A stretch of 64,000 nt of DNA from Granulibacter bethesdensis (lineage in GTDB: Bacteria > Pseudomonadota > Alphaproteobacteria > Acetobacterales > Acetobacteraceae). Within the stretch, counting starts at the first letter, position 1. Each line of letters begins with the position of its first letter. The position numbers were made by a program, and so were the translations under genes. The notes under the pieces are model-generated. The model was not told the origin of the DNA, made no database searches, and saw only the letters and a program-made list of their open reading frames with translations. The stretch lies in NCBI RefSeq assembly GCF_001889525.1, contig NZ_CP018192.1, positions 2,626,742 through 2,690,741 of the forward strand, read 5' to 3'. Below are positions 1 to 64,000 of this stretch, in pieces.

Positions 1-1037
1 ATCAGGACCTTCGTATTATGGAAAACAGAATCTTTGGCGACACATTCACTCAGCCATGATGACAGGCCAACACCGGTCAGAATGCCTTTACCAGGCAGGC
101 CACGCCATGCAGACGTATTGAGAATGGTTACCGGCAGTTTGATATCATGCGCCGCCGCTCTTTCGGCATTGGCCAGCGTCCGTAGCGATTGTTGTGGTCG
201 ATAAAGATCACCCCTTTCACCCAGTGGTACAATCCTGCCTGATGCAATATCAGCTGCAAAATGCGTCTGGATATAATTCTGCCACTGCCATGGATGCACC
301 GGGATCAGACGATGACTGATTCTGTCAAATCCACGCTCGAACAGAATACGATCAATCTCCCGCAGATCATCAACACGCAGCATTTCCGACAAAAGATCAT
401 CTTCGCTGATATCACGCGTCATACCACCAAGGCAGGCTTCACGCGCCACAGCAATCCAGTGCAGGCGGAACACAGGATCATATTCAGGGGCATAGGCGCG
501 CTGATCTTCCAATCCCCAGCCAACCCTGCCTTTCGAGGCCGGCGCTTTGGGATGCCCATCGAGCCTTGCCTGCAAACGATCATTGTCGAGATCAAGCATA
601 GCCGTCGCAGACAGACCATCCCGCCTTCTCAGCAGTTCCATATCGGTTTGCAGTGTGGCGTACAGCTCCTGCAGATACATTGCCAATGTCGCATCACTCA
701 TACCCAGTGCAGATTGTGCATCCACAAAAAACTGTGCAGCATCATGGGCCTGACTTTCATCGCCGTTTTCAATCCTGATGATACTATCAGGATCGATCGT
801 CAGCTGCCCCCAGATGCGCAGCTCCGCTTCACACCGGTAACGCACGTCACCAAAGCGGAATATCCATAGTCCGCCGGCTTCTTCCTCGGGATGAAATGCT
901 TCCTCATAGGCCAGTTCAGACAGGGACTTGGCAAGACAGGTCAGATTGACGCGTCGCCACAGGGAAGCATGCAAGGAGGCATGGCGGAGAGCATCCTGAC
1001 GATCACGCATCACGTTGAATTCATTTGATACAATCAT
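1..1037 (-). CDS. NIS siderophore synthetase, IucC-like (3' end beyond window)
   Basis: This is the N-terminal 345 residues of an IucA/IucC-family NRPS-independent siderophore synthetase; the gene runs off the left edge. The family condenses a carboxylate such as citrate with an amine or hydroxamate using ATP, in the cytoplasm. Reading the minus strand from the ATG at 1037 gives an open frame with an HPWQWQN motif near residue 247, typical of the family's ATP/citrate site. The ATG overlaps the TGA of the upstream acetyltransferase (ATGA at 1034-1037), so the two are probably translationally coupled. The gene order synthetase, acetyltransferase, synthetase matches iucA-iucB-iucC of aerobactin operons, so this one sits in the iucC position. 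Family assignment is firm; the exact product (aerobactin, rhizobactin or other) is inference, and an IucD-like hydroxylase would be expected further left, outside the window. Confidence 0.85.
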   Translation of the reverse strand, partial: MIVSNEFNVMRDRQDALRHASLHASLWRRVNLTCLAKSLSELAYEEAFHPEEEAGGLWIFRFGDVRYRCEAELRIWGQLTIDPDSIIRIENGDESQAHDAAQFFVDAQSALGMSDATLAMYLQELYATLQTDMELLRRRDGLSATAMLDLDNDRLQARLDGHPKAPASKGRVGWGLEDQRAYAPEYDPVFRLHWIAVAREACLGGMTRDISEDDLLSEMLRVDDLREIDRILFERGFDRISHRLIPVHPWQWQNYIQTHFAADIASGRIVPLGERGDLYRPQQSLRTLANAERAAAHDIKLPVTILNTSAWRGLPGKGILTGVGLSSWLSECVAKDSVFHNTKVL

Positions 1038-2080
1038 CTAATGCACTCCCTGAAAAAGTGATCACGTGTGCAGGTAATCAGCATCGAACGTTTGTGCGGA
1101 AAATCGAACTCGTATTCCAGCTTGTAACCGGATTCCTCACAGAGACGCAGCATATTGCTATGAGCGGCACTCGGTTCCCCAACGACCTTTCGTGTTCGGC
1201 AATCATCCAAAAACAGGCAATGCGTGATCGCACGGAACCATGCCAGCGTACGGTCGCGACCAAGATGGCGTTTTTCTCCAACCAGCACATGCCAGCCACG
1301 ATCATAATCATCGGCATCGTAATGCGGGCCGAGCCTGTCTTCCTTACCCCAATAGATCTCGAAATAGGTCGATGGCTCACCATCCAGTTCACCGATCACG
1401 GAGAATGCATGCGGATCAGCATCCATACGACGCAGATAGGCTTCATGCTTTTCAATCGGGCCGGCTTCATCCCAGAATTTTGCCACACGCGGCTGGTTCT
1501 GCCACATATGGAACAGTTCGAGATCACGGCCGATATCCAGTGCACGCAAGGTTAATTCATGCCCGGTTATGGCATCACGCCGTCGATAGAACACACCTTT
1601 CGGAGCAGGCGGACGTAACGGATGATCACGCCCATCCGCGAGCGCACGACGCAGAAGCGGCTGACGATGCGCAGGTGGACCGGCCTGCCAGAAATCCCGG
1701 TGCTGACGATGCCCCTGCCGGTACAGCAAAGCTGTGTTATCCCGTATCTCATGCACCGGGAATGATGCATCGGCAGGATCAGAAACCGATTCAAGAGAAA
1801 CTGAAAAACAATCAGCCCCTTCTGAAAAAGCATAATCAGCCAGGACATAGATCAGAAAATTTCTGTCCCTTTCCGGCATAGACCAATGCAGGCCGATGGC
1901 CTTGGCCATTTCCTCCTCAAAATGAAGGTGCGTATGAGCGACGACAGATCCATTAAGCAGTATGCTCAGTTCGCCTCCTCCCATGATCATGACAGAGCGG
2001 CCATGTGCATCCCGGAATGTCCAGACCGGGGCCATATCCTTAACCGGTAGCGCGACCGGATGCTCCAGAACACCACTCAT
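1034..2080 (-). CDS. IucB/RhbD-like siderophore GNAT acetyltransferase
   Basis: A 348-aa protein. The C-terminal half (about residues 170-345) is a GNAT-type N-acyltransferase of the siderophore class, with recognisable WQNQPRVAKFWDE and TYFEIYWGKEDRLG stretches; the N-terminal half resembles the extra domain of IucB, which is of similar length (about 315 aa). In aerobactin-type pathways this enzyme acetylates the N6-hydroxylysine side chain to make the hydroxamate. I start at the ATG at 2080 because it overlaps the stop of the upstream synthetase (ATGA, 2077-2080); the frame is open to 2200 but that part lies inside the neighbour. The stop overlaps the next synthetase in the same way. The middle gene of an iucABC-like order, it supports hydroxamate siderophore synthesis. 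Confidence 0.85.
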   Translation of the reverse strand: MSGVLEHPVALPVKDMAPVWTFRDAHGRSVMIMGGGELSILLNGSVVAHTHLHFEEEMAKAIGLHWSMPERDRNFLIYVLADYAFSEGADCFSVSLESVSDPADASFPVHEIRDNTALLYRQGHRQHRDFWQAGPPAHRQPLLRRALADGRDHPLRPPAPKGVFYRRRDAITGHELTLRALDIGRDLELFHMWQNQPRVAKFWDEAGPIEKHEAYLRRMDADPHAFSVIGELDGEPSTYFEIYWGKEDRLGPHYDADDYDRGWHVLVGEKRHLGRDRTLAWFRAITHCLFLDDCRTRKVVGEPSAAHSNMLRLCEESGYKLEYEFDFPHKRSMLITCTRDHFFRECIR

Positions 2081-3969
2081 GACTGCACCAGCGGATTTGG
2101 AACGGATACATAACTGGCAAGAGGGCTGGCAGTATCTGCGTTTTCGTTGACATCCCTCAGGTATGTCATCACATTGCCTTTCATCCAGATCGACGGACAA
2201 TCCAGCAGGTAGCGAATCACAGATGGATCACGCAGCCCATCATCGCTCATGGATTGAAGTCTTTGCCGTAAAATGCGTAGAAGTGCCTGTTCCTGTGCGA
2301 CTCTATCGAGCACAAGTGTATCAAGAACGCCGAATACGGAATTACCGATCAGATAATACCCGATCAGTTGCGGCCCCAATGCGGCATCGATGATATTATC
2401 TGTCCATCGTCCCAACTCTGGAACGTAAGTTCGTAGAGTCTCGATCATATCGGTTGCAATGGCCGTGCCCTGGCAATCACGGAACCAGGCCTGTTCGGGC
2501 CAGCCATTCCGCAGACCAAGCACGACATTCTGCTGATGGGCACTCATCATCACACCATGACGGGCATGGAGATACAGTACCGGCTCCATCAGAATAGCGA
2601 GGAAACGGCGAAACCATTCCTCCGCAACATCGGACTGGCTGCGTTTATCGCGTGTAGCGATCATGCGGATGATATGGCCCAGTCTGCTGGGAGCATTTCT
2701 GTCGAACAGATCATCCTGACAAAGCGTCGCAAGCATCGCAACATGACGACCACCTGCATGTACGCCCTTTGCTTTATCGGCGAAAGGATTATCCCTGAAT
2801 ACAACGGAACTTTCGACCATAACCTTCCCATCAAGCCCTCTCAGGGACAAATGAGCTGGTTCTTCGATCACTGAAAAACCCTGATAGCGGGTAAAGACAT
2901 CCCGACCGACCGGGCCACGCAACAGACGCGCCAGATGCAGGCCGCGATCAAGCTCACGCGGCAAAATTGTACGAATCGAATTGGTAATCCGCATCGATAG
3001 CGAGAACTTTATCATTAATGGAGACTGCGCACTCCATAGACTGCGCAGGGATGCAGTTGCACGGAATTGTGGCCCCATGACACCCAGATCGCGCAGCCGA
3101 TCCTCCATGCGCAGACTGGCAAGTTCGGGCAGGCACAAAAGTTGACCGGCTTGCCAGGGATGAACCGGTAACAAGGTCCAGCCTTCCGGGACGGCATGCA
3201 GTGCTTCCTGACCGGCATCGGTCGATGCAAGCATCTCTTTCAGCAGTGACTGTATGTCGGCCACGTGAACACTGTCGCCAATTACGTGATCCGGATGGAC
3301 TGCGAACCAACGTAACGCGAAGCTGTTGCCATGATCAGGCCCATACGCCGCATCTTCACTTTCAGAGAGGCCTTCACGGAATTTGGGTGCGGGATGAAAC
3401 GGATGACCCAGGATCAACCCCTGTTCCGCCGTGATAAAATCAGGCATACTGTCTGCCTGATCATGTGTTCTATATTGATGACTGAGCAAGGCGGCTGAGA
3501 CACGTTCGGCGCTGTCCATCACGCGCTTTCGGAAAGTCATCCTGGTCGGCAGGGATGCCGTCTGTGCAAAGGCCGTGTGATCCAGGAGAAGATCCAGCAG
3601 CAAACGCATATCCACCGATCGGATGGCACCATGACGCCTCAGCAAAGGCGGCCCCGCAAATCTGAAACGCCCGGTTTCAGTGGACGCGGCAAGCGGCAGC
3701 AGCAACTCCCCTTCCTGCAACAGCAGGGGAACTGAAATCGCACCTGCCGGACAATGCACATATGCACCACATCGTGATGCAGCTTCCTGCGGATCGAGCT
3801 TTTTCCAGCCGCGCCATTCACGCAGCACACCGTTCAGCAATGTCGTCGTTGCCATTCCGGCCTCAAAGGAACGACGTTCAATGCATGCTGACGTATCGCG
3901 GGTTTCCATGGCTTCCAGCACAGGCGTTTCCCTTTCTGTTGCATATCGTGCCGCTTTGCGGAGAATCAC
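2077..3969 (-). CDS. NIS siderophore synthetase, IucA-like
   Basis: About 630 aa, the first gene of the siderophore operon. Family motifs are visible: GHPFHPAPKFREG near residue 188, LLPVHPWQAGQ near 270, SMRITNSIRTI around 330 and HQQNVVLG near 476, which together form the ATP- and substrate-binding pocket of IucA/IucC enzymes. It should activate citrate (or a related carboxylate) and couple it to the hydroxamate made by the acetyltransferase. The frame opens with a GTG at 3969 only 14 bases from a Fur-like site. An in-frame ATG at 3909, preceded by GGAAG, would give 610 aa and leave room for a leader, so the start is uncertain. Divergent from the MFS gene across 46 bases. Iron repression through the shared intergenic site is likely. 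Confidence 0.88.
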   Translation of the reverse strand: MILRKAARYATERETPVLEAMETRDTSACIERRSFEAGMATTTLLNGVLREWRGWKKLDPQEAASRCGAYVHCPAGAISVPLLLQEGELLLPLAASTETGRFRFAGPPLLRRHGAIRSVDMRLLLDLLLDHTAFAQTASLPTRMTFRKRVMDSAERVSAALLSHQYRTHDQADSMPDFITAEQGLILGHPFHPAPKFREGLSESEDAAYGPDHGNSFALRWFAVHPDHVIGDSVHVADIQSLLKEMLASTDAGQEALHAVPEGWTLLPVHPWQAGQLLCLPELASLRMEDRLRDLGVMGPQFRATASLRSLWSAQSPLMIKFSLSMRITNSIRTILPRELDRGLHLARLLRGPVGRDVFTRYQGFSVIEEPAHLSLRGLDGKVMVESSVVFRDNPFADKAKGVHAGGRHVAMLATLCQDDLFDRNAPSRLGHIIRMIATRDKRSQSDVAEEWFRRFLAILMEPVLYLHARHGVMMSAHQQNVVLGLRNGWPEQAWFRDCQGTAIATDMIETLRTYVPELGRWTDNIIDAALGPQLIGYYLIGNSVFGVLDTLVLDRVAQEQALLRILRQRLQSMSDDGLRDPSVIRYLLDCPSIWMKGNVMTYLRDVNENADTASPLASYVSVPNPLVQS

Positions 3970-3982
3970 CTTGCGGCATATT

Positions 3983-4001
3983 GCAATTGATATTCATTCC
4001 T
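3983..4001. promoter_or_regulatory. Fur-box-like operator between siderophore operon and MFS gene
   Basis: The sequence GCAATTGATATTCATTCCT matches 12 of 19 positions of the classical Fur consensus, with the core TGATATTCATT nearly perfect. It lies in the 46-base gap between the two divergent genes, where a single operator could control both directions. The match is by eye; binding by Fur rather than another iron regulator is inferred. Confidence 0.5.
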
Positions 4002-4015
4002 AATTTAATGCTGAA

Positions 4016-5299
4016 ATGCAACCCCGGAACCCCTCCCTCTCTGCGGGCATCAGCCCTGCTGATCCAACATCACCCGATGTTATCACTTTGTCGTGCGCAG
4101 ATCGTTTCGGCTTTGCTTCGCTTGTCTGCTGTGTAGGGCTGACACAATCATCACTGATTGCATTTTTGCCGATTTTATCGATCAAAACAGGATTATCTGT
4201 TCTGTCACTTGGTATTGTTACCAGTTGTGGAATGCTGGCCATGCTTGGTGGTGCGCCTCTGGCGGGATGGCTGAGCGATCGGGCAGGTCGACGACAGACT
4301 TTGATGGCCTGCCTTGCCATTTTCTGCGTAGCCCAGCTTTTTCTGGCGGCCATTGTATCGGCTGCGATGAACGGGACTTTATCCCCTTCGCTCTGTCTCG
4401 GACTGTTGATGATATGCCGCCTGTTACATGGCATCGCGACAGGCGGCCTGCTTCCAGTGGCACAGGCATGGGTCGCCGATCTGACCGGAATTCAAGGTCG
4501 TATGGCTGGGCTTGCAGCCATCAGTGCCGGGTTCAGTGCCGGTCGGCTGGCGGGTCCGCTGCTGGTCTCGGCCACTTTACCGCTGGGGGCTACAATGCCG
4601 CTCTGGGTCATGGCGCTGCTGCCCCTGCCGCTCGGCAGCATCCTGTTACGCCGCCCGCCCCCGGAAAGCTGTCATAGGAACATCCGGCCCCGATCAGGGG
4701 CTGCATGCTGGCGCAATCCGGCGATTCTGCGGTTGCTGATATTGGCCGCCATCGTCAACATTGCTTTTGGTGCCTTGCATTTCGTGCTTGGCCCCTTGTT
4801 CCAGCAAAGGCTGGGCTGGACCGCACAGATGGCAGGAATCAGGCTGGGCTGGATCACCGCCCTGATGGCAGCCCTGATGCTGGCAAACCAGATGAGCATC
4901 ATTCCGCGGCTGACCGCATGGCCACGGCACACTCTGGCGGTCGGCATAGCCGTGATCTGGCTATCCGCACTCTGTCTGACCTGCGGGCAGGGCATGTGGA
5001 GTCTTGGGGCCGGTGTCTGTCTGCTCGGGCAAGGGCTGGCCTTATCGGGTCCGGCCTGCACGGCCCTGGTCAGCATTGCTGCCGGAGGAAGACAGGGGGC
5101 CGCCTCCGGGCTGTTATCCTCCGTTCTGACGCTGGGGTATGCTGCGGGAGCCACGTTGGGCGGTTTTCTGTTCACCTGGGGGGATGCATGGCCCGCTATG
5201 ACCGCACTGGTGATCCTGCCGCTGATCCTGCCGTTTTTCCCGCTTCCGGAATCATGGACAAAGCGGTCCGATGATCGGCAGATAGCAGGCGATGCGTAA
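4016..5299 (+). CDS. MFS transporter next to siderophore genes
   Basis: A 427-aa major facilitator superfamily permease with about 12 hydrophobic segments and the MFS motif GAPLAGWLSDRAGRRQT between the second and third helices. Divergent from the siderophore synthesis operon, sharing a Fur-like site, and overlapping the FhuF-like gene by 8 bases. In such settings MFS proteins usually export the newly made siderophore, or less often import a ferric siderophore across the inner membrane; sequence alone does not tell which. The start at 4016 has only a weak ribosome-binding site. No TonB-dependent outer membrane receptor is in the window, so the uptake half of the system must lie elsewhere. Confidence 0.85.
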   Translation: MQPRNPSLSAGISPADPTSPDVITLSCADRFGFASLVCCVGLTQSSLIAFLPILSIKTGLSVLSLGIVTSCGMLAMLGGAPLAGWLSDRAGRRQTLMACLAIFCVAQLFLAAIVSAAMNGTLSPSLCLGLLMICRLLHGIATGGLLPVAQAWVADLTGIQGRMAGLAAISAGFSAGRLAGPLLVSATLPLGATMPLWVMALLPLPLGSILLRRPPPESCHRNIRPRSGAACWRNPAILRLLILAAIVNIAFGALHFVLGPLFQQRLGWTAQMAGIRLGWITALMAALMLANQMSIIPRLTAWPRHTLAVGIAVIWLSALCLTCGQGMWSLGAGVCLLGQGLALSGPACTALVSIAAGGRQGAASGLLSSVLTLGYAAGATLGGFLFTWGDAWPAMTALVILPLILPFFPLPESWTKRSDDRQIAGDA

Positions 5300-6050
5300 A
5301 GACGAAGACATAGCGGCATGGTGCGAGGCGCGTATGGCCTCTCCCGCCGGGTTTTCTCCGGCGGATGACATGGACGTCTCCCTCCTGACAAGGCGGGAGA
5401 CACTGGCCCCCGGGATAGAGCGATTCGCCAAAACCCTGCCGGCAGGCGCCGATCCACGCGCCATCGGATCACTCTGGAGCAAGGCCTATACGCGGGCCGT
5501 GTTGCCGCCGCTGTTTATTCTGGCTATTCGGGACGGACGCAACGCTCTTAATCCCGCACAGACCGTGCCACCCGGACTGGTTCTTCTTAAGGATCGCCCG
5601 GATCAACTGGCACTGGATGCAGCCACCCTGCCACGTCAAACGCCTGAGCAGATCATGACCATCGCGCTGGGGCAGCATATGCAAAGCGTATTCACCGCGT
5701 TGCGGGACTGCACCGGCCTTTCTCCGCGCGTGGCATGGTCCAATGCGGGCAACATGGCTGATTTCCTGTTCCGACGCATGGCCGAAACGCCATCATTGGC
5801 CGATCAGGCCGCACAGTATGAGGCCCTGATCATGGAGCCACGCCAGACCCCGTGGTTTCCACGCCAGAACTGGCTGCATGCACCGTTGCGAACCGTTTCT
5901 GTCCTGCTGGACGGAGAAGCGATTCCGTTGCGCCAGCGCCGGATATGCTGTCTGAGAGACAAGGTGCCGGGCATGACACTTTGCTCTACCTGCCCCAGAT
6001 TATCGGAGGAAGAGCGCCGCGCGCTGGTCGGTCAACGGCACCGCCATTGA
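5292..6050 (+). CDS. FhuF-like siderophore ferric reductase
   Basis: A 252-aa protein whose C-terminus carries CCLRDKVPGMTLCSTCP, that is CC-x10-CxxC, the unusual four-cysteine [2Fe-2S] ligand set of the FhuF family. FhuF-type proteins reduce ferric iron in hydroxamate siderophores in the cytoplasm so that it is released. The start codon lies inside the end of the MFS gene (8-base overlap), so they form one transcript. This completes a synthesis, transport and reduction set. Length is near that of E. coli FhuF (262 aa). The rest of the protein is only weakly recognisable, so the call rests on the cysteine pattern plus context. Confidence 0.82.
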   Translation: MRKDEDIAAWCEARMASPAGFSPADDMDVSLLTRRETLAPGIERFAKTLPAGADPRAIGSLWSKAYTRAVLPPLFILAIRDGRNALNPAQTVPPGLVLLKDRPDQLALDAATLPRQTPEQIMTIALGQHMQSVFTALRDCTGLSPRVAWSNAGNMADFLFRRMAETPSLADQAAQYEALIMEPRQTPWFPRQNWLHAPLRTVSVLLDGEAIPLRQRRICCLRDKVPGMTLCSTCPRLSEEERRALVGQRHRH

Positions 6051-6069
6051 TCCTGTCCGCAGACATTTG

Positions 6070-6240
6070 TCAGGAAGGCGAAGGATAATGAGCCGCCGTT
6101 TCCAGAGCATGCTCCTCACCCCCTGTTTCATCCGGGGTGCCAAACTCCAGAGTATCGTCCCGCAATCGTGGCACAGCGGGCCGGTTTGCGGCCATCAGGC
6201 TGACAAGAGTGGCAGTACCAAGTGAAAAAGTGCGTTCCAT
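6070..6240 (-). CDS. Possible iron-regulated small protein (56 aa)
   Basis: An unrecognised 56-aa frame starting at ATG 6240, convergent with the FhuF-like gene (19 bases between stops). Support for it being real: GGAG sits 6 bases before the ATG, and a strong Fur-box-like sequence (15 of 19) is centred about 44 bases upstream, where a promoter would be. The peptide starts MERTFSLGTATLVSLMAANR, has an acidic C-terminal half, no cysteine and no membrane segment. The frame stays open to 6357 but that part would cross the operator. It could be a Fur-controlled small protein or a chance frame; the site may instead serve the plus-strand operon starting at 6469. Confidence 0.4.
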   Translation of the reverse strand: MERTFSLGTATLVSLMAANRPAVPRLRDDTLEFGTPDETGGEEHALETAAHYPSPS

Positions 6241-6274
6241 CACACGCTCCAGCCGGTGATCTGCCGAGTATGTC

Positions 6275-6293
6275 GATAATGATAGTGATTCGC
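6275..6293. promoter_or_regulatory. Strong Fur-box-like site
   Basis: GATAATGATAGTGATTCGC matches the 19-base Fur consensus at 15 positions, with the first ten identical. It lies 35 bases upstream of the small minus-strand frame ending at 6240 and 176 bases upstream of the plus-strand hydrogenase-like operon, so either could be its target. Visual match only. Confidence 0.6.
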
Positions 6294-6468
6294 AACTAAA
6301 GACTGCTCGACCAGCGGTAAAAAGGGAAATAGCCGCTTCGGCCCCTGTCCCGCTCAATTCAACAGGAAGACGCTTCCGTGATGGCGAGGCTCCCGGCTAT
6401 GTTTTGGCGGTGATCACATGCACCGTTTTTCAATCCCGCCCGACCTGTCCCTGTAAAGGGGTGTAGGC

Positions 6469-8559
6469 ATGGCCATTCTGCCCATCCTGCTCTGCGCCGC
6501 CACCTGCCTGGGACTGGCGGGGGAATGGCTGATGGCCGCACCGCCGCGGCAGGATCGGCGGATTCTGCCCGCACGGCTGAGGCGGCTGGTATTGTACCAT
6601 ATCGTGCTGTGTGCCGTGGGGGGTCTATCCTGCCTGTCTGTTCTGCTCGGGGGCGCGTCATGGAATGGAACAGCATGGGTTGGCGGTTCCCTGCCCGCGC
6701 TGGTATCGGATGCCATTGCCCTGCGTCTGGGGCTGGACGGATTTTCCGCCTTTACGGCGCTAGCCGGATTTTGTGCGCTCGGGCTGGCCAGCACCACCGG
6801 GCTGGATCGACCCGGAGAAGGAGCCACGCGGTTGGCCTTTGTAACAGCCGCGTTGATGCTGACCGTCATGGCGGCCGATGTCATGACACTGGCAGGGGGC
6901 ATCGCTTTGCTTTTAGTCGCCCTGTGGGCCTGCCCCACCCATGATGGGGCGTCCCCCGGCACGGAAACGAACACGTCCAGCCCGGCCCATACCGTGCCCC
7001 ATTCGGGGAATGCGGCTGCCATTGTGGGAATTCCGCTGCTGATCATCTCTACGGTCATGCTGATGCAGCACGCCTCTCCCGCAGGTGGGGGTCCGGTACA
7101 GGCCGTCGGGTCAGCCCGGCCTCTGGTCTGGATTGCCTTGTTACTGCTGACCATCGTCGTTCTGACGACGATGGTTGCCCTGCGCACGCCCTCCTCCGAG
7201 CGATCCCGGATCGTGACGGAGGAGCACCCTTCGGGGTTGGAACCGACCGCCCCGGATCTTGCTGCCATCACCCCTGCTCTGCCAGTCCAGCGCAGCCCTG
7301 CCCCCGCCCTCGCCACTCCGGCGCAGATCGTCCGGCCCGCCTTGCAGGTGATTGTGCCGGTTTACCTGCTCGGGCGGCTGGGACTCGACTTCCTGCGTGA
7401 AGCGGCGGGACCGGGAGAAAGCACTCCGCTGATGCTGGCGGGAGCGATTCTGGCCTTGGCCGGCGGAATCAGCACTTTGCGGGGACACAGCATTGGCAGC
7501 TGCGTGAACGGAATGGCAGACAGCCAGACCGGCCTTGCGATTCTGGGATGCGGGCTGGCCGTAGCCGCCATGGCGGTTGATCTGCCCGATCTTGCCAGCC
7601 TTGCCCTGGCTTCCGTCCTGATCATCGTCCTGTCAGCCGCCCTGCTGATGCCAGTGCTGGGGACCGGTGCCACACTGATCGAGGAAGGGGCCGGCACCAC
7701 CATGCTGGACCGGCTTGGCGGCACCATCATCGGGATGCCACGCATCGCTTTACTGACCGGCGGAGCCTGCCTGGCCAGCGCAATGCTGCCGCCTTCCCCG
7801 CTTTATGCCGGACGCTGGATGCTGGTTCAGGCCCTGATCGGCGGCCAGAGAATTCAGGATGCCGGTCTGGATGCCCTGCTGACGCTCGGACTGGTCGCCA
7901 CGGCGCTGGCCTCGGCATTGGGGATGGTGGCGGTACTGCGCCTGCTCTGCATCGCCATTCTCGGCCGCCCCCGTGCGCCACGGGCCGCCGCCAGCACGGA
8001 GCCGCGGCGCCCCGCCGGCCTACGGGCCATGCAGGCAGGGCTTGCGGCCTGTGTCGTGGCAGGGCTGATCCCCGGCCCTGTCCTGCGCCTTCTGCACGGG
8101 TCGCTGATTGCGCTGTGCGGTCATACCATGGATGATCGGGCTGGCTGGATCGGTATCAGCGCACAAGTCGACAGCATGCTCAGCTACACCCCGCTGTGGA
8201 TCGCGCTGGCGCTGATCTCCGGCACCGCCCTGCTGCTGCGCTTCCTGCACGGGCGGCGCAGCACGACCCGGAACGCCGTGCCATGGAATGATGGCGATGC
8301 GCCGCCGCCGCCCTGGCTGCCCTTCGGCGATCCGGCCACCCAGCCTGACCCTGATTCGGTGGCCGATACTTTTCTGGCCCCGCTGCCGCCTCTGAAACCC
8401 ACCCCTCCGGCCCTGTCCGGCCTGTCGTCACGGCTGCAGATGATGCTGACAGCCATGCTGGGCCGGGCAGAACGTTTCATACCGGCCGGCGCCTCTGCCG
8501 GGCTGCTGGCAGTGCTCTGTCTGCTGCTGGCCATGGCCGCTCTGGAGGCACGGCCATGA
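6469..8559 (+). CDS. HyfB-like membrane subunit (NuoL/M/N family), degenerate
   Basis: A 696-aa polytopic membrane protein, first gene of a six-gene operon; ribosome-binding site AAGGGG eight bases before the ATG. It aligns by pattern with HyfB/HycC, the antiporter-like subunits of hydrogenase-4 and formate hydrogenlyase: a late segment with LDRLGG...GMPRIALLTGG and LPPSPLYAGRWMLVQALIGG matches the family's conserved helix-12 region. The lysine-bearing helices that carry protons in the family (regions equivalent to HDLKRLLAYSS and NHALFKSLLF) read as HSIGSCVNGMADSQTG and ASVLIIVLSAALLM, so the usual lysines are absent. It overlaps the next gene by ATGA. Proton pumping is therefore doubtful. 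Family call good; function unknown. Confidence 0.75.
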   Translation: MAILPILLCAATCLGLAGEWLMAAPPRQDRRILPARLRRLVLYHIVLCAVGGLSCLSVLLGGASWNGTAWVGGSLPALVSDAIALRLGLDGFSAFTALAGFCALGLASTTGLDRPGEGATRLAFVTAALMLTVMAADVMTLAGGIALLLVALWACPTHDGASPGTETNTSSPAHTVPHSGNAAAIVGIPLLIISTVMLMQHASPAGGGPVQAVGSARPLVWIALLLLTIVVLTTMVALRTPSSERSRIVTEEHPSGLEPTAPDLAAITPALPVQRSPAPALATPAQIVRPALQVIVPVYLLGRLGLDFLREAAGPGESTPLMLAGAILALAGGISTLRGHSIGSCVNGMADSQTGLAILGCGLAVAAMAVDLPDLASLALASVLIIVLSAALLMPVLGTGATLIEEGAGTTMLDRLGGTIIGMPRIALLTGGACLASAMLPPSPLYAGRWMLVQALIGGQRIQDAGLDALLTLGLVATALASALGMVAVLRLLCIAILGRPRAPRAAASTEPRRPAGLRAMQAGLAACVVAGLIPGPVLRLLHGSLIALCGHTMDDRAGWIGISAQVDSMLSYTPLWIALALISGTALLLRFLHGRRSTTRNAVPWNDGDAPPPPWLPFGDPATQPDPDSVADTFLAPLPPLKPTPPALSGLSSRLQMMLTAMLGRAERFIPAGASAGLLAVLCLLLAMAALEARP

Positions 8560-9515
8560 CGGGAAACATCTCGGGAAACATCTCGGCCAGCTTCTTTTCC
8601 CCCGCACTGCATATCGTGCTGCATATCGTGCTGCTGGCCCTGCTGGCGCCGCTGGTGTCCGGGATCATCACCAGCATCCGCATCCGGGCCAATGGGGGCG
8701 GCAGTGGGGGCGGCTGGCTGTCCCCCGCCGCGCCTTACACATGGCTCCGGGCGACGATGAAACACGGCATTGTCATTCCCGCACAGGCAACCAGCCTGTT
8801 CATGGTCCTGCCATGCGTCTCCCTGGTTGCAACCGCGCTGGCCGCCTTCCTGACGCCTTCCTTTCTGATCGACGGCCCTGTGACCGGAGAAGGCGACGCC
8901 ATCCTCATCCTGGGCCTGCTGTCACTGTCCCTGATCGCCAGAATCATGGGGAGCATGGATACGGGGCTGAGCCAGAACAGTATCGGCACGCTGCGACAGG
9001 GCGGAGAGGTTCTGTGGATGGAGTTGATTGTAACCCTCAGCCTCTCCGCCCTGACGATGCTGGGCGGAAACCCGGTCCTGACAGCCCTGCATACGACCGG
9101 GATGATCTCCGGTGGCACCTTGCTGATCTCATTGCTGCTGCCAGGCCTGTGCCTTGCCGCGCTGGCCGGAGCAGGGATGTTGCGCACGCCATCAGAAGAC
9201 ATGCCGCATCTCTCCGGCCCGCTGCTGGCCATGGCTTCTTATGAACGGTCCCTGCGTCTGTTGACCTGGATCAGCGTCATGGCGATCGTTTTTCTGCCTT
9301 TTGACATGATCTCCCTTCAGGCCGGCCTCCTGCACTGGGGCTTCGCCATTCTGACATGGGGCGGCAAAATCCTGTTTCTGGCCGCTCTGCTGGGTCTGGC
9401 GCAGGCGCTGCTGCCTTTTCCGGCGGCCGGACGGGGAGCTGCGTTCCTGCTGCTGGGCAGCGTCTTTACCCTTCTGGCCGTCCTGTGCCTGCTGGCGGGA
9501 CAATATCCGGCATGA
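8556..9515 (+). CDS. HyfC/HycD-like membrane subunit (NuoH family)
   Basis: A 319-aa, roughly eight-helix membrane protein related to HyfC/HycD/NuoH, the subunit that anchors the peripheral arm of complex I-like enzymes. Residues around MGSMDTGLSQNSIGTLRQGGEVLWMELIV-like positions 130-160 and SYERSLRLLTWIS near 230 resemble the family's quinone-side loops, though weakly conserved. Start overlaps the stop of the upstream gene (ATGA) and its own stop overlaps the next gene. The first 30 codons contain two perfect 12-base tandem duplications (8561-8584 and 8609-8632) that repeat GNIS and LHIV in the protein. Part of the degenerate Ehr-type complex. Confidence 0.75.
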   Translation: MTGNISGNISASFFSPALHIVLHIVLLALLAPLVSGIITSIRIRANGGGSGGGWLSPAAPYTWLRATMKHGIVIPAQATSLFMVLPCVSLVATALAAFLTPSFLIDGPVTGEGDAILILGLLSLSLIARIMGSMDTGLSQNSIGTLRQGGEVLWMELIVTLSLSALTMLGGNPVLTALHTTGMISGGTLLISLLLPGLCLAALAGAGMLRTPSEDMPHLSGPLLAMASYERSLRLLTWISVMAIVFLPFDMISLQAGLLHWGFAILTWGGKILFLAALLGLAQALLPFPAAGRGAAFLLLGSVFTLLAVLCLLAGQYPA

Positions 9516-10213
9516 CCATCACACCCGGCACCATTTTCATCCCGCTTCTGGCGATGATCCTGCTCTCCGCTATGATCGCCGCGCTCTGCACCCGGCTTCG
9601 GGCCGCGCGACAGGCGGTATTGGCTCAAGCCTTGCTGGTAACAATCGTGGCCGCGGCAAATGCCTCGTTAACGGCTTTCTGTCTGCCTGATCGCCCGGCC
9701 TGGCCCATGGCCGGAGTTGCTCTCACGGTGCTGCTGGCAGGGTTGTTTCTGGGGCATAGATGGCGGAGCAGGCCGCTCGCCTTGTCATCAGAACCGGATC
9801 TCAAGACTGATCAGCCAACCCTGCCCGATACAGTCTGGATGATGGGAACCGGCCTGATTATCGCCTTGGTCGTCTCCGGCGGCATCGGATTGACGCCTGT
9901 TGTCTCTCACGCTCCGGTATCCGCCGCGACGCTACCCATAGTCGCGCCCGATCCCGCAACGGTGATCGCCATCAGCCTGACGATGGGGATGCTGTCTCTG
10001 CTATGGCTGGCCCGTGATAGCAGGGTTGGTTTCCTCGGCCCGGCACTGCTTCAGGCCGGGCTGGCAATCGCACTGGTCATGAGTGCGCTGGATACTCACC
10101 GGCTGATACCGCTCTACACCCTGCTGGGTCTGCTGCCCGCTTTGCTGACGGAAGAAGCCTTCCGCCTTCTGCGCCAGCGGGAAGCAAGGGCTGAGACGGA
10201 GGCTGCACCATGA
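9512..10213 (+). CDS. HyfE-like membrane subunit (NuoK-related)
   Basis: A 233-aa membrane protein, third in the operon, in the position and size range of HyfE (216 aa), whose C-terminal half is NuoK-like. About six hydrophobic segments are visible, with a short charged linker near residues 90-105. I start at the ATG at 9512, which overlaps the preceding stop by ATGA; the frame is open upstream but lies inside the neighbour. Sequence similarity is modest, so the assignment leans on size, topology and gene order. Stop overlaps the next gene by ATGA as well. Confidence 0.65.
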   Translation: MTITPGTIFIPLLAMILLSAMIAALCTRLRAARQAVLAQALLVTIVAAANASLTAFCLPDRPAWPMAGVALTVLLAGLFLGHRWRSRPLALSSEPDLKTDQPTLPDTVWMMGTGLIIALVVSGGIGLTPVVSHAPVSAATLPIVAPDPATVIAISLTMGMLSLLWLARDSRVGFLGPALLQAGLAIALVMSALDTHRLIPLYTLLGLLPALLTEEAFRLLRQREARAETEAAP

Positions 10214-11619
10214 CGGATCACGCCCCCGATTGGCTTTCCCTTCTGACCGATCCGGCATGGTGGCCTTGGCTGCTGCCACTGCCGTCGCTGTTGACCGCCG
10301 CACTGAGCATGGCGCTGTCCGGCTGGCAGGGAGCAGCCTGGGCCGGTCTGGTATCCGCCTTTCTGACGCTGGGGCTGGCAGCTGGGGGGATGGCCGCTGG
10401 GGGGATGGCAGAGGCTTCATCGACCACCATGGCATCTGATCCGGCCGCGGGAGGAGCGTTGCTCACGGCCCTGATCAGCGTGATGGCCGCCACATCCTGG
10501 CTTGGCTGGTGCGCGGATGAAGTCGCTGCCATGCGTATCTCCCTCGCCCGATTGAAAATCCTGGCAGTCGGGCAGCAAACCGCATTGGCGGGAATTCTGC
10601 TGGCCTTTGCCCCCTCTCCATGGGCAGGCTGGGCCGGGATCAGCATCGCCATAGCCGTGCTGACTGTTTTGACCGCTTTATTCGGCTCTGCATTCCCCTC
10701 TTCGGCCCTATCCCGACGGAAAGAGACGCTGACAGTCGGGATCATGGCCTGTCTGCTGTCCCTGTTCGGCCTGATCATCCTTCAGGCGTCCTCCGCCGGC
10801 CTCCCTTTTTCCGGACAGGGGCACGGTCTGGTCCCCACCATGCCAGGCCTGATCTGCCTTGCCGCCGGGCTGGCCGTTCCTGCAGGCCTCGCCCCGGTGC
10901 ATCAATGGCTGCGAGAGACCGTCAGCGCCCTGCCACCGCCGGGACAAGCGCTGATCACCGGCGGGCTGCCTGCTGCCGCCCTGCTGTTCATGCTGAAACA
11001 AGCCGGCGCGGGCATGCCGCCTTTTATCTATGGCACGCTGGGGATTCTCTCCGTGCTGGCCGGTGCGGTGCTGGCGATCCGCTCCAGCGTCACCCTTTCA
11101 TGGCGCTGGAGCGGACCACTCTCCTGTCTCGGCGGCGGCTGTCTGGCGGGGGGGAGTCATGGTCTGCTCTATCCGGCGCTCGGGCTGCCGGCCCTGTGTG
11201 CCTGTCTGCTGCTCGACGGGCGAGCACGGCAGATCGGCGCTGTCTCCGATCATACGCCCTCTCCGCCGGGGCATGGCGGGTTGGATGCATTGCGACTCGC
11301 GGCCCGTTTCAGTCTGGCCGGACTACCGGGGGGCACTCTCGCGGGACTGGTCGCCCTGCTGTCCGGGACTGCCCTGACGCATCCTCTTCTGGCCCTGCTG
11401 CTGGCGGCCGGGCTTGGAAGCAATGGCTATGCACTGCTCCGTCAGGCTCCGATGCTGCGACCCGCCCGAAGACCACCAACCCCCTCACGCGCCTGTCTGC
11501 CGCTTGATATGACCGCAACCCTGCCCGCCGTGATCCTGCTGCTGACCGGCATCCTGCTGGGGCTTGGCAATGGGCCATCCCGCTGGTTCACCTCTGCCAT
11601 CGCTGCGGTGACGCAATGA
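10210..11619 (+). CDS. HyfF-like membrane subunit (NuoL/M/N family), degenerate
   Basis: A 469-aa polytopic protein, second antiporter-like subunit of the complex. A family signature remains in GLAPVHQWLRETVSALPPPGQALITGG near residues 225-255, the counterpart of the HxWLPxAHxxAPxPVSA helix, and in ADEVAAMRISLARLKILAVGQQTA early on. The protein is shorter than NuoL and carries a 15-base perfect tandem duplication with one end mismatch at 10381-10410, giving GGMAAGGMAE. ATGA overlaps at both ends tie it to its neighbours. It should sit in the inner membrane; whether it moves ions is unclear because the expected lysine pattern is weak. Confidence 0.75.
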   Translation: MTDHAPDWLSLLTDPAWWPWLLPLPSLLTAALSMALSGWQGAAWAGLVSAFLTLGLAAGGMAAGGMAEASSTTMASDPAAGGALLTALISVMAATSWLGWCADEVAAMRISLARLKILAVGQQTALAGILLAFAPSPWAGWAGISIAIAVLTVLTALFGSAFPSSALSRRKETLTVGIMACLLSLFGLIILQASSAGLPFSGQGHGLVPTMPGLICLAAGLAVPAGLAPVHQWLRETVSALPPPGQALITGGLPAAALLFMLKQAGAGMPPFIYGTLGILSVLAGAVLAIRSSVTLSWRWSGPLSCLGGGCLAGGSHGLLYPALGLPALCACLLLDGRARQIGAVSDHTPSPPGHGGLDALRLAARFSLAGLPGGTLAGLVALLSGTALTHPLLALLLAAGLGSNGYALLRQAPMLRPARRPPTPSRACLPLDMTATLPAVILLLTGILLGLGNGPSRWFTSAIAAVTQ

Positions 11620-13169
11620 GTCTGGACTCCCTGTTGCAGGGTGCCGACACCGAGGCAACCCACCACGATGCCGCCACGCATGCCGTGGCACGGAGGCTTC
11701 TGACCGCCTCGCTCTGGCAGGAGCTGGCAGCCAGCACCCAGGCCGGGTTGCTGGCGCTCTGGGCCGACCAGGCGCGCTGCCATGCCTTGTATCGCACCGC
11801 GCATGGCATTCTGCCGGTGGCAATCCCGATCGAAGGGGGGCGCTTCCCCGCGCTTTCCCCCTTCCGTCCAGCCGCCGCATGGCAGGAGCGGGCCATCCGC
11901 GATTTATGGGGCTATGAGGCCGAGCACGGCGTGGATAGCCGCCCATGGCTCGATCACGGCAGATGGCCGATGAGTGCCCCGCTTTCCGCCCGGCCCGGAC
12001 CGCCTTTGCCACCGCCCGAGCAGGCGGAGTGGCGGATGGCCTCGCCCTTCGCCTCCTCCTTTGTCTCGTCCCGGCCCGATAGCACGCTGCACGAGCGCAG
12101 TATTGGGCCTGTTCATCCATTGATGCGGGAGCCGGCACAGTTGCGCCTGCACCTGCATGGCACCCTCATCCGGCAGGCGGAATGGCGGCTCGGCTATACT
12201 CATCGCGGGATCCCGTGGCTGATGCGCGGGAAATCCCTGCGGGACGCGATACGGATCGCGTCCCGGATCACCGGAGATGCAGCGCTTGCCCACGGTCTGG
12301 CCTTCGCCCGTGCTGCTGAGGCCGCCTTGCGGCTGGAGCCGCCTCCCCGCGCCCTGCTGCTGCGTGGCCTGATGAATGAGCTGGAACGCTGTGCCGTCCA
12401 TCTGCATGTCCTCGCCGCCACAGCCAGCGCCGCCGGAACCGACACTTATGCCGCGAAGCTGTCCGCATGGCGGGAACGTCTGTTGCGCGCCATTCAGGAT
12501 GCCCTTGGCAGCCGCATGATGATCGACCTGCTTATTCCTGGCGGGGTGCTGACCGATCTTCTGGACGGCACCGCGTTGGAAACAGCCTTGCAGGCCCTCG
12601 CCCGGACCATGCCGGAGCTGATCGAAGGCTATGAAACGGCTGCCAGCCTGAGTGGACATGGACTTTGCGCCTGTCTCCGTGGATGCGCTGTCCTGTCCGA
12701 GTCGGATGCTGTTTCTCTGGCCGTGCCCGGCCCCGCCGGACGCGCATCGGGTCGTCCCCATGATCTGCGCACCACCTGGCAGCAGGCTCCGCATGGTACG
12801 GTGCACAGGCTGGTGCTGGCAAATGGCGACGCGGATGCCAGAATGCGGGTCCGTCTGGCGGAAATTCAGGAGAGCCTACGGCTGGCACTGCTGTTCCTGG
12901 AGTCCCTGCCGGTCGGACCGATTGCCAATCCCATGCCGATCGGTACAGGCAATGCCAGCGGAGAGGGGTATGGCGGGGTGGAATCGGCCCGTGGCGCATG
13001 CTGGCACTGGCTGCGCATCGAAGGCGGAATGGTGGTCTCCGCCCATGCGGCCGATCCGTCATGGCGGCTGATTCCCGCTATTGAGGCCGCTCTGCCCGGC
13101 ACCGACATTGATCTGCTGGGGGTGGCGCTGGCCTCTTTCGCGCTCTCGCCCGCCGGGGCTGATCTGTGA
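11616..13169 (+). CDS. HyfG/HycE-like large subunit without Ni-Fe ligands
   Basis: A 517-aa fusion of a NuoC-like N-terminal part (about residues 1-130, with ERAIRDLWGYEAEHGVDSRPW) and a NuoD / hydrogenase large-subunit part (from GPVHPLMREPAQL near 165; GYTHRGIPWLMRGK follows). True hydrogenases bind Ni and Fe through two CxxC motifs. Here the N-terminal one reads RITGDAALAHG and the C-terminal one ADPSWRLIPAI, with no cysteine in either, so it cannot hold the usual Ni-Fe site. This matches the Ehr (energy-converting hydrogenase related) class, whose function is not settled. ATGA overlap with the upstream gene; 7-base gap to the next. No maturation protease or hyp gene is present. Confidence 0.82.
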   Translation: MSLDSLLQGADTEATHHDAATHAVARRLLTASLWQELAASTQAGLLALWADQARCHALYRTAHGILPVAIPIEGGRFPALSPFRPAAAWQERAIRDLWGYEAEHGVDSRPWLDHGRWPMSAPLSARPGPPLPPPEQAEWRMASPFASSFVSSRPDSTLHERSIGPVHPLMREPAQLRLHLHGTLIRQAEWRLGYTHRGIPWLMRGKSLRDAIRIASRITGDAALAHGLAFARAAEAALRLEPPPRALLLRGLMNELERCAVHLHVLAATASAAGTDTYAAKLSAWRERLLRAIQDALGSRMMIDLLIPGGVLTDLLDGTALETALQALARTMPELIEGYETAASLSGHGLCACLRGCAVLSESDAVSLAVPGPAGRASGRPHDLRTTWQQAPHGTVHRLVLANGDADARMRVRLAEIQESLRLALLFLESLPVGPIANPMPIGTGNASGEGYGGVESARGACWHWLRIEGGMVVSAHAADPSWRLIPAIEAALPGTDIDLLGVALASFALSPAGADL

Positions 13170-13176
13170 GGCGCTC

Positions 13177-13701
13177 ATGAGATGGTTTCCGTCCCTTCGT
13201 GCTTCCCATCCAGGGCTGTGGGAGGATGCCGCCAGCCTGCCGCATACGGAAACCGTCGCCGCGCTGATAGCCCGCCGCAGAAGCAGCGCAAGGCCAAGGC
13301 TGGGACAGGCCCTGTCCATCCTGCACGCAGAGAGCGGCGGCGGCGGCGCCTGCCTGCTTGAATTGGAGGCATTGCGCGCCGCGCCCGGCCTGCTGGCTCG
13401 TCATGGATTACGGTTTGTCGGCTCGCCGCTGCATGCCGATATCCTGCTGATCACCGGCTATGGCTGTCGCAACCTGACGAGCGCCATCCATCAGGCATGG
13501 GAGGTGATGCCAGGCCCGCGATGGGCCATCGCCGTCGGTGACGGAGCCGCAGGGGATGGTCTGCTGCACGGAAGCTATGCCAGCACCGGCAGTATGGAAG
13601 AGATCCCTCTTGATCTGGTCATTCCAGGCAGTCCACCTGCAGCGGATACAATCCTGTCCGGCCTGCGCGCCCTGGTCGCAGCGAATGCTGATCCGGTCTA
13701 G
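13177..13701 (+). CDS. HyfI/HycG-like small subunit lacking Fe-S ligands
   Basis: A 174-aa NuoB/HycG-family protein, last gene of the operon. Fold landmarks are clear: HADILLITGYG, AIHQAWEVMPGPRWAIAVGDG, GSMEEIPLDLVIPGSPP. In functional members four cysteines hold the terminal [4Fe-4S] cluster (GSCNGC, GACG, GCPP). Here these read GGGGAC, GAAG and GSPP, leaving one cysteine, so the cluster must be absent. I start at ATG 13177; the open frame upstream overlaps the large subunit gene. Together with the large subunit this shows that the soluble arm of the complex has lost both catalytic metal sites. Confidence 0.82.
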   Translation: MRWFPSLRASHPGLWEDAASLPHTETVAALIARRRSSARPRLGQALSILHAESGGGGACLLELEALRAAPGLLARHGLRFVGSPLHADILLITGYGCRNLTSAIHQAWEVMPGPRWAIAVGDGAAGDGLLHGSYASTGSMEEIPLDLVIPGSPPAADTILSGLRALVAANADPV

Positions 13702-13963
13702 AAGCTGACCCCAACAGCGGCTGATCAGTCGCATGATAAGCAAGCTGCCTTTCCCCGAAATCGCTTGCCGCCTCTGGACCGTCATTCACATCATCCGTGG
13801 TATACCTCCATGGTCCGGTGCTGTACCGACCGCTTTCCGGTGTCCACCCACGCTGTCATGATCCTCCACAGACGCTGGAACAGGGCTATTTCCTCCTTCC
13901 ACGCTGGACCCTGATGGCCAGGATTGGGTAAATCGCTCTCCTTCACAGCGATAAGTGATCTTC
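13702..13963. other. Intergenic gap after Ehr-like operon
   Basis: About 260 bases without a convincing gene, RNA or repeat. A 61-codon minus-strand frame (13786-13971) overlaps the start of the next gene, has no family resemblance and no clear ribosome-binding site, and is not called. Confidence 0.6.
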
Positions 13964-14221
13964 ATGTCCATGACCCGTACTGATATCGACCGCGTGCAGA
14001 CCTACCTGCGCCGCCTGCTTGGCACCGACCGGATTCAACTGATTGTCCCGCCCAAGGCCGGACTGTCCGTAGAAGTGGCCGTTCAGGATGAAGTCATTGG
14101 CACGATCCACAAGGACACCGATGATGGTGAAACCTCCTATTCCGTGCATCTGACCATTCTTGAAGAAGATCTTCCTCCGGCACCGAAAGCCGTCCCTGTC
14201 AAAACAGGCAGAACACGCTGA
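13964..14221 (+). CDS. DUF3126 family protein
   Basis: An 85-aa protein of the DUF3126 family, small proteins found mostly in Alphaproteobacteria and of unknown function. Recognisable features are the N-terminal DIDRVQTYLRRLLGTDRI and the C-terminal SYSVHLTILEEDLPPAP, with no membrane segment, so it should be cytoplasmic. Possible starts are GTG 13955, ATG 13964 and ATG 13970; none has a good ribosome-binding site and I chose the first ATG. A nested hairpin follows the stop. It has no obvious link with the genes on either side. Confidence 0.8.
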   Translation: MSMTRTDIDRVQTYLRRLLGTDRIQLIVPPKAGLSVEVAVQDEVIGTIHKDTDDGETSYSVHLTILEEDLPPAPKAVPVKTGRTR

Positions 14222-14234
14222 TCATTCGACACGC

Positions 14235-14280
14235 GGGATTTCGTTTTCAGGGATGATATGCTCCCTGGAGGCGAAATCCC
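14235..14280 (+). terminator. Nested hairpin after DUF3126 gene
   Basis: Outer arms GGGATTTCG and CGAAATCCC (9 bp) enclose a second hairpin CAGGGA...TCCCTG. It begins 14 bases after the DUF3126 stop. Only scattered Ts follow, so it may be a terminator or an RNA-stabilising structure. Confidence 0.5.
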
Positions 14281-14473
14281 TTCATTGTGTCAGAATTGTT
14301 TTACTGTCACGGCATAAAAATCGTGAACGTTCAACCTTAAGTTTTCATAATCCAGATAGTTTACAAATAAACACTATAAAAACCAAAAAATTATATTTGT
14401 TTTTTATTAGAAATTTCTTGCCAATAAACAGGATTTTGGCTTTCTTTGGTTCGCGAACATAGGAGCCAAGTCC
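14281..14473. other. AT-rich leader before glycosyltransferase genes
   Basis: About 190 bases that are clearly richer in A and T than their surroundings, with runs such as AAAAACCAAAAAATTATA. It carries no gene and ends in AGGAG eight bases before the ATG at 14474. It probably contains the promoter of the following gene(s); the composition also hints at a junction of acquired DNA. Confidence 0.5.
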
Positions 14474-14842
14474 ATGGCTATTTCCGTCTGGCAAAAGAAA
14501 AAAATGTTCCTGAATGCTCGCGACATGCAATCCCCGCCATCGGAAACCCCCTCAAATGTGATTTCATTGCGGGGCGGAGACACACCTGCCGTGGAAAACA
14601 TTCTGAACGTGCTGATCTTCGATCCAGATTTCTACCGGTCACGTTACATTGACGTGGCCGAGGCCGGGATTGATCCCGTTGACCATTACTTTACCGTTGG
14701 CTGGAGAGAAGGACGGCAGCCCAACGCCGCGTTCGACCCGGAAGCCTATCAGAATGCCAATCCAGATGTCCGGGACGCACAGATTAATCCCTTCGCCCAT
14801 TATCTGCTGAGAGGATACCGGGAAGGTCGCCCGCTGCGGTAA
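14474..14842 (+). CDS. Short glycosyltransferase-associated repeat protein
   Basis: A 122-aa protein made of a basic N-terminus plus two copies of a 35-40-residue repeat: FDPDFYRSRYIDV...DPVDHYFTVGWREGRQPN and FDPEAYQNANPDV...NPFAHYLLRGYREGRPL. This repeat is usually fused to the N-terminus of GT2 or GT4 glycosyltransferases of surface polysaccharide loci. Here it stands alone, 147 bases ahead of a large GT2 gene that lacks it, so it may be a split-off accessory module. Good ribosome-binding site (AGGAG, 8 bases). It has no signal peptide and is presumably cytoplasmic. Precise role unknown. Confidence 0.72.
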   Translation: MAISVWQKKKMFLNARDMQSPPSETPSNVISLRGGDTPAVENILNVLIFDPDFYRSRYIDVAEAGIDPVDHYFTVGWREGRQPNAAFDPEAYQNANPDVRDAQINPFAHYLLRGYREGRPLR

Positions 14843-14988
14843 AGCATAGAATGCCAAGAATAGAAAATAATCTCCTTTCCCGGGTCTTTCTGAGTATTAC
14901 ATTCATAATATGGTTTCAAACCTGCCTGACGTCCCCCCCTTGTTTTAATGGAGGGTTTTGATGCCAATCAAGAAAATGAGGCCGGATT

Positions 14989-17961
14989 TTGACAAGCAAG
15001 ATCGTAGCCAGGCGGGTTGAAACCGGCCTCAATATTACGTTTAAGCCTTTTATGCTCTCCACAATGCCGGAATTCGCTTCCGTCGTGCTGGATCAGATAC
15101 TGACCGCCACCATCCCCCTCAAGCCCGGCAAAGGCGGCACTCTCATCGCCGATATTGCTCTGCCGGATTCCCAGATTCTTCAGACGCTTGAACTGCTGGA
15201 TCCCGCCTCCGGACGGTCTCTGTTCGATGCCCCTTATTCCCTGGCAGATTTCTACAGCCTTGAAGCTGAAGAACCTACTGTGAGCGACGGGCGGCTGACC
15301 GGGCGCTTTTCCGCCAGCGCCTTTCTGGCAGACCGGCTTCTGGTCGATCTGACCACTGAAAACGATACGATCGTCGCACGTGGTTTCGCCATACGGCAGA
15401 AAAAAACCGCCCGCATCGCCCATTATACGTTCGACATCCCCCTCTCCCTGATGTGCCGGCCGGATGAAAAAATCATCACCATCATCCGTATTGCCGGAGC
15501 CGTCATTCATGCCCCGGTGACTATCACCGCACGGGATATCGGATGGCTCGGTTTCGTGGATCTGGTGCAGACTGGTCTGATATCCGGCTGGGCCATTGAT
15601 CTGACCGGGGCCGGTCGCCGGGTAGCACTGGATCTGATCGTCAATAACGAGGTCATGTCGCAGATTATCGCAGATGATTTCCGACCTGATCTGCAACAGA
15701 CCGGAATCAGTGATGGGCATTCCGCCTTTTCATTCAGCCTGACGGCAAAACCGGGATTCAAAGGTCCCTCTCCGGCACGCGTCGTCGTCTCCGGAACGGA
15801 AATGACCCTGATCAATGGATCATTCCAGGCCACGCCACCTTCCAGTATTCGCGGCTGTTTCGACATTCTGCATGGCATGTCCGCCCATGGTTGGGCCGTT
15901 GATCTGGATAATCCGAAAAAACCGGTCAAGGTGGAAGCCGTCTGCAACGGCAATATCATCGGCACCGCGGAAGCCAAACTGTTTCGTGGCGATCTGCTGG
16001 ACGCCGGCTATAATAATGGCCTCTGCGCGTTCAAAATCGATATTGGTGCACAGCTGCTCGACCTTCTCGGACAGGACGTGCTGGTGCGTATTGCCGGAAC
16101 GGATCAATACCTGATCGGATCACCACGGGTCGCACAACAGAACAAGCATATTCTGCGTTATCTTCAGCCACATCGGGATGTTCCGCCTGCTGTCCTGCCG
16201 CGTCTGAAACGGATGATGAATTATCGGGCCGGTGCAGTGCGTCTTTCAATCGTCATGCCGGTGTATAATACACCACAGGATTGGCTGATCGAGGCCCTGA
16301 ACAGCGTCCGCGCTCAATGGTGCGACAATTGGGAACTGCTGTGCATCAACGATGCCTCTTCCGAGCCGCATGTCGAAACTATCCTGCATGCCTATGCACA
16401 GCAGGATCCCCGCATTCGTATCCTGCGCACGGGTAACAATGTCGGCATTGCACGGGCCACGAATTTCGGCCTGCGTGCCGCATCCGGACAATACGTCACC
16501 TTCATGGATCATGACGATTATCTGGAGCCTGATGCCGTCTATCATCTGCTGAAAGCAGCCGGAGAAACACGGGCTGATTTCATCTATTCTGATGAAGCCA
16601 CCACGGATGAAAACATTGCCAGCATTGCCGAAGTACGTGGTAGGCCTGCTTTCTCCCATGACTATTATCTGTCCCACCCCTATATCGTGCATATGCTCTG
16701 CCTGAAACGCGAGGTGGCCCACCAGCTGGGCGGGTGGGATGAAAGCATGGCGATTTCAGCGGATGTGGATTTCGTCCTGCGAATCATCGAACATGCCCGC
16801 ACCATCGCCCATGTTCCACGGGTGTTGTATCGCTGGCGTACCCATAGCGGCAGCACCGGCCATTCCAAGAAACAGCAGGTTATGGAGGCCACGCAGAAAG
16901 CCATTCAGGCGCATCTTGATCGCCTGAAAACCGGTGCGACGGTCGAGGAAGGGGTATGGTTCAATCAGTTCCGCATCAACTGGCCGAAAAGTAAGGGCAG
17001 GGTACTGATCGTTATCCCGACCAAGAACAAGGCCGATCTGGTCCAAACCGCGGTCGAGTCCATCGAGCGAACCACCCCGCCTGATGTGGATTACCGCATC
17101 GTCGTGGTTGATCATGAATCCACCGAACCGGAAAGCCAGAAATATTTCCGTGCCCTGGCCAAACGGCATATCGTGATGCCGTATCAAGGCCCGTTCAACT
17201 ATTCGAAAATCAATAATGAAGCCGTGAAAAAGCACGGGGATGATTGTGAATTCGTCCTGTTCCTGAACAACGATGTCGAAGCCATCACGGATAACTGGAT
17301 CGACCGTATGCGCAGCCTTGCCAATCGTCAGGAGGTCGGTGCTGTCGGCGCATTGCTGCTGTATCCCGACAAGCGTGTGCAGCATGCGGGTGTAATCATG
17401 GGATTCAATGAATCCGCCGATCATGCCTTCAAGTTTGTCGATGCCTATCTGAATGACAAGGGGCGTCGCAATCTCGGCTATAATTGCAGCCTGAGTTCAG
17501 TACGAGATTATTCTGCTGTTACCGCGGCCTGTCTGATGATGCGGAAATCCGTATTCGATCAACTGGGTGGTTTCGAGCCCAGATTCGGCGTTGGATTCAA
17601 CGATACCGATCTTTGCTTGCGGGTCCGGGAAGCCAATCTGAAAGTGCTGTATGATGGCGCCACGGTTTTGTTCCATTATGAAAGCGCCACGCGCAGCCAG
17701 ACCAAGCAGGTGATGCATCCGGAAGACACCGATTATCTGCTGCAACGTCATGCTGCGATCCTGAAAAACGGTGATCCTTTCTATAACCCCAATCTTAGCT
17801 ATGTGACGCAGGATCACGTTTTGCGTGAAGACGATGGCTGCAAATATTTCAGTGTTCGGGTCACGGAAAAGCCGGTTCCCGAAACCACGTCTCCTGTAAT
17901 CTCATCGCCGAAACCGGTCAGAAAACAGAAGCGGCAACAACCACTGGCCATACCAGCCTGA
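14989..17961 (+). CDS. Large two-domain GT2 glycosyltransferase
   Basis: A 990-aa protein with two family-2 glycosyltransferase domains. The first starts near residue 417 (RLSIVMPVYNTPQDWL, then FMDHDD as the metal-binding acidic motif); the second near 671 (VLIVIPTKNKADLV, then FLNNDVEAITDNW, and GGFEPRFGVGFNDTDLCLR), resembling rhamnosyl/galactofuranosyl transferases of O-antigen and capsule loci. Residues 1-410 are beta-rich repeats (three modules with W-A-V/I-D-L and similar) of unknown function. The frame begins with TTG 14989 preceded by GAGG; no ATG occurs before residue 22, so the start is tentative. Probably works at the cytoplasmic face on a lipid-linked or protein-linked glycan. 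A strong terminator follows. Confidence 0.82.
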   Translation: MTSKIVARRVETGLNITFKPFMLSTMPEFASVVLDQILTATIPLKPGKGGTLIADIALPDSQILQTLELLDPASGRSLFDAPYSLADFYSLEAEEPTVSDGRLTGRFSASAFLADRLLVDLTTENDTIVARGFAIRQKKTARIAHYTFDIPLSLMCRPDEKIITIIRIAGAVIHAPVTITARDIGWLGFVDLVQTGLISGWAIDLTGAGRRVALDLIVNNEVMSQIIADDFRPDLQQTGISDGHSAFSFSLTAKPGFKGPSPARVVVSGTEMTLINGSFQATPPSSIRGCFDILHGMSAHGWAVDLDNPKKPVKVEAVCNGNIIGTAEAKLFRGDLLDAGYNNGLCAFKIDIGAQLLDLLGQDVLVRIAGTDQYLIGSPRVAQQNKHILRYLQPHRDVPPAVLPRLKRMMNYRAGAVRLSIVMPVYNTPQDWLIEALNSVRAQWCDNWELLCINDASSEPHVETILHAYAQQDPRIRILRTGNNVGIARATNFGLRAASGQYVTFMDHDDYLEPDAVYHLLKAAGETRADFIYSDEATTDENIASIAEVRGRPAFSHDYYLSHPYIVHMLCLKREVAHQLGGWDESMAISADVDFVLRIIEHARTIAHVPRVLYRWRTHSGSTGHSKKQQVMEATQKAIQAHLDRLKTGATVEEGVWFNQFRINWPKSKGRVLIVIPTKNKADLVQTAVESIERTTPPDVDYRIVVVDHESTEPESQKYFRALAKRHIVMPYQGPFNYSKINNEAVKKHGDDCEFVLFLNNDVEAITDNWIDRMRSLANRQEVGAVGALLLYPDKRVQHAGVIMGFNESADHAFKFVDAYLNDKGRRNLGYNCSLSSVRDYSAVTAACLMMRKSVFDQLGGFEPRFGVGFNDTDLCLRVREANLKVLYDGATVLFHYESATRSQTKQVMHPEDTDYLLQRHAAILKNGDPFYNPNLSYVTQDHVLREDDGCKYFSVRVTEKPVPETTSPVISSPKPVRKQKRQQPLAIPA

Positions 17962-17987
17962 TCTGATCCTTTCAGAAACCTGAATAC

Positions 17988-18020
17988 AAAAAAGGCCAGA
18001 CGCTTTTGTCTGACCTTTTT
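17988..18020. terminator. Bidirectional terminator between GT2 gene and rbfA
   Basis: AAAAAAGGCCAGAC / GTCTGACCTTTTT forms a stem with a GCTTTT loop; A-runs and T-runs flank both sides, so it can stop the plus-strand GT2 transcript and the minus-strand rbfA operon. Confidence 0.8.
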
Positions 18021-18043
18021 ACGATTCGCAGAACCCTACAGGC

Positions 18044-18460
18044 TTATTCGTCGAGATCCCGCTTAACCTCTGGACGGCGAAGCAGGGAATCCACATGCAT
18101 CGCGTACTCAAGAGCCGAGTCTGGCTGGAAATGCAACTCTGGCGCATAACGCAGCCGCATCACCTTGGCCACTTCTCCACGCAAATAGGTCGCAACACGC
18201 TTCAGATTAGGCAGAAGCGGTTCGATCTCACTGCTGCCCAGACGGGAGATGAACACGGTGGCATGTTTCAAATCCGGGCTGATCCGCACTTCATTGATTG
18301 TAAAAGTGGTCGTGGCTAATTCCGGGTCCCGGAATTCCTGGCGTGCGAACACCCCGGCCAGCACGTGGCGGATTTCTTCCGCTACACGCAGCTGACGCTG
18401 GGATGGCGCACCTTTCGGTATACCGGCAGGCCCGGAGGAGGAGGGCGGACGGCTGCTCAA
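18044..18460 (-). CDS. rbfA: Ribosome-binding factor A
   Basis: A 138-aa RbfA, which binds the 30S subunit and helps mature the 5' end of 16S rRNA. The family core is visible as [14 protein letters not shown] near residue 25, ATVFISRLG in the middle and [25 protein letters not shown] at the C-terminus. The N-terminal 20 residues are a Ser/Pro-rich extension. The ATG overlaps the infB stop (ATGA, 18457-18460). Last gene of the rimP-nusA-ylxR-infB-rbfA operon. Confidence 0.95.
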
Positions 18461-21204
18461 GCGGGAACAAGCTCCGTCTCATAGCATTCAACGACATCGC
18501 CTTCCTTGATGTCATTGTAGCCTGCAAAGGACAGACCGCATTCGTAATTGCGGGCCACTTCCTTCACATCATCCTTGAAGCGCTTCAACTGGCTCAATTC
18601 ACCCGTGTGAATGACAACGTTGTCACGCAGCAGACGCACGCCACAGCCACGCTTCACCACACCTTCGGTCACCATACAGCCAGCGACCTTGCCGACCTTG
18701 GTAATTTCGAAAACCTTGCGGATCTCGGCATAGCCCAAGAATTTCTCGCGCTGTTTCGGCGCGATTTTGCCGCGTACCAGCGCCTCGATATCATCCGCCA
18801 CTTCATAAATGATGGAGTAGTAACGGATATCGACGCCCTCGCGCTGGGCAAGCTCACGCGCCTGATTGGTTGCACGCACATTGAAGGCGATCAGCACGGC
18901 ATTGGAAGCCTTGGCCAGCTGCACATCGCTTTCGCTGATCTGGCCGACCGAGGAAAGCAGGGTGCGGACCTTGACCTCTTCGTGCTCCTGCTTCTGCACG
19001 GTGGAGGCAATTGCCTCCGCGCTGCCCTGCACATCGGCCTTGATGACAACAGCAACTTCTTTCTGCGCACCAGCCTGAATGCGGCTGAGCATCTGTTCCA
19101 GCGTGCCACGACCAGCGGCAATACCGGCGGCCATTTTCTCGCGGATTTTGCGCTGACGGAACTCACTGATTTCCCGCGCCCGGCTTTCGTTTTCCACCGC
19201 AACGAAAGGCTCGCCCGCCGACGGAACCCCGGCGAGACCGAGAATCTCGACCGGTGTCGAAGGCAGGGCTTCTTTCATCTGCTGGCCCTTATCGTCCAGC
19301 ATGGCACGCACGCGGCCCCATTCCGCCCCGGCGACGACAATGTCGCCCTGACGCAACGTGCCTTTCTGTACCAGCACGGTGGCCACCGGACCGCGTCCAC
19401 GATCCAGACGGCTTTCCACCACGGTGCCTTCAGCGGCCCGATCCGGATTGGCTTTCAGATCCAGCACTTCCGCCTGAAGCAGAATGGCCTCTTCCAGCTT
19501 GTCCAGATTCTGGCGCTTCAGGGCCGAAACCTCGACATCCTGTGTATCGCCGCCCATATCCTCGACCACGATTTCGTGGTGGAGCAGTTCCTGACGGACG
19601 CGGCCCGGATTAGCACCCGGTTTGTCGCACTTGTTGATGGCGACAATGATGGGCGCGTTCGCGGCCTTGGCATGTTTGATGGCCTCGATCGTCTGTGGCA
19701 TCACGCCGTCATCCGCCGCCACCACCAGCACGACGATATCCGTCACCGATGCACCACGAGAGCGCATGGCCGTGAAGGCTTCATGGCCGGGCGTATCCAG
19801 GAAGGTCAGCTTCTGCCGGGAGGGCAGAGTCACCTGATACGCACCGATATGCTGGGTGATACCGCCCGCTTCGCCCGCCGCCACATCGGTGGCACGCAGC
19901 GCATCGAGCAGCGAGGTCTTGCCATGATCGACATGCCCCATGACCGTGACCACAGGTGGCCGCGGCTGAAGATCGGAGTCGATATCGCTGATCCCTTCCA
20001 GACCGACTTCCACATCGCTTTCGCTGACGCGACGGACGCGATGACCGAATTCCTGAACGACCAGTTCGGCGGTATCGGCGTCGATGGTCTGGGTCACAGT
20101 GGCCATCATGCCCATGCGCATCAGCTGCTTGATCACATCGGCAGCCCGCACGGCCATACGGTTGGCAAGCTCACCCACCGCAATGGTTTCCGGCAGCACG
20201 ACATCGCGCACCACTTTCAGCTGATCAGCGCGCAGACGCTCCAGTTCCGCCTGACGGCGTTCACGGTCACGCTGACGACGCATAGAGGCGATGGAACGCG
20301 TGCGCTCATCCTCCCCCTCGATCGCAGCACGCACATCGATGCGGCCACCACGACGCGGCTCAGCAACGGCTTTTTTCGCAACCGGAGCGGCCGCTTTGCG
20401 CGGTGCAGGTGCACCGCCACCGCCTGCACGGCGCGGCTTGCGTTCTTCCTCACCCTCATCCCCACGTTCCCGCAGACGCAGCGTCTGCGGAGCGGACGGT
20501 GCTGCAACAGGAACCTTGGAGGGAATCGGCGCGGGGCGGGAGGGACGACGAATATCGTCCGACGGTGCTGTGCGAGAGGGGGCAGACCGCGAAGAAGGGG
20601 CAGCCGTACGCTCACGCTGGGCCGGAGGAGGCACAGGAGGAGCCTCGGCCGGCGGCGCGGATTCAGCGGCCTTACGGGCCGCTTCTGCGGCAATCCGGTC
20701 GGCCTCTTCCTGTTCCTTGCGACGTTCCTCTTCTTCAGCGGCGCGTTTGGCTTCTTCCTCGCGGCGGCGTGCTTCCTCGGCAGCAGAGAGGATCGAGATC
20801 TTCTCCTGCTCGCGGCGCTCCACCTCACGGCGCGCGGCCTCGATACGTTGCTGTTCCAGCACGCGCTGGCGAATAGCCAGTTCCTGCGCCGTCAGAGCGC
20901 GGCCTGCGCCCCCGGCACCACCACGACCGGAGCCGCGATTACCACCACCGCTGCGTGGCGTACCCTGTGGGGCATTACCACTCTGTGGGGCGGGTGCGCT
21001 GCTGCTGCCGCCTTCCGGGGCCGAAGGGGTGCCGGGCTGCAATCCGCGCTTCTTGCGGACCTCAACCTGCACAACCTTCGAACGTCCGTGGCTGAAGCTT
21101 TGCCGCACGGATCCGGCATCCACGGTACGGCCCAGCTCCATCCGGCCAGCTGGCCGAAGCGACAGCCGGCCCTTGCCCGCGTCCTGATCGTTGCCTTCGC
21201 TCAT
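18457..21204 (-). CDS. infB: Translation initiation factor IF-2
   Basis: A 915-aa IF-2 that delivers initiator tRNA to the 30S subunit. The N-terminal ~370 residues are low-complexity, rich in Arg, Glu, Ala and Pro, as in other alphaproteobacteria, with a long charged stretch consistent with a coiled coil. The GTPase domain has G1 GHVDHGKT near residue 423, G3 DTPGH and G4 NKCD, followed by the beta-barrel and C-terminal domains that bind fMet-tRNA. Start is at ATG 21204, 8 bases after the ylxR stop. The reverse strand has a 957-codon open frame, a by-product of the skewed codon use. Confidence 0.97.
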
Positions 21205-21212
21205 CTAACGCC

Positions 21213-21845
21213 TTAACCCTCAATCGTGTCGCCGGTGAGTCCGGCCAACCGTTCCGCCTCAATCTCCAGCCGCGTGGCCAGAGCCCCCGGCGTAACCGCG
21301 ATATGCACAGCATGATCGCGGCCAAATATCCGTCCCAGTTCCTCACCGCTCAGCGGCGAGATGACCGGCACGGTCCTCTGTCCCGACAGGAAACGCGCCC
21401 TTTCGTCCCGGCTGCCATCCGCAGCCTGCACAATCAGCGCCGCCCGACCGGCGACCAGCCATTCGCGGGCTTTGGTATAACCCGCCACTGCCTGCCCGGC
21501 GCGGCGCGCCAGACCAAGGCAATCCGTAACCCGTCGTAGAAGGCCGTGCCGCACCCTATCGGTCAGATCGGACGGAACAACCACCTGTGCGCGCGCAGCC
21601 CTGGCGAAAGCACCCCGGCGCTGGGCTGTTTCTAGCACATCGCGCCGTGCGCTCAACCATATTCCCCTGCCCGGCAGGGTTGCCGTCAGGTCGGGGACCA
21701 CCGAGCCGTCAGGACCAATGACAAAACGGAGCATGCGGGCGCGTTCACCCTGCGCCCTCGTCACGACACAACGGCGCAGCGGCCCCCGCTCGTCCTGCTC
21801 ATCATCCGCGTTGTCCAGCGGCGAATCGTCCGGTACTAGGGGCAC
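21213..21845 (-). CDS. YlxR (DUF448) fused to L7Ae-like RNA-binding domain
   Basis: A 210-aa protein: YlxR domain first (RRCVVTRAQ near residue 22, then LPGRGIWLSARRD), followed by an L7Ae/L30e-like domain (LGLARRAGQAVAGYTKAREWL ...). This fusion is common in alphaproteobacterial nusA-infB operons and is thought to bind RNA. I place the start at GTG 21845, one base after the nusA stop. An ATG at 21872 inside nusA is an alternative; the AGGAGG at about 21860 is far from the GTG. Coupled translation with nusA is likely. Confidence 0.85.
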   Translation of the reverse strand: MPLVPDDSPLDNADDEQDERGPLRRCVVTRAQGERARMLRFVIGPDGSVVPDLTATLPGRGIWLSARRDVLETAQRRGAFARAARAQVVVPSDLTDRVRHGLLRRVTDCLGLARRAGQAVAGYTKAREWLVAGRAALIVQAADGSRDERARFLSGQRTVPVISPLSGEELGRIFGRDHAVHIAVTPGALATRLEIEAERLAGLTGDTIEG

Positions 21846-21846
21846 G

Positions 21847-23370
21847 TCAGGCGTGGTCAGCCTCCTGTTCCTCATCGGTGAACCAATGGGCGCGGGCAGC
21901 CATGATGATCTCGTTGGCTGTCTCTTCATCCATGGCATCGCTGCCGACGATTTCCACCAACTCGTCACCGGCCAGATCGGCCAGATCATCCAGGGTTTTG
22001 ACGCCCTTTTCACCCAGCGCCACCAGCATGGCAGGCGTCAACGTTTCGATATCGGCGATCTCGTCGGTAACACCCAGCGCCTTGCGCTTGTCATCCATCT
22101 CATTCGCACGGCGGGTCAGATCGACCTCGGCGCGGCGGATCAGCTCTTCCGCCACGTTCTCGTCAAAGCCCTCGATTTCGCTGAGTTCTTCCAGCGGCGA
22201 GAAAGCCAGTTCCTCGACCGTCGTGAAGCCTTCGGTCACCAGCAGGCCGGCGATCACGTCATCGACATCCAGCGCATCAACAAACAGGCTGGTACGCTTG
22301 CGGAATTCTTCCTGACGGCGCTCGCTTTCCTCGGCCTCGGTCAGGATGTCGATATCCCAACGGGTCAACTGGCTGGCGAGGCGGACATTCTGGCCACGGC
22401 GACCGATTGCCAGACTGAGCTGGTCATCCGGCACGACGACTTCAACGCGGCCTGCTTCCTCATCCATCACCACCTTGGTGACTTCAGCCGGAGCAAGCGC
22501 GTTCACCACGAAGGTCGCGGCCTGCGGGCTCCAGGGGATGATATCAATTTTCTCGCCCTGCAACTCGGCCACCACCGCCTGCACGCGGCTACCGCGCATA
22601 CCGACACAGGCGCCGACCGGGTCGATGGACTGGTCACGGCTGATCACCGCCATTTTCGCACGGCTGCCGGGATCGCGGGAAACTGCCTTGATCTCAATAA
22701 TGCCATCGTAGATTTCCGGCACTTCCTGCGCGAACAGTTTGGCCAGGAAATTCGGATGCGTGCGGCTGAGGAAAATCTGTGGGCCGCGCGGCTCTTCACG
22801 CACATCATAGATATAGGCCCGCACGCGATCGCCATTACGGAAGCTTTCACGGGCAATCAGCTCGTCACGGCGCAGCAGCGCTTCGGACTTGCCAAGATCA
22901 ACCATCAGATTGCCGTATTCGGTCCGCTTGACCACACCGTTGATGATCTCGCCCACGCGGTCCTTGAATTCGTCGTATTGACGGCGACGCTCATATTCGC
23001 GCACGCGCTGTACGATCACCTGCTTGGCGGTCTGCGCGGCAATACGCCCGAAATCGATCGGCGGCAGGGGATCGACCAGATGACCGCCAAGCTCGATATC
23101 GGGTTTGAATTTACGGGCGATATGAATCGGGATCTGAGTTTCCTCATTTTCCACGACCTCGACCGCCTCGGTCCAGCGGGACAGGCGCACATCACCGGTT
23201 TTACGATCGATGGTGGCGCGGATATCCTTTTCATGCCCGTATTTCGCACGACCAGCCTTCTGGATGGCCTGCTCCATCGCCTCGAGCACTTCTTCTCGGT
23301 CGATCGACTTTTCCCGCGCCACAGCATCGGCGACGAGAAGCAGTTCGGGACGGGAAATCGCCGTATCCAT
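21847..23370 (-). CDS. nusA: Transcription termination/antitermination factor NusA
   Basis: A 507-aa NusA, an RNA polymerase-binding elongation factor. The N-terminal domain (ISRPELLLVADAVAREK), S1 domain (about 130-200), two KH domains (including VGACVGMRGSRVQAVVAELQGEKIDI and LAIGRRGQNVRLASQLTRWDIDI) and a C-terminal region with helix-hairpin-helix repeats (ALGEKGVKTLDDLADLAGDEL) are all present. I start at ATG 23370 because AGAGGA precedes it and the translation matches the family N-terminus; a TTG at 23385 overlaps rimP. Confidence 0.96.
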   Translation of the reverse strand: MDTAISRPELLLVADAVAREKSIDREEVLEAMEQAIQKAGRAKYGHEKDIRATIDRKTGDVRLSRWTEAVEVVENEETQIPIHIARKFKPDIELGGHLVDPLPPIDFGRIAAQTAKQVIVQRVREYERRRQYDEFKDRVGEIINGVVKRTEYGNLMVDLGKSEALLRRDELIARESFRNGDRVRAYIYDVREEPRGPQIFLSRTHPNFLAKLFAQEVPEIYDGIIEIKAVSRDPGSRAKMAVISRDQSIDPVGACVGMRGSRVQAVVAELQGEKIDIIPWSPQAATFVVNALAPAEVTKVVMDEEAGRVEVVVPDDQLSLAIGRRGQNVRLASQLTRWDIDILTEAEESERRQEEFRKRTSLFVDALDVDDVIAGLLVTEGFTTVEELAFSPLEELSEIEGFDENVAEELIRRAEVDLTRRANEMDDKRKALGVTDEIADIETLTPAMLVALGEKGVKTLDDLADLAGDELVEIVGSDAMDEETANEIIMAARAHWFTDEEQEADHA

Positions 23371-23381
23371 GCGGTCCTCTA

Positions 23382-23918
23382 TCAATTCGGCTGCTGCGGA
23401 GAATCGGCCACGCCTGCGTCCTGGGCGGTGGCGTCGATCAATGCATCCGTCAGCACCAGTTTAGCCTTCTTCAGCCCATCCATCGGCAGGCTGACTTCCT
23501 CGCCGTCATCCAGCCGCAGACGAGCAGCGGTTTCGTCAGCCCCCAGCACCGTGCCGGCAAAGCGCCGGCGACCGCCGGGGCCGGGAATCGACATCTCGAC
23601 CTTTGCCAGATGACCGGCAAAACGCACCCAGTCCTTCACCCTGGTCAGCGGACGGTCGATCCCTGCGGAGCTGACCTCCAGATTCCAGGTAGACTGGATC
23701 ACATCCTCCACATCCAGCAGCGCGCCGGCTGCGTGGCTGATAGCCTCGCAATCGTCGATGCCGATCAGGGAACCGTCGGCACGATCAGCCATGATCTGCA
23801 CCGTGGGCTGCTCCCGCCCCAGCACGGCCACACGCACCAGTTCGAATCCCATATCGGCCAGACCGGGAGCGATCAATCCGGCAATACGTTGTTCGAGAGG
23901 AGTTTGCGCCACACTCAT
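23382..23918 (-). CDS. rimP: Ribosome maturation factor RimP
   Basis: A 178-aa RimP, needed for maturation of the 30S subunit. Family landmarks: [16 protein letters not shown] at the start, [23 protein letters not shown], then [23 protein letters not shown], which is the most conserved block. First gene of the operon; a hairpin terminator of the upstream gene ends 23 bases before its start. The C-terminal 25 residues are an unconserved tail. Confidence 0.96.
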
Positions 23919-23940
23919 ATGGTCATACGTCCGAGAAAGA

Positions 23941-23968
23941 AAAAGGGCGGCCCGTGGGCCACCCTTTT
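23941..23968 (-). terminator. Terminator upstream of rimP
   Basis: AAAAGGG and GGCCC pair with GGGCC and CCCTTTT around a two-base GT turn, with one mismatch. On the minus strand it is followed by TTTTTCTTTCTC, so it should end the YihY-family gene transcript before rimP. Confidence 0.8.
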
Positions 23969-23995
23969 ACAGGCATAAGTATAGGAACAATGTTC

Positions 23996-24865
23996 CTACG
24001 CCTTTAACGTGTCCGGTGCAATACCTGCCTGTCGGCGGGCGTGCCGATCATCGGAATAGGCGCGGGTCAACTCGGCCCCGAACAGGAAAATCTGCGCGGA
24101 GTAATAAACCCACAGCAGCATGATCACCAGCGCCCCGGCAGCGCCATAAGAAGTCGCCGCATTGCTGGAGCCGATATACATGCCGATCAGCATCTTGCCG
24201 ACGCTGAACAGGAGCGCGGTCGTCACAGCCCCCATCCCTACATCACGCCATGCAATCACCCGGTCCGGCAGGATTTTGTAGGTTGCCCCGAAGATCAGGG
24301 CGATGATGAAAAAGGACATGGCGGCATTGGCCAGTTGCAGCAGTAATCTGGTTTCCGGAATAAAACTGTCGAGCCAATCGCCGATAGCGGCCAGCACCGC
24401 ACTGGCCACCAACGAGACCATCAGTAAAAAACCCATCGTCATCACCAACCCAAGGCTGAGCAATCTGACCCTGACCAATTGTCCGACCGTGGAGCGTGGC
24501 GGCTCCGCCCGCCAGATCACATTCAGCGTCGCCTGAATTTCACCGAACACACCGCTGGCCGTTATCAGCAATGTCCCGATGCCGATCACCGTCGCAATCG
24601 GTCCCGCACCATGCCGTCCGGCACTGGCAATCATGGCCTGCAATGCCTCGGCGGCCTGCTTGCCCATCAGACCGCCCAGTTGGCTGACGATCGCACCGCG
24701 CGCGGCATCCTCACCGAACAGGGTGCCTGCCACGGCAATGACGATCACCAGCACCGGCGACATCGAAAACACCGTGTAATACGCAATTGCCGCCCCGCGG
24801 CTGAGGCAGTTATCGGCGAGGTAACCCCCCGCCGCATCCTTGAGAATAGCAAGAATACGTTTCAT
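23996..24865 (-). CDS. YihY/BrkB family inner membrane protein
   Basis: A 289-aa protein of the YihY/BrkB (UPF0761) family. Typical features are the N-terminal DNCLSRGAAIAYYTVFSMSPVLVIVIA, six hydrophobic segments, and GAAGALVIMLLWVYYSAQIFLFGAELTRAYS at the end. Molecular function of the family is unsettled; it was once annotated as ribonuclease BN in error. The ATG overlaps the stop of the upstream permease gene (ATGA), so the two are co-translated. Terminator follows. Confidence 0.92.
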   Translation of the reverse strand: MKRILAILKDAAGGYLADNCLSRGAAIAYYTVFSMSPVLVIVIAVAGTLFGEDAARGAIVSQLGGLMGKQAAEALQAMIASAGRHGAGPIATVIGIGTLLITASGVFGEIQATLNVIWRAEPPRSTVGQLVRVRLLSLGLVMTMGFLLMVSLVASAVLAAIGDWLDSFIPETRLLLQLANAAMSFFIIALIFGATYKILPDRVIAWRDVGMGAVTTALLFSVGKMLIGMYIGSSNAATSYGAAGALVIMLLWVYYSAQIFLFGAELTRAYSDDRHARRQAGIAPDTLKA

Positions 24866-26880
24866 GCCGCCATTCCCGACTGATGCTCCAGCGCTGCCGC
24901 ATGCGCCTGCCGCACTGCATCCCGTAATGAGGTCACATAGTAATCCGCCCCGATCATTTCCTGCTGCGCTTCATCAGACAGAATCGAGTTTCCCGTCGGC
25001 CACAGCCCGACCATCAGCTTCGCATGAGGGGCATGGGTGCGCAGGCGCTGCATCAGCATGCGCAGATGGGCCGGGCGGCTGGTGACTTCCAGATAGGAAA
25101 CGCACACCAGATCGACCTCACCCAGATCCGTCTGGGCAATACGGACGCCCCGCACAGCATGGCGTGACAGAACCCGTGCCGGCAGACCATGCTTGGCCAT
25201 CAGCTGAGCCAGCATGATAGCAGCCCCCTCATCCAGTGGTCCCCGCCCCGCGACGCAGACAACTGAATAGGATCCAGCCGAAACAGGCTCGACATGCGTA
25301 TCCGGTGGTAAAGCAGACGTCTCGGCCATGCGCACCCCCGTTTCTTCAGGCAACAGGGCTTCATCATCGAAATCAGCCAGCTCATCAGTCAGATCCCGCA
25401 CCTGCTGAAGGATGACTTCTACCCGATCCGGCGCCAGAACACCGCGCTGGGCGTCTCTGCCGGCCAGTTGCAGCGCCTTCAGCGCGACTTCATCGTAATA
25501 GGAAGACAGGCTCCGCTCCCTCAGCAGGATCTCGGCATGGTCCTGGACCTCGTCGGAATCACCGGCAAGCATGCGCTGATAAAAACTCTCCACCGGTGTC
25601 AATGCCGGCCTGTCTCCCAGCAGAACATCCAGAAATTCCAGTTTCGGGATATGCCGCCCCATCACCACCAGACAGACTGTCAACGGCGTGGACAGGATCA
25701 GCCCGATTGACCCCCACAGCCAAGTCCAGAAAATCGCCGACAGCATGACCGCCAGAGGCGACAGCCCGGTCGAATGACCATAGAGCAAAGGCTCCACCAC
25801 CTGCCCCATCATGCTTTCCGCCACCAGAAACATACCGGCCGCCCACAGCGCCATGCTCCAGCCCGGATCAACCGCCGCCGCAAGGGCGATCGGCGGAATG
25901 GCTGCCAGGGGTGTACCGATATAAGGCACGAACCGCATCAGCCCGGCGATCACTCCCCACAAAGCCGGGCTGGGCACCCCGATCATCCACAGACCAAGCC
26001 CGGTGATCAGACCGAAAGCCGCATTCAATCCAAGCTGCGCCAAAAAATATCGGCTGAGCCGACTGGCTGCATCGTCCATCGCCAGAGTTGTACGGTGCAA
26101 GTCGGACGAACCGAACAGGCGGATCATCCGGTCTCGCAGATCCTCCAGCCTCATCAGCATGAAAATTGCGACAATGAACACGATTCCCGTGGATGCCAGC
26201 GGGGCAATGATCGGCGACAGATACCGTTCTGCGATTTCCAGTGGCGACGGGTTGACTGGCGCGATCATCACGGGAACCGGCTGATCCTCCCTACCCGGAG
26301 AAGCGTGCAGATCGCCGCCATCCCGCCGCTGGGGCAACAGCGGAGTCCCATGATCAGGCGCTGAGCGAGCCGGAGGAATCACAGACTCTTTCGGAGGGTG
26401 AGATTCAGTCTGCAAAGAAGATGGGGCAGCACTCCGCTCATGACCGAATGAACCAAAACGCTCGGCAAGATGCCCGGCACGGATCATCGCCCAATCCCGC
26501 AACATGTCCGCCTTGTCGAGGATCGTGGACTGATAGCGTGGGACGTTATCAGCCAGCTGCGCCAACTGGGTGCCGATCAGACCGCCCAAGGCCAGAATGA
26601 TGCCCAAAGCCAGCAAGACGGCCAGCACCACCGCGATAAAGCGCGGCATCCACAGCCGGCGCAGCACCGAGACCAGCGGCGACAGTACGAAGCTGAGCAG
26701 CACGGCCAGCGTGATCGGCACCAGCACCTCTCGCCCCAGATACAGCGCCGCCACCACGACCACGCCGATCACCACAGCACGCAGATCGTTACTGCTGGGC
26801 GTTTCGGCGGCGGGGATGCGGACGCGGTTGTCTGCGACCGGCGGCAGCAGGGAGGACGAAGAAGATGGCGCGTCGGGCAT
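24862..26880 (-). CDS. AI-2E/PerM-type permease with C-terminal Rossmann-like domain
   Basis: A 672-aa protein. Residues about 35-405 are an AI-2E family (PerM/YdiK/TqsA) permease with eight or so hydrophobic segments and the family stretch GVIAGLMRFVPYIGTPLAAIPP. A loop near residues 130-220 is enlarged and Pro/Ser-rich. After the membrane part comes a cytoplasmic tail; from about residue 535 (YSVVCVAGRGPLDEGAAIMLAQLM...) it looks like an alternating alpha/beta fold reminiscent of cobalamin-binding Rossmann domains, but without the DxHxxG cobalt-ligand motif. Substrate unknown; AI-2 transport should not be assumed. Coupled by ATGA to the YihY-family gene. Confidence 0.85.
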   Translation of the reverse strand: MPDAPSSSSSLLPPVADNRVRIPAAETPSSNDLRAVVIGVVVVAALYLGREVLVPITLAVLLSFVLSPLVSVLRRLWMPRFIAVVLAVLLALGIILALGGLIGTQLAQLADNVPRYQSTILDKADMLRDWAMIRAGHLAERFGSFGHERSAAPSSLQTESHPPKESVIPPARSAPDHGTPLLPQRRDGGDLHASPGREDQPVPVMIAPVNPSPLEIAERYLSPIIAPLASTGIVFIVAIFMLMRLEDLRDRMIRLFGSSDLHRTTLAMDDAASRLSRYFLAQLGLNAAFGLITGLGLWMIGVPSPALWGVIAGLMRFVPYIGTPLAAIPPIALAAAVDPGWSMALWAAGMFLVAESMMGQVVEPLLYGHSTGLSPLAVMLSAIFWTWLWGSIGLILSTPLTVCLVVMGRHIPKLEFLDVLLGDRPALTPVESFYQRMLAGDSDEVQDHAEILLRERSLSSYYDEVALKALQLAGRDAQRGVLAPDRVEVILQQVRDLTDELADFDDEALLPEETGVRMAETSALPPDTHVEPVSAGSYSVVCVAGRGPLDEGAAIMLAQLMAKHGLPARVLSRHAVRGVRIAQTDLGEVDLVCVSYLEVTSRPAHLRMLMQRLRTHAPHAKLMVGLWPTGNSILSDEAQQEMIGADYYVTSLRDAVRQAHAAALEHQSGMAA

Positions 26881-26984
26881 GAGGGTCGCTTTGCTGCGAA
26901 AAAGGCTTCACCCTAATGCGCAGTAAAGCGTGTCAGGTTCCCGATTGCGACCGTGCTGTACGCAATTGGCAACGAATGGTGGCG

Positions 26985-27668
26985 TCAGCGCCGCACATAG
27001 CGCCAATAAAGCGGCTGACGGCCCGCTCTGATCGCCTTGGCCTCATAACGCGTCGGCGGCCAGCCTTCCGGCCTTTCATCGCTCACACCGAGCAGCTCGA
27101 AAGCGGTCTGACGCTCCATGACCTCCGGCACCCAGGCCTGGTAGGTAGGATCATCAGAGGCAATCCGCCATTCCGCTCCCGGCTTCATCACCCGCGCCAG
27201 CGTAGCGGCGTTTTCAGGATGCACAAAGCGCCGTTTCGCGTGTCGCGCCTTCGGCCATGGGTCGGGAAACATCAGAAAAACCCGGTCCAACACCTGATCC
27301 GGCAGATCGCGCAACAGGGGACGCGCATCATCATCCCAGACCCGTAAATGACCTGGAAGCGGCGCAGTTTCCTCATCCAGCGGCTCTGGCAGAAGGCGTG
27401 ACAGCAGGGAACACAGACCGTTTTCGAATACTTCGCAGGCGATCAGAGTCACATCCGGATGCGCCTCGATCTGGGCCACGGCATGCTCACCGCCCCCAAA
27501 CCCGATTTCCAGCCAGAGTGGAGCAACACCCCGAAGGGAGGACGGTCCGGCATAGCGCAGGCGCGGCAAGGTCAGGTCCAGCAGACGCTGCTGACGAGGC
27601 CGGAGCGCATGGCCACGCTGACGGCCATACAGTCGGTCGGGTTGGGATTTCATCGTCATGTCAGGCAT
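26985..27668 (-). CDS. trmB: tRNA (guanine-N7)-methyltransferase
   Basis: A 227-aa TrmB that methylates G46 of tRNA using S-adenosylmethionine. The SAM-binding loop LEIGFGGGEHAVAQ and the downstream VFLMFPDPWPKARHAKRRFVHP are diagnostic. Starts at 27668 or at ATG 27653 are both possible; neither has a clear ribosome-binding site. The gene lies downstream of metK, which makes its cofactor, but a terminator-like hairpin separates them. No feature is seen in the 104 bases that follow it. Confidence 0.94.
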   Translation of the reverse strand: MPDMTMKSQPDRLYGRQRGHALRPRQQRLLDLTLPRLRYAGPSSLRGVAPLWLEIGFGGGEHAVAQIEAHPDVTLIACEVFENGLCSLLSRLLPEPLDEETAPLPGHLRVWDDDARPLLRDLPDQVLDRVFLMFPDPWPKARHAKRRFVHPENAATLARVMKPGAEWRIASDDPTYQAWVPEVMERQTAFELLGVSDERPEGWPPTRYEAKAIRAGRQPLYWRYVRR

Positions 27669-27709
27669 CGATTCAAATCAGACAGAAGCAGATGATCGAG
27701 ATCAAATGA

Positions 27710-27737
27710 AAAGGTCAGGGATTGCTCCCTGACCTTT
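27710..27737 (-). terminator. Terminator after metK
   Basis: Perfect 12-bp stem AAAGGTCAGGGA / TCCCTGACCTTT with a TTGC loop, followed on the minus strand by TTTTCATTT. Located 33 bases after the metK stop. Confidence 0.85.
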
Positions 27738-27769
27738 CATATCATCCGGTCAGTCGGAAGCGTCTGGTC

Positions 27770-28957
27770 TCAGCGGTTGAAGGCGGAGCGGAGGGCTGCC
27801 GCAATATCCGTCTGCTCCCAGGTAAAGTTATCCAGTGCCATATCCGGGGTACGGCCAAAATGGCCGTATGCGGAGGTCGGCACATAAATCGGACGGTTCA
27901 GACGCAGATGCTCGCGAATACCACGCGGGGACAGGTTCACCAGCTCACGCAAGGTCTTTTCCAGCTTCACTTCGTCCACATCATGGCCCGTGCCATGCAG
28001 ATCGACATAGACAGACAGCGGATGCGACACACCGATCGCGTAGCTGATCTGCAGGGTCACCTGGTCCGCCAGCTCGGCCGCGACCACGTTCTTGGCCAGA
28101 TAGCGGGCGACATAGGCAGCGGAACGGTCAACCTTGGTAGGATCCTTGCCGCTGAAGGCTCCGCCGCCATGCGGGGCCGCACCACCATAGGTGTCGACGA
28201 TGATCTTGCGGCCCGTCAGACCCGCATCACCATCCGGACCGCCAATGACGAACTTGCCGGTCGGGTTGACATAGATTTCCTGCTCCGGCGGCATCCAGCC
28301 ATCCGGCAGAACCTGACCGATCACACCGGTCACGATATGGCGCAGCTCATCCTGAGACGCGGATTCGCCATGCTGGGTGGACACAACCACGCTGGTCGCG
28401 CCGACCGGGCGGCCATCCACATAACGCAGGGTGACCTGGCTCTTCGCATCCGGCTCCAGCAGCTTGCCTTCGGCGGAACCGCTTTTACGCAGCTCCGTCA
28501 GACGACGCAGAATTTCATGAGAATAATAGATCGGGGCCGGCATCAGGGCCGGAGTCTCGCGGCAGGCATAGCCGAACATGATGCCCTGATCGCCCGCGCC
28601 TTCATCCTTATTGCCCGCGCTATCGACGCCAACAGCGATGTCGGCGGATTGCGCATGCAGATGAATGGCCACGTCGGCATTCTTCCAGGAAAAGCCTTCC
28701 TGATCGTAACCAATGTCCTTGATCGCCTCACGGGTGAGGTTTTCGAGCAGTTCCGGCGTCACCGAAGCAGGGCCGCGTGTTTCACCCGCGAGAACGACAC
28801 GGTTGGTGGTTACCAGCGTTTCACAGGCCACACGGGCGTAAGGATCAGCCTTCAGGAAAGCATCCAGAACCGTATCACTGATCCGGTCTGCCACCTTGTC
28901 GGGATGACCTTCCGAAACGGATTCGGAAGTGAAAAGATATTCGCCCTTATCGCGCAT
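27770..28957 (-). CDS. metK: S-adenosylmethionine synthetase
   Basis: A 395-aa MetK, which makes S-adenosylmethionine from methionine and ATP in the cytoplasm. Motifs: [19 protein letters not shown] near the start, [12 protein letters not shown] in the centre and [19 protein letters not shown], all typical. Family members usually read GHPDKxxDQIS; here an Arg replaces the Gln. The leader (28958-29097) has no SAM riboswitch that I can recognise. It lies downstream of the hopanoid genes on the same strand, which is notable because HpnH and HpnJ are radical-SAM enzymes. Confidence 0.97.
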
Positions 28958-29097
28958 GGAGTTTTTTCCTCTTGTCGCGAGCGTGAACCGCTACGATCGC
29001 CATGGTGGGGGGTGTGGCTGAAACCGGTCATATCGTCAAGGCGCGATGGCCTGCCGGAAGGGCCGGAACCGGCTGACAGCATAATGTCAGCGATCTG

Positions 29098-29940
29098 TCA
29101 CAGATCATTCCAGCCTATGAACTGCACCTGCCTACCCGTGAATGCGTCCCTTACCTGTGGATCAGTCAGGGCTGCGTATTCACCGGTCTGGTCGTATTCC
29201 GGCATCAGCGCCCGCAGGGTCGCATCGGGCCGGGATGCCGGATGCGTGTAGATTTCGGTGACACCGGACGGCAAATGCCTGCTCAGCCGCAACAGCTTGT
29301 CGGATGTCATATGCCCGCTCCAGCGCAGGCCGAACACGTGATCGTTGACCGAAAGACCCGCTTTGCGCGCCTGCGCCCGCAGCATACCGGTCCAGCGATA
29401 TAACAGCGTATCACTCAGGCCCGTCTTTTCCCCGCAGGCCGCCATGATGGCAGGCGGCTCGGCAGGGATGCGGATCGCACGCAGACCATAATCCCGGCCG
29501 ATTTCGCACAGCAACTTCCCCACCGTCGGATGCAGATGCATGTGCTTGTGCGCATTGGCGTGATCCAGCGTCAGCCCGGTGGCGCGAAAAGCCGCGAACT
29601 GGGCGTCGATCTCCTCCGCCAGTTGCCGCCTCGCCGAGGGGGAAAAGAAATAGGTGAAGCCCCGCCGCACCTGATCGGAGCCGAAACGCCCCTGCTGATC
29701 AACCAATGCCGGAATCCGGGCATGCGGCAGCACCGCATCCCCTTCTACCAGCACCAGATGCAGACCGACCCGCAGGGAGGGCGTCGCCTGTGCCATGGCC
29801 ACGGCCTCTGCCGCCGCCGGAGCCGCCACCATCAGGCTGCATGTCGACAGGATTCCGTTGCGGTGGGCATCCCGCACCGCCTCATTCACCGTCGAGGTCA
29901 GGCCGAAATCATCAGCGGAGACGATGATTCGTCTCATCAC
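29098..29940 (-). CDS. hpnK: Hopanoid biosynthesis protein HpnK
   Basis: A 280-aa YdjC/ChbG-family deacetylase of the HpnK type, which removes the acetyl group from N-acetylglucosaminyl bacteriohopanetetrol. Metal and catalytic residues are in IVSADDFGLT near the start and DHANAHKHMHLHPTVG near residue 128. It acts after HpnI and before HpnJ in making the bacteriohopanetetrol cyclitol ether head group. A stem-loop separates it from hpnJ upstream, so its expression may be set below that of hpnJ. No signal peptide. Confidence 0.92.
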   Translation of the reverse strand: MMRRIIVSADDFGLTSTVNEAVRDAHRNGILSTCSLMVAAPAAAEAVAMAQATPSLRVGLHLVLVEGDAVLPHARIPALVDQQGRFGSDQVRRGFTYFFSPSARRQLAEEIDAQFAAFRATGLTLDHANAHKHMHLHPTVGKLLCEIGRDYGLRAIRIPAEPPAIMAACGEKTGLSDTLLYRWTGMLRAQARKAGLSVNDHVFGLRWSGHMTSDKLLRLSRHLPSGVTEIYTHPASRPDATLRALMPEYDQTGEYAALTDPQVRDAFTGRQVQFIGWNDL

Positions 29941-29960
29941 CCGTCCTATCCTTCATAAGC

Positions 29961-29992
29961 GACAGGGCCAGAGAATGAACTCTGGCCCTGTC
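29961..29992. terminator. Strong stem-loop between hpnJ and hpnK
   Basis: A perfect 13-bp inverted repeat GACAGGGCCAGAG / CTCTGGCCCTGTC around AATGAA. No T-run follows on the minus strand, so it may be a partial terminator or an RNA-processing/stability element within the hpn operon rather than a full stop. Confidence 0.55.
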
Positions 29993-30023
29993 CCGTTACC
30001 CTTGTTTTAACCGTGCGGATCGA

Positions 30024-31460
30024 TCAGGCAGCGTTACGCTGGGTCTTGCGTTCCTTGAGGAACTGGAAGAACTCCACACCCTCGCGCAGGCGACGCTTCA
30101 TCATCTGCGGGCTGGTGATCATCTCGCCGACGATGGAGGCGATCTTCGGCGCGCGGAAATAGAATTTCCGGTAGAATTCCTCGACGCTCTGGAACATCTC
30201 GGTATGGCTGAGATGGTCGTAATGCAGCGGCGCCATCTGGATGCCATGCTCGTCGATCAGTTCCGCATGCTCGGCATCCAGCCAGCCATTCTCAACCGCC
30301 TGATTATACAGGAACGTGCCCGGATACGGCGCAGCAAGGCTCACCTGCAAGGTATGCGGGTTCACTTCCTTCGCATAGTCGATCGTCTCCTGAATGGTTT
30401 CCTTCGTCTCACCCGGCAGGCCGAGGATGAAGGTACCATGAATCTTGATGCCGAGATCGTGGCAATCCTTGGAGAATTTCTTCGCCACCTCGATCCGCAG
30501 ACCCTTCTTGATGTTGTGCAGGATCTGCTGGTTGCCGCTCTCATAACCAACCAGCAACAGGCGCAGGCCGTTATCCTTCAAAATCTTCAGGGTTTCGCGC
30601 GGCACATTGGCCTTGGCATTGCAGGACCATGTGACACCCAGCTTGCCCATTTCACGTGCGATGGCCTCAGCGCGCGGCAGATCGTCGGTGAAGGTGTCGT
30701 CGTCGAAGAAGAATTCCTTCACCTGCGGGAAGTATTTCTTCGCCAGCGCGATTTCCTCAGCCACATGCTGCGGGCTGCGCACCCGGTAGCGATGGCCACC
30801 AACCGTCTGCGGCCAGAGGCAGAAGGTGCAGCGGGATTTACAGCCACGCCCGGTATACAGGCTCAGATAGGGATGCTTCAGATAGCCGATGAAGTAATCC
30901 TCGATCTTCAGATCACGCTTATAGACCTCGGTCACGAAGGGAAGCTGATCCATATCCTCCAGGATTTCACGATCCGGGTTATGGATGATCTCACCATTCG
31001 CATTGCGCCAGGACAGGCCGGCAATGGTGGCCAGATCACGGCCCTCCGCCACTTCCTTGACGGTGAAGTCGAATTCGTTGCGCGCCACCCAGTCAACGGG
31101 ACCGCCGCTTTTCAGGCTTTCTTCCGGCTGCACCGCCACCTTCGCGCCGACGAAACCGATCTTGAGGGATGGATTCGCGTCTTTCAGGGCCTGCGCCACC
31201 TTCACGTCGGAGGCAAAGGAAGGGGAGGAAGTGTGCATCACACACAGCTCATAATCCTTGATCTGCGCCGTCACCGTCTCCAGCGTGATCCCGGCTGGCG
31301 GAGCGTCAATCAGCTTGCTGCCCGGCACCATCGCGGCAGGCTGGGCCAGCCATGTCGGATACCAGAAGGAACGGATCTCGCGCCGCGCCTGATAACGGGA
31401 GCCGGCTCCGCCATCAAATCCATCGAAGGAAGGCGGGTGCAAAAACAGGGTCTTCATCAT
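30024..31460 (-). CDS. hpnJ: Hopanoid biosynthesis radical SAM protein HpnJ
   Basis: A 478-aa radical-SAM enzyme with an N-terminal B12-binding-like domain and the 4Fe-4S motif CKSRCTFC (CxxxCxxC) inside YTGRGCKSRC near residue 205. HpnJ converts glucosaminyl-bacteriohopanetetrol to the cyclitol ether by ring contraction. Further family features are WSCNAKANVPRETLKIL and FILGLPGETKETIQET. Lies between hpnI and hpnK, matching the pathway order HpnI, HpnK, HpnJ. Start ATG 31460 or the next codon. Confidence 0.93.
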   Translation of the reverse strand: MMKTLFLHPPSFDGFDGGAGSRYQARREIRSFWYPTWLAQPAAMVPGSKLIDAPPAGITLETVTAQIKDYELCVMHTSSPSFASDVKVAQALKDANPSLKIGFVGAKVAVQPEESLKSGGPVDWVARNEFDFTVKEVAEGRDLATIAGLSWRNANGEIIHNPDREILEDMDQLPFVTEVYKRDLKIEDYFIGYLKHPYLSLYTGRGCKSRCTFCLWPQTVGGHRYRVRSPQHVAEEIALAKKYFPQVKEFFFDDDTFTDDLPRAEAIAREMGKLGVTWSCNAKANVPRETLKILKDNGLRLLLVGYESGNQQILHNIKKGLRIEVAKKFSKDCHDLGIKIHGTFILGLPGETKETIQETIDYAKEVNPHTLQVSLAAPYPGTFLYNQAVENGWLDAEHAELIDEHGIQMAPLHYDHLSHTEMFQSVEEFYRKFYFRAPKIASIVGEMITSPQMMKRRLREGVEFFQFLKERKTQRNAA

Positions 31461-31580
31461 GAGCGTCGGTACCTCTCCATGAGTCGGCGCCGACAGGCCC
31501 GGCTCCGCTTACGCAATCTTACGCAGTCATTGTCTTACGTCATTGTGGCGCGGATACGTATGCCCGCACTGCAATCGACC

Positions 31581-32768
31581 TCAGCCCTTCAGGAGGGGCT
31601 GACCCGCCAGCGTCGCCTGCTGCATGGCCGGAGATGAGCGATAGGTCATCCGCGTCACCTGCACCACCTGCCCGCGCCATTTGACATCCCCTTTGCGGAA
31701 AGTGGCGAGAATGGTGGCCATCGACAACAGCTCCCGCACAGGCAGCAGCAGAAGAGAGGTCGCCGGGGCAAGCTTCAACAGACGGTCGATCCCGCGGCTG
31801 ACCAGAAAACGCACCATCCAGAAAGCAAAAAATACCGCCAGCGCCCAACCCGCCAGACCGGACAGCGCCACCCCCAGCATGGCCCAGAATAACGGGAACT
31901 GAAGCATGGAAAGAATGAACCCGACCGGAGCCACGGATTGAATGGTGCGTTGCCAGCGCAGCTCATGATCGAACAGGGCACGAATCGTGGTCTCCGGCAC
32001 GGTGGTGGCGGGAACGGTATCTGCCAGACCCACGCGCAGCCCCTGCCCCACCATTAAATGGCCCAGCACCGCATCATCGGCAATATGATGCGAAAGCACT
32101 GCCAGACCGCCCAGATTTTCCAGCGTTTCCCGCCGCAGCGCCATGGTGGCTCCCAGGCAATCCTGACGGCCCAGCAGGCGTGCAACCAGCGCACCGGGCA
32201 GGAATTGATGGGAAATACCCGCCATGCCCAGAGTACCGATCAGGCCGGATTGCGGCGACACACCGGAATACAGAGTGGTTACCAACCCGATTTGAGGCTG
32301 CTCCAGCGCAATAACCAGACGTCGGAGATAATCCCGCGTGACATGGACATCGCTATCCGCAATCACCAGCACATCATGCCGGGCGCTTGGATACATATTG
32401 ATGAGATTAGCAATTTTCCGGTTTTCGCCATGCGGGGTGGGGTCAACCACCATCACGATATCCAGATGGGGAAACCGTCCCTGCAAACGACGCACAACAT
32501 GACGGGCGGGATCATTCGCGCTCTGCACACCGAAAACCAGCTGATAATACGGATAATCCTGCTGACAGAAGCTTTCCAGCGCCTGTTCGAGCAGCGGCTC
32601 CTCACCATGCAATGGTTTCATGATGGTGACGGCGGGCCAGTCCTGCCGGGGGGGCAGAGGCTGCCTTGCATGCCTGGCAAATTTCCACACAGCCCCAAGG
32701 CCGAGAACGGTCTGCACCATCCCGATCCCGGCCAAAGCCATGGTCGTATCAGCGAAAAAAAGCATCAC
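31581..32768 (-). CDS. hpnI: Hopanoid glycosyltransferase HpnI
   Basis: A 395-aa GT2 glycosyltransferase related to ceramide glucosyltransferases, which adds N-acetylglucosamine to bacteriohopanetetrol. It has an N-terminal membrane segment, the nucleotide-binding region VTIMKPLHGEEPLLEQALESF, the DSDVHVTRDYL metal site, the HELRWQRTIQ (QxxRW-like) acceptor motif and C-terminal membrane helices. It should act at the inner membrane. It lies 48 bases downstream of hpnM and 120 bases upstream of hpnJ. Confidence 0.92.
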   Translation of the reverse strand: MMLFFADTTMALAGIGMVQTVLGLGAVWKFARHARQPLPPRQDWPAVTIMKPLHGEEPLLEQALESFCQQDYPYYQLVFGVQSANDPARHVVRRLQGRFPHLDIVMVVDPTPHGENRKIANLINMYPSARHDVLVIADSDVHVTRDYLRRLVIALEQPQIGLVTTLYSGVSPQSGLIGTLGMAGISHQFLPGALVARLLGRQDCLGATMALRRETLENLGGLAVLSHHIADDAVLGHLMVGQGLRVGLADTVPATTVPETTIRALFDHELRWQRTIQSVAPVGFILSMLQFPLFWAMLGVALSGLAGWALAVFFAFWMVRFLVSRGIDRLLKLAPATSLLLLPVRELLSMATILATFRKGDVKWRGQVVQVTRMTYRSSPAMQQATLAGQPLLKG

Positions 32769-32816
32769 TCAAAAAACCGGATTAAAATCTTGAGGAACAC
32801 ACCAGGACACGCTTCA

Positions 32817-33476
32817 TCACATCGTGCCGCCGGAGAGGTCCGATATTTTCTGACGAAGCTTGTCCAGCAGATTATCCGGTCCGGCGGCCAGCAATGTCCG
32901 GAAATCGGAGCGTGTCACGGCCACCTGGCTGATCGAGCCATCCAGCAGAACATCGACAACTTTCCACTGCCCTCCATCATTGCGCATCAGATAGTCAATG
33001 CGATTGGCGGTGCCGTCACTCACGATCTGGCTCTGTACAACCTGATCGCTGCCGGATGCCACCGTGTTAGGCGAGACCTGGAAAGACTGGCCATCAAAGC
33101 TCGAGAATTCGGAAACGTAGCGCGCCACGGTAAAGCGCGTGAAAACATCCAGCAGCTGGGATTGCTGCTCCGGCGTCAGGCTGTTCCATTTCAGACCCAC
33201 GGAATTTTTCAGTAGCAGCGGCAGGTCCAGAACCTGCTGCACGACTGGAGCCAAGGTCTGGTAACGCTGAGGAAAAGGAACCGCACTGCCCTGTTTCATA
33301 ATACCGAGCAGCGCCTGATTGAGCCGCTCGATCTGGGCGGACGGACCTGCCGTCTGGGCCGCTACTGTCTGGGCCTGGGCCGCAACGGGAACCAGGCCTG
33401 TCGTGAAGGAAAGCCCGGCAACGGGTGCCCACAACACCAGCCCCTGTAACAGAGACGCGCGGATGATTGTTTTCAT
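32817..33476 (-). CDS. hpnM: Hopanoid-associated MlaC-like protein HpnM
   Basis: A 219-aa exported protein of the Ttg2D/MlaC family, in the position of HpnM of hopanoid loci. A signal peptide is visible (first ~35 residues, ending VPVAAQAQ). MlaC proteins carry lipids across the periplasm; HpnM is thought to serve hopanoid movement to the outer membrane. Body features include [21 protein letters not shown] and [18 protein letters not shown], typical of the family. Its ATG overlaps the dxs stop (33473-33476), so the two are coupled. Confidence 0.9.
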
Positions 33477-35482
33477 CGTGACGGCACCTTCCGGGTCATT
33501 GGCTGCTCCAGCAGTTTCAGGACGGTATCTCGAATTGCATGATGGTCAAGTCCAGCCTGTCTGATCTGGTTTGGCTGGGTATCATGGTCGATATAGCGAT
33601 CGGGCAGGATCATGGAACGGAGTTTCAGCGCATGGCCATCGCGCGCATCCAGCAGGCCAGCCTGCGCCAGATGCTGCATAACGTGGCTGGCATAGCCGCC
33701 GATCGAGCCTTCCTCAACAATCACCAGAACATCGTTCTCCCGCGCCAGACGCTCCACCAGCGCCGTGTCCAGCGGCTTCACGAAGCGGCCATCCGCCACC
33801 GTCACCGTCAGCCCATGCGCGCCAAGATCATCCGCAGCCAGCAGAGCATCCTGCAACCGGGTGCCAATGCTCAGGATCGCGATCCCGCTCCGACCCTCCC
33901 GCACGAGGCGGCCTCGACCGATCGGCAGGATATCCCCGCGCAGGCGACCTTTCTCATCACGCGGCAGCGCAACGCCTACGCCTTCGCCACGCGGATAACG
34001 CACCGCACTCGGCCCCGCATCATAGGCCGCAACCGTCGCCACAGCATGCACAAGCTCCGCCTCATCAGACGGAGACATAATCATCATCCCGGGCAGACAG
34101 CCCAGATACGCCATGTCGAAACTGCCGGCATGCGTCGCCCCATCGGCCCCCACCAGCCCAGCACGGTCAATCGCAAAGCGCACCGGAAGGTGCTGGATCG
34201 CAACGTCATGCACCAGCTGGTCATAACCGCGCTGAAGAAAGGTCGAATACAGTGCGCAGAACGGAACCATCCCCTCCACCGCCAGACCAGCCGCAAATGT
34301 CACCGCATGCTGCTCCGCGATCCCCACATCAAAGCAACGATCCGGGAACCGCTTCTCAAACGCGTCCAGACCCGTGCCGGACGGCATCGCCGCATTGATC
34401 GCAACAACGCGGGGATTATCCTCCGCCGCCGCAATCAGCGCCTCCGCAAAGACTTTCGTGTAGGTCGGCGCCGCGGGCTTTGCCCCAGGAACAGGCGCGG
34501 GCTTGATCTGCTCGCCCGTCACAACGTTGAACCGGCTCACCGCATGATATTTGTCCGCAGACGCCTCCGCCGGCGCATAGCCATGACCCTTCCGCGTGAT
34601 CGCATGCACCAGGATCGGACCCGTCTCCTCCGCATCCCGCACATTGCGCAGAACCGGCAGAAGATGGTCCAGATTATGACCGTCAATCGGGCCCACGTAA
34701 TAGAAGCCCAGCTCCTCGAACAGCGTGCCGCCCGTCAGGATGCCGCGCGCATATTCCTCCGCACGGCGCGCCGTCCGCTCGATCCCACGCGGGAAATGGC
34801 GCGCCATCTTCCCCGCCAGATCGCGCAGGTTCAGGAAGCTCCGCGAGGACAACAGACGAGACAGATACGCCGACATCGCCCCCACAGGAGGCGCGATCGA
34901 CATGTCATTGTCGTTCAGGATCACCACCAGGCGCGACTTCAGGCTGCCGGCGTTGTTCATCGCCTCATACACCATCCCGGCGCTCATCGCCCCGTCGCCG
35001 ATCACCGCGATCACATGCTCAGGTCCCGCCCCAACCTCGCCCGCCGCGCGACGCAGATCCCGCGCCACCGCCATGCCAAGACCAGCCGAGATCGAGGTCG
35101 AGCTGTGGCCCGCGCCAAACGGATCGTATTCGCTCTCCGAACGCTTCGTGAAGCCGGACAGGCCGCCTCCCATCCGCAAGGTCCGGATGCGATCGCGACG
35201 GCCCGTCAGGATCTTGTGAGGATAAGCCTGATGACCAACATCCCAGATCAGACGGTCAGACGGAGTATCAAACACCGCATGGATCGCAACCGTCAGCTCA
35301 ATCACACCAAGCGCCGCGCCAAGATGCCCGCCCGTCACCGAGACAGCGTCTACCGTCTCCGCACGAAGCTCATCCGCAACCGCGCGCAGCTGATCCGATG
35401 ACATGTTCCGTAAATCAGACGGGTAACGAACTCGGTCCAGCGTCGGAGTCTCATGGCAACGGACAGGGGTTGTTTCAGTCAT
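33473..35482 (-). CDS. dxs: 1-deoxy-D-xylulose-5-phosphate synthase in the hopanoid locus
   Basis: A 669-aa Dxs, the thiamine-diphosphate enzyme that makes DXP from pyruvate and glyceraldehyde 3-phosphate, the entry to the MEP isoprenoid pathway. Seen: [37 protein letters not shown], the ThDP motif [18 protein letters not shown], and the second-half [15 protein letters not shown]. Coupled to hpnM by ATGA, so precursor supply and hopanoid decoration are co-expressed. A long open frame on the opposite strand (33539-35401) is a shadow. A ~730-base gap lies upstream. Confidence 0.95.
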
Positions 35483-36215
35483 GCGAACTTTTCATCCTGC
35501 GGCGTGTGGCCGCTTCAATTCTTGAACACCACCCGGACCTCCCGTCGATTCTTCCCCCCGGAAGACCCAACGGCCCGAACTCCCTCACGGGCTGGACCCT
35601 GTCCGAGCTGAGCGGTGGCAGCGGCAGGCATGACCATAGACCACTCGCGCAGTTCGCATTCCCCTCTATCCAAATCCGGCAACTCTTTGATTGCATGTTT
35701 CATGTGGAACCGTCTGCGGCAACCCCAAACCCGCAGCCAGCCCGGCCACAATGTCCGAATCCATCAAGAAGCGTGCTTTATGAGCAACACTGTGCTGATA
35801 ACCTGTCCTGATTTTAATAGAAGACTCTCAATCCAGGAATGGAATGATTTACTGCTTGTGAACTGAATGATTTGGCTTTCAAACACGGCACTGACAGGCG
35901 GTCATGCCCCGACAAAAACTTTCCTAATCCTGAACAGAACAGCCCGCCCCTGCTTTACACACCGTGTTGCCGCGCATTTCCAGTCTGGACCCATGCGGTC
36001 GGGATGGTGTAGCGAAACCGGTTCCATGCCCGGCCTGAACTGCCGGGGCATACAGCATGATGAGGCTATCATTTATCGTTCCGTCATATCGTGTTCCAGA
36101 GCATCCATGGCCAATCGGTCAGATTTACCCGGACCGTATGATTGGCTTATCCTTGATGCCCGGTCCGCGACCGGTCATCCGACCGCAGTTTTGACCAAAG
36201 GCTGAGGAAGTCCGT
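35483..36215. other. Gap between divergent dxs and hpnH
   Basis: About 730 bases that should hold the two divergent promoters. No credible intact gene. On the minus strand, a frame ending at 35515 finishes GGKNRREVRVVFKN after VREGVR-like residues, which faintly resembles the C-terminus of OmpA-type peptidoglycan-binding domains (NRRVEV); it could be a gene remnant. A plus-strand frame at 35867-36205 has no recognisable features. The middle (about 35800-35900) is A+T-richer than its surroundings. Confidence 0.5.
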
Positions 36216-37397
36216 ATGGCTGTGCCGCTGCACCAGGCGATCCGCGTAGGCGCCTATGTGATGAAGCAACATCTGCTGGGGCGGAAACGCTATCCGCTGG
36301 TCCTGATGCTGGAACCACTGTTCCGTTGCAATCTGGCCTGCGCGGGTTGCGGCAAGATCGATTACCCGGCGGAAATCCTCAACCAGCGCCTGTCCGTGGC
36401 AGAGTGCCTCGAAGCCGTCGATGAATGCGGCGCGCCGGTGGTGGTGATCGCCGGTGGGGAGCCACTGCTCCATAAGGAACTGGATCAGGTGGTCGAGGGC
36501 ATCATTGCCCGCAAGAAATTCGTGATCGTCTGCACCAATGCCTTGCTGCTCGAAAAGAAGATGCATCTTTTCAAGCCGAGCAAATGGTTCTCCTGGTCCG
36601 TCCATCTGGATGGCGACCGGGAAGATCACGACAAATCGGTCTGTCAGGATGGTGTTTATGAACGCGCGGTGGAAGCTATCCGCCGCGTGAAGCAAGCCGG
36701 ATTCCGCACCATCATCAACTCCACCCTGTTCGACACAGCCGATCCGGAGCGCATGGCGCGTTTCTTCGACGATGTCATGGAAATCGGCGTGGACGGGATC
36801 AGCGTCTCCCCCGGCTATGCGTATGAACGTGCGCCGGATCAGCAGCACTTCCTGAACCGTCGTCGTACGAAAGACCTGTTCCGTGGGATTTTTGCACGCG
36901 CGGACAAGACAAAAAAGAAGTGGGAGTTCAATCAATCCTCCCTGTTCCTGGATTTTCTGGCCGGAAACCAGACTTTTAAATGCACCCCCTGGGGTAACCC
37001 GACGCGCACCTATTTCGGCTGGCAGCGCCCCTGCTATCTGCTCGGTGAAGGCTATGCCAAATCCTTCAAGGAGTTGATGGAGGAAACCGACTGGGATGCC
37101 TACGGTACCGGCAATTACGAAAAATGCGCCGATTGCATGGTGCATTCCGGATACGAAGCTACCGCCGTGGCCGAGGCCGTCAGCAAGCCATGGAAAGCTG
37201 CCAAGGTCGCTTTGACCGGTATCAGGGCCACCGGCGACATGGCTCCTGACATTCCGCTGACCAACCAGCGTCCAGCCCAGTATGTTTTCAGCCGGCACGT
37301 TGAAACCGCGCTGGAAAAAATCCGCGCCGAGCAGGCTGGGGCCTCCAAACCCCCCAAGACAGTGGTTCGCCATGTGGCCGCCGAGGCTGGAGACTGA
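36216..37397 (+). CDS. hpnH: Radical SAM adenosylhopane synthase HpnH
   Basis: A 393-aa radical-SAM protein that joins the adenosyl group of S-adenosylmethionine to diploptene to give adenosylhopane, the first step of C35 hopanoid side chains. The cluster motif is CNLACAGC (CxxxCxxC) in LFRCNLACAGCGKIDYPAE near residue 35, and the C-terminal half has further cysteines (YEKCADCMVHSGYEATA). AGGAAG lies 5 bases before the ATG. Transcribed away from dxs-hpnM; a terminator follows, facing hpnG on the other strand. Confidence 0.95.
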   Translation: MAVPLHQAIRVGAYVMKQHLLGRKRYPLVLMLEPLFRCNLACAGCGKIDYPAEILNQRLSVAECLEAVDECGAPVVVIAGGEPLLHKELDQVVEGIIARKKFVIVCTNALLLEKKMHLFKPSKWFSWSVHLDGDREDHDKSVCQDGVYERAVEAIRRVKQAGFRTIINSTLFDTADPERMARFFDDVMEIGVDGISVSPGYAYERAPDQQHFLNRRRTKDLFRGIFARADKTKKKWEFNQSSLFLDFLAGNQTFKCTPWGNPTRTYFGWQRPCYLLGEGYAKSFKELMEETDWDAYGTGNYEKCADCMVHSGYEATAVAEAVSKPWKAAKVALTGIRATGDMAPDIPLTNQRPAQYVFSRHVETALEKIRAEQAGASKPPKTVVRHVAAEAGD

Positions 37398-37408
37398 ACT
37401 GATTTCTT

Positions 37409-37443
37409 CCCCGATCGTGTAAACGGTCGGGGATTTTCTTTTT
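37409..37443 (+). terminator. Terminator after hpnH
   Basis: A 10-bp stem CCCCGATCGT / ACGGTCGGGG with a GTAA loop, then ATTTTCTTTTT. It begins 11 bases after the hpnH stop and abuts the stop of the convergent hpnG. Confidence 0.85.
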
Positions 37444-38066
37444 CAACCCTGTTTCGGCCACTGAAAACGACGCAGGGTCCGCCGGGCCACCGCAGCATCC
37501 CGTGCCAGCGCCATCAGGGAACCTATCTGGGAAGGCTGACGCAGAATTGATCCCGCAACCCTGAACACGCCGATCGCTCCGGCCTGATCCAGCGCCAGCA
37601 ACGCCGCAGGCGGTAAATCCCTGTCCGCCGGATCACACACTGCCCGGACAATCGAAAACGGGATGCCATACCGGGCCGCCACGCGGGCTACCGCCCCGCT
37701 TTCCAGATCGACTGCCCCTGCCCCGGTTTGATGAAACAGCGCGGCCTTGTCCTTCCGACTGACCACGATCTGCCGGGTCGCGACCATACGCTGGAGAGTC
37801 ATACCCCCCGGCCATAACGGATCGGTCCTGTAAACCTTCCCCTCCTCAATCAACTCCGCAGGTATTAGCAATGCGCCCGGCAGAATGGCCGGATCGAGGC
37901 CACCCGCCAGGCCGAAACTTACCAGCCGATCCACACCGCTTTCAGCCAGATGAACAGCAGCCTGTTCCGCGCCCTCGGGCTCCCCTCCACCGACCGCGGC
38001 AATACCGAATCCGCACAGGAGTCTTGCCTCAGCCTGTAAGCCCACGACCACGCCGGTTTTCATCAC
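37443..38066 (-). CDS. hpnG: Hopanoid nucleoside phosphorylase-like HpnG
   Basis: A 207-aa protein related to nucleoside phosphorylases / MTA-SAH nucleosidases, of the HpnG type, which removes adenine from adenosylhopane to give ribosylhopane. Seen: TGVVVGLQAEARLL at the start, LVSFGLAGGLDPAILPGALLI and GAVDLESGAVARVAARYGIPFSIVRAVCDPAD, which holds the family's nucleoside-binding region. It works directly after HpnH, and the two genes are adjacent but convergent. Start is one of two adjacent ATGs. Confidence 0.9.
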   Translation of the reverse strand: MMKTGVVVGLQAEARLLCGFGIAAVGGGEPEGAEQAAVHLAESGVDRLVSFGLAGGLDPAILPGALLIPAELIEEGKVYRTDPLWPGGMTLQRMVATRQIVVSRKDKAALFHQTGAGAVDLESGAVARVAARYGIPFSIVRAVCDPADRDLPPAALLALDQAGAIGVFRVAGSILRQPSQIGSLMALARDAAVARRTLRRFQWPKQG

Positions 38067-38199
38067 CGCATCCCGCCTTCATCGCCTGTTCGGGGCTGTT
38101 TGAAGCAAAGCACGCTCATCCGGGCAAATACGGCCCATCATAGCCTGTGCGCTTTTGTCCCCTCTCGTCATTCCGTGCAGTCTGTGCCACCACAGGAGC

Positions 38200-38985
38200 A
38201 TGAGCACAGATCGCAGCATACGCATTGGAATTGCCGGCATGGCCGGTCGGATGGGCAGCCTGCTGGTCGAGGAAGCGGCTGCACAGGGTACGGTCTCCGG
38301 CGGAACACTCCGACCCGGATCAAACAGCCCGGCACCAGCCGGCGTTCATGCCTTTGTCGACATCAGCGCACTGGCTGACGCCTCCGACGCGGTGATTGAT
38401 TTTACCTCCGCCTCCACTGTGCAGGCGCATGCCAGAGCACTGAGCAAGACGGGGACGGCGTGGATTCTCGGCACGTCCGGCCTTTCCCCTGCTGACGAAA
38501 AGGACGTCGAGGACGTCGCTACCCTCATCCCAGTGGTGTATGCGCCTAATTTTGCGCCGGGGGTCAATCTGGTGCTGGCACTGGCCGAAAAAATGGCCGC
38601 TGCGCTGCCCGGTAACCGCTATGATGCGGAAATCGTGGAAATGCACCATCGTCGCAAGATCGACTCCCCCTCCGGCACGGCCATTGGTCTGGGTCGCGCG
38701 GTAGCCGCCGGTCGCGGCGTGGCGCTGGAGGAAGTGATTGAGAGCGGTCGGCATGGGCATGTCGGCCCGCGCCAACCGGGCGCCATCGGCTTTGCGGCCC
38801 TGCGGGGCGGCCAGGTCGTCGGCGAACACACCCTGCTGTTTGCGGCTGATGACGAGCATATTGCCCTGACCCACCGCGCCTTCGACCGTCGTGCTTTCGC
38901 GCGCGGTGCGGTACAGGCAGCCTTATGGGTGCAGGGTAGGCCACCCGGACTGTATTCAATGATGGATGTGCTGGGCATGCGCTGA
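38200..38985 (+). CDS. dapB: 4-hydroxy-tetrahydrodipicolinate reductase
   Basis: A 261-aa DapB of the lysine/diaminopimelate pathway. Rossmann motif GIAGMAGRMGS at the start, APNFAPGVNLVLALAEKMA and the catalytic-site sequence EIVEMHHRRKIDSPSGTA are present. The frame extends upstream to a TTG at 38155, but the family N-terminus begins at ATG 38200, just after AGGAG (unusually close, one base). murJ follows after 14 bases, so the pair forms a cell-wall operon. Confidence 0.95.
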   Translation: MSTDRSIRIGIAGMAGRMGSLLVEEAAAQGTVSGGTLRPGSNSPAPAGVHAFVDISALADASDAVIDFTSASTVQAHARALSKTGTAWILGTSGLSPADEKDVEDVATLIPVVYAPNFAPGVNLVLALAEKMAAALPGNRYDAEIVEMHHRRKIDSPSGTAIGLGRAVAAGRGVALEEVIESGRHGHVGPRQPGAIGFAALRGGQVVGEHTLLFAADDEHIALTHRAFDRRAFARGAVQAALWVQGRPPGLYSMMDVLGMR

Positions 38986-38999
38986 AAGCGACTGCGCCG

Positions 39000-40538
39000 A
39001 TGCTGAAAGGAATTCTGACCGTCGGCGGATGGACCATGGCCAGCCGTATTCTGGGCCTGCTGCGGGAAATGCTGATCGCGGCACTGGTCGGCACAGGGCC
39101 AGTCGCGGAAGCCTTCATCATCGCCAATAAGGTCCCAAATCTGTTCCGACGGCTGTTCGGGGAAGGGGCCTTCAACGCCGCCTTCGTCCCTTCTTTTTCC
39201 GGTCTGCTGCAAACGGAAGGTCACGACGCCGCCCAGCGCTTCGCCAGCGAGGCGATGGCCGTCATGACGTTCTGGCTGGTCTCCCTGACCATTCTCGGCG
39301 AAATCTGTATGCCGTGGATGATGACGGTGCTGGCCAACGGCTTTGTCGATGATCCTTCCAAATTCGCCCTGACCGTTACGCTCAGCCGCATCACTTTTCC
39401 CTATCTGCCGCTGATCTGCCTGTGCGCGCTGGTCGGCGGGGTGCTGAACGGGCTGAACCGCTTCACAGCCGCCAGCGCAAGCTATGTGCTGTTCAACGTG
39501 GTCTCCATCGTGTTCATGCTCTGGGCCACGCCGTTCATGCCGGGGGTAGGGCATGCGCTGGCATGGGGGGTGACGGTCTCCGGCGTGCTGCAACTCTCGC
39601 TGATGCTGTGGGCGGCAAAGAGGGCCGGCATGGCGCTGCATCTGCCGCGCCCGCGCCTGACCCCGCGCATGCGTATTCTGCTGCGCCGCATGGGACCGGG
39701 GCTGATCGGGGCCGGAGTCACCCAGATCAATTTCCTGATCGATGTGGTCATCACCACTCTGCTGCCCGCCGGATCGGTGGCGCTGCTGGGCTATGCCGAC
39801 CGTGTTAATCAGCTACCGCTTGGTGTCGTGGGTCTGGCCACCAGCACAGCCTCCCTGCCCGTATTATCCCGGCTGGTCCATGCGGGGGATGAGCAAGGCG
39901 CGAACCACGCCATGAACCGGGCGCTGGAATATGCGATGACGCTGATCCTGCCTGCCGCCGTCGCGCTGGTAGTCATCGCCCAACCAATCATGGCCGTGCT
40001 GTATGAGCGCGGAGCCTTTACAGCCGAAGCCACCTATCTGTCGTCACAATCTCTGGCAGCGTATGCAATCGGGTTGCCAGCCTTCGTGGCCGTACGCATC
40101 ATCACCAACGGTTTTTTTGCGCGCGGCGATACCGCCACCCCGGTGAAGATCAGCGTTTTCATCATCGCCCTGAATCTGGGCCTTAATCTGCTGCTGATGG
40201 ATCGGCTGCATCATATGGGCCCCCCTCTGGCCTCCAGCATCGCGGCCTATGTGAATGTGCTGGTGCTGGGTGGAATGCTGGGCAGACGGGGTCATTTCTC
40301 AGCAGACGCCGCATTACGCCGCTCCTTGTCCCGAATGGGTCTGGCGGCACTGGCGATGGGAGCCGTGCTGGCCGTGTTCAGACCGCTTTTGTTCGATACG
40401 CTGCCTGACATTCACGGCGCACGCTGGGTGGCTCTGGCTTTGTTGATGGCCATTGGCGGGGGCGCCTATGTGATCAGCGGCCAGATGCTGGGGGCGTTCC
40501 AGATCAGGGATACGCTGGCGAAAATCCGCCGCCGCTAA
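39000..40538 (+). CDS. murJ: Lipid II flippase MurJ
   Basis: A 512-aa MurJ/MviN with about 14 hydrophobic segments that moves lipid II across the inner membrane for peptidoglycan synthesis. The N-terminus (TMASRILGLLREMLIAALVG) and NLFRRLFGEGAFNAAFVPSFS are diagnostic, as is the helix VTQINFLIDVVITTLLPAGSVALLGYADRVNQLPLGV. Length matches the family. Downstream of dapB, both serving the cell wall. Confidence 0.96.
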   Translation: MLKGILTVGGWTMASRILGLLREMLIAALVGTGPVAEAFIIANKVPNLFRRLFGEGAFNAAFVPSFSGLLQTEGHDAAQRFASEAMAVMTFWLVSLTILGEICMPWMMTVLANGFVDDPSKFALTVTLSRITFPYLPLICLCALVGGVLNGLNRFTAASASYVLFNVVSIVFMLWATPFMPGVGHALAWGVTVSGVLQLSLMLWAAKRAGMALHLPRPRLTPRMRILLRRMGPGLIGAGVTQINFLIDVVITTLLPAGSVALLGYADRVNQLPLGVVGLATSTASLPVLSRLVHAGDEQGANHAMNRALEYAMTLILPAAVALVVIAQPIMAVLYERGAFTAEATYLSSQSLAAYAIGLPAFVAVRIITNGFFARGDTATPVKISVFIIALNLGLNLLLMDRLHHMGPPLASSIAAYVNVLVLGGMLGRRGHFSADAALRRSLSRMGLAALAMGAVLAVFRPLLFDTLPDIHGARWVALALLMAIGGGAYVISGQMLGAFQIRDTLAKIRRR

Positions 40539-40541
40539 GGA

Positions 40542-40874
40542 TCAGGTCCGCCATTTCACATGGCAGGTCTGATCCAGCGGATGACAGAACCGGCCATACC
40601 GATAGGGAACGATCTCAGCCGGGGCCAGCAATTCCACCGGACGCGAGGGCGGAGAAGAAAAATCTGCCGCCACGGCAGGGGGGCGTTCAGACCGCGAGGC
40701 AGATGGGAAAGGGGCAAACCCACCTGCCTGATGATCCGACACAACCGTGGCGGCAGACCTGACCGGACCATAGCTGCCACCGACCAACGCAGCTGTTCCG
40801 ACCGTCAGCAGGACCGGAAAAAGAGCCAGGCTCCGGGTCTGCACAACCCGAGAGGACGTGAGAAACATCCGCAT
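40542..40874 (-). CDS. Hypothetical membrane-anchored protein
   Basis: A 110-aa frame convergent with murJ (4 bases between stops). Near the start it has one hydrophobic segment, LALFPVLLTVGTAALVGG, then a Pro/Ser-rich linker and a short C-terminal part with two cysteines (RFCHPLDQTCHVKW). I chose the ATG at 40874 because AAGGA lies upstream; an ATG at 40895 adds seven residues. No family recognised; a small periplasm-facing protein is plausible. Confidence 0.5.
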   Translation of the reverse strand: MRMFLTSSRVVQTRSLALFPVLLTVGTAALVGGSYGPVRSAATVVSDHQAGGFAPFPSASRSERPPAVAADFSSPPSRPVELLAPAEIVPYRYGRFCHPLDQTCHVKWRT

Positions 40875-41129
40875 GACCGTGTCATCCTTTTCCATACTGG
40901 CTGACAGAGGTGTTCTAGCAGACAAAGAACAAAAACAGAACTGTTATTTTCAAAAATCAGAACAAAAAAAGTACAAACTCACGTCCATGGGGTGAAAGAA
41001 ACGCTACACGGCACTGTTGAGATAGCCGTCAACAGCCCTTGAAACCCGCCTGACAAGACCGAATCGATCCAGCTGCGTTGCCGACTGACGCTCTCGTGCC
41101 ATCACGCTGACATGGATGCAATTTCGACC

Positions 41130-41420
41130 ATGCGCATTCTGGCAGCCATCGGCCTTCTCTCTCTCATCCCGGCAGCCGCTTCGGCTGAGCCGCTGGCGGG
41201 GATCTCCACGGAGGTTGTTATGCTGCCATCAACGAAGGAGACCGACGCTGTCGGCGATCTGGCGTGGCAGGCTTTGGTAAAGCGTCTGGCGCAAACCCCA
41301 CGCACATACCAGCGGCGTGGGGTATTTCATATCTATCGAGGTATCCTGTGGAAACATCACGATATGAAAAGAAAGGGGCAGGTTTGCCCGCCCCTTTCAG
41401 TTTTTCTGATCACACTATGA
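41130..41420 (+). CDS. Possible small exported protein
   Basis: A 96-aa frame whose first 20 residues read as a signal peptide (MRILAAIGLLSLIPAAASA, cleavage before EP). The rest has no recognised domain. The frame runs through the terminator hairpin at 41371-41405, so its last ~17 codons are unlikely to be functional coding sequence; the gene may be truncated or frameshifted near its end. The gap 40896-41129 upstream has nothing else visible. Confidence 0.35.
   Translation: MRILAAIGLLSLIPAAASAEPLAGISTEVVMLPSTKETDAVGDLAWQALVKRLAQTPRTYQRRGVFHIYRGILWKHHDMKRKGQVCPPLSVFLITL
41371..41405. terminator. Bidirectional terminator next to glgP
   Basis: GAAAGGGGC pairs with GCCCCTTTC around a short inner stem, followed by AGTTTTT on plus and by TTTCTTTTC on minus. 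It sits 22 bases after the glgP stop. Confidence 0.8.
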
Positions 41421-41426
41421 ATCGAC

Positions 41427-43883
41427 TCACGGAGAAGGATGCGGGGCGGCGTGCCAGATATCCCGCGCATATTCCCGGATGGTTCGATCAGAAGAAAACC
41501 AGCCCATCGCCGCCGTGTTGAGCAGCGCCTTACGCCGCCATTCCAGCGGCGTGCGATACAGGGCTGCTCCCCGCTTGTGCGTTTCCTCATAGCTTTCGAA
41601 ATCAGCGGTCACGAGAAACACGTCATCGTTCAGCAGATGATCAATCAGCCCTGCATAGCGTGACGGATCATCCGGGGAAAATACACCGGACCGGATCGCC
41701 TCGATCGCCTGCGCCAGGCTGGGGCAGGCAGCGACTTTGGCACGGGCATCGTATCCAGACGCCTTGATATCCGCCACCTCATCAGCCCGCAGCCCGAAGA
41801 TCAGGATATTGTCGTCCCCGACGTGATCGTGAATTTCGATATTCGCGCCATCCAGCGTGCCGATGGTCAGTGCACCGTTCAAAGCCATTTTCATGTTGCC
41901 AGTGCCGGATGCCTCCAGCCCCGCCGTCGAAATCTGCTCCGAGAGATCGGCCGCCGGAATGATGACCTCGGCCAAGCTGACATTATAATTGGGCAGGAAC
42001 ACCACCCGCAGCCGGTCACGCACCACCGGGTCATTGTTGACGACACGGGCGATATCATTGGCCAGCTTGATGATCAGCTTGGCACGGTGATAGCTGGCTG
42101 CCGCCTTGCCCGCGAATATCTTGACCCGCGGCGTCCAGTTACGACCCGGCTCGGCGCGCATCTTGTCATACAGCGCCACCGTCTCGATCAGATTGAGCAA
42201 TTGCCGCTTGTATTCGTGGATACGCTTGATCTGCACATCGAACAGCGCATCGGGATCAAGCCGGATGCCCATCCGGTCCTGCACCAGGGCCGCCAGCCGC
42301 TGCTTGTTTTCACGCTTTACAGCGCTGTAGCGGTCCATGAAGGGGGTATCATCGACAAACCGCGCCAATTCCGACAGTTCTTCCGCATCCGCGACCCAGC
42401 GATTACCAATCGAGTCGTTGATCAGCGCGGTCAGGCCGGGATTGCACTCCACCAGCCACCGACGGAAGGTGATGCCGTTGGTGATGGCGGTGATCCGATC
42501 GGGGAACAGCCTGTGAAAATCACGGAACACCGTGGTCTTCATCAAATCGCCATGCAGCGCCGAGACGCCATTGACTTTCTTCGATCCGACAAAAGCAAGA
42601 TGACCCATGCGCACCTGACGCCCGTTGCTCTCATCGATCAGAGAGATGGAGCGCCGCAGCTCAGGAGAACTGACCGGGCGAGGCGTTGCCGTATCCAGAT
42701 GCAGCGCGTTGATCTCATAGATAATCTGCATATGGCGCGGCAGAAGACGTTCGAACAGCGTCACCGGCCAGCTTTCCAGCGCCTCCGGCAACAGAGTGTG
42801 GTTGGTATACCCTAGCGTTCCGCGCGCGATGGAAAAAGCGCGTTCCAGCGTCAAGCCGTACTCATCCACCAGCAGACGCACCAGCTCCGCCACTGCCACC
42901 GCCGGATGGGTATCGTTCAGCTGGATGGAAGCCGTATCCGGCAGCCTCTCCACCGATCCCTGCTGCGCCATGTGACGCCTGACCAGATCCTGCAGGGAAG
43001 CGGAGGTAAAGAAAAACTCCTGCTTCAGCCGCAATTCCCGGCCAGCCTCGCTGCTGTCATCGGGATAGAGCACGCGGCTGATATTGGTGGCATTCAGCTG
43101 GGCGGCAAAAGCATCGGCATGGTGACCGCGATTGAAGGCGTCCAGCCGCATCGGCTCCACCGAACGAGCGCGCCACAGGCGCAGCGTATTGATGTGCGTA
43201 CCCTGCCAACCCACCACCGGCGTATCATACGCCACGGCACGCACCCGCTCCGCCGGCATCCAGACCAGACGGGAGGAGCCATCCGGCTGATCCTGCGGCA
43301 GCACGCGGCCCCCGAAGCCGATATCATAGGCAATTTCGGGGCGCTCGAATTCCCACGGATTGCCGAAGACCAGCCAGTCTTCCGGCATCTCGACCTGATA
43401 GCCGTCGCGGATCACCTGCCTGAACAGGCCGTGATCATAGCGGATGCCATAGCCGAGCCCCGCCAGCCCGACCGTGGCCATACTTTCCATAAAGCAGGCC
43501 GCCAGACGGCCCAGACCGCCATTGCCCAGCGCCGCATCCGGCTCCAGATCCTTGATCTGATCAAAGGAGACGCCATGCAGGGCGAGGGCTTCCTTCGCCG
43601 CCGACATCAGGTTCAGATTGGTGAGACTGTCCGTCAGCAACCGCCCGATCAGGAATTCGAGGCTCAGATAATAAACCCGCTTGGCATTGGCCTCATCAGC
43701 AGAGCGAGCGGTCGCATGCCAGCGATCCACGATCCGGTCGCGCACAGCGAGGGCGGTCGCGGCATACCAGTCGTGCAACCGGGCATGGCGGGGATCGCGC
43801 CCCACCGCGTACCGCATCTTGTCTTCGATGGCACGGTGCAGTTCGGCAACCTGTGCGGTGTAAGGCGTGTTGGCGGCGTCCAT
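41427..43883 (-). CDS. glgP: Glycogen/starch phosphorylase
   Basis: An 818-aa alpha-glucan phosphorylase that releases glucose 1-phosphate from glycogen-type polymers. The PLP site is in EASGTGNMKMALNGALTIGTLDG, and ALGNGGLGRLAACFMESMAT and RIHEYKRQLLN are family blocks. GGGAG precedes the ATG at a normal distance. No other glycogen genes are in the window; the neighbour upstream on the same strand is trpS, 196 bases away, with no visible gene in the gap. Confidence 0.96.
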   Translation of the reverse strand: MDAANTPYTAQVAELHRAIEDKMRYAVGRDPRHARLHDWYAATALAVRDRIVDRWHATARSADEANAKRVYYLSLEFLIGRLLTDSLTNLNLMSAAKEALALHGVSFDQIKDLEPDAALGNGGLGRLAACFMESMATVGLAGLGYGIRYDHGLFRQVIRDGYQVEMPEDWLVFGNPWEFERPEIAYDIGFGGRVLPQDQPDGSSRLVWMPAERVRAVAYDTPVVGWQGTHINTLRLWRARSVEPMRLDAFNRGHHADAFAAQLNATNISRVLYPDDSSEAGRELRLKQEFFFTSASLQDLVRRHMAQQGSVERLPDTASIQLNDTHPAVAVAELVRLLVDEYGLTLERAFSIARGTLGYTNHTLLPEALESWPVTLFERLLPRHMQIIYEINALHLDTATPRPVSSPELRRSISLIDESNGRQVRMGHLAFVGSKKVNGVSALHGDLMKTTVFRDFHRLFPDRITAITNGITFRRWLVECNPGLTALINDSIGNRWVADAEELSELARFVDDTPFMDRYSAVKRENKQRLAALVQDRMGIRLDPDALFDVQIKRIHEYKRQLLNLIETVALYDKMRAEPGRNWTPRVKIFAGKAAASYHRAKLIIKLANDIARVVNNDPVVRDRLRVVFLPNYNVSLAEVIIPAADLSEQISTAGLEASGTGNMKMALNGALTIGTLDGANIEIHDHVGDDNILIFGLRADEVADIKASGYDARAKVAACPSLAQAIEAIRSGVFSPDDPSRYAGLIDHLLNDDVFLVTADFESYEETHKRGAALYRTPLEWRRKALLNTAAMGWFSSDRTIREYARDIWHAAPHPSP

Positions 43884-44079
43884 ACTCGCTCCCTGGTTTG
43901 AACAGACCGTTCAGAATCCGGCGGTCGCGAGCCGGCTCCTGCGGCACCACTACGATACAGAGACAAACGCATCTGTCACGCACTTGTGCCGTACCAATGG
44001 TCACCAGGAAGGCAAGCAATCCCCGTGCCGTGGCTCCGGCCACAGTGGGGAAGTATGTCAAAGGAAAGAAAAAAGAGAG

Positions 44080-45078
44080 TCAGACCCGCAGAAAACCAAC
44101 CAGTTTTTCCGCCTCGGCGACAATGGGTTCAGCGATGGCTTCAGCCCGACGGCCACCGTCATGCAGCAGCCGGTCCAGTTCTGCCTCATCTGCCAGCAAC
44201 CGCCTCGTTTCCGCGGCAATGGGGGAAAGCTCCTGCACCAGTAGCTCGGTCAGGGCCTCCTTATAGGGGCCGAAGCCTTTTCCGCCATGCACGCTCAGCA
44301 CGGTTGCGGTGTCACTGTTGGTCAACGCCGCATAAATACCCACCAGATTGCGGGCTTCCGGACGCCCTTCCAGCCCGGCGATATCCTCAGGCAGCGGCTC
44401 GGGATCGGTTTTCGCCCGACGGATTTTCATGGCGATGGTATCGGCATCATCCGAAAGATTAATGCGACTCTGATCAGATGGATCGGATTTGGACATTTTC
44501 CGTAAACCATCCCGCAGGCTCATCACCCGCGCTGCCGGCCCCTGAATCAACGGTTCAACATGCGGGAAAAATGCCACGCCAAAATCGTGATTGAATTTCT
44601 CGGCAATGTCGTTGGTCAGTTCCAGATGCTGGCGCTGGTCATCGCCCACCGGAACCAGTGTGGCATGGTAGGCCAGAATATCCGCCGCCATCAGATTGGG
44701 ATACACATACAGCCCGGCAGACGCATTCTCACGGTCCTTGCCGGCCTTGTCCTTGAACTGCGTCATGCGGTTCAGCCAGCCCAGCCGGGCCACGCAGTTG
44801 AAAATCCAGGCCAGCCTTGCATGGGCGCTGACGGAACTCTGCACGAACAGAATGTTACGGGCCGGGTCCACGCCACAGGCAATCACCGATGCCGCCATTT
44901 CCCGCGTAGACTGACGCAGCTTTTCCGGGTCCTGCGCCACGGTGATCGCATGCATGTCGACCACGCAGTAAAGGCATTCATGCGTATCCTGCAGCGTCAC
45001 CCAGTTGCGCAGAGCGCCCAGATAATTGCCAAGGGTCGGGATGCCGGAAGGCTGGATGCCGGAGAATATGCGCTTCAT
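44080..45078 (-). CDS. trpS: Tryptophanyl-tRNA synthetase
   Basis: A 332-aa class I TrpRS. The HIGH-type motif appears as [17 protein letters not shown] near the start and the KMSKS motif as [10 protein letters not shown] near residue 200. Family length and the [16 protein letters not shown] stretch agree. Charges tRNA-Trp in the cytoplasm. A 52-base gap separates it from the GT2 gene upstream on the same strand. Confidence 0.97.
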
Positions 45079-45130
45079 ACCGCGTTCTTTCTCTCAGAGG
45101 CGTTATCGCGTCAACGGGCGATATAGGAGC

Positions 45131-45940
45131 TCAACTGCGTTGGGGCCGGGTGAGGAACAGCCGGGCCAGACCAACAGGGCAAAATCCGGTGCGCCACAGG
45201 CGGCCCCATGTCATGGCGCCGATACGTCCGACATCTCTCAGCGGCCTGAAATGGCTGGGCCGATGCAGGGCAGGGCCATGGATACGGGGAATATCGACCG
45301 AGACAGTCCGAATCCCCTGCCGGCCAGCCTCAATCAGCAACTCGCTTTCATAGGCAAACCCGCCCGACGTAATCCGGTCCAGCAGGTGTGGCAGCAGCAG
45401 GGCCGGATAAACCCGCATCCCGCTCTGTGTATCCTCGATCGGCCAGCCGGATGCCCATGAAACGACAGCATCCGCCACACGGTTGGCAGCACGGCGAATC
45501 CATGGTCCAGGCGCATGGTCACGACGGCGGGAGCCGATGACGATCAGGGCCGGATAGCGTTCGGAAACCTGGATCAGACGCGGCAGATCCTCCGGCCTGT
45601 GCTGGCCATCCGCATCGAGTGTCACGATCCGGGCAGCCTCCATGGCGCAGGCCGCCGCCAAACCGGCCGCAAGGCTTGCCCCCTTGCCTGCATTGGCGGG
45701 GAAGCGCAGCACCTCTGCCCCCGCTGCTTCCGCACGCTGTGCTGTTGTATCGCGGGAGCCATCATCGACCACCAGAACCCGGGCATCCCGCACAGATGCA
45801 CGGCAGCGCATCACAATGTCGCCAACCGATTTTTCTTCCTGATAGGCGGGAATGACAATAACGATGCGCGATACGCTTTCATCCCCGGGCATCTTCCTGC
45901 CCGGACCAGTTGAAAACGGAACAGAGGTTGAATGGGTCAC
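45131..45940 (-). CDS. GT2 glycosyltransferase, dolichyl-phosphate mannose synthase-like
   Basis: A 269-aa single-domain family-2 glycosyltransferase: VIVIPAYQEEKSVGDIV, VLVVDDGSRDTT, LDADGQHRPEDL (metal site) and EDTQSGMRVYPA. It lacks C-terminal membrane helices. Such enzymes transfer a sugar from a nucleotide donor to a polyprenyl phosphate or similar lipid at the cytoplasmic face. It is divergent from the halogenase-like flavoprotein across 107 bases. Acceptor unknown. The N-terminal ~25 residues are unconserved, so the true start could be further in. Confidence 0.85.
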   Translation of the reverse strand: MTHSTSVPFSTGPGRKMPGDESVSRIVIVIPAYQEEKSVGDIVMRCRASVRDARVLVVDDGSRDTTAQRAEAAGAEVLRFPANAGKGASLAAGLAAACAMEAARIVTLDADGQHRPEDLPRLIQVSERYPALIVIGSRRRDHAPGPWIRRAANRVADAVVSWASGWPIEDTQSGMRVYPALLLPHLLDRITSGGFAYESELLIEAGRQGIRTVSVDIPRIHGPALHRPSHFRPLRDVGRIGAMTWGRLWRTGFCPVGLARLFLTRPQRS

Positions 45941-46047
45941 AGAACGTGTTTTTGATTACAAAGGCGCAAGGAAATAAGCATTCCGGTTACAAAAAATCCT
46001 GAACGATCTATACATTAGGTCAGTCACGGACAGATGGTAAACTCTTC

Positions 46048-47397
46048 ATGCTGGACAGCGCATCGATCTCCATGAAAATGGGTGGCTCAACCAGTGACGC
46101 ACGGTTTTGTGATGTGCTGATCGTCGGCGCTGGTCCGGCCGGATGCACCGCAGCCTACCTGCTGGCTGAAAAAGGGCGCGATGTCGTTCTGCTGGAGAAA
46201 GAGCGCCATCCGCGCTTTCATATCGGGGAGAGTTTGCTGCCACGCAACCTTCAATTAATAGAGCGGCTGGGCCTGACCGAAGATATCGCCACATTCGGCG
46301 TGTTCAAGCCCGGTGCGGAATTCATCTCGGATGGTCATGGCGGCCAGGATACGAAATTCTGTTTCGCGGATGCTCTGGACAAGACTTTTACCCATTCCTG
46401 GCAAGTGAAACGCGCCGATTTCGATGCCGCCCTGTTCCGCCGTGCGCGTGACAAGGGGGCGGATGTCATCGATGGCATGCGTGTCACCACCATCCGTTTT
46501 CCCGAAGATGTGCCGGAAGGATCGGCCCGCGCCATCGTGGAAGCCGTGGACGAAGCCGGGAATGCGCATCACTTCGCTCCCCGCTATGTGATCGACGCTT
46601 CGGGACGAGATACGTTTCTGGGCAGCAAGATAGGTGGCAAAAAGCGGAATCCTCATAACAACACCGCCGCTCTCTACGCCCATTTCCGTCATGTAACGCC
46701 ACGCCCCTGCGACCGCACCGGTTACATTACCATTTGTCTGGTGGAAGGCGGATGGTTCTGGATGATCCCCCTTCCTGACGACATCACCAGCGTCGGCTTT
46801 GTCGGCACGCAGGAGGCTTTCAAACAACGCAAAGGCTCGCTGGAAGATTTCCTCGACGCCCGCATCGCCGCCAGCCCGAGTGTCAGCAGCCGCATGATGC
46901 AGGCTGAACGGATCTCCAAAGTCACCGCCACCGGCAATTACTCCTATTCCTGCGAGCGGCTGTCGGGGCCGGGCTGGATGATGATTGGCGATGCCTTCGC
47001 CTTTCTGGACCCGGTTTTTTCCTCCGGCGTGCTGCTGGCCATGACCAGTGGCGAAATGGGGGCGGAGGTCGCTGATCTCTGGCTGGACAATCCTGTTGCC
47101 GCCCGAAAAAAGCTGAAAAAAGTCGAAGCCAAAATCCGCCACGCAATCGGGACGCTGTCCTGGCTGGTCTATCGCATCAACAAACCGGTGCTGCGTGACA
47201 TGTTTATGTCCCCCAACAACCGTTTTCGCATGCGGGATGGTCTGGTGTCGCTGCTGGCCGGGAATGTTCATGGGACATTACCGCGCAGTCCGGTCCGGGC
47301 GTTTAAGGGGGCGTATTATTTCCTGACCGCTCTGGCAAAAATCGGTATCAGGCTGACACCAGACGGCGATCTGAAGCGCGGCCCCCGTATCGACTAA
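46048..47397 (+). CDS. FAD-dependent halogenase-like oxidoreductase
   Basis: A 449-aa flavoprotein of the tryptophan-halogenase / geranylgeranyl reductase superfamily. FAD binding: VGAGPAGCTAAYLLAEKG near residue 27 and GDAFAFLDPVFSSGV near 310. It contains GGWFWMIP, an exact match to the GWxWxIP motif of flavin-dependent halogenases, and a lysine in GVFKPGAEF where those enzymes carry their catalytic Lys. That suggests halogenation or a related oxidation, but many non-halogenating relatives keep similar sequence. No flavin reductase partner or natural-product cluster is adjacent. Start ATG 46048 or 46072. Confidence 0.75.
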   Translation: MLDSASISMKMGGSTSDARFCDVLIVGAGPAGCTAAYLLAEKGRDVVLLEKERHPRFHIGESLLPRNLQLIERLGLTEDIATFGVFKPGAEFISDGHGGQDTKFCFADALDKTFTHSWQVKRADFDAALFRRARDKGADVIDGMRVTTIRFPEDVPEGSARAIVEAVDEAGNAHHFAPRYVIDASGRDTFLGSKIGGKKRNPHNNTAALYAHFRHVTPRPCDRTGYITICLVEGGWFWMIPLPDDITSVGFVGTQEAFKQRKGSLEDFLDARIAASPSVSSRMMQAERISKVTATGNYSYSCERLSGPGWMMIGDAFAFLDPVFSSGVLLAMTSGEMGAEVADLWLDNPVAARKKLKKVEAKIRHAIGTLSWLVYRINKPVLRDMFMSPNNRFRMRDGLVSLLAGNVHGTLPRSPVRAFKGAYYFLTALAKIGIRLTPDGDLKRGPRID

Positions 47398-47438
47398 TTG
47401 ACCAGTCAGATACGGAGAAACCCGATTCAGAGCCTCGA

Positions 47439-47645
47439 TCAAACTCCGACCATCACATCCGACGCCTTGATAACGGCTGTCGCTGTATCGCCAATTTTCA
47501 GGCCCAGCTCCTCGGATGCTTCGTTGGTGATCGAGGCCGTCAGGACTACGCCGTCAGCGATTTCAATCTTCACATGCGTGGTCGTGGCGCCCGGCCTGAC
47601 CTCGACAATGCGGCCCTGAATCTGATTGCGGGCAGATAATCTCAT
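47439..47645 (-). CDS. Molbindin (Mop/TOBE domain) protein
   Basis: A 68-aa single TOBE/Mop domain protein (MRLSARNQIQGRIVEVRPGATTTHVKIEI...ASDVMVGV), which binds molybdate or tungstate as an oligomer in the cytoplasm for storage or homeostasis. AGGAGA lies 9 bases before the ATG at 47645. Upstream on the same strand is msrA, 59 bases away. No molybdate transporter or cofactor gene is in the window. Confidence 0.88.
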   Translation of the reverse strand: MRLSARNQIQGRIVEVRPGATTTHVKIEIADGVVLTASITNEASEELGLKIGDTATAVIKASDVMVGV

Positions 47646-47704
47646 TGTAGCCGTCTCCTGTAACGATTGAGGCATCCCTATGGAGGCTTCCTCATCCGGA
47701 GCCG

Positions 47705-48256
47705 TCAAGCATGGTTCGGAGACATGTTGGCCCTGACGTGATCGGCCGCATGCTTTCGAAAAGCGCGCACTTTGGGTGCAATCACCGCCTGACAATAAGC
47801 CGCCTCGGGATGGCGCGCGAAATAATCCACGTGCTCCGGTTCGGCTGGATGGAAAATCCGTAAAGGCTCGATCGTCGTCGATAATGGGGCCGGCCAGATT
47901 TGCGCAGCTTCTACCTCTGCCAGCACTGCACGCGCTGCATTCTCCTGCTCTGTCGAGGCAGGCATGATGACGGAGCGATACTGTGTTCCTACATCCGCAC
48001 CCTGCCGGTTTGGTGTGGTCGGATCGTGAATAGTCAGAAAAATCCTCAATAAATCATCATACGAGAGAACGGTCGGATCAAACGTGACCTCAACCACTTC
48101 CGCATGAAATGTAGTACCGGTGCATACCTCCTTGTAAGTAGGATTGGCCGTATGACCCCCCGCATAACCGGGACGGAGTGAGGCAACCCCGTTCAGTTCC
48201 CTCAGCACCGCTTCCACACACCAGAAGCAGCCGCCACCTATGACTGCCGTTTCCAT
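47705..48256 (-). CDS. msrA: Peptide methionine sulfoxide reductase MsrA
   Basis: A 183-aa MsrA with the catalytic GGCFWCVEA motif starting at residue 7. It reduces methionine-S-sulfoxide in proteins. RPGYAGGHTANPTYKEVCTGTTFHAE and the QYRSVIM block confirm the family. ATG 48256 is preceded by AGGAG at 7 bases; another ATG two codons upstream is less well placed. The 96 bases upstream hold nothing visible. Confidence 0.96.
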   Translation of the reverse strand: METAVIGGGCFWCVEAVLRELNGVASLRPGYAGGHTANPTYKEVCTGTTFHAEVVEVTFDPTVLSYDDLLRIFLTIHDPTTPNRQGADVGTQYRSVIMPASTEQENAARAVLAEVEAAQIWPAPLSTTIEPLRIFHPAEPEHVDYFARHPEAAYCQAVIAPKVRAFRKHAADHVRANMSPNHA

Positions 48257-48352
48257 CCACACTCTCCTGCCGATTTGTCTAGCTGCAATGTCGGAACGGA
48301 AAGGCCCGGATAAAAGAGGCTGAAGAGTCAGATGGGGATGCCATCATGACAT

Positions 48353-48843
48353 TCAGGCAGCCAGCGTTCGGGATGTGGCCCCGAATGTATGGGCGGGATG
48401 GGTTTCACCCAGCCGGTCGCCCTGACCGAACAGCTTGTTACGCAGACTGCCTTCAGCATAGGCGGTCTTATAGACACCGCGCCGCTGGAGTTCAGGGATC
48501 ACCAGATCGACAAAATCCTCGAATGTTTCGGGTGTGACGGCGTAGGCGAGGTTGAAGCCGTCAATGCCGGTCTCGTCGATCAAGGCCTGCAATTCGTCCG
48601 CTACACGCTCAGGCGAGCCGATGGTGATCTGGCCTGTCCCACCAATCGCCGCGAATTCGGCAAATTTCCCTGATCGTCCAGATTTTGCCAGGATCGGCGA
48701 CCGTGAATGCATCCACATCCGAATGGATCGCGTCATTCCGGATCTGTTTCAGCTCGTCATCCAGCCCGTATTGGGAAAAATCGATCCCGGTCCAGCCCCC
48801 CACAATTCATGTCGAACGCGTTCAGACGGATTTGCTTCGCCAT
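48353..48843 (-). pseudogene. Decayed NtaA/SnaA/DszA-type flavin monooxygenase
   Basis: A remnant of a class of FMN-dependent monooxygenases normally ~440 aa long. The true N-terminus survives (MAKQIRLNAFDMNC, from ATG 48843). It then joins directly to a C-terminal part, WTGIDFSQYGLDDELKQ..., in another frame, so most of the gene is deleted. A second lesion follows: after FTVADPGKIWTIREI the frame breaks at an extra T (about 48662), and the remainder, AEFAAIGGTGQITIGSPERVADELQALIDETG...ELQRRGVYK, continues in a third frame to 48353. The C-terminal part resembles that of desulfurisation / nitrilotriacetate monooxygenases. Cannot make a working enzyme. Confidence 0.85.
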
Positions 48844-48982
48844 TGTTCGGCCCTGCTTAAATAACAATTTCTTAATGTTATATCAATAAATGATGTAAAA
48901 TTATTAAGATTAATAAACTAAACGATTTTAAATTGTATTAATTTTTCTGCCGGGCAGGGACGGGCCGGCTGCCTGGAGTCCA
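48844..48982. other. AT-rich stretch upstream of the pseudogene
   Basis: About 100 bases of A and T runs (48860-48955) far below local G+C content, between the monooxygenase remnant and the end of the heme-gene operon. No gene. It may be the old promoter region of the remnant or scar of an acquired segment. Confidence 0.5.
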
Positions 48983-49017
48983 TAACAAAACTGCCGTTCC
49001 ATAATCTGGAACGGCAG
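48983..49017 (-). terminator. Terminator of the hemCD operon
   Basis: Perfect 10-bp stem CTGCCGTTCC / GGAACGGCAG with a 7-base loop, followed on the minus strand by TTTTGTT. It begins 24 bases after the stop of the HemY-like gene. Confidence 0.8.
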
Positions 49018-49040
49018 CCTGACTGGAAGAAGAATCGATG

Positions 49041-50345
49041 TCAGCGGAGGGCCAGAAGCGGCTCTGTCACTGCCGAGGATGGAAGAGGTGGTAAGGCCAC
49101 TCCTGCTTCCCCCGGCGTGGTCCAGCGTATCTGACCGGGCGTATGACAGGACGGACAGGCAGTCACCCAATGCGGCGTGGCATGACCGCAATGCAGGCAG
49201 CGCCACTCCGGATCAGGACTGGCCTCCGAGGCGCGACGCAGCGCGGCCTGCATGGCAGCACCGGAACCATGTTCCTTTTCCTCGATATCAGCCAGCAGCA
49301 GCCAAACCCGTTTTTGGTCGATCAGGCGACTGGCCTGTTCGGCATGGCTGCGGGCTTCGCCGGTCAGCCCGGCGGCCAGATTTTCCCGTGCCAGCAACAG
49401 ATGCGACTCGGGATGACCGGGATTGCCAGCCACCAGACGCTTGACCGTGCGCACCCGTGTCAGCGGATCCGTCACACCGGACAGGGCCACCATCGCCAGA
49501 TCGGGTTGCGGATGGGCGGCCCATGCCTTGACCAGCACGGCATCGGAACGTCTCTGCCGACCGGCTGCCCGCAGCGCAGTCGCATAGGCAATGGCCGCTT
49601 GGGTCAGGCTGGGGTCCAGACGAAACGCCTGCCGGGCCGTGCGCAGCTTTTCGGCCTGATCCAGCTCCGCCTGCGCCGCTGCCGTGGCAAAAGCCGCCCG
49701 TTGCTGATCGTTTTCCGCCAAAGACAGCGCATCCATCCAGCGACCGCCACGGATCGCCAGATTGACACGCTCCGTCCGCAGCCAGGCTGCACCGGGATGG
49801 GCCAGTTCCGCCTTGCGCGCCAGTTCCGCAGCACTGGTCCAGTCCTCGCGCGTGATCGCCTCCCGCAGCAGGCCGCGATAGCCGAGGAAAGAGGCATCTT
49901 CAGTCCGGGTCAAAGCATGGAAAGCCTGCGTGGCCTCACTCTCCCGGCCGGAGAGACGCGCCGCCTCGGCCACCAGCAGCAGGGTCTGGGCAGTATCGCC
50001 GAGACAGGCACGAGCCTTGCCTGCCTCGCGCCATGCTCCGCCCGCATCCCCCGCAGCCAGCGAGACCAACGCACGGGAAACCGCATAATCCCCGGCCTGC
50101 CGCGTCCGCGCCTGCCGCCAGCGGCGGATCGTGCGGGGGAGGCCAAGAATGGCGCCGACAGCCCGCAGCAACAGATGCACGGCCAGAACCAGAATGACGA
50201 CCGCAACGATGGCCGCTGGCACCGACATGTCGATGGTCAGATCATCCCCGACCGTCACGCCGACATGGCCAGGCAATCCGGCGACATACCACGCGACGGC
50301 AACAACCACCGCTGCGGGGAGAACAATTTTGATGATCCGGCGCAT
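49041..50345 (-). CDS. HemY-like TPR membrane protein with C-terminal zinc ribbon
   Basis: A 434-aa protein with two N-terminal membrane segments (about residues 5-25 and 43-65) followed by a long helical TPR-like region, as in the proteobacterial HemY protein encoded with heme genes (not protoporphyrinogen oxidase HemY). Near residue 383 it has CLHCGHATPHWVTACPSCHTPG, a CxxC-x10-CxxC zinc-ribbon or rubredoxin-like module like that ending LapB/YciM. The ATG shares one base with the upstream stop (TGATG). Role in heme synthesis is unproven; the metal-binding tail and context suggest a scaffold function. Confidence 0.85.
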   Translation of the reverse strand: MRRIIKIVLPAAVVVAVAWYVAGLPGHVGVTVGDDLTIDMSVPAAIVAVVILVLAVHLLLRAVGAILGLPRTIRRWRQARTRQAGDYAVSRALVSLAAGDAGGAWREAGKARACLGDTAQTLLLVAEAARLSGRESEATQAFHALTRTEDASFLGYRGLLREAITREDWTSAAELARKAELAHPGAAWLRTERVNLAIRGGRWMDALSLAENDQQRAAFATAAAQAELDQAEKLRTARQAFRLDPSLTQAAIAYATALRAAGRQRRSDAVLVKAWAAHPQPDLAMVALSGVTDPLTRVRTVKRLVAGNPGHPESHLLLARENLAAGLTGEARSHAEQASRLIDQKRVWLLLADIEEKEHGSGAAMQAALRRASEASPDPEWRCLHCGHATPHWVTACPSCHTPGQIRWTTPGEAGVALPPLPSSAVTEPLLALR

Positions 50346-51478
50346 CAGGCGTGTGCCGCCATATCGGACAGCGCAGCCTGCGCATCCAGCAGAGCCTGTG
50401 CCTGTGCTTTCCAGCCACTGACAGCCTGCGCCGCCGGCCCCGTCAGCGCATCCAGTGTCCTGACGGCCCCGGCCAGATCACCCGCATCCAATGCTTTTCT
50501 GGCCCGGGCAATGACACCAGCCGCAGGATCACCCACCAGAACCTGATCCCCCCGCCGGATGGTTACCAGAGTTTCGGCTTTTTGTTTTACGGTTTCCCAA
50601 AAAGAAGCATGGCTCACATCCGGGCGGGATGCTTCCACAGCATGCTGTGCCACAGTCTCGAAAGACAAGGTCAGCGCCGCCAAGGTCGGAGGAGCCTCCT
50701 GTGCAAAGCGGGTCAAGGCAGGCGGTGCATTTGGAATATCACCCAGCTTCTCACCCCGGCCAAGAGCGGAGGAGGCAGCCTGAAGACGGGCCAGCCTGCC
50801 CGCCCGATCGGCCAGCGCTGTTACTTTTCCGGCCTCCCCGGCGATTGCGTTCAGGCGCTCACGCGCCTGTTGCAGCGCCTGCACCGCCCCTTGCTGCTCC
50901 GCGTCCAGTTTTGCGAGACGAGATTCCAGTATGTGTAGCGCGGCCTGCATCCGATCACGTTCAGAATCGGAAAGATCCCTGAATCGCTTTTGCTCTGCCG
51001 TGATGTCATCCACGCGCTTCGTCAACGCCTCAACCGCGGTAATGGTCGCTTCATCACGGGCGGCAGGGCGATGTTCAAGCGTGTCGAGACGAGCTGTATG
51101 AGCACGTACAAAGCCCGCAAGTGATTGCATCTGCCGGTGAAGCGTCGTGTCAAGATCCTCGATCTGTTCCTCCATCTTCTTGATGGCAGGCCGTTCGGTG
51201 TCATGGCGGCTGGTGACGTTTTCTTCAAGCGCCTCCAACCGTGCCAGCAGCACGGGATCGGTCGGCTGTGACTGCACGCCCAGATATAACGACACCCCAC
51301 CAAGAACGAGTGCACCCCCCGCCAGCACCAGCGCGGCACGGGAAAGGCTGTTTTGCCCGGCATTCTTCTGCCCCACCTGTGTGGAAGCCAAAGAGGGAGA
51401 AGAAGGCTGTTCCATCGTCCGGGTCACCTCGTCCACAGGACCGTCGATCTGCGGCCCGGTCTTGTCTGGTTCACTCAT
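50345..51478 (-). CDS. Mitofilin-like / HemX-type membrane protein
   Basis: A 377-aa protein with one membrane segment near residue 45 (LVLAGGALVLGGVSLYLGV), then a long helical, probably coiled-coil region (about 80-230), and a C-terminal domain with ARKALDAGDLAGAVRTLDALTGPAAQAVSGW. This matches the mitofilin-related COG4223 proteins found beside hemD in alphaproteobacteria. It probably sits in the inner membrane with its coiled coil in the periplasm. ATGA overlap with hemD upstream and one-base overlap with the HemY-like gene. Function not established. Confidence 0.82.
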   Translation of the reverse strand: MSEPDKTGPQIDGPVDEVTRTMEQPSSPSLASTQVGQKNAGQNSLSRAALVLAGGALVLGGVSLYLGVQSQPTDPVLLARLEALEENVTSRHDTERPAIKKMEEQIEDLDTTLHRQMQSLAGFVRAHTARLDTLEHRPAARDEATITAVEALTKRVDDITAEQKRFRDLSDSERDRMQAALHILESRLAKLDAEQQGAVQALQQARERLNAIAGEAGKVTALADRAGRLARLQAASSALGRGEKLGDIPNAPPALTRFAQEAPPTLAALTLSFETVAQHAVEASRPDVSHASFWETVKQKAETLVTIRRGDQVLVGDPAAGVIARARKALDAGDLAGAVRTLDALTGPAAQAVSGWKAQAQALLDAQAALSDMAAHA

Positions 51479-52239
51479 CGCAGAAGGGCCAGAAGATCGT
51501 CCTGAGTAGGCTGTGCTGCGACACGTATATCCCTCCAGGTTAAAACAGTGATGGCCTCGGCAACCGCGGAGGAGATGACACAGGCCACCAGCCTCGACGT
51601 CCCATCAGCCAATCCGGCCCTGTCCAGAAGACGCACGAAACTCCGTGCTGTTTCCGGTGAAAAGAACAGGACCGCCTTCAATCCGGCCACTCCCGCAGAG
51701 GGGGCAGCCCCTTCCATCAGAATGCGCAGTGCATGCTCCGCCTGTTCAGGGAGAGCCTGCACCGGGCGGGCGCAGTATACGAAACGATGCAGCACGGTGA
51801 ACCCGGTCTGGCTCAATCCCTGATACAAAAACGCGCCCTGTCCCTCTCCCGAGGCAAGCAGCAGCGGCTTTCCAGCCGGGTCAAGCCGGGCACGAACGAG
51901 CATCAGCAAACGGTCCGCATCTTTTCCGGCACTGGTCACATCCTGATGCCCCGCCGCTCGCGCCGCCCTTGCTGTCGCATCCCCTACTGCGAACAGGGGC
52001 AAAGTACGCAATGGATCAAGCGCGGGAATCGCATTGGCGCTGGTCACCAGCACGGCCTGCAAATCAGGGAGTGCCTCCTCAATCAGCGCATCGGCACGGA
52101 TTTCGACCTCCAGCGCAGGGGCCAGCACAGGCGTAAAACCGAGTGCAGCCAGCCGTCGCGCCGTCGCCGAAGCACCCGGCTCGGGCCGGGTAACGAGGAT
52201 GGCAGGCCGTTCAATGCGGGACGAGATCGAAAGGCTCAT
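51475..52239 (-). CDS. hemD: Uroporphyrinogen-III synthase
   Basis: A 254-aa HemD that closes and inverts ring D of hydroxymethylbilane to uroporphyrinogen III. The family is poorly conserved; ILVTRPEPGASATARRLAALGF at the start, LLASGEGQG in the middle and LFFSPETARSFVRLL are consistent. The position 18 bases after hemC makes the call secure. Stop overlaps the start of the mitofilin-like gene. Confidence 0.92.
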   Translation of the reverse strand: MSLSISSRIERPAILVTRPEPGASATARRLAALGFTPVLAPALEVEIRADALIEEALPDLQAVLVTSANAIPALDPLRTLPLFAVGDATARAARAAGHQDVTSAGKDADRLLMLVRARLDPAGKPLLLASGEGQGAFLYQGLSQTGFTVLHRFVYCARPVQALPEQAEHALRILMEGAAPSAGVAGLKAVLFFSPETARSFVRLLDRAGLADGTSRLVACVISSAVAEAITVLTWRDIRVAAQPTQDDLLALLR

Positions 52240-52257
52240 ACCCCGCTCTGCCCCATG

Positions 52258-53316
52258 TTAATCGAGGAAAATATCGGGTGGGCTGTCGGCACGCAGGCTG
52301 CGGCCGAGTTCAGCACCCAGCGCCTCCGCTTCCGAAACCGCACCCTGCAACGTCCGGCGCAGCAGAAAGCTGCCATCCTCAGCGGCGACCAGACCGGTCA
52401 GATGCAGCACTCCCCCCGACAATATCCGCGCATGTCCGCCGATCGGCGTACGGCAGGAGCCATCCAGCAGATTGAGCAATGCTCGTTCCGCGGTGGAGAC
52501 TGCTTTAGCCTCCCGATCCTCGATCCCGGCCAGCAGGTCGCGCAGAGCGTAATCGTCTTCCCGCACCGTGACCCCGACAATGCCCTGACAGGCGGCAGGC
52601 ACCATGATTTCGGTATCCAGCACCACGCTTGCCGCCTGCTCCATATCCAGCCGACGCAGACCGGCCAGAGCGAGAAGGCTGGCATCGCATTCCCCCCGCG
52701 CCAGCTTGGCAAGGCGAGTCTGGACATTGCCACGGATCGTCGCAAAACGAAGATCAGGGCGGGCATGGGCCAGTTGGGCCTGTCTCCGCACCGATGAGGT
52801 GCCGACCAGCGCGCCCTGTTGCAACACGCTGAACGGATCTCCCGGCGGGGGCGGGGTGAAGCCGGGGGGAAGGATAATCGCATCCCGTGCGTCTTCGCGC
52901 TTGAGCGTACAGGCCAGCACGATGCCGGGTGGAAGCTGGGTTTCCAGATCCTTCAGGCTGTGAACCGCGAAGTCGATCCGCCGGTCAGACAGTGCTTCGT
53001 GGATTTCTTTGGCGAACAGACCTTTGCCGCCAATCTCGGCCAGACGCCGGTCCTGCACACGGTCGCCAGTCGTGTTGATCTGGTGTTCCTCGAACACCTC
53101 CATATCCCGCAAGATCGGGCAGAAGCTGCGTAGCCGGGCGAGAAATGCCCGGGTTTGCACCAGAGCAAGAGGAGAAGCGCGTGTGCCGACCCGTAAAGGC
53201 AGACCATGCATCCCCACATGGGAGGATGGCGGCGTAGAAGAGGGCGTTGCCGGGCCAGAGGGGTGGCCAGAGGGGTGGCCAGAGGGGTAGCCAGAGGGGG
53301 GGTGGGCGGGTTGCAT
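52258..53316 (-). CDS. hemC: Hydroxymethylbilane synthase
   Basis: A 352-aa HemC that joins four porphobilinogens. LRVGTRASPLALVQTRAF, HSLKDLETQLPPG and LAREGDARDAI-type substrate residues are typical; the dipyrromethane-cofactor cysteine lies in DGSCRTPIGGHA near residue 285. The N-terminal ~35 residues before MHGLPLRVGT are not conserved and include PSGH repeats from a tandem DNA repeat, so translation may really start at ATG 53211 (317 aa, the usual length). Divergent from tsaD. Confidence 0.94.
   Translation of the reverse strand: MQPAHPPSGYPSGHPSGHPSGPATPSSTPPSSHVGMHGLPLRVGTRASPLALVQTRAFLARLRSFCPILRDMEVFEEHQINTTGDRVQDRRLAEIGGKGLFAKEIHEALSDRRIDFAVHSLKDLETQLPPGIVLACTLKREDARDAIILPPGFTPPPPGDPFSVLQQGALVGTSSVRRQAQLAHARPDLRFATIRGNVQTRLAKLARGECDASLLALAGLRRLDMEQAASVVLDTEIMVPAACQGIVGVTVREDDYALRDLLAGIEDREAKAVSTAERALLNLLDGSCRTPIGGHARILSGGVLHLTGLVAAEDGSFLLRRTLQGAVSEAEALGAELGRSLRADSPPDIFLD
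53253..53300. repeat. Four 12-base tandem repeats at the hemC start
   Basis: GGCCAGAGGGGT occurs three times in a row (53253-53288) and a fourth time with two changes (53289-53300). On the minus strand it codes for repeats of PSGH/PSGY in the proposed N-terminal extension of HemC, or lies in its leader if translation starts at 53211. Confidence 0.9.
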
Positions 53317-53359
53317 GCATGTGTCCTAAAACCCGCACAGAGGAAAGGAAAGAGTACAG

Positions 53360-54505
53360 ATGACCCCCAATCTGCCGGAAATGCATGAAGCAGTGGATTC
53401 TCCGGCTTCTGAAAACCTTTTTCCGGGTCCGGTCCTGGGTATCGAGACCTCCTGCGATGAAACCGCCGCCGCCGTCCTGGACGGATCGGGCCGTATTCTG
53501 GCCGAAATCGTGTTGAGCCAGTACGACGATCATGCCCGCTTCGGCGGGGTGGTGCCGGAAATCGCCGCCCGGGCCCATCTGGCCTATCTGCCCGGCATGG
53601 TGACAGAGGTAATGGACAAAGCCGGACTCCGTTTTCAGGATCTGGCCGCGATTGCTGCAACCTCCGGTCCGGGGCTGATCGGTGGGTTGCTGGTGGGGGC
53701 GGGGTTGGGCAAAGGTCTGGCCCTGGCGGCAAAACGACCCTTTATCGCCATCAATCATCTGGAAGCCCATGCTCTGGCCGCGCTGCTGCCGGCATTGGGC
53801 GGGGTCGCGGAAACAACCTCCGGTGAGCATTTCCCTTTCCTGCTGATGCTGCTGTCCGGCGGTCATTGCCAGTGCATTCTGGTCGAGGGAGTCGGACGTT
53901 ACCGGCGGCTCGGCGGCACGATCGATGATGCGGTGGGGGAAGCCTTCGACAAGGTCGGCAAGCTGCTGGGGCTGGGCTGGCCCGGCGGTCCGGCGCTGGA
54001 GCGGCTGGCCTTGCAGGGCAATCCACGCGCCCTTGCCTTTCCCCGCCCCATGAAGGGCAGGGTGGGGTGCGATTTCAGTTTTTCGGGACTGAAGACGGCG
54101 GTGGCCCAGTATGTCGCCCGATTTCCAGATGGGCCGCTGCCTTTATCCGATGCTGCCGATATAGCCGCCAGTTTTCAGGCGGCCGTTGCCGATGTCATGG
54201 CCGACCGCGCCACCGCCGCCCTTGCTATGGCGGATGAGATCGCGCCCGCGAAAATGCTCGTCGTCTCCGGCGGTGTCGCGGCCAATGCAGCGATCCGGGC
54301 AGCGCTTTCCACCGCCGCCGAGCGGCGTGGCATTACCATGCTCGCCCCGCCACCCCGGCTGTGCACCGATAATGCCGTCATGGTGGCCTGGGCCGGGCTG
54401 CACCGTCTGAAATATGGCGCGGTCTCCGGTCTGGATCATGCCCCCCTGCCACGCTGGCCGCTGGATGCGCCGGATATGGCGCTGCCGGAATCGACCGCTC
54501 CATGA
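53360..54505 (+). CDS. tsaD: tRNA N6-threonylcarbamoyladenosine transferase subunit TsaD
   Basis: A 381-aa TsaD, the catalytic subunit that adds threonylcarbamoyl to A37 of ANN-reading tRNAs. LGIETSCDETAAAVLD begins the conserved fold, metal-binding histidines lie in INHLEAHALAALLP near residue 133, and SFSGLKTAV and PPRLCTDNAVMVAWAG follow. An N-terminal extension of about 25 residues precedes the core. Its stop overlaps rlmJ (ATGA). Confidence 0.96.
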   Translation: MTPNLPEMHEAVDSPASENLFPGPVLGIETSCDETAAAVLDGSGRILAEIVLSQYDDHARFGGVVPEIAARAHLAYLPGMVTEVMDKAGLRFQDLAAIAATSGPGLIGGLLVGAGLGKGLALAAKRPFIAINHLEAHALAALLPALGGVAETTSGEHFPFLLMLLSGGHCQCILVEGVGRYRRLGGTIDDAVGEAFDKVGKLLGLGWPGGPALERLALQGNPRALAFPRPMKGRVGCDFSFSGLKTAVAQYVARFPDGPLPLSDAADIAASFQAAVADVMADRATAALAMADEIAPAKMLVVSGGVAANAAIRAALSTAAERRGITMLAPPPRLCTDNAVMVAWAGLHRLKYGAVSGLDHAPLPRWPLDAPDMALPESTAP

Positions 54506-55386
54506 ATTATCGCCATGCTTTCCACGCCGGAAACTTCGCCGATTGCCATAAGCACGCCTTGATGGTCGCATTGCTGACTGTTCTGCGACAAAAAGAGGCT
54601 CCGTTCTTCGTGCTCGATACCCATGCGGGCACCGGCGAGACCCTGCTGACGGACGGACCAGCCGCCCGTACCGGAGAATGGCAGAAGGGAATAGGTCTGT
54701 TGCTGGATGATCCGGCTCCGGCACTGGCGTCTTATCTGGCGCTGGTCAAATCATTGGGTATGGAGCGGAGCCTCTATCCCGGTTCTCCCCTGATTGCCCG
54801 TGCCATGCTGCGTCCTCAGGATCGTATGGCCGTGTGTGAACTCCATCCCGAAGATGGCGCCAGCCTCGCCGAGCGGTTCAGGGGAGATCCCTATTGCGCC
54901 ATCCATCGCCGCGACGGGTGGAAAGCGCTGGAAACCATGCTCCCTCCGAAAACCGCTTCCTCCGGCGGTGTCCTGCCCAGACGCGGCCTGACCCTGATCG
55001 ACCCGCCTTTCGAGCAGCCGGATGAACACCGCCGCCTGGCCGATGCCATGCTGACGGCCCAACAGCGCTTTCCCACCGGCATGGTCGCCGGGTGGTATCC
55101 GATCAAGGGCGGTGCTCCGGCCCGGCTGCTGCGGCATCAGTTGCAGGATGCCGGGCTGAAACGGGCCTTGATCGCCGAATTATTCCTTCGGCCGCCTACT
55201 GATACGACACGTCTTAACGGAAGTGGCATGGCCATCCTCAACCCGCCCTGGCAATTTGGCGATAACGCCCGCGCGATCATGCAGGCCCTGAAAACCGGAT
55301 TAAAAGCGTGTGAGATCCGCGTGGATGAACTCGGAACTGATTGTGCGGCCTCTGCCCCCGGAGCCATGGAACATAAAACGCAATGA
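54502..55386 (+). CDS. rlmJ: 23S rRNA (adenine-N6)-methyltransferase RlmJ
   Basis: A 294-aa RlmJ that methylates A2030 of 23S rRNA. The start MNYRHAFHAGNFADCHKHAL is the family hallmark; LDTHAGTGE is the SAM-binding loop and LTLIDPPFEQPDEH holds the catalytic DPPF. Middle gene of the tsaD-rlmJ-gpsA operon with ATGA overlaps on both sides. Confidence 0.95.
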   Translation: MNYRHAFHAGNFADCHKHALMVALLTVLRQKEAPFFVLDTHAGTGETLLTDGPAARTGEWQKGIGLLLDDPAPALASYLALVKSLGMERSLYPGSPLIARAMLRPQDRMAVCELHPEDGASLAERFRGDPYCAIHRRDGWKALETMLPPKTASSGGVLPRRGLTLIDPPFEQPDEHRRLADAMLTAQQRFPTGMVAGWYPIKGGAPARLLRHQLQDAGLKRALIAELFLRPPTDTTRLNGSGMAILNPPWQFGDNARAIMQALKTGLKACEIRVDELGTDCAASAPGAMEHKTQ

Positions 55387-56354
55387 CAGATACCGGTTTG
55401 AACGATGTTCTGGTTGTCGGTGCCGGTGCGTGGGGCACCGCCTTGGCCATTCAGGCAGCGAGGACAGGGCGGCGCGTGCGGCTATGGGCACGCAGCGAGG
55501 AGACAGCCATCCGTTTGCAGGATAGCCGACACAATCCCCGCCTGCCCGGTATCATGATCCCCGACGCGGTGACAGTCACTCACAAGCTGGATCAAGCCGC
55601 CTGCGCCCTGCTTGCTGTGCCGATGCAGCATATGAGGGCGGTCGCACAAAACCTGCCGCCCATGCGACTGATCACCTGCTGCAAAGGGGTGGAGAGTAAG
55701 ACCGGACTGTTTCCACTGGAAATTCTGGCAACCCTGTTTCCCGATCTACCTCATGCCGTGCTCAGTGGCCCGAATTTCGCCCACGAAGTCGCTGCCGGAC
55801 TGCCGGCGGCTTCCGTCATCGCCAGCACGGATGCCGGATTGAGAAGCGATATTATCCATGCTCTCGGCAGTGCAGGATTCCGGTTGTATGGCAATGCCGA
55901 TCCTGTCGGTGCGCAGGTAGGCGGCGCGGCCAAAAACGTCATCGCCATCGCCGCAGGGGTCACGATCGGTGCGGGCTTAGGGGAAAATGCCCGCGCTGCG
56001 CTGGTGACCCGCGGCATTGCAGAATTGTCGCGTCTGGCTGTCACACTGGGGGGGCAGGCTACCACAGTGGCCGGTTTATCGGGGCTGGGCGATCTGCTGC
56101 TGACCTGTACCGGAAAAGCCAGCCGCAATTTCCGTCTCGGCTTCGCCCTCGGGCAGGGAATGGCGCTGGATCAGGCGCTGTCCGCCAGTGAAGGCGTGGT
56201 GGAAGGCGTCATGACTGCCCCCGCCCTGCTGCACCGGGCCGGGCCGAATGCCGATTTGCCAATCATTTCCGCTGTTGCCGCGATGGTCTCCGGCCAAGCC
56301 GATTTTCAGGAAGCCATGAGCGCATTGCTGTCCCGTCCGGTCAGGGACGAATAA
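55383..56354 (+). CDS. gpsA: Glycerol-3-phosphate dehydrogenase [NAD(P)+]
   Basis: A 323-aa GpsA that reduces dihydroxyacetone phosphate to sn-glycerol 3-phosphate for phospholipid synthesis. NAD(P)-binding VVGAGAWGTALAIQAA, SGPNFAHEVAAGLPAA, the catalytic lysine in GGAAKNVIAIAAGV and the C-terminal EGVVEGVMTAPALL are present. ATGA overlap with rlmJ. It converges on nth with 28 bases between stops. Confidence 0.96.
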   Translation: MTDTGLNDVLVVGAGAWGTALAIQAARTGRRVRLWARSEETAIRLQDSRHNPRLPGIMIPDAVTVTHKLDQAACALLAVPMQHMRAVAQNLPPMRLITCCKGVESKTGLFPLEILATLFPDLPHAVLSGPNFAHEVAAGLPAASVIASTDAGLRSDIIHALGSAGFRLYGNADPVGAQVGGAAKNVIAIAAGVTIGAGLGENARAALVTRGIAELSRLAVTLGGQATTVAGLSGLGDLLLTCTGKASRNFRLGFALGQGMALDQALSASEGVVEGVMTAPALLHRAGPNADLPIISAVAAMVSGQADFQEAMSALLSRPVRDE

Positions 56355-56382
56355 GGCCCTGTGCTTCATTTAACAGGGTGCT

Positions 56383-57084
56383 TCATTTAACAGGCGGCAC
56401 CAGCACCTTGGCCGGGTAACGGCACCACTCTGCCCCCACACATCGCCAGCATTCCGGACGGCGCGCCTTGCAGACATAGCGCCCATGCAGGATCAGCCAG
56501 TGATGCGCCATACCCAGCCTGTCCGCCGGGATACGCGCCACCAGCCCATCTTCGACCATGCGCGTGGTCTTGCCGGGCGCAATGCCGGTACGGTTACCCA
56601 GCCGGAACACATGCGTATCCACCGCCATGGTCGGCTGATCGAACGCCACGCTCAGCACAACATTCGCTGTCTTGCGGCCAACACCCGGCAGGGATTCCAG
56701 AGCTTCCCGATCAGCAGGAACCTCCCCGCCGAAACGATCCAACAATTGCTGCGACAAAGCTGCGACATTCCGCGCCTTCGCCTGCCATAGCCCGATGGAA
56801 CGGATATGACGGGCAATCCCTTGCTCCCCCAGCGCCGCCATCGAAGCGGGATCGGGAGCCTGTTCGAACAGGCTCCGTGTGGCCTTGTTCACCGCGGCAT
56901 CCGTAGTCTGGGCCGACAACACAACCGCAACAAGCAATGTGAAATTGGACGTGTAGATCAGCTCACTTTTCGGATCTGGATTGGCTTTGGCAAGCGCATC
57001 CAGAAAACCGATTACCTGCGCCCTGGTCATACGCGGACTGGCAGAAACAGGATCGGCAGCAGAAAGAGAAGAAGAGGAGGACAT
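56383..57084 (-). CDS. nth: Endonuclease III
   Basis: A 233-aa Nth, a DNA glycosylase/AP lyase for oxidised pyrimidines. HhH motif with catalytic Lys: LESLPGVGRKTANVVL; catalytic Asp in AVDTHVFRLGNRTG; [4Fe-4S] ligands in CKARRPECWRCVGAEWC (C-x6-C-x2-C-x5-C). I start at ATG 57084; the frame is open to a TTG at 57132, and the conserved part starts only at MTRAQVIGFLDAL (57030), so the start is uncertain. Confidence 0.93.
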   Translation of the reverse strand: MSSSSSLSAADPVSASPRMTRAQVIGFLDALAKANPDPKSELIYTSNFTLLVAVVLSAQTTDAAVNKATRSLFEQAPDPASMAALGEQGIARHIRSIGLWQAKARNVAALSQQLLDRFGGEVPADREALESLPGVGRKTANVVLSVAFDQPTMAVDTHVFRLGNRTGIAPGKTTRMVEDGLVARIPADRLGMAHHWLILHGRYVCKARRPECWRCVGAEWCRYPAKVLVPPVK

Positions 57085-57137
57085 GGAACAGGAGACACCA
57101 CGCCTGACCCGATCATGGCAAGAGGCAGGCAAATGTA

Positions 57138-57701
57138 GTGGCGTTTCAGGACGAAAGAAGGAATGATACGCGCCTTATGTGGCGATTGACGGAAAAAAAC
57201 TCTGACGGGTTTCCGGTCACGGAAGCCATCATTATCCCGCATCGCAGCCTGTCCCGCCGCGGGCTGGCGCTGGTGTGCGGGGGGCTGTGCCTGTTATCCG
57301 GGCTGGGTGTCCTCTTTTCCCTGATGGTTCATGCCTGGCCCGTAGCCGGATTTGCCGGACTGGAAGCCCCTCTGGCCATCGCTGCTTTGCTATGGAATGC
57401 CAGAGCTGTCCGCCAAACCGAGATCGTCACCCTGAGCGGAACTGGTCCCGGCATTGCCCATATCGATGCAAGGGGACGCAGCCGCCATATGAAAATAAGG
57501 CCGGGATGGCTGCGTTTGCGGCTGGAGGAATGTCCGGGGCGCGTGCCGCAACTGATCCTGTCCTCCCGTGATGGTGAATTCGAACTGGCACGTTCACTGG
57601 GGGAGGATGAAAAACGCGCCCTGGCGGAAACTCTCCAGGACGCGTTGTACAGGGTTCAGAATCCGGTTTTCGATAATCCCCAGCTTGTTGCTGCGGATTA
57701 A
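57138..57701 (+). CDS. DUF2244 membrane protein
   Basis: A 187-aa DUF2244 family protein: ITPHRSL-like IIIPHRSLSRRG near residue 33, two hydrophobic segments (LALVCGGLCLLSGLGVLF and AGLEAPLAIAALLW), then a soluble part ending with LGEDEKRALAETLQDAL. Family function unknown. GTG 57138 has AGG eight bases ahead; ATG 57177 is an alternative start. Its stop codon overlaps the stop of the convergent phosphate transporter (TTAA, 57698-57701). Confidence 0.82.
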   Translation: MAFQDERRNDTRLMWRLTEKNSDGFPVTEAIIIPHRSLSRRGLALVCGGLCLLSGLGVLFSLMVHAWPVAGFAGLEAPLAIAALLWNARAVRQTEIVTLSGTGPGIAHIDARGRSRHMKIRPGWLRLRLEECPGRVPQLILSSRDGEFELARSLGEDEKRALAETLQDALYRVQNPVFDNPQLVAAD

Positions 57702-59314
57702 CCGGTAAACATACTGCGGAAAGCCCAGAACAGGCCGCCCGCCAGAAGGATCGAGGCAGGCAGGGTCAGCACCCAGGCCATGAGCAGACTGCGCACTGTT
57801 TTCGCCTGTAGGCCAGATCCGTTTGCTGCCATCGTACCCGCCACACCGGATGTCAGCACATGGGTAGTGCTGACCGGCAGGTGATACATATCGGCTGCCT
57901 GAATCAGGCCCATTGCCACGCTTTCAGCAACCGCACCCTGCGCATAAGTCAGATGCTCCTTGCCGATGCGCTCCCCGACCGTCACCACGATGCGGCGCCA
58001 GCCGACCATAGTGCCAAGCCCCAGCGCAAGAGCCACACAGACCTTGACCCACAGGGGAATGAACTGGGTGGCGTTGTTCGCCTGAGCCGTGAAAGTCTCG
58101 AAAACCGATTTTTGCTGGGGCGTCAGAGTGGCGGTTTTTTCCACGAACGGCAGCGCATGGCTGATCAGGTAGAAATCATTGCGGATATTGCCTGCCTGAT
58201 CATGCGGCACATCGCGCAATGCAACCCGGCTTTCCAGCTTTGCATTCACATCTTTGATCAAGGTGGCCAGCGCGGATGCCGTATCAGACAGGGCCTTCTT
58301 TTTCTGTATCGCAGCCGTCACCCTGTTGCGGGCCGCATCCAGTGACACGGCAGGAGCATGTCTGGCAGCAGACAGATCATCAAGTATCTGGACCGTCTGC
58401 AGGGACGAATGATGCAGCGCGATCAGTTTCTGACCATCAACGGTATGGTTCAGGGCATAAGCCGTGGGAACCGTGCCGATCAGGATCAGCATGATCAGGC
58501 CCATGCCTTTCTGACCATCATTGGAACCATGGCTGAAGCTGACGCCCGTGCAGGTCAGAACCAGCAGAGCACGGATCGGCCAGGGTGGCGGCTGTTTTCC
58601 TTCCGGTGCCTTGTACAAGGTCGGAATTTTCACCAGCCTGCGCAGCAGCAGCATCCCCAGACCAGCCAGCAAAAATCCGGCAACAGGGCTGAACAGCAGG
58701 GAACGCAGGACATTCAGGGCCTGTGCCCAGTCCACGCCACTGGTGCCATTCGGACCGGCCATCAGCTGATTCATCAGACCGACCCCGATAATGGAGCCAA
58801 TCAGAGTATGAGAGGAAGAATTGGGAATACCGACATACCAGGTGGCCAGATTCCACAAAATCGCTGCCACCAGTAGCGCAAATACCATCGCAAATCCGGC
58901 ATCGCTGCCAACCTGAAGGATCAGTTCCACCGGCAGCAGAGAGACGACTGTGAAGGCGACACCACCCGAGGAAGCCAGAACGCCCAAAAAATTCCATACG
59001 CCCGACCAGACCACAGCGAAATGGGCGGGCAGGGAATTGGTATAGATCACTGTCGCCACAGCATTGGCGGTATCGTGAAAACCGTTGACGAATTCAAAGC
59101 CAAGCGCAATCGCCAGAGCAATCCCAAGCAGAACAAAGGGCAGAGCAGTGGGATAACTGACACCCTCAAGATCATTCGACAGATGAAAAGCGGCATATAC
59201 GACACCAATAACCAGCAGCAGGCTGACGATAATCCCGGTCAGCTGCCCGGCTTTGCTTGTTGTCGGCATAACCATGTCTGTACCATTCTGGGTTGGGTTC
59301 CACCCGGACATCAT
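57698..59314 (-). CDS. Inorganic phosphate transporter (PiT family)
   Basis: A 538-aa low-affinity phosphate permease of the Pit family. The signature GFHDTANAVATVIYTN occurs near residue 78 and its inverted-repeat partner near the C-terminus reads VAESVAMGLIQAADMYHLPVSTTHVL. A soluble domain of about 120 residues separates the two halves. Typical substrate is metal phosphate, driven by protons. Several ATGs at the start make the exact N-terminus uncertain. No pho-box was recognised in the 183-base upstream gap (59315-59497), which holds nothing else. Confidence 0.92.
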   Translation of the reverse strand: MMSGWNPTQNGTDMVMPTTSKAGQLTGIIVSLLLVIGVVYAAFHLSNDLEGVSYPTALPFVLLGIALAIALGFEFVNGFHDTANAVATVIYTNSLPAHFAVVWSGVWNFLGVLASSGGVAFTVVSLLPVELILQVGSDAGFAMVFALLVAAILWNLATWYVGIPNSSSHTLIGSIIGVGLMNQLMAGPNGTSGVDWAQALNVLRSLLFSPVAGFLLAGLGMLLLRRLVKIPTLYKAPEGKQPPPWPIRALLVLTCTGVSFSHGSNDGQKGMGLIMLILIGTVPTAYALNHTVDGQKLIALHHSSLQTVQILDDLSAARHAPAVSLDAARNRVTAAIQKKKALSDTASALATLIKDVNAKLESRVALRDVPHDQAGNIRNDFYLISHALPFVEKTATLTPQQKSVFETFTAQANNATQFIPLWVKVCVALALGLGTMVGWRRIVVTVGERIGKEHLTYAQGAVAESVAMGLIQAADMYHLPVSTTHVLTSGVAGTMAANGSGLQAKTVRSLLMAWVLTLPASILLAGGLFWAFRSMFTG

Positions 59315-59497
59315 GCTTTCGCTTTCACATTGATATGCTGCAACGGAAAAGCATATCCATCGAAGATATTGTAAGATTGTTTAGTGAAACATTGCGATGG
59401 ACCAGAAAGCACCGGAGATTTTTGACTCTGGAAAAGATCAGGCTTTTTTCAGGTCCGTTATTCTGTCTTTTGAAGACAAAAATGACCTTCCACCCGA

Positions 59498-59950
59498 TCA
59501 GAAAGGTCTTACGATCACCATCGTTACGATGATCAGCATCAGAAGAGTCGGAACTTCATTGGCAATTCTATAAAATTTGTGCGTCCGCGTGTTGCGGTCT
59601 TCCAGAAAATCACGCCGCCATTTCGACATCGCGCCATGAAAACCACTCATCAGCAGCACACAAAGCAGTTTGACATGCCACCAGCCGCGGCTCCAGTCGA
59701 TAACACCGGGCGTCAGCACAAGAAGAATTCCAAATAGCCATGTCGCCATCATCGCCGGATTGATGATCTGCTTCAGCAAACGACGCTCCATGATCTTGAA
59801 ACGTTCGCTCTCCTCGCTCCCGCGCCTTAATCCGCAATGGTAGACATACAGTCTGGGCAGATAAAACAAACCAGCCATCCAGGCGATCATGCTGGCGATA
59901 TGGGCTGTTTTGATCCACAGATAAAACGGGGTCAGAAATGAAGCGGTCAT
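59498..59950 (-). CDS. hemJ: Protoporphyrinogen IX oxidase HemJ
   Basis: A 150-aa, four-helix membrane protein of the HemJ (UPF0093) family that oxidises protoporphyrinogen IX to protoporphyrin IX. Conserved: YLWIKTAHIASMIAWMAGLFYLPRLYVYH near the start, with the heme-linked His, and WWHVKLLCVLLMSGFHG. It is translated from ATGA overlap with the HAD gene, downstream of hemH, so the last two steps of heme synthesis are in one operon. Length is typical. Confidence 0.93.
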   Translation of the reverse strand: MTASFLTPFYLWIKTAHIASMIAWMAGLFYLPRLYVYHCGLRRGSEESERFKIMERRLLKQIINPAMMATWLFGILLVLTPGVIDWSRGWWHVKLLCVLLMSGFHGAMSKWRRDFLEDRNTRTHKFYRIANEVPTLLMLIIVTMVIVRPF

Positions 59951-60639
59951 GCTGTCACCGTGCTGCCCACTTGCATCCGTTGCCGGAATAACATTGGCAG
60001 TTCGGACAAGGCCCTGAACACTGTAGCCCCTTCCGCTTTCAGGGCTTCACCATCGCCATACGGTGCGAAACCCAGAATCTCCATACCGGCAGCACGCGCA
60101 CCGCGTGAGCCGGGGATGCTGTCTTCCACCACAACACATGCCTCAGCTGGAATGCCCGCATCGGCCGCCGCAGCCAGAAATACGTCCGGGGCAGGTTTCG
60201 GTTTGAGGGAACCGCCCGGCCCGCCGCTGAATGTCCGGCCTTCTGTCAGATAGCTAAGACCGGTCCGTGCAAACTTGACGGCCATTTCCGCCTGAGAACT
60301 GTTAGAGGCAACCCGCCATTCCAGACCCAGCGCCGCCATCCCTTCCAGAACCTCTTTTGCCCCCGGCACAGTGACAGATTCCATTTCCAGTGCTTTCAGC
60401 AACGCACTGGCCAATGCTGGACGCCAGCCGGGCGACACCGGACGGCCCAGCATTTTTTCGATCAGGGGCACCATATCAATCAACGACATGCCCAGAAAAA
60501 TACGGTGTGCCTCATCAGGTGTCATCGGCAACCCTTCTTCGGTCAGGCTGGCTGCCACGACACGGGAAGCAATGGTTTCGCTGTCGATCAGCACGCCATC
60601 ACAATCGAAGATCACCATGCGCAGGGGTACCGTTCTCAT
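59947..60639 (-). CDS. HAD-family phosphatase (beta-phosphoglucomutase-like)
   Basis: A 230-aa haloacid dehalogenase-type hydrolase, subfamily IA: the nucleophile motif FDCDGVLIDSE near residue 10, ASNSS motif, KPKPAPDVFLAAA and VVEDSIPGSRGARAAGM, with a helical cap in between. Substrate unknown; likely a small phosphorylated sugar or glycolate. Sandwiched between hemH and hemJ with ATGA overlaps at both ends, which ties its expression to heme synthesis without proving a role there. Confidence 0.9.
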   Translation of the reverse strand: MRTVPLRMVIFDCDGVLIDSETIASRVVAASLTEEGLPMTPDEAHRIFLGMSLIDMVPLIEKMLGRPVSPGWRPALASALLKALEMESVTVPGAKEVLEGMAALGLEWRVASNSSQAEMAVKFARTGLSYLTEGRTFSGGPGGSLKPKPAPDVFLAAAADAGIPAEACVVVEDSIPGSRGARAAGMEILGFAPYGDGEALKAEGATVFRALSELPMLFRQRMQVGSTVTA

Positions 60640-61769
60640 GCAGCATCTTCCTGTTCACCATGGGGGCAATCACGATGAATACGCGGGCAGACACGGCTCC
60701 CTGCAAAACTGCACAAACCAGGTCCATGCTCTCTCACGCGCCTTACCAGCCCGGCCAGAGAGCCGATAAATCCCGGATCGGAATTCTGGGTAGGCACCCG
60801 GAAATAGCCCTTGATGTTTTTTCCGTGTGCCAACTCTGCATACTCGACATCGAGTTCAACCAGCGTTTCCGAATGTTCGCTGACGAAGGCAATGGGCACC
60901 ACCAGCACCGCAACCCCATCCTCTACCGCCCGATCAATCGCTTCTTCCGTCGAGGGACCCAGCCAGACCTGCGGCGTGGCGCGGGACTGATAGCAGATCT
61001 GATGATCAAGACCGGGCATGTTCATAGCTCGCAGAACGGCTGCCGTGCTCCGCTCCACCTGAAACTGATAAGGATCGCCTTTTTTGACGATGACCTCCGG
61101 CAGACCATGTGCCGAGAATAACAGCCGTAAAGGGACGTCATCCGGCAGGGTATGGCGGGCTTCATCATACGCTTTGCGCACCAGGGCCGCTGTTGCCGAA
61201 GCAAAATCACGATCACTGTGATAGCAGCACAGGGAAAAGGTCTGCTTTGCCAACCCTGAAGCTGCGGCGGCTTCCCGCCAGTCTGTCAGCGAACTGCCCG
61301 TCGTCGTTGTGGAATATTGCGGATAGAGCGGCAGCAGGATGATTTCGTCCGGGTCCCAGTCTTTCACTTCCCGCACTGTTTCATGAGCAAACGGGTGCCA
61401 GTATCGCATGGCAATGAAACAGCGGGCCTCGAATTCCGGCAAAGCCTGTTCCAGCGTGTGTGCCTGTTCCTGTGTCAGCTCCAGCAGCGGAGATTTGCCG
61501 CCTAGCAGCGCATAATTCTCGCTGGCCGGTTTGACACGCGCTTTCGCGATAATCCTCGCCAGAATGGGACGGACGAAAAACGGGACCCTCAGAATGGCGG
61601 GATCTTTGAATAAATTCAGCAGAAAAGGCCGGATGGCAGCCGGGCTGTCTGGGCCGCCAAGGTTGAACAGCACCACCGCAAGCTTACGCCGCTTGCCCGC
61701 GCCAGCGAGCGGAAAAGAGTCATCATACGGGGAGGAGGGGGTACAGGAAACATTGCTGATCATTGGCAT
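60636..61769 (-). CDS. hemH: Ferrochelatase
   Basis: A 377-aa HemH that inserts Fe2+ into protoporphyrin IX. VVLFNLGGPDSPAAIRPFL at the start, the catalytic His in LLFSAHGLPE, GDPYQFQVERS and the C-terminal GFVSEHSETLVELDVEY-like block (residues FVSEHSETL) are diagnostic. The extreme C-terminus is Cys-containing (GLCSFAGSRVCPRIHRDC) and could be just a tail. First gene of hemH-HAD-hemJ. N-terminal ~25 residues before the conserved part are poorly defined. Confidence 0.95.
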   Translation of the reverse strand: MPMISNVSCTPSSPYDDSFPLAGAGKRRKLAVVLFNLGGPDSPAAIRPFLLNLFKDPAILRVPFFVRPILARIIAKARVKPASENYALLGGKSPLLELTQEQAHTLEQALPEFEARCFIAMRYWHPFAHETVREVKDWDPDEIILLPLYPQYSTTTTGSSLTDWREAAAASGLAKQTFSLCCYHSDRDFASATAALVRKAYDEARHTLPDDVPLRLLFSAHGLPEVIVKKGDPYQFQVERSTAAVLRAMNMPGLDHQICYQSRATPQVWLGPSTEEAIDRAVEDGVAVLVVPIAFVSEHSETLVELDVEYAELAHGKNIKGYFRVPTQNSDPGFIGSLAGLVRRVREHGPGLCSFAGSRVCPRIHRDCPHGEQEDAA

Positions 61770-61833
61770 GGCTTCGCAAGTGTTGTCCCGTACCCGACCG
61801 GTAAGTCAATCAGCCAGTTGATCGGTGTGAAAA

Positions 61834-63042
61834 TCAGGCCGCATTGCGCCAGCGCGGACGATGACGGCGCGCCTGTGGCTGCTTGCGCGGTTCTTCAGCC
61901 GGAAGATCGCTTTCGACACCACCGGCAACCGACATTTTCACGCGGGTAAGCTTCTCGATGGCTTTCAGGAACGGACGCTCGCTGCCGTCACAGAAGGAAA
62001 TCGCAATGCCTGTCTGTCCAGCCCGCGCTGTGCGGCCGATACGATGGACATAGCTTTCCGGCTCGTTCGGCAGTTCGAAATTGACGACATGCGACACACC
62101 GGCAACGTCGATCCCACGGGCGGCGATATCGGTGGCCACCAGAACCCGTGCCTCTCCGCTACGGAAACGCTCCAGAGCGCGCTGACGAGCATTCTGGCTT
62201 TTGTTGCCATGAATGGCATCGGCCGCAATACCGGATTCTTCCAGATGTTCCGCGACGCGATTGGCACCATGCTTGGTGCGGGTAAACACGATGACCTTTT
62301 CCAACGCACGATCCGCCAGCAGACGGGTCAACAGCACGCGCTTGCCGGTGCTTTCTATAAAATGAACATGCTGGGCAATCCGGTCGGGAGTCGGCTCCTC
62401 CACCGCGATCCGCACGCGCGCCGGATTACGCAGCAGCCCTTCTGCCAGACGTCCGATTTCACCGGGCATGGTGGCAGAGAACAGCAGGGATTGCCGTTTT
62501 TCCGGCAGAGAGGCCAGAACCTTGCGGATATCGCGCATGAAGCCGAGATCAAGCATCCGGTCCGCTTCATCCAGCACGAAATGCGACACCTGATCCAGCA
62601 GTAGTTCATTGGTGCTCATCAGATCGCAGATACGGCCCGGCGTGCCGATCACGATATCGGCACCGCGCTGCATGCGCTGCACCTGCGGCTTGCGACCAAC
62701 GCCACCCAGAATCAGAACACGGCGAATCGGCAGCTCACCACCCAGCATGCGCAGATTATCGTCAATCTGCACGGCCAGTTCGCGGGTCGGGGCCAGAATC
62801 AGAGCACGGGTTGAAAAGGCCCGCGGACGCTCTCGCTTCTGCATCAGGTGCTGCAACAAAGGCAGGGAAAAAGCCGCCGTCTTGCCAGTTCCAGTCTGGG
62901 CGATCCCCAGCAGGTCACGCCCTTCCAGCAAAGGAGGAATGGCACCGGCCTGAATCGGAGTCGGCTTGTGGAAACTGGCCCCCTGAAGCGCCTGAAGAAT
63001 AGGCTCGGCCAGTCCAAAACTATCAAATGTCACGTCTGTCAC
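61834..63042 (-). CDS. DEAD-box RNA helicase (RhlE-like)
   Basis: A 402-aa ATP-dependent RNA helicase. Motif I AQTGTGKTAAF, motif Ia PTRELAVQ, motif II VLDEADRMLDLGF, motif III SATMP and motif VI HRIGRTARAGQTG are in order. The conserved N-terminus begins VTFDSFGLAEPILQAL, so I start at GTG 63042, which has GGAG six bases ahead; the frame extends to a GTG at 63081. The C-terminal 35 residues are basic, ending RRHRPRWRNAA, as in RhlE. Probably acts in ribosome assembly or mRNA decay. Confidence 0.93.
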   Translation of the reverse strand: MTDVTFDSFGLAEPILQALQGASFHKPTPIQAGAIPPLLEGRDLLGIAQTGTGKTAAFSLPLLQHLMQKRERPRAFSTRALILAPTRELAVQIDDNLRMLGGELPIRRVLILGGVGRKPQVQRMQRGADIVIGTPGRICDLMSTNELLLDQVSHFVLDEADRMLDLGFMRDIRKVLASLPEKRQSLLFSATMPGEIGRLAEGLLRNPARVRIAVEEPTPDRIAQHVHFIESTGKRVLLTRLLADRALEKVIVFTRTKHGANRVAEHLEESGIAADAIHGNKSQNARQRALERFRSGEARVLVATDIAARGIDVAGVSHVVNFELPNEPESYVHRIGRTARAGQTGIAISFCDGSERPFLKAIEKLTRVKMSVAGGVESDLPAEEPRKQPQARRHRPRWRNAA

Positions 63043-63277
63043 AGTCGTCTCCAGCCGGCATATGCATGCCGGATCGGTCACGATCCACGCGCGATGCTGG
63101 AACGGGACAGGTCATCTATGGATCGTTCAGGAAACGCCAACCCTTTCAGGACCTTGCCTGCAGGCAGGTCGGCTCGACAGGTCTGACTTATCGCGCGCAG
63201 CGAACGATGCGCGCTTCATGCGCCGGAGCAGGGCTTGAAAGCAAGTCTCTTGAGAAAGTGGCTGTTGCCCGGTTTCG

Positions 63278-63991
63278 TCAGGGCTTGGCGTCCGGCAGCA
63301 CCAGTCTGGCGGCCATAGTGGCCAATTTTACCAAGGGCGAATCGCCGGGCAGGGCAGCAGGTAAGGCGCTGAGCGGAGACGGAAGCGGGGTGGAGGTCAC
63401 ATCTGGCCGGGTTTCCGCGGGTTGAGTCGAATCAGTCGCGGGTTTTTCTGCGGATGGGGTCGCGACAGCAGGTTTACTATCTGTTTTGCTGTTCAGCAGG
63501 GGAACCGTGTAATCAGGTACGATCCGCGCCTGATTGCCGCCGATCACCAGCACCTTCCCCCCGATTGCCAGAGGTTTTTCATCCTTCTGGGTAACGGAGA
63601 CCATATCACCGCTGGTTTTCCGGACGATGTATTCCCATGCCTTGGTATCACCCACCACATGGGTTGCAGTGGTTCCGACAATCCCGCCGACCAGCGCGCC
63701 ACCCAGCGCCCCGAAAGCAGATCCCACCCCACCCGGCGTTTGTGCCCCTGCGATACCGCCAGCCGCAGCCCCGGTCGCGGTACCCATCGATGAATCAATG
63801 CTGACCCCAATCGGCCTGACACCAACAATGACCCCTTGTTCGACCTTGTTGGCCTGCTGCATCGCACGGTCGGCATAGGTATCGGGGGAATAGCTGGGTC
63901 CACATCCCGACAAAAACGGAACGGCAACCGCACAGAACGCGGCGGACAGTACCGAAAGGCAGTGACGAGCTGAAACAGACTGACGAAACAC
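63278..63991 (-). CDS. Outer membrane lipoprotein, SlyB/glycine-zipper family
   Basis: A 237-aa lipoprotein. A signal peptide ends in a lipobox FLSGC near residue 30. It resembles SlyB/Pcp lipoproteins: VEQGVIVGVRPIGV, then a glycine-zipper stretch (GTATGAAAGGIAG ... GALGGALVGGIVGTTATHVVG) and a beta-rich part that ends near residue 165. The remaining ~70 residues are a Pro/Ser/Thr-rich tail unlike the family. GTG start at 63991, close to the right edge, so its promoter is outside. Nothing recognisable in 63043-63277 between it and the helicase gene. Confidence 0.85.
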   Translation of the reverse strand: MFRQSVSARHCLSVLSAAFCAVAVPFLSGCGPSYSPDTYADRAMQQANKVEQGVIVGVRPIGVSIDSSMGTATGAAAGGIAGAQTPGGVGSAFGALGGALVGGIVGTTATHVVGDTKAWEYIVRKTSGDMVSVTQKDEKPLAIGGKVLVIGGNQARIVPDYTVPLLNSKTDSKPAVATPSAEKPATDSTQPAETRPDVTSTPLPSPLSALPAALPGDSPLVKLATMAARLVLPDAKP

Positions 63992-64000
63992 GGCAAACCC

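Follow-up and report, generated by a model that had tools for sequence, protein, structure and literature searches.

An Ehr locus of Granulibacter that has lost proton-path residues and most N2-type cluster ligands and may be retained for a non-redox role

In the window (the whole 64,000-nucleotide stretch of Granulibacter bethesdensis DNA analysed here), a six-gene locus of the Ehr (energy-converting hydrogenase-related) type is under purifying selection, and its products lack the Ni-Fe ligands, the proton-path residues of the membrane arm and three of the four cysteines of the last [4Fe-4S] (N2-type) site. Based on these sequences, we regard the chances as about evenly balanced that the locus encodes an Ehr descendant which no longer works as a redox-driven pump and is retained for a non-redox role centred on its large subunit.

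Gene content and family assignment

The locus shows the standard Ehr gene order. Its genes had been described in the earlier note as overlapping, which is the case at the first four junctions (4 nt each) and not at the fifth, where the HyfI-like ATG at 13177 lies 7 nt past the large-subunit stop. The features are the following (with omega, i.e. dN/dS, for each of two comparisons):

6469-13701, + strand: six-gene Ehr locus, order hyfB-C-E-F-G-I, all frames intact
6469..8559, + strand: HyfB-like antiporter-like membrane subunit, 696 aa; omega 0.21/0.20
8556..9515, + strand: HyfC/NuoH-like membrane subunit, 319 aa; omega 0.31/0.40
9512..10213, + strand: HyfE-position membrane subunit, 233 aa, no family match; omega 0.33/0.26
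10210..11619, + strand: HyfF-like antiporter-like membrane subunit, 469 aa; omega 0.36/0.29
11616..13169, + strand: HyfG/NuoD-like large subunit, 517 aa, without Ni-Fe ligands; omega 0.10/0.16
12264..12293, + strand: former first Ni-Fe motif of the large subunit, RITGDAALAH (RVCGICGFAH in HycE)
13177..13701, + strand: HyfI/NuoB-like small subunit, 174 aa, three of four N2-type cysteines gone; omega 0.34/0.42

In searches against family models (with Pfam and NCBIfam matches scored), the large subunit matches PF00346 (1.2e-22) and the small subunit PF01058 (1.8e-12). The HyfB-like protein matches the NCBIfam hydrogenase-4 subunit B model at 8.2e-31, below the curated cut-off of that model, and the HyfC-like protein matches PF00146 at 5.7e-5, also below the cut-off. 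The sole match of the HyfF-like protein is hydrogenase-4 subunit F (0.075), its identity being taken from gene order and alignment with relatives; the HyfE-like protein matched none of the models and was identified from gene order alone. The operon contains neither a HyfH-like gene (among its six genes) nor an NADH-module gene, and a scan for promoters and terminators gave signal near the shuffled background.

Passages of three papers (PMC6349859, PMC3569383, PMC10284858) define Ehr by a large subunit akin to those of group 4 hydrogenases and devoid of Ni-Fe ligands. The large subunit of the window is of this kind, being related to group 4 and having no cysteine in either Ni-Fe region, as the earlier note had read from the sequence and as alignment now bears out; the operon of HyfB, C, E, F, G and I-like genes (HyfE by position only) without HyfH is likewise that of an Ehr. 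Gene order, family matches and absent ligands thereby agree with the Ehr-type assignment made previously. Four N2-type cysteines in the small subunit belong to the general picture of the family, and they are general among the Ehr relatives compared; the window retains one of the four. The channel Glu/Lys residues expected in the antiporter-like subunits of an Ehr are absent from the window and from the "pump-less" group described below.

It is usual for an Ehr to lack Ni-Fe cysteines, HyfH and hyp genes. Both cysteines of the first Ni-Fe motif occur in 0 of 116 aligned large subunits (a single one in 1), and the C-terminal CxxC in 0 of the 114 that reach the C-terminus, so the loss of these residues is common to the relatives and no sign of novelty. 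The same applies to HyfH, whose reported absence we also find and which is missing from the operons of annotated plasmid relatives. As for hyp maturation genes, also said to be absent nearby, HypD was not found in the whole genome (0/1), in a search that was positive for 4 of the 14 controls. We ruled out a hydrogenase whose cysteines are merely displaced: in genome G100 the clearest Cys-rich stretch, a CACLRGC insertion at large-subunit residues 351-357, carries Arg at one of its Cys positions, and no conserved stretch able to rebuild a site was seen.

The six-gene alphaproteobacterial Ehr plasmid clusters of Rhizobium sp. SRDI969 and Bradyrhizobium sp. Ash2021 have the same gene order in an operon without HyfH, and their large subunits, which also lack Ni-Fe ligands, are 36-37% identical to that of the window over the full length. 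They keep the four small-subunit cysteines and the antiporter Glu/Lys, whereas the window lacks three of the former as well as the channel residues. Regarding formate hydrogenlyase and hydrogenase-4, the Ehr large-subunit profile matches HycE (7z0s_E) at 6.7e-73, but the window has neither of the two Ni-Fe Cys pairs of [NiFe] group 4 enzymes, nor Hyp maturation (no HypD in the genome), nor a HyfH-like subunit. With respiratory complex I it has in common the NuoB/D/H and antiporter-like architecture (the profile matches Nqo4, 2fug_4, at 9.7e-57); it differs in having no NADH module in the operon and in the residues aligned with Nqo4 His38 and Tyr87, which we take to be the quinone site and which are not His and Tyr here.

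Elsewhere in the same genome there are separate NuoD and NuoB genes. We found no second Ehr copy, and the loan of a small subunit from such a copy was ruled out, since there are just two NuoD-family and two NuoB-family places genome-wide, one of each at the Ehr locus. Viral carriage was set aside after the large subunit had been used as query in a single scan of viral contigs, a scan which reaches close relatives only and returned no relative. Literature searches on Granulibacter hydrogenase, Gluconobacter hydrogenase-4 and complex I N2 pseudoenzymes gave nothing relevant, and we came across no data on expression, protein or phenotype.

Losses in the membrane arm and at the N2-type site

Where relatives have TM5 Glu, TM7 Lys, TM8 Lys and TM12 Lys, the HyfB-like subunit has Ala146, Pro254, Ile295 and Met394, and where they have TM5 Glu, TM7 Lys and TM12 Lys, the HyfF-like subunit has Ser145, Pro224 and Leu329; additionally, the Glu-rich loop of canonical HyfC relatives is deleted. 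Single-residue losses are no proof of absent pumping, since E. coli HycC also lacks the TM7 Lys. The loss of the Glu/Lys residues and of the HyfC loop makes proton translocation of the complex I type unlikely.

These losses are common to a broad pump-less Acetobacteraceae group (e.g. loci L049, L055 and L105), which has a window-like gene order where complete and no Ni-Fe ligands. Eight proton-path motif patterns are missing in 34 of the 35 members of the clade with membrane ORFs available; L066 lies inside the clade yet has 3 of the 8, and none is present in L052 and L107, which fall outside the clade. Support for the deep clade node is 0.999 in one tree, and 0.456 and lower with L066 left out. 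The group mostly keeps the cluster ligands, barring single Cys-to-Ser changes in three genomes (G056, G218 and G001), whereas the genus of the window lacks three of the four in 3/3 genomes. In the window the affected positions are:

13342..13353, + strand: former CxxC of the N2 site, with Gly56 (Cys in 114/114 other rows) and Cys59 retained
13543..13545, + strand: third N2 cysteine position, Gly123 instead
13630..13632, + strand: fourth N2 cysteine position, Ser152 instead

The other distinct Ehr small subunits (n=159) have all four cysteines in 155 cases, the single Cys-to-Ser change in 3 and a truncation in 1. This count leaves out duplicates, six loci with a truncated or wrong ORF (L047, L061, L062, L144, L156 and L191) and L251, a complex I NuoB with the CCCC pattern. 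Twelve loci initially had no small subunit: for eight (L065, L194, L209, L210, L214, L215, L221 and L222, from the seven genomes G022, G037, G008, G085, G062, G046 and G001) it was found elsewhere in the genome, L169, L172 and L220 run into a contig edge without one, and L116 likewise gave none.

The changes in the small subunit cluster at the former site. It keeps 18 of the 25 columns that are near-invariant (at least 95%) outside the genus, and the seven changed ones are the three cysteines plus D126, G127, F130 and P156, each at most seven residues from a lost Cys; its AlphaFold2 model has a pLDDT of 87.2. In the large subunit, by the same threshold, 46 of 47 such columns are intact. With three of the four ligands of the last cluster lost, the electron wire is probably cut. 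The earlier note, which was silent on both the N2 cysteines and the proton path, had judged the complex more degenerate than a simple Ni-Fe loss, and these two losses agree with that judgement.

Selection and the retained function

In both comparisons each of the six genes has an omega below 1 (0.10-0.42), with no stops; this differs from the omega near 1 proposed as a sign of decay and argues, as did the intact and coupled frames remarked on earlier, for a selected function. For the six genes joined, the in-frame omega is 0.24 (vs G157) and 0.26 (vs G100), compared with 1.5-3.2 in the other two forward frames, and chance ORFs or a frame artefact are thereby ruled out. The weakest test of selection is that of the HyfI-like gene against G100, where 2 delta lnL is just 5; together with the raised omega of the C, E, F and I genes (0.26-0.42, higher than most neighbours tested, at 0.02-0.28), it makes some decay possible.

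Outright slow decay, in which the operon would have been useless since the loss of the cluster, stops and frameshifts would not yet have appeared, and the low omega would partly reflect selection against harmful membrane proteins, is on the whole unlikely. It would account for the relaxation in those four genes, for a small-subunit omega about four times the 0.09 of cluster-bearing pump-less relatives (one pair, 124 codons) at similar dS, and for the fast evolution that the large subunit shows in the pump-less group (the window has a root-to-tip value of 2.0, the median being 1.04). However, all six genes are open in three species-level genomes, and the large subunit, with its near-invariant residues retained, is constrained at the level of the cluster-bearing pump-less relatives (0.08, 0.12).

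A cofactor with altered ligands (Cys59, Cys97 and Ser152, for instance), or a different redox group bound to the complex, through which electrons would still be moved, is distinctly improbable. Serine is able to ligate iron-sulfur clusters, three relatives have single Cys-to-Ser changes, and the conservation of Cys59 and Cys97 in the three genomes of the genus makes an unusual cofactor possible; but two of the three lost cysteines became Gly, ligand-adjacent residues changed too, and a Cys at the position of Cys97 is also found in L048 and L052, which have all four ligands, so that Cys97 is not a specific replacement. Least probable of all is that the membrane arm is the part kept, as an uncoupled conduit for ions or small molecules merely gated by the soluble subunits: HyfB is clearly constrained (0.20-0.21) and membrane ORFs adjoin the large-subunit gene throughout the pump-less group, but the known channel residues are gone, and at eight loci, from small genomes or related, the ORF in the HyfB position is short, at 438-505 aa.

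The loss of nearly all known metal-site and proton-channel residues, in genes which are still selected, makes possible a function outside electron transfer and proton pumping, and the non-redox reading centred on the large subunit could have arisen in two steps. In the first, common to many Acetobacteraceae, the membrane arm would have lost the Glu/Lys residues of both antiporter-like subunits and the Glu-rich HyfC loop; in the second, confined in our sample to the genus of the window, the small subunit would have lost three of the four ligands of the last iron-sulfur cluster. The retained function is most likely located in the large subunit, which may act without redox chemistry, as a scaffold anchored in the membrane or as a switch that responds to a ligand, with the small subunit as a remaining structural piece and the membrane proteins as anchor. 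The sequence losses, their distribution in the sample and purifying selection are observed, and from them we infer assembly, the absence of metal and of pumping, and the role as scaffold or switch. More tentatively, and at less than even confidence, we propose a six-subunit, complex I-shaped assembly without redox cofactor or proton path, kept for a non-redox job, as the outcome of a stepwise conversion (loss of Ni-Fe, then pump, then last cluster) whose stages would still be visible across living Acetobacteraceae.

The function of the widespread Ehr complexes is described as unknown in passages of a paper on comammox Nitrospira (PMC10284858). A lineage which shed the pump and then the cluster, with the large subunit near unchanged, points to the part of Ehr in which the selected function lies, and opens that question to experiment in tractable acetic acid bacteria. 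Should it be confirmed, this would be a natural reuse of the complex I architecture without electron transfer.

Operon, neighbours and traits shared with ordinary Ehr

The genome to which the window belongs, a single contig of 2.69 Mb, encodes complex I-type NuoD and NuoB separately from the energy-converting hydrogenase-related (Ehr) complex. Siderophore-type genes (window 2077-6050) lie directly upstream of the six-gene Ehr operon:

2077-3969, minus strand: IucA/IucC-like synthetase (assigned by eye), siderophore-type gene upstream of the operon
4016-5299: MFS transporter, siderophore-type set, directly upstream of the operon
5292-6050: FhuF ferric reductase, siderophore-type set, directly upstream of the operon
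6469-13701, plus strand: six intact Ehr ORFs, in the order hyfB, hyfC, hyfE, hyfF, hyfG, hyfI

The earlier note had described six overlapping genes, which holds for four junctions (adjacent ORFs overlap by 4 nt) and fails at the last one, where the ATG at 13177 lies 7 nt past the large-subunit stop; its remark that no hyp genes are nearby can be extended, HypD not being found anywhere in the genome. The same six genes are present in both congeneric genomes, G100 and G157, whose large subunits are 95% and 97% identical to the window's.

The Ehr family is already known, and the lack of the Ni-Fe cysteines and of HyfH, which the earlier note had stressed, is an ordinary Ehr trait, because relatives share both. 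The first Ni-Fe motif aligns as RITGDAALAH in the window versus RVCGICGFAH in HycE; of its two cysteines, none of the 116 distinct rows of large subunits (the window and both its congeners counted in) has both, and one row (L060) has one; the C-terminal CxxC is found in 0/114 rows reaching the C-terminus, 56 of which carry one Cys at that place. On plasmids of Rhizobium and Bradyrhizobium, annotated clusters have the same six genes, likewise without HyfH, and an Azospirillum record, with an incomplete gene table, lists five of the six. Passages of three papers (PMC6349859, PMC3569383, PMC10284858) describe ordinary Ehr with these features, and part of a fourth (PMC10432482) is similar. Among 100 Acetobacteraceae genomes, each from a different genus and the window's own included, 80 have the Ehr large-subunit N-terminal domain, one of them at 6.5e-4 only; a count of 391/397 takes in complex I NuoD and is no measure of Ehr presence.

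The N2-type cluster site of the small subunit

The small subunits of relatives carry C-x-x-C, G-x-C and G-C-P-P, whose four cysteines match the N2-type [4Fe-4S] site. All four are present in 155 of 162 distinct Ehr rows, and this membership feature is lacking in the window's genus, where one of four is left: the positions read Gly56, Cys59, Gly123 and Ser152 in 3/3 genomes. One Cys-to-Ser change is seen in three further rows, those of G001 and of G056 and G218, which share a genus; one more row (L094) is truncated. The set leaves out duplicates and truncated or wrong ORFs (L047, L061, L062, L144, L156, L191), together with L251, a complex I NuoB counted among the raw 163. In G056 (L203/L235) and G218 (L234), from the genus of L049, the fourth cysteine is the one changed, giving GSPP as in the window; another pump-less lineage (Acetobacteraceae Ehr loci without the channel Glu/Lys motifs) may here be starting to lose its cluster.

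Several genomes retain the small-subunit gene at a distance from that of the large subunit. It stands apart from the operon at L225, L228, L230, L231, L233, L236, L237, L223 and L224 (genomes G001, G022, G008, G085, G037, G046, G062, G059 and G311), and these nine proteins keep the cluster cysteines, with the one change to Ser in G001. Both genes are on one contig, far apart, in G022, G046 and G311, and on different contigs of draft genomes in others. In G170 (L053 12094-16069), about 4 kb, including a 956-aa ORF, separates the two.

Where a column is invariant to 95% or more outside the window's genus, the window keeps the residue in 46/47 cases for the large subunit (against 113 other rows) and in 18/25 for the small (against 114). 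The seven changed columns are C56, C123, C152, D126, G127, F130 and P156, the last four each at most 7 residues from a lost cysteine, so that, judged from the alignment, the small-subunit changes are a focused loss and not general decay. The AlphaFold2 model of the small subunit is confident (pLDDT 87.2, pTM 0.84; 33-row alignment). Near-invariant charged residues of the large subunit include H196, R217, E255, E257, R258, H262, R300, D304, R376, D383, R385, D405, R409, E416, E450 and E456. An insertion containing CACLRGC (residues 344-357, window 12645-12686) is found there only in the window's genus; it was ruled out as a conserved metal site, one Cys being Arg in G100.

The membrane arm and the pump-less group

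In HyfB, the window has Ala, Pro, Ile and Met at the positions aligned with the TM5 Glu and TM7, TM8 and TM12 Lys of relatives, and in HyfF it has Ser, Pro and Leu for the TM5 Glu and TM7 and TM12 Lys; the relatives compared include the pump-less L049 and show a few single exceptions. The Glu-rich loop of HyfC is deleted. The canonical HyfB/HyfF columns align with the antiporter-like subunits of MBH and FHL, to be read with caution, as E. coli HycC likewise lacks the TM7 Lys.

Eight motif patterns devised here were scored on the 116 rows of the large-subunit tree, requiring membrane ORFs of at least 1000 aa (35/38 rows of the window's clade and 67/78 outside it qualify). Within the clade 34 of 35 rows, window and congeners among them, have no motif, the sole exception (L066) having three; outside it at least four are present in 56 rows and one to three in nine, and L052 and L107 lack all eight. 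Loci titled Acidisphaera, Rhodopila and Rhodovarius belong to the pump-less set, as do genomes of 1.9-2.7 Mb. Clade support for this set is 0.999 in one tree, and 0.456 and lower without the long-branch row L066, so a single origin is not certain; the subgroup holding the window has 0.918 and 0.949. In the small-genome relatives L055, L057 and L058 the cluster lies downstream of leucyl aminopeptidase- and DNA polymerase III chi-like genes, and in L055 and L057 also of an aldo/keto reductase-like gene (all by eye); these shared genes suggest descent in place. A search of openly licensed papers found neither the last-cluster loss of the window's genus nor the group-wide proton-path loss.

Selection and possible role of the complex

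Pairwise codon models of the window against G157/G100 gave omega (dN/dS) of 0.21/0.20 for hyfB, 0.31/0.40 for hyfC, 0.33/0.26 for hyfE, 0.36/0.29 for hyfF, 0.10/0.16 for hyfG and 0.34/0.42 for hyfI, with 2 delta lnL against omega = 1 from 5 (hyfI against G100) to 94. The value near 1 that the earlier note had named as a sign of decay is thus not seen (0.10-0.42 over the six genes), nor are internal stops in either comparison. Neighbouring genes gave 0.19/0.14 (siderophore synthetase-like), 0.25/0.28 (MFS), 0.12/0.13 (FhuF), 0.13/0.11 (glycosyltransferase), 0.02/0.04 (infB) and 0/0 (rbfA). Among cluster-bearing pump-less relatives, in pairs of similar divergence (other pairs being saturated), omega is 0.08 (dS 0.25) and 0.12 (dS 0.21) for the large subunit and 0.09 (dS 0.14; one pair, 124 codons) for the small. 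Large-subunit constraint after cluster loss is therefore in the same range as in cluster-bearing relatives, and that of the small subunit looks relaxed in the window's genus. Slow decay of the operon, for which this relaxation speaks and against which the constraint on the large subunit does, seems unlikely.

The window's large subunit also lacks His and Tyr at the positions aligned with Nqo4 His38 and Tyr87. Since the Ni-Fe ligands, three N2 cysteines, the His/Tyr pair and the channel Glu/Lys are all gone, proton pumping coupled to electron transfer would not be expected. That an unusual cofactor is still bound appears quite improbable, and an uncoupled conduit is about as unlikely. Conservation is seen in the large-subunit core, with its many near-invariant charged residues, and in the operon. 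From these conserved parts we propose, with confidence about evenly balanced, that the complex may serve as a membrane-anchored, non-redox scaffold or ligand-responsive switch, of which the large subunit would be the centre.
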